Of a DNA stretch of 11,060 bases, positions 1-11,060 are shown in pieces. The notes under the pieces are model-generated. The model did no database searches. It was not told where the DNA came from and saw only the letters and a program-made list of their open reading frames with translations. The stretch is from Ktedonobacteraceae bacterium (GTDB lineage: Bacteria; Chloroflexota; Ktedonobacteria; Ktedonobacterales; Ktedonobacteraceae): the NCBI GenBank assembly GCA_014896635.1, contig JADBKA010000152.1:1-11060 (forward strand), read 5' to 3'. Position 1 is the stretch's first letter. The number at the start of each line of letters is the position of its first letter. A program made the translations under genes and the position numbers.

Positions 1-61
1 CCCCACACCTGCCCCTTCGTTTTTGATAAGGGTATGGGGAGAGACAAAGAAAGGATGAAAC

Positions 62-379
62 GTGACTGCTTACGTCATCTTTGACGAAAAGGTGTTCGAT
101 CCAGAGGGTGTTCGGGAATACGTTCAGAAGGCGTCCCAGATCCGCGACTCCTACGGTGGGAAAGTCTTTTTAGCGGGTAAAACCGTTGAGACCTTTGAAG
201 GTGACTGGCATCCAGATATGCTGGTGATTATAGAATTTGAAAGCATAGAACAGGCCAGGCGCTGGTATCATTCGGAAGAGTACACGGCGGTGAAGGCCAT
301 TCGTCACAGGACAACGAACAGCCGGGTGCTGCTGATAGAGGGGTCGCAAAACATCCAGTTGCCACCAAAAACAATGTAA
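62..379 (+). CDS. DUF1330 family protein
   Basis: A 105-aa cytosolic protein matching the DUF1330 family, which has a small ferredoxin-like alpha/beta-barrel fold. The N-terminal AYVIFDEKVFDPEGVREYV strand-helix, the central GGKVFLAGK, and the WHPDMLVIIEFES and ARRWYHSEEY segments are typical, and the length is normal. The biochemical role of the family is not established. The start is a GTG: an in-frame stop overlaps bases 56-58, and an AAAGGA-type ribosome site lies about 7 nt upstream. The ATG at 55 is in another frame and stops quickly. The gene stands alone, and the methyltransferase downstream is convergent. The family call is from memory of the motif pattern; no catalytic residues can be assigned. 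Confidence 0.85.
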   Translation: MTAYVIFDEKVFDPEGVREYVQKASQIRDSYGGKVFLAGKTVETFEGDWHPDMLVIIEFESIEQARRWYHSEEYTAVKAIRHRTTNSRVLLIEGSQNIQLPPKTM

Positions 380-510
380 GCTGACTGTATCCACATCCTC
401 TTATGCCCAAATAGCTGAGCAAAAACGCTTCCCACAGATCACAATGGCGCGATCCAGGCTTTTCCCTGCCTAGTTCGCATCATACATTAGAGAATCCGCA
501 TATCCTGTTG

Positions 511-1164
511 TCAGGCAGATTCTGAGCGCCGTTTGCGTGCAAAGATGTAGGCGCGCTGCGTCTCTACCTCGACGCCAATATAAGGCGGTCTCACAAGACT
601 CTCCTCGATCTCAAAGCCTGCCGCTCTCAAGTATCCTTCCATCTCTTCGCGTTCAAAGAAGACGGTATCCAGTCGGACCTGCTTTCCCCACCATTCTTCC
701 AGATGCCTCACTTCCTGACCCACGTGAAAAGCCAGCAGGAACAGGCCGCCGGGTTGAAGCACACGGCGAATCTCTTGCAAAACAGGGATTAGCTGCGGGC
801 GGTGAAAGTGGATTAACGAGTAAAACGCTACTATGCCGACCCAACTTTCGTCCTCGACGTCCAGCGAGGCCATATCCTCCTGACGAAATGGAATATCTGG
901 ATTACGCTTGCGGGCCAGCTCGACCATGTGTGATGACAGGTCAGCCCCAAAAACAGATACGCCGCGATCAAACAGGTAGCGGGTAACGTGTCCCGGCCCG
1001 CACCCCAGGTCGCACACCGGCCCTGATCCCTGTACCTCCCTGGCAAAACGGTCGAGCAATTGCCGATCCAGGGGTTTATGTTCTAGCTCATCAGCAATTC
1101 GTAGCACGTACTCATCTGCAACCTGGTCATAGCTCTTTTGTACGTTCTCAGTATCCTGATCCAT
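511..1164 (-). CDS. Class I SAM-dependent methyltransferase
   Basis: A 217-aa soluble methyltransferase of the Methyltransf_11/25 type. Motif I is VCDLGCGPGH (SAM glycine loop). It is followed by GADLSSHMVELARKR (acidic strand-2 end that binds the ribose), the QEDMASL segment, and the post-motif LQPGGLFLLAFH. The substrate cannot be told from sequence; small-molecule O-, N- or C-methylation is typical for this class. The frame is open to an ATG at 1270-1272, but I chose the ATG at 1162-1164. It has an AAAGGA site 8 nt upstream (1173-1177 on the complementary strand), and the family homology begins there. The extra 36 residues upstream are low-quality basic sequence. It converges with the DUF1330 gene and diverges from the lipoprotein gene. 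Confidence 0.9.
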   Translation of the reverse strand: MDQDTENVQKSYDQVADEYVLRIADELEHKPLDRQLLDRFAREVQGSGPVCDLGCGPGHVTRYLFDRGVSVFGADLSSHMVELARKRNPDIPFRQEDMASLDVEDESWVGIVAFYSLIHFHRPQLIPVLQEIRRVLQPGGLFLLAFHVGQEVRHLEEWWGKQVRLDTVFFEREEMEGYLRAAGFEIEESLVRPPYIGVEVETQRAYIFARKRRSESA

Positions 1165-1522
1165 GCGCCATTTCCTTTCTTTTTCTGATGCCTTTTCAAT
1201 ATCTTTTTTAGAGGTCGGGAAGCGTAGGGACGCTCTTGCTGCGCGAGGACCCGCACATTCCTGGACCCCCATTCTCTAACATACCTCTTGATGGTGCATA
1301 TGGTCGTCGTTTACAAATAGGCAAAAAGTACCAATCTGGTATATGGTGAAAAATAGTGACGTGTAAACAGACGAGGTGGTGATCAGGTGAGAGCGAGTGG
1401 CGCATGACACGGAACCGGCAAGCGCTCTCCTCTGCCTGGGGAGCATCACCATCTACCACTTTTTCAAGCAGGATGATTTGTATGAGTGCCGATCACAGGT
1501 AGTCGAGAAGGAGCTGTGACAC
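1165..1522. other. Divergent intergenic region
   Basis: This spacer lies between the methyltransferase (left) and lipoprotein (right) starts. It holds the methyltransferase ribosome site (1172-1179) and the lipoprotein ribosome site AAGGAG (about 1508-1513). It also contains a short dyad TACCA-ATC-TGGTA (1329-1341). I found no convincing -35/-10 pair in either direction. The open frames crossing it on the minus strand show no recognisable protein and are not called. Confidence 0.5.
1329..1341. promoter_or_regulatory. Short inverted repeat, possible operator
   Basis: TACCA and TGGTA are separated by ATC and form a perfect 5-bp dyad in the divergent spacer between the methyltransferase and lipoprotein genes. 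The position suits a regulator site, but a dyad this short can occur by chance and no cognate regulator is evident. Confidence 0.2.
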
Positions 1523-2251
1523 ATGCGATCTTATAAAAACGTTGTATTGCTTGCGCTAAGCCTGGTGCTGGCTTTCGTCGTCGCTGCATGCGGTGGTGCC
1601 ACTACTCCTGCCACCCAGAATACAGGCAGCAAGGCGCCGGCCACTACGGCAGCAACGGCGACGGCAAGTCCACAGGCAAACAACGGTCAGATGAACGATC
1701 AACAGAATGGCGAGATGAACAATCAAAACAATGGGCAGAATAACCAGGGAAATGCCGGCAATACAAATAACGGGCAGGCGAATGGCGGCGGGCAGAACAA
1801 TAATCAGAACGCGAACGACAACAATAACAACAATCAAAACGCGAATAACAACGATAAGAAGCCCGCGCCTACCGCAGCCGCGAACGGTGGCAAAATAGTT
1901 ATTCGCGTAATGCAGGTGAACGTGCGTGGCGTGATGACTGCTGTGCTGGCATCGCCCCAGGGCATGACCCTGTATTATCGCGCCACCGATCCGGCTCCCG
2001 CATCTGGCTGTACCGGCGCATGCGCGAAGGAGTGGCCCCCACTGCTGAGCAATGGCGCAACGATCATCAGTTCTGAAACGCTGCCCGGCAAATTGACGGT
2101 TCAGCAGACAACGCATGGCTGGCAGGTTGAGTACAACGGCCATCCACTCTATACCTACACGGGTGATAAGGCGCCTGGACAGGCAAACGGCGCCGGCAAT
2201 GACAATGTCTGGTATGTCGTTTCCATCAAGCAACAAAAGCAAAAATGGTAG
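1523..2251 (+). CDS. Secreted-repeat lipoprotein with Asn/Gln-rich linker
   Basis: A 242-aa predicted lipoprotein of the COG4315/Lipoprotein_15 type (secreted repeat of unknown function). Residues 1-22 are a signal peptide, with lipobox VAAC and acylated Cys23. Residues 27-120 form a low-complexity linker very rich in Asn, Gln, Gly and Ala, probably a flexible spacer from the membrane. Residues 125-235 form the folded domain: LASPQGMTLYYRATD, then CTGACAKEWPPLL with Cys163 and Cys167, then NGHPLYTYTGDKAPG with the Tyr-x-Tyr-x-x-Asp signature, and finally VWYVVS. The function is unknown; some relatives are discussed as heme- or electron-transfer-related, which I cannot confirm. The start is the ATG at 1523 with AAGGAG about 10 nt upstream. 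The frame ends at an amber TAG (2249-2251), but the same frame stays open for another 48 codons (next entry). Confidence 0.85.
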   Translation: MRSYKNVVLLALSLVLAFVVAACGGATTPATQNTGSKAPATTAATATASPQANNGQMNDQQNGEMNNQNNGQNNQGNAGNTNNGQANGGGQNNNQNANDNNNNNQNANNNDKKPAPTAAANGGKIVIRVMQVNVRGVMTAVLASPQGMTLYYRATDPAPASGCTGACAKEWPPLLSNGATIISSETLPGKLTVQQTTHGWQVEYNGHPLYTYTGDKAPGQANGAGNDNVWYVVSIKQQKQKW

Positions 2252-2398
2252 AAAAGAAGACAGGAGTTCCCGAACGCCGGGAACACTGGCGGCAATAACG
2301 CCGGGAATAGCGGAGGGAACACTGGCGGTACTAATGGTGGGAATAGCGGTGGAACACAACAAGGACAGCAGCAGGGACAGCAGGACGTGACTCCCTGA
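2252..2398 (+). pseudogene. In-frame Gly/Asn-rich tail beyond the lipoprotein amber stop
   Basis: In exactly the same frame as the lipoprotein, codons after the TAG at 2249-2251 run open to a TGA at 2396-2398. They encode KRRQEFPN followed by a low-complexity Gly/Asn/Ser/Thr tail ending QQGQQQGQQDVTP. The tail contains a 12-residue (36-nt) tandem repeat. GGGAACACTGGCGG occurs at 2279-2292 and 2315-2328, and GGGAATAGCGG at 2303-2313 and 2339-2349. The composition matches the protein's own linker, so this is almost certainly former or conditionally translated lipoprotein sequence. There is no start codon and no ribosome site for an independent gene. A nonsense mutation, readthrough or a sequencing error could explain it. 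Confidence 0.6.
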
Positions 2399-2419
2399 TT
2401 GTGAAGTTTAGCAATCGGG

Positions 2420-2448
2420 ATCGGGCATGGTTCACGGCCATGCCCGAT
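2420..2448 (+). terminator. Probable rho-independent terminator after the lipoprotein gene
   Basis: ATCGGGCATGG (2420-2430) pairs perfectly with CCATGCCCGAT (2438-2448) around a 7-base loop, giving an 11-bp GC-rich stem. It is followed on the plus strand by TTCTCTT. The U-tract is imperfect, but stem strength and position just after the lipoprotein frame (including its tail) fit a terminator for that gene. Confidence 0.7.
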
Positions 2449-2473
2449 TTCTCTTATCAAATCTCATAGGGGT

Positions 2474-2497
2474 GCTCTCACTTGATCAAGTGAGAGC
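2474..2497. repeat. Perfect 24-bp palindrome
   Basis: Bases 2474-2485 (GCTCTCACTTGA) are the exact reverse complement of 2486-2497, with no spacer. The site lies between the lipoprotein terminator and the 3' end of the enolase-like gene. It may act as a cruciform, a terminator for the minus-strand operon, or a protein-binding dyad. There is no U-tract on either side. The right half can also pair with TCACTT just downstream (AAGTGA at 2488-2493), which offers an alternative hairpin. Confidence 0.6.
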
Positions 2498-2531
2498 AAA
2501 TTCACTTCCTCTTTTGCCCCTTCTCCGGCGA

Positions 2532-3755
2532 CTACGAAGCAGGCCAGGCCACGACTGGCAGCCCTGTCGCGTCTTCGATCTCAAGCAGGCGGTTATACTT
2601 TGCCAGGCGTTCGCTCTGCGTGATCGAGCCGATCTTGATCTGATCGCCGGACCAGCCGACGGCAAGATCAGCCAGCCAGTTGTCTTCGGTCTCGCCACTG
2701 CGCGCGCTGATCGTCACCTGCCAGCCAGCCTCGCGCGCCAGGCGACAGGTTTCCGCTGCCTCGCTCAGCGTGCCGATCTGATTGACCTTGAGCAGCAGGG
2801 TATTGGCGGCCTGTGTGGCGATAGCGCGCTGGATGCGTTTGGGATTGGTGCAGATCAGATCGTCTCCCACTATCAGAACTTTCCCTGCCACGTGCCTGAC
2901 GAGTTGCGGCCAGTGCTCCCAATCGTTCTCGGCCAGGCCATCTTCGATGCTCACCAGCGGATAGCGCCCGGTCCACTCGGCGAGCAAGTCAATCATCGCG
3001 GAGCCATCCAGCCGCTTTCCTTCCCACAAATAGCCGGTGTCGCTGAAAAAGTGGCTCGCGGCGACGTCGATGGCGAGCGCGACGTCCCGGCCGGGGCGCA
3101 ATCCCGCTCTCTGTATAGACTCAACGGCGCTTTCCAGCATTTCTTCTGCGTGTGAGAAGGTCGGGGCCAGCCCACCTTCGTCGGCGGTCAGGGCGCGCGC
3201 GTTGTATCTGGCGGCGCTGTACTCGATGGCGCACTGATAGGCCGCGAAAGCCATTGCCAGCCCCTCATCAATCGTGCGCGCCGAGGCGGGGACGATCAGC
3301 ACATCCTGCACAGACACCTGGCCGCCGGCATGCTTGCCGCCGCTGAACAGGTTGATGGTCATGCGCGGCAATGTGCGTAAGGGAAGATTCAAGAGAGAGG
3401 CGAAATACTGGTAGAGCGGCATACTGTGCTCGTTTGCCAGAGCGCGTGCGAAAGCCAGTGAAACTGCCAGCAGTGCGTTGGCTCCGAGTCGTCCTTTATC
3501 GGGCGTGCCATCCAGGGCGATCAGCGTGCGATCCAGTTCTTGCTGTTCTTCAATGGAACGCGAAGCCAGCGCCTGCTGGATCTCGCCATTGATGCTGGCG
3601 GCGGCTTTGCGGCAGCCCAGGCCGCGATAGCGCGCGGGGTCGCCATCGCGCAGTTCGTGGGCCTCTGCCGCACCTGTCGAAGCGCCGGATGGCACGGATG
3701 CCGCGCCGACGGCTCCGCTGGCTAAATCATAGGGGTATCCGGCGGCCCGAATCAT
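2532..3755 (-). CDS. Enolase-like protein, N-terminally short, with altered active site
   Basis: A 407-aa homologue of enolase (phosphopyruvate hydratase), the glycolytic enzyme converting 2-phosphoglycerate to phosphoenolpyruvate. Conserved features are the SGASTG loop (S26), GGKHAGG (H142), ADEGG (E193), AIDVAAS (D230), SIEDGL (E271), GDDL (D298), LLKVNQIG (K323) and QIKIGS (K374). These match the metal ligands and the catalytic Lys and Glu of yeast enolase. Two key positions differ. The Glu of the usual QEF motif is Asp151 (VQDV), and the His of the usual ISHRSGETED is Ala351 (ISARSGETED). The N-terminal DSRGNPTVE strand is missing, and the loop starts about 13 residues early. An in-frame stop at 3777-3779 rules out an upstream extension. 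No clear ribosome site is seen, so it is probably coupled to the receiver gene 21 nt upstream. It is likely a divergent second enolase; whether it still dehydrates 2-phosphoglycerate is uncertain. Confidence 0.85.
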   Translation of the reverse strand: MIRAAGYPYDLASGAVGAASVPSGASTGAAEAHELRDGDPARYRGLGCRKAAASINGEIQQALASRSIEEQQELDRTLIALDGTPDKGRLGANALLAVSLAFARALANEHSMPLYQYFASLLNLPLRTLPRMTINLFSGGKHAGGQVSVQDVLIVPASARTIDEGLAMAFAAYQCAIEYSAARYNARALTADEGGLAPTFSHAEEMLESAVESIQRAGLRPGRDVALAIDVAASHFFSDTGYLWEGKRLDGSAMIDLLAEWTGRYPLVSIEDGLAENDWEHWPQLVRHVAGKVLIVGDDLICTNPKRIQRAIATQAANTLLLKVNQIGTLSEAAETCRLAREAGWQVTISARSGETEDNWLADLAVGWSGDQIKIGSITQSERLAKYNRLLEIEDATGLPVVAWPAS

Positions 3756-3776
3756 GACCAGTCTGTTCGCCGGTTG

Positions 3777-4391
3777 TCAAGGGAGGCGCCTCTTTCCCAC
3801 ATTCCTGCTATCCTCTTGTGGAGGAGAACTGTTCTCCAGGCTTGCAGAAGTCTGTACACCCCTTCCCAGGCAGAAGGCCACCGCCGCGAGCAGGTCCTGC
3901 GTCCTCATCGGCTTGGTCAAGTAGATCTTCGCGCCTGCCAGGTAGCCTTTCAACTTATCTATCATCCCATACCGTCGGCTGAGCATCATCATGACGGTTT
4001 GTGCAAATAGAGGCTTCTTTTTGAGACGCATAGCCAGCTCGTAGCCGTCTATATAAGGCAGGCCAATGTCCAGAATCAGCACGGCAGGCGGACGCGCATC
4101 AGGGCCGACCAGCCAGCGAAACAGTTCGGGGCCATCGGCAAAGCCAAGCACCTCGTAGTCCTCGCGCTCCAGGATGGTCTGGACGATCTTGCGCACCGTC
4201 GGCGAATCGTCCACCACGACGATCAGCGGCCCACTCGCGCGCTTGTACTGGCTCTGCGCCAGTCGCATCTCGATCTCTGAGGGCGGGGGAACCATCGGCA
4301 CCGTTGTCGGTGGGGGTGTTGGGACCGCTGCCGGGGCCGGTTCTGCCTGCGGCTGATGAGACGTTAACGTGACTTTACGCAGAAAACCCAT
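3777..4391 (-). CDS. CheY-like response regulator receiver protein
   Basis: A 204-aa protein with one REC domain at about residues 56-175 and no recognisable output domain. The acidic pocket is Asp61/Asp62 (VVVDDSPTVRK), the phosphoacceptor is Asp108 (LILDIGLP), the switch hydroxyl is Ser138 (MMMLSRR), and the conserved Lys is Lys160 (YLTKPM). The first 50 residues are Pro/Ala-rich and probably disordered, and the C-terminal 25 residues are Ser/polar. It probably acts as a single-domain phosphorelay or adaptor protein like the PilG/CheY group. No histidine kinase lies nearby. The start is well supported by AAGGAG (4399-4404, complementary strand) 7 nt upstream. Its first 28 bases overlap the end of the upstream 110-aa gene, implying translational coupling. 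The enolase-like gene follows 21 nt later. Confidence 0.92.
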   Translation of the reverse strand: MGFLRKVTLTSHQPQAEPAPAAVPTPPPTTVPMVPPPSEIEMRLAQSQYKRASGPLIVVVDDSPTVRKIVQTILEREDYEVLGFADGPELFRWLVGPDARPPAVLILDIGLPYIDGYELAMRLKKKPLFAQTVMMMLSRRYGMIDKLKGYLAGAKIYLTKPMRTQDLLAAVAFCLGRGVQTSASLENSSPPQEDSRNVGKRRLP

Positions 4392-4696
4392 GTGCGTTCT
4401 CCTTTCTCCTGCGCCTGCTGCTCAGCCATCTTCGTCACGGCACTCAGGTGAGGCGAGGCGAGCGACTCCTCGTTGACGTTTCCGTTGTCCAGAGGAATCT
4501 CAAGCCAGGCTACCACCTGGGTGAGATGCACCTCTTCGACTTCATGCTCGTAGCCTGGAATGGTCGGTCTGACGTGAACAATCTTGTTTTCCTGGCTATG
4601 GTCTTCGACTCTGCCGAGCCAGAACGGCAGACGCAGCGGAATCTCGCAATCGGGCAGCCTGTACCAGGCGTACAACCCGCTGGTTAAAGCGATCAT
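4364..4696 (-). CDS. Hypothetical protein, first gene of the receiver/enolase-like operon
   Basis: A 110-aa protein I do not recognise. It has no signal peptide or membrane segment. The first 70 residues look beta-rich, with a Trp/Tyr-containing YAWYRLPDCEIPLRLPFWLGR and a VHVRPTIPG strand, suggesting a small barrel. Residues 75-110 look like a polar helix (LSAVTKMAEQQAQEKGE). The open frame reaches an ATG at 4742-4744, but the ATG at 4694-4696 has an AAGGAGGG ribosome site 6 nt upstream and is preferred. Its end overlaps the receiver gene start by 28 nt, so the two are co-transcribed and probably coupled. It could be a partner or specificity protein for the receiver, which is inference from position only. 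Confidence 0.75.
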   Translation of the reverse strand: MIALTSGLYAWYRLPDCEIPLRLPFWLGRVEDHSQENKIVHVRPTIPGYEHEVEEVHLTQVVAWLEIPLDNGNVNEESLASPHLSAVTKMAEQQAQEKGERTWVFCVKSR

Positions 4697-4744
4697 GATT
4701 CGCCCTCCTTTTCTTGTTCGTAGCAAAATACCATTCATGTCCAT

Positions 4745-4750
4745 ATTCTA
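4745..4750 (-). promoter_or_regulatory. Possible -10 element of the minus-strand operon
   Basis: TAGAAT on the minus strand lies about 50 nt upstream of the 110-aa protein start, in an AT-rich divergent spacer. No good -35 box lies 16-18 nt further upstream, so this is only a candidate. Confidence 0.25.
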
Positions 4751-4764
4751 TCTGATAAACGGAC

Positions 4765-4793
4765 TTGAAAAAGTTGTCAGTTTTAGCTATGAT
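4765..4793 (+). promoter_or_regulatory. Sigma-70 type promoter of the XRE regulator
   Basis: TTGAAA (4765-4770), a 17-nt spacer and TATGAT (4788-4793) match the housekeeping consensus at 5/6 in each box. Transcription would begin near 4800, about 40 nt before the regulator start. The promoter lies in the divergent spacer shared with the minus-strand operon, so the small regulator could control both directions. Confidence 0.7.
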
Positions 4794-4838
4794 ATATTTG
4801 GCAACTGTATTTTACCTTTTACCAGATGGGATATGGGC

Positions 4839-5063
4839 ATGATTAGATTACGCTTACGGAAAGTTATGCAGGAAAAAGGCATAGGCTTATCCAGGCTTTC
4901 GCAGTTGTCTGATGTTAATATCCGCCATCTTCAGAAAATCGCTTCTGACGAAAACTATAACCCGACTTTGTACACGCTCAGCAGGATAGCAAATGCACTT
5001 GGTGTACCAATAAAAGAATTATATGAAGAGGTGGATAACGAGCAAACTGATGCAGAAGAGTAG
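4839..5063 (+). CDS. Small XRE/Cro-type HTH transcriptional regulator
   Basis: A 74-aa protein that is almost entirely one helix-turn-helix domain of the Cro/C1 (XRE) type. It begins MIRLRLRKVMQEKGIGL, followed by LSRLSQLSDVNIRHLQKI (helices 2-3, recognition helix) and TLYTLSRIANALGVPIKELYE (helices 4-5), with an acidic tail. The frame is open far upstream, but the family begins at this Met and the promoter lies just before it. The ATG at 4833 is 6 nt upstream and also possible. GATGGGA at 4825-4831 gives the second ATG a weak ribosome site. The gene is more AT-rich than its neighbours. Its target is unknown; the divergent receiver/enolase-like operon or its own promoter are the obvious candidates. 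Confidence 0.85.
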   Translation: MIRLRLRKVMQEKGIGLSRLSQLSDVNIRHLQKIASDENYNPTLYTLSRIANALGVPIKELYEEVDNEQTDAEE

Positions 5064-5380
5064 TTTTTCTCCTCCTGGTATCACTTCTGTCATCACACAG
5101 TCTGCCCCATGTGTTGCGCACCTCACTAAGTTGTATCTTCAAACCTTATCGCCCGCCAATGGCAAGATCGACGTATGACGGTAGAGTATTTCTGCTGGCG
5201 ATCTTCTATCAATCCCAGGAACTGGCTACAATGTGTACAGTCCACTACCGGCAGGGAGAAAGAGACACCGAAAGAATGAATTCAAGTGAGATGTCTTTTT
5301 AAGGCCGCCTCTCAGCATGCCGGGAGATGTGCGGCGGCCCGGCGGGCGCTGTTCATTTCACAGCACGAGAAGGAGATCAC
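5064..5380 (+). other. Intergenic region upstream of the MerB-like gene
   Basis: This is a 317-nt spacer between the XRE regulator and the lyase. It contains a T-run right after the regulator stop with no stem, a TACAAT (5225-5230 region) that could be a -10 without a good -35, and a near-dyad TACA-ATG-TGTA at the same place. It also holds a GC-rich hairpin (5303-5339) and the GAAGGAG ribosome site of the lyase. A 63-codon open frame at 5111-5302 resembles no protein family and has no ribosome site. No copy of the BlaI-type dyad found further right was seen here. Confidence 0.5.
5303..5339 (+). promoter_or_regulatory. GC-rich hairpin in the leader of the MerB-like gene
   Basis: GGCCGCC (5303-5309) pairs with GGCGGCC (5333-5339). 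Inside it TCTC (5310-5313) pairs with GAGA (5324-5327), leaving a 10-base loop and a 5-base bulge. The structure ends 41 nt before the lyase ATG. No U-run follows, so it is not an obvious terminator. It may be a leader structure that affects stability or translation. Confidence 0.4.
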
Positions 5381-6064
5381 ATGACTCAAAGTGAAGACTT
5401 TACTGCTTTTCAAAAGCAGGTTCGCTTTCAGGTGTACACGCAATTTGTCACGACTGGTCAGGCGCCGACAACTGGAGAGGTGGCTCAGGCGCTCTCGTGT
5501 TCGCGTGCTGAGGTTCAGGCTGCTTATCAGCAGTTGGCAGCAGCGAAAGCTCTGGTGTTACAAGAGAGTGGAGAAGTGCTGATGGCCGAACCATTTTCCG
5601 CTGTTCCGACCATGTTCGCAGTTGAAGTTGGAAACCGGCAGTGGTGGGGCAATTGTATCTGGGATGCCCTGGGCATTCCAGCGATGCTCAAGCAGGACGC
5701 ACGTGTGGTCACGGCGTGTGGCTGCTGTAATGAGGCAATGGCGCTTGATGTGCGAGATGGCAGGTTACAGCAGACGCATGCCGGCGTGGTTCATTTTGCC
5801 ATACCGCCGAGAGAGTGGTGGAATGACGTGGTGTTCGCCTGAAAAACGATCTTGCTCTTCCGGTCGGAAGAACATGTGGACCGCTGGTGCAGGCAGTGGC
5901 ATCAACCGCGCGGTGCGATCATTTCGCTAGAGCAACAATGGCGCCTGGCGTGTGCCTGGTATGAAGATCGCCTGATATTTGATTGGCGACGAAAGACCGG
6001 CGAGGAAGTAGAGGCACTCTGGAACGAACTCGGCTTTACTTCTTCATTCTGGTCTCTTGCCTGA
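5381..6064 (+). CDS. MerB-family organomercurial lyase, probable selenoprotein (in-frame TGA at codon 154)
   Basis: Read through one TGA (5840-5842), this is a 227-residue alkylmercury lyase homologue of normal MerB length. MerB cleaves the carbon-mercury bond of organomercurials in the cytosol. Residues 10-75 form the N-terminal winged-helix-like region (PTTGEVAQALSCSRAEVQAAY). The catalytic core has Cys92 and Asp95 in NCIWDALGIPAML, matching MerB Cys96 and Asp99. Cys113 in the TACGCC cluster matches MerB Cys117. The TGA codon falls in VVFA-x-KTILLFRSEEHVDRWC. Aligning to SFCCHVHFF of MerB without gaps puts it on the catalytic Cys159, with the same spacing to the first Cys (62 against 63). 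The frame then stays open to the TGA at 6062-6064. A SECIS-like hairpin follows. I infer Sec154; a Cys-to-stop mutation is the alternative. The start has GAAGGAG about 6 nt upstream, and the open frame before 5381 is not family-like. Confidence 0.8.
5853..5874 (+). promoter_or_regulatory. bSECIS-like hairpin for selenocysteine insertion
   Basis: TCTTCC (5856-5861) and GGAAGA (5866-5871) form a perfect 6-bp stem with tetraloop GGTC (5862-5865). Below it a C-A mismatch is followed by two more pairs (5853-5854 with 5873-5874). The loop begins 19 nt after the TGA, inside the 16-37 nt window of the published bacterial SECIS rule, and has G at its first two positions. From memory, the E. coli fdhF element also presents GGUC at its tip, 18 nt after its UGA. 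SelB would bind this loop. Confidence 0.7.
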
Positions 6065-6160
6065 TGCGGCCATACGCAAGCAGCAGTATCAGAGTGTCCT
6101 GAGCCTCTTTTCCCTCTTCCTGTTCGGTATGTTGAAAACGCTCTGTGCTGTCATTATATC

Positions 6161-6177
6161 TGCTAGCAGCAATAGTA
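6161..6177. promoter_or_regulatory. Degenerate upstream BlaI-type operator
   Basis: The right half CAATAGTA (6170-6177) is identical to the right half of the perfect dyad downstream; the left half TGCTAGCA is only partly conserved. The centres of the two sites are 30 bp apart, about three helical turns, so two repressor dimers could sit on the same face of the DNA. Confidence 0.4.
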
Positions 6178-6190
6178 TCTCTGGTCAGGG

Positions 6191-6207
6191 TACTATTGAC
6201 AATAGTA
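6191..6207. promoter_or_regulatory. BlaI-type operator, perfect dyad
   Basis: TACTATTG-A-CAATAGTA is a perfect 8+1+8 palindrome. It overlaps the -35 box of the blaI promoter (6196-6201), the usual position for autorepression by BlaI/MecI proteins. The same dyad with two changes occurs at 8593-8609 before the thioredoxin gene. Confidence 0.8.
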
Positions 6208-6224
6208 GGTTGTATTTCTATAAT
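6196..6224 (+). promoter_or_regulatory. Consensus sigma-70 promoter of the blaI operon
   Basis: TTGACA (6196-6201), a spacer of exactly 17 nt and TATAAT (6219-6224) are a full consensus match. Transcription should start near 6231 and leave a leader of about 77 nt. Such a strong promoter with an operator over its -35 box implies tight repression and strong induction. Confidence 0.9.
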
Positions 6225-6307
6225 TCATCAAGAGAAAAGAGGAAGGTGGCTTCTGCTATCCAGCGCAGGCTAAAGATTTGATCTCAGCAGCAAAGGAAAA
6301 AGGTCTT

Positions 6308-6745
6308 ATGGAAAAAGAACCAGATATTACAACCTTTCGAGCAGACCGACCCGGTGTGCGCAAGGTCCTGGGTGATCTTGAAGCCGAGATTATGGAGTTC
6401 ATCTGGTCCCATCCTTCACAAGAAGGCGTTACTGTGCGCGATGTTTTTGAGGTGCTCTATGAACGGCGTCATCTTGCCTATACCACAATTATGAACACGA
6501 TGACCCGCCTGGCTAAGAAACGCCTCTTGCGAATAGAGAAACGTGATCAAGCGTACGTCTATTTTCCAACGTATACGCGCGATGCGTTTATCTCCTGTTT
6601 TGTTGGCCGGTTCCTTGATGATCTCCTGGTCAATTTTTCGGGTGCGGCATTGCAGCATCTCCAATCGCTTCGGGATGCTGAGGGAATCGCCCGCTTGCAG
6701 CAGTTGATGCAAGAGGTTGAACGCAGAAAAGAAGAGGAGCGCTGA
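6308..6745 (+). CDS. blaI: BlaI/MecI-family transcriptional repressor
   Basis: A 145-aa winged-helix repressor of the BlaI/MecI/CopY family. The DNA-binding part has LGDLEAEIMEFIWSHPSQ, TVRDVFEVLYERRHLAYTTIMNTMTRL (recognition helix) and a wing KRDQAYVYFP. The C-terminal helical dimerisation part follows. Asn109-Phe110 in DDLLVNFSGA aligns with the LVLNF of staphylococcal MecI, where the sensor protease pathway cuts, so the inactivating cleavage site seems kept. The ATG at 6308 was chosen over a TTG at 6278: it gives the normal family N-terminus and has AAGGA about 10 nt upstream. It ends 4 nt before the M56 peptidase start, the classic blaI-blaR1 pair. It presumably represses its own promoter and the thioredoxin gene through the dyads at 6191 and 8593. 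Confidence 0.92.
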   Translation: MEKEPDITTFRADRPGVRKVLGDLEAEIMEFIWSHPSQEGVTVRDVFEVLYERRHLAYTTIMNTMTRLAKKRLLRIEKRDQAYVYFPTYTRDAFISCFVGRFLDDLLVNFSGAALQHLQSLRDAEGIARLQQLMQEVERRKEEER

Positions 6746-6749
6746 GGCG

Positions 6750-7769
6750 ATGCATACCGTGTTACTGATCACAGCCATTGGTATTACTCTATTTATGGGG
6801 ATGCTGGTTTTGCTTGCTTTGCGCTCCGTCAGAATCTGGTCAAAGCGGCGCAGAATGCAGCTACTCGTCTTACATCTTCCGCTACTTCCTCTACTGGTTG
6901 CATTTACAAGCATCTTGCACTTTTTCCTTTTCCATCGCATGTGTCTGCTGGATCTCTGGCCTCTGGATGCGATGTATGGACTCATTGTGCCGCTGGCAAT
7001 GAGCGTGATAGCGCTGGGAGCGGTCGTGCTGGGTGGTTTGCGTGTGGTGCTGCTCCGGGTCCTGTTGCTGACACAGCCCGGTTATGAGCGAGATCGGCTT
7101 CAGTTTCTAGAGAAGATGGGCGCTGCCTGCCAGCAGCAGAAACAGGTGCGCGTCCTGCTCTCTCCTGTTGATCGACCGCAGGCGCTGACGTATGGTGTCT
7201 TGCATCCAGTAATTGTGCTGTCGGTATGGATGCTCAGACATTTAGATCGACATGAGTTGGAGGCCGTTATGAGTCATGAACTGGCTCATGTTGCCGCACG
7301 CGACATTATGCTCGTCTGGCTCGGTACGGTATTGCGCGATGCCTTTTTCTACTTTCCAACCAGTCAGATTGCCTATCGACAACTTGTGCTAGAAAAAGAG
7401 CTGGCGTGCGATGATCAGGCTGTTGCCATGACGGGACGCCCGATGGCGCTTGCCAGTGCTTTGCTCAAGGTGTCGCTCTATGCAGCCGAGCGTGGGCATC
7501 TTGCTCGACTGGGCGCGCAGTTGCTGGTTAGTGCGCATGAGACGATCAGTCTGCGTGTTGAGCGCCTGCTCCAGAAGCACGATGAGAAAAAGCTGCAAGT
7601 TCCCTCTCCCATGCTGTCGTCATCTGGTCATAGCCATGTTGAGAGGCCGTTCTCCCGCCTCTCTTTGAGCCTTACCATGTTGATAATGAGTGCGTCCTGT
7701 ATAGGAGGCATACTGGCGGTCCTGGGATGCCGTCTGCTGGAGAGCTATCTTCCTATCGTATTCCTGTAA
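6750..7769 (+). CDS. M56-family (BlaR1-like) membrane metallopeptidase
   Basis: A 339-aa integral membrane zinc peptidase. Membrane segments lie at about residues 3-24, 38-61 and 76-107, with a C-terminal one at about 308-327. The zinc site is HELAH (176-180), and the third ligand is probably Glu217 in LEKELACDDQAV. Family members sense a signal and trigger cleavage of BlaI. Unlike staphylococcal BlaR1/MecR1, which are near 600 aa, it has no penicillin-binding sensor domain. After the last membrane segment only about 12 residues remain, so the inducer is unlikely to be a beta-lactam bound by this protein. The start is the ATG at 6750, 4 nt after the blaI stop, with GAGGAG inside the blaI end. 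The longer frame from 6717 overlaps blaI and adds only charged residues. Confidence 0.9.
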   Translation: MHTVLLITAIGITLFMGMLVLLALRSVRIWSKRRRMQLLVLHLPLLPLLVAFTSILHFFLFHRMCLLDLWPLDAMYGLIVPLAMSVIALGAVVLGGLRVVLLRVLLLTQPGYERDRLQFLEKMGAACQQQKQVRVLLSPVDRPQALTYGVLHPVIVLSVWMLRHLDRHELEAVMSHELAHVAARDIMLVWLGTVLRDAFFYFPTSQIAYRQLVLEKELACDDQAVAMTGRPMALASALLKVSLYAAERGHLARLGAQLLVSAHETISLRVERLLQKHDEKKLQVPSPMLSSSGHSHVERPFSRLSLSLTMLIMSASCIGGILAVLGCRLLESYLPIVFL

Positions 7770-7817
7770 TGCAGATACAGGAAATTGCTTTAGTGACGAA
7801 AGGAGCAATCCGTTTTC

Positions 7818-8540
7818 ATGAGTCTTTCTCTCTTCAGTGTGTCAGCTGCATTTCTTGCAGGACTGGTCTCGTTTTTTTCGCCCTGCCTGCTACCTCTGGT
7901 TCCAATTTATCTTGCGCAGCTTGTAGGGCATAGTGTCCGCCAGTCAGATATGATGGATCGTGCTCCTGTAGAGCGCCTGAAGACATTCCTTCATGCACTG
8001 ATGTTTGTGCTTGGCTTTACCCTGATCTTTGTTGCATTGGGGGCAACAGCCAGCGAGCTAGGAAGGTTTCTCTCCAGTTACCTGGTGCAGCTCCGTCAGG
8101 TAGGAGGGGTGATCCTGGTCATCATTGGCTTGCATCTGACAGGTCTGTTCCGCTTACCGTTTCTTTTCTGGCAGAAGCGTTTTCACTTTGTACCCGCTCG
8201 TCCAAATTTTGCGGCCTCTTTCCTGATGGGAAGCATTTTTGCGCTTGGATGGACTCCCTGTATCAGCCTGTTTCTCAGCTCTATCCTCACCCTGGCGGCG
8301 AGCACACAGACACTGTACGAGGGGATTTTTCTTCTTTTTATCTACTCACTGGGAATAGGTGTTCCTTTCCTGCTCATCGGGTTGGGGCTGAACCAGATGC
8401 ATCGCTTCTTGCAATGGCTCAAGCCACACCTTGCCCTTATCGAGGCGGGCAGCGGCGTGATGATGATTGTCATGGGCATACTGGTTTTCTTTAACCTGCT
8501 AGCCGTGATTAATAGCTTCTTTCCAGCCATAGGAGCATAG
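7818..8540 (+). CDS. ccdA: CcdA/DsbD-type transmembrane thiol-disulfide transporter
   Basis: A 240-aa polytopic membrane protein of the CcdA family with about six membrane segments. It passes reducing equivalents from cytoplasmic thioredoxin across the membrane to extracytoplasmic thioredoxin-like proteins. Both redox cysteines are present in their motifs: Cys23 in SFFSPCLLPLVPIYL and Cys148 in FALGWTPCIS. The length matches the family. It starts 48 nt after the M56 peptidase gene with AGGAG about 12 nt upstream, a slightly long spacing, and no promoter was seen in the gap, so it is likely in the blaI operon. The membrane-anchored thioredoxin encoded next is its obvious electron acceptor. Confidence 0.93.
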   Translation: MSLSLFSVSAAFLAGLVSFFSPCLLPLVPIYLAQLVGHSVRQSDMMDRAPVERLKTFLHALMFVLGFTLIFVALGATASELGRFLSSYLVQLRQVGGVILVIIGLHLTGLFRLPFLFWQKRFHFVPARPNFAASFLMGSIFALGWTPCISLFLSSILTLAASTQTLYEGIFLLFIYSLGIGVPFLLIGLGLNQMHRFLQWLKPHLALIEAGSGVMMIVMGILVFFNLLAVINSFFPAIGA

Positions 8541-8592
8541 AAGTATTCCCGTAGCATTCTCAACCGTATGTCAGCTTGAACTTATGACATGT

Positions 8593-8609
8593 TACTATCG
8601 ACAATGGTA
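8593..8609. promoter_or_regulatory. Second BlaI-type operator, before the thioredoxin gene
   Basis: TACTATCG-A-CAATGGTA matches the blaI dyad at 15 of 17 positions and has the same 8+1+8 layout. It lies 15 nt before the thioredoxin ATG. A weak promoter can be drawn around it (ATGACA at 8584-8589, 18-nt spacer, TACTAT at 8608-8613), with the operator between the two boxes. That would give a very short leader. Confidence 0.7.
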
Positions 8610-8624
8610 CTATAGGAGGTAGAT

Positions 8625-9305
8625 ATGCATACTACCGGTCAGCGTCAGCAGATCAAGCGAAGAAAGACTCTGAAGAGGCGTCCGGGGTGGAGGCGCGTAA
8701 TATCGCTGAGCAGTATTGTCCTGCCGGTGATAGTGCTGTTATTTTTTGGATGGCGATTACTGACGCCGGCGCCGTTATCGTCTCCTACGGAGCCAGCCGG
8801 GCAGAACTCTGCCGGAGCGCCGGGAGTTACACCAACACCGTCAGCTATTGCTCTGGAAGGCAGGAATGCTCTTCTTGGCAAACCTGCACCTGATTTTACA
8901 CTCTCCACGCTGGCGAACTACAATGAACCCCGGCTTCACCTGGCGAGTGTGCGAGGCAAACCTGTTGTCCTGAATTTCTGGGCTTCCTGGTGTCCCCCGT
9001 GTCAGGCTGAAACTCCTTTGCTCCAGAAAGCCTGGGCGCAGCGCACAGGGAAGCAGGCAGATATCCTCTTCATCGGTATTCAGGTGGCCGATCCGCCTGA
9101 GAGGGGGAAAGCGTTCGTTGAACGGTTCGGTGTGACCTATCCTGTAGTGACGGTTGATAGGGAGCATACACCCATGGATTACCAGGTGGCTGGTTTGCCT
9201 GAAACCCTTTTTCTCGACCGTCAGGGGCGTATCGTTCGCTCTGTGGAAGGAGAACTCACTGAAGAGCTATTGCAGCGCCATTTGAATGCTATTGCGCAGA
9301 CGTGA
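8625..9305 (+). CDS. Membrane-anchored TlpA/ResA-like thioredoxin
   Basis: A 226-aa protein facing outside the cytoplasmic membrane. Residues 1-24 are strongly basic and 26-46 form a membrane anchor. Residues 47-82 are a Pro/Ser/Gly-rich linker, and 83-226 form an AhpC/TSA-redoxin type thioredoxin domain. The active site is WCPPC (Cys123, Cys126) in VVLNFWASWCPPCQAETPLL, and the cis-proline loop is AGLPETLFLD (Pro192). Relatives reduce disulfides during cytochrome c maturation or in other extracytoplasmic proteins, using electrons from CcdA. No cytochrome maturation gene is in view. The start has AGGAGG 5 nt upstream. A BlaI-type operator precedes it, so it appears to be controlled separately as well as by readthrough from ccdA 84 nt upstream. 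Confidence 0.93.
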   Translation: MHTTGQRQQIKRRKTLKRRPGWRRVISLSSIVLPVIVLLFFGWRLLTPAPLSSPTEPAGQNSAGAPGVTPTPSAIALEGRNALLGKPAPDFTLSTLANYNEPRLHLASVRGKPVVLNFWASWCPPCQAETPLLQKAWAQRTGKQADILFIGIQVADPPERGKAFVERFGVTYPVVTVDREHTPMDYQVAGLPETLFLDRQGRIVRSVEGELTEELLQRHLNAIAQT

Positions 9306-9343
9306 AAGGGCAGGGATGTTTTGGTGTGTCTGCCAACGTTCGC

Positions 9344-11060
9344 TCATGCGCTGATCATCGTGCTCCCATCGGGATAGTCTCTGTAGCGCGTCAGAATGTA
9401 GATAAAGATCTCCTGGCAGAGCGACTCGTAGATCGCCGGAACATAGCTAGCCGGCAAGTGCTGGTCCAGCGTCTCACCGATGATCCTCTTCATGCCGGCT
9501 TTCATCATTGGTTTCTTGTGCCAGTCACGGACCAGCAGATTGCTCCCCTGGATGGTTTTGAGCAATGTGCGTGCGGTCTCTTTCACCTGGCGGCGCTCTG
9601 CCACAGTAAGGTGTAGTTCTGGCGAGAGGAGCAGATCGGCGATGGCGAGTTCTTCCTCGCTCATCTGCTCGCGCGCCGGACGGAGTTCCTCGTCGCGCAC
9701 CTGGCGAGCAAACTCGATGATCTCAGTCGGGTAGTCGGCATTATTGGCGCTCTCGCGGTTATATTTCGTCGTGATATCTTCCAGTTTTTTGAGGTAGTCA
9801 GCTCGTTTCGGGTTGACGCGGATCATGCGCTGAAGTCTGAGTGTGAGCAGGCTGCGCAGGCGCTCGGCCTGAAGATAGATGTTCTCGGCCCTCATGCTAG
9901 CGGCCAGAGCATCGAAGTCGATCTGGCTCAGGTCGAAGGTGCCTAAAAGCGCATCGGGATCGTGGCTTGTCTGGCGAGAAACATAGTCATAGATACTGGT
10001 TCCCTCGGCAATGATCCGGCGTCCTCTGGTCAGGGTGTCGTCAATATTCTGACCGGACATGGCGGCGAAGATGGTCTGCTGCACTGCGCGCAGAAAGAAT
10101 ATACGCGCTTTAAAGCGAGCTGCCTCTTTGTCTGGCAGCAGTGCCTGATAGAGCCGGTAGGCGTCCCAGACCAGGCTGAGAAAGTTCAGCTTGACATCTT
10201 CGCGTATGATCAGCGCGTTAGCGGCGGCCTGGATCTGCGCCTCGCGTTCTGCTCCGGTGTGAGCTGCTTCCAGCGCGGCAAGCGCCGTAGAGAGATTGAC
10301 GTCGTTGCGCTGGCAGAACGTATCGAGGTCTGTCAGGGCCTGTTCCAGTTCACCAATCAGTTCGCTTTTCTCGCTGAGGGGCATACGTACATCCGCTTCG
10401 GTAATCCCCTGGTCTGGTTGTGCATAGGTATTGAGAGCTTTGAGTAATTTATAGTAGATGCCGACATAATCGACGATCTGGCCGTATGCCTTCTCTTCCC
10501 CAAAGACGCGATTGGGCCGTGCAAGTGCCTGCATCAGCGTGTGATCTTCCATTGGATGATCCAGGTAGAGAGTGGAGAGGCAGGGAACGTCGAAACAGGT
10601 CATCCACATGAAGCAGACGAAGACGATGCGTAATGAGTTATCAGGATCTTTAAAATGCTTATCCAGCGGCTCACGCTCGTAGCGTTCATGATGAGGTCTG
10701 ATATCGAGCTGCTCGGTGGGATGTTCGCGGTTAAATTGTGCGACTTTTCCCTCTTCAGAGGCATCCGAAGCAGAGATGACAACGGCCATGTCCGTTGTTT
10801 GCATATACTGGAGTTCCTGTTCCAGTGCCATTCTGCGTTCTGGATCGCTCTCCAGTTGCCGTTGTCTCTCCAGTTCGGCCTGGTAGCGCAGCCAGGCTTG
10901 CCTGACGCGATTGTAGGTACGTACTGCCGTGATCTTGTCGATGGAGACAACCATCGCTTTTCCTCTGTAGCCGCGATTCATGAAGTGCCTGACGATATCC
11001 TCGGCGATGAAATCCAGCCGCGCGGCGCTGCTGATGAGCGTATCGCGCTGGAACAACTCC
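9344..11060 (-). CDS. hsdR: Type I restriction enzyme R subunit, C-terminal part (partial)
   Basis: About 571 codons of an HsdR subunit run off the right edge; the 5' end (nuclease domain and helicase domain 1) lies beyond 11060. The visible part begins in RecA-like helicase domain 2. It includes the FDVPCLSTLYLDHPMEDHTL segment after helicase motif V, motif VI QALARPNRVF, and then IVDYVGIY. A long helical C-terminal domain follows, which in the family contacts the methylase. R subunits use ATP to translocate DNA and cut it away from the recognition site. The usual MWLTGFDVP of motif V reads MWMTCFDVP here, a Gly-to-Cys change. The gene converges with the thioredoxin gene with a 38-nt gap and no visible terminator. 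hsdM and hsdS are not in the window. Confidence 0.9.
   Translation of the reverse strand, partial: ELFQRDTLISSAARLDFIAEDIVRHFMNRGYRGKAMVVSIDKITAVRTYNRVRQAWLRYQAELERQRQLESDPERRMALEQELQYMQTTDMAVVISASDASEEGKVAQFNREHPTEQLDIRPHHERYEREPLDKHFKDPDNSLRIVFVCFMWMTCFDVPCLSTLYLDHPMEDHTLMQALARPNRVFGEEKAYGQIVDYVGIYYKLLKALNTYAQPDQGITEADVRMPLSEKSELIGELEQALTDLDTFCQRNDVNLSTALAALEAAHTGAEREAQIQAAANALIIREDVKLNFLSLVWDAYRLYQALLPDKEAARFKARIFFLRAVQQTIFAAMSGQNIDDTLTRGRRIIAEGTSIYDYVSRQTSHDPDALLGTFDLSQIDFDALAASMRAENIYLQAERLRSLLTLRLQRMIRVNPKRADYLKKLEDITTKYNRESANNADYPTEIIEFARQVRDEELRPAREQMSEEELAIADLLLSPELHLTVAERRQVKETARTLLKTIQGSNLLVRDWHKKPMMKAGMKRIIGETLDQHLPASYVPAIYESLCQEIFIYILTRYRDYPDGSTMISA

Follow-up and report, generated by a model that had tools for sequence, protein, structure and literature searches.

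A widespread family of MerB-like proteins with predicted selenocysteine at the second catalytic position

Introduction

Catalysis by the organomercurial lyase MerB involves metal binding by Cys96 and Cys159 and protonolysis assisted by Asp99. A MerB-like selenoprotein, SaoL, has already been described, and its gene is adjoined by the Sao transporter genes. SaoL is listed with the motif CU in a table of PMC13188914, the accessible part of which names the Sao ABC transporter genes SaoX, SaoB and SaoP, and SaoL is the sole MerB-like selenoprotein in the accessible main text of that paper and of PMC9312934. MerB is absent from the main text of PMC12013277 and PMC5029168, and no other report of a selenocysteine-containing MerB was found within open-licence PMC papers. 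Here, we describe a MerB-like gene with an in-frame UGA, very probably encoding selenocysteine (Sec), in a stretch of 11,060 nucleotides from a Ktedonobacteraceae bacterium (hereafter, the window), and compare it with its relatives in other genomes.

Results

A MerB-family frame with a single internal UGA

The MerB-like frame of the window (Table 1) contains only one internal stop codon, the TGA at residue 154, and likewise terminates in TGA, at 6062–6064. A preliminary description of this DNA had stated that the frame is kept on both sides of the internal codon and that the full length is normal. Consistently, the read-through product has the ordinary length of a MerB-family protein and matches the Pfam MerB family PF03243 (1.9e-33) over residues 72–195, spanning both sides of the TGA, with 115.6 bits against a gathering score of 27 bits. 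The score against the NCBIfam MerB equivalog is below the cut-off (55 versus 193 bits), and hence we regard the protein as a member of the MerB family and do not call it a MerB equivalog.

Residue 154 aligns with the Cys that directly precedes a Ser in PDB 3f2g, a structure named as the MerB mutant C160S, that is, with MerB Cys159. This alignment is gap-free around the site and has a single 1-residue gap farther upstream, in agreement with the position originally proposed for the codon. The equivalence of Cys92, Asp95 and Cys113 to MerB Cys96, Asp99 and Cys117 was likewise borne out by a 31-row alignment, in which Cys92 and Asp95 are invariant, and Cys113 and column 154 (with Sec scored as Cys) are at least 90% conserved. 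Judged by these residues, Cys92, Asp95 and the UGA at 154 would occupy MerB positions Cys96, Asp99 and 159. When modeled with AlphaFold2, with Cys replacing Sec, the read-through product reaches a mean pLDDT of 95.9 and a value of at least 90 at 216 of 228 residues, and the top PDB match of the model in Foldseek is MerB2 (5c17; 2.8e-11), with MerB2 and MerB structures ranking best.

Table 1. Features of the predicted selenoprotein gene in the window
Feature	Position	Strand	Remarks
Ribosome-binding site AAGGAG	5370..5375	+	5 nt 5' of the ATG at 5381; read from sequence
MerB-family selenoprotein gene (predicted)	5381..6064	+	227 residues, single internal UGA; PF03243, predicted fold
Cys92, equivalent of catalytic MerB Cys96	5654..5656	+	Invariant in alignments
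Asp95, equivalent of MerB Asp99	5663..5665	+	Invariant in alignments
Cys113, equivalent of MerB Cys117	5717..5719	+	Nearly invariant in alignments
UGA, predicted selenocysteine 154, equivalent of MerB Cys159	5840..5842	+	Alignment, conserved column
Predicted SECIS stem-loop	5856..5871	+	6-bp stem; GGUC loop 5862–5865; UGA-to-loop 19 nt

The UGA is conserved in relatives from several phyla

In a genome scan, each of the 80 retained loci, the best 80 of 151 relatives, had TGA at the aligned column; as these are the relatives nearest to the window, Cys forms are under-sampled among them. The argument of the preliminary description that a chance nonsense mutation is unlikely is thus strengthened. 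A pseudogene or a sequencing error, with a nonsense change in a normal MerB gene, is extremely improbable: although decayed relatives exist (L158 and probably L002), it is at odds with the TGA in each of these best 80 of 151 relatives, with the constraint that persists past the TGA and with the lack of a second internal stop in the window frame.

The hosts are assigned to Chloroflexota, Acidobacteriota, Actinomycetota, Planctomycetota, Calditrichota and a small number of other groups, although nearly all are metagenome bins, so that an isolated unexpected phylum may reflect misbinning. Plasmid relatives comprise 6 records, every one below 60% identity; of the two plasmid loci read, the one from Rubrobacter has TGA at the column and the one from Paraburkholderia TGT. 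No relatives on viral contigs were found among 44 pattern matches. The homologue search yielded 1440 proteins, and 113 of the 120 listed, including the product of the window itself, end exactly before the UGA codon, as judged from the proteins rather than from DNA. Five of the listed homologues reach the normal C-terminus (P0037, P0055, P0078, P0096 and P0119), P0085 is partial and P0103 has the Sec site deleted. The gene is very probably intact, and it is a member of a widespread family, found mostly in soil bacteria, whose database entries are cut-off fragments.

Some relatives have unusual 3' parts. The merB of the Rubrobacter radiotolerans plasmid (L002:2935–3204) is annotated with about 89 residues, terminating at the TGA column; past this point its sequence diverges from the family and looks degraded. 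L158:1516–1635, from a genome (G530) of the same class as G001, the genome nearest to the window, is a C-terminal scrap with 82% identity over 40 residues, and its internal stop marks it as a relic. In a Rubrobacteraceae locus (L081, from 4078), extra residues follow the TGA and, by eye, a different possible hairpin replaces the usual one.

Coding constraint continues past the UGA

Constraint, codon use and the hairpin were analyzed in 86 coding rows, one of them the window. Excluded were L001, L002, L081, L101–L103, L105, L114 and L115, together with rows that failed to cover both sides, as near-duplicates, for frame loss, or as partial or not TGA. Codon positions 1, 2 and 3 differ at frequencies of 0.416, 0.381 and 0.609 upstream of the UGA, and of 0.412, 0.353 and 0.597 past the hairpin. 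Among the listed close pairs, the dN/dS ratios before and after the TGA are 0.057 and 0.054 (L010–L016), 0.075 and 0.064 (L010–L018), 0.125 and 0.108 (L016–L015), and 0.125 and 0.123 (L079–L082), with a larger contrast in L016–L018 (0.119 before, 0.019 after); distant pairs are near saturation and barely informative. These comparisons support a protein-level constraint on the segment after the TGA similar to that on the segment before it.

The truncated database entries would fit a UGA that acts as a real stop, with a functional 153-residue product that has Cys92 and Asp95 and lacks the second catalytic residue, and with the downstream part translated separately, for which a TTG-start ORF at 5852 is available, or only rarely. 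Under this explanation, however, neither the nearly equal constraint on the downstream segment nor its incorporation into one confidently predicted fold would be expected, and the Cys-form relatives extend to the same C-terminus. Moreover, across 82 loci the column holds 81 TGA and 1 TGT, with no TAA or TAG. A functional stop at this position is therefore extremely improbable.

A SECIS-like hairpin follows the UGA

The SECIS-type hairpin initially noticed 3' of the TGA is a property of the family. Counted from the U of the UGA, the loop at nucleotides 23–26 is GGTC in 84 of 86 aligned loci, and the stem pairs 17–32, 18–31, 19–30, 20–29, 21–28 and 22–27 are formed in 80, 85, 86, 86, 86 and 84 of 86, respectively. 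Compensatory changes were found at three pairs, from C-G to G-C at 18–31 (5 rows) and from C-G to U-A at 22–27 (5 rows) and 21–28 (1 row); in the tree, the rows concerned form two clades plus one row and thus represent few events. The clade carrying the 18–31 change, within which P0037 falls, has Gln or Arg in place of Glu on one side of the pair, the other side being silent in a Leu codon. Codon usage under the hairpin is biased, with CGG accounting for 80 of 81 Arg codons (against 381 of 1437 in the rest of these genes) and TCG for 79 of 84 Ser codons (against 281 of 863), although the relatedness of the rows inflates the significance. The near-invariance of the stem is in part due to the hairpin also encoding F-R-S-E. 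In the window, the hairpin lies within all four limits of the bacterial SECIS model as given in the accessible part of PMC13188914, and the folding energy of the 45 nt starting from the UGA is −10.5 kcal/mol.

Selenocysteine machinery in the host genomes

The machinery was searched for in 49 TGA-bearing genomes, corresponding to 50 of the 80 retained loci. A tRNA-Sec of at least 62 bits is present in 42 of the 49 genomes, SelB over the cut-off in 40 and SelA in 41, with at least one of the three in 46. Matches to tRNA-Sec below 60 bits were not counted; the Rfam cut-off is passed by 45 of the 49 genomes and also by 5 of 14 control genomes. By the thresholds used, all three components are missing from G019, G028 and G046, with a short SelA end piece in G019. 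The nearest genome, the Ktedonobacteraceae bin G001, whose gene is 66% identical to that of the window, has tRNA-Sec, SelB and SelA, and ARAGORN assigns SeC(tca) to its tRNA and to four others. Nocardioides sp. zg-1230 (L068, genome G048) combines the TGA gene with tRNA-Sec, SelA and a SelB match slightly below the cut-off.

Of 47 genomes in the class to which G001 belongs, 41 have SelA over the cut-off, as do 200 of 251 Chloroflexota genomes. All 12 Chloroflexota with TGA at the column have a strong SelA match, whereas in the SelA-free Chloroflexota G070, G089 and G132 the best homologue is a full-length Cys form (E 1e-35 to 1e-28; 12/12 versus 0/3, one-sided Fisher 0.002). The latter three genomes form one clade in the tree, and their best SelB matches (~1e-57) are taken to be at the level of EF-Tu-like proteins. 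Distant Cys-containing MerBs (E ~1e-9 or weaker; L117–L120) are present in the SelA-positive genomes G196, G279, G065 and G085, so that the SelA contrast is valid only within the nearer family. Against the background of entire groups, co-occurrence with SelA is weak evidence because Sec is common there: 12 of 12 TGA genomes versus 188 of 239 others in Chloroflexota (p 0.06), and 9 of 11 versus 106 of 208 (p 0.04) in the 219-genome class of the Thermoleophilia bin G045, with a SelA match absent from 2 of the 11.

Cys, Trp and double-TGA forms

The preliminary description had proposed looking for TGA/Cys exchange at the column, and such exchange was found, with TGC in G070, G089 and G132 and TGT in the Paraburkholderia plasmid. 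A maximum-likelihood tree of 76 rows, with Sec rows thinned to 65, pairs the window with L003 (99/96), and the Sec, Cys and Trp labels require six changes in all. Homologues P0037 and P0055 have Trp at the Sec column, which would be compatible with the UGA being read as Trp, either by near-cognate readthrough or through codon reassignment. We consider this very unlikely, given that the same gene terminates in TGA, that the hairpin, its compensatory changes and the Sec machinery would be left without a role, and that the three SelA-free genomes have Cys rather than Trp at the column. Furthermore, the two Trp rows are lone tips within Sec rows; several Cys rows also sit among Sec rows, with weak support. 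Both Trp homologues retain the FRSEQH/FRSEEH segment, and their Trp (TGG), which is one step from UGA, may mark a loss of Sec.

Some MerB-like genes carry TGA at both the Cys96 and Cys159 columns. These include three paralogues in the Chloroflexota genome G185 (L131, L132 and L133), two with Glu and one with Asp at the Asp99 position, and a more distant gene in another, G060 (L130), in which the Asp is retained. In each double form, the usual hairpin recurs after the second TGA, its closing pair being U-A in G060, and SelA is present in both genomes. The hairpins that follow the first TGA vary more, and for that site the assignment of Sec rests on the repetition across the three paralogues of G185 together with the gene from G060.

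Gene neighborhood

Clustering of ORFs of at least 70 residues around 81 loci (the window and L003–L082) yielded no neighbor cluster recurring in more than 6 of the 81, and no neighbor in the window clustered with a neighbor of another locus; a conserved operon was accordingly abandoned as a functional clue. A scan of seven other ORFs of the window revealed no mer genes. Of the 49 hosts, 4 have canonical MerA over the cut-off, alongside many weaker flavoprotein matches. Downstream of the gene on the same strand (6278–9305), the window encodes a BlaI-like repressor, a BlaR1-like M56 peptidase, a CcdA/DsbD-type membrane protein and a ResA-like thioredoxin, which, since neighbors do not recur, give no conserved clue. 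On the minus strand, there is an enolase-like ORF (2532–3755; recognized by eye) that starts without the ordinary enolase N-terminus, no missing piece of which was found in other frames nearby, and, cut by the end of the window, the C-terminal portion of an HsdR-like type I restriction protein (9344–11059).

Discussion

The conservation of the UGA in several phyla, the compensated SECIS, the downstream constraint, the presence of the machinery in most of the relatives' genomes and the Cys homologues together indicate that the protein is very probably a Sec-containing homologue of MerB, as originally suggested. From these sequence comparisons, we put at roughly 0.94 the probability that a full-length MerB-like lyase is encoded here, with UGA specifying Sec where MerB has its second catalytic residue, Cys159. 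SelB and Sec-tRNA would use the hairpin located 19 nt after the UGA for Sec insertion. In the enzyme, the Sec154 selenolate, together with Cys92, would capture the metal of an organometallic substrate, with Asp95 aiding protonation and cleavage of the carbon-metal bond, as in MerB. Compared with Cys, Sec is expected to be deprotonated at neutral pH and to be a better nucleophile and a tighter ligand of mercury. That the substrate is an organomercurial is an assumption drawn from membership in the MerB family.

Most of the listed database proteins are truncated at the UGA and thereby lack one of the two catalytic residues, and surveys of organomercury-degradation genes would miss the family or count its fragments. 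The family adds a probably non-redox selenoenzyme, for which the affinity of selenium for mercury provides a direct chemical rationale, and its near-invariant SECIS, conserved across phyla, offers material for work on SelB. More tentatively, and with the odds somewhat against it, these genes might represent a large unrecognized selenium-dependent branch of the MerB fold, including a double-Sec side lineage, that cleaves carbon-metal bonds, perhaps in methylmercury, independently of a canonical mer operon or MerA. If true, this Sec branch could be an overlooked route of demethylation.

Among known systems, the E. coli fdhF SECIS shares the GGUC apical loop, at nucleotides 22–25 in fdhF versus 23–26 here, but differs in the sequence of the stem, which in the present family is almost invariant between phyla. 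MerB and MerB2 (PF03243; 3f2g, 5c17) share with the window protein the family, the fold and the positions of Cys96, Asp99, Cys117 and Cys159, with a predicted Sec here replacing Cys159. SaoL (NF040728) is likewise a MerB homologue listed with Sec, and whether the gene belongs to it had been left open in the preliminary description. The SaoL model, which has 159 positions, matches residues 5–136 and ends at about the Sec column, so that the Sec site of SaoL is perhaps the same or an adjacent one. Nevertheless, the match scores 54.4 bits, far under the cut-off of 140, and the residues at the site are A153-U154, that is, the CU motif is absent; no ABC transporter family was detected among the seven other window ORFs scanned, and none of the 251 Chloroflexota genomes has SaoL over the cut-off. 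No true SaoL sequence was recovered from these genomes, from a homologue search with a distant MerB or from two NCBIfam scans. Membership in SaoL is therefore unlikely. The hosts of the present family, by comparison with those of SaoL, are mainly bins of Chloroflexota, Acidobacteriota and Actinomycetota, and we rate the family, as judged from its sequences, as a predicted Sec-containing variant of MerB that lies outside both the cut-off and the motif of SaoL.
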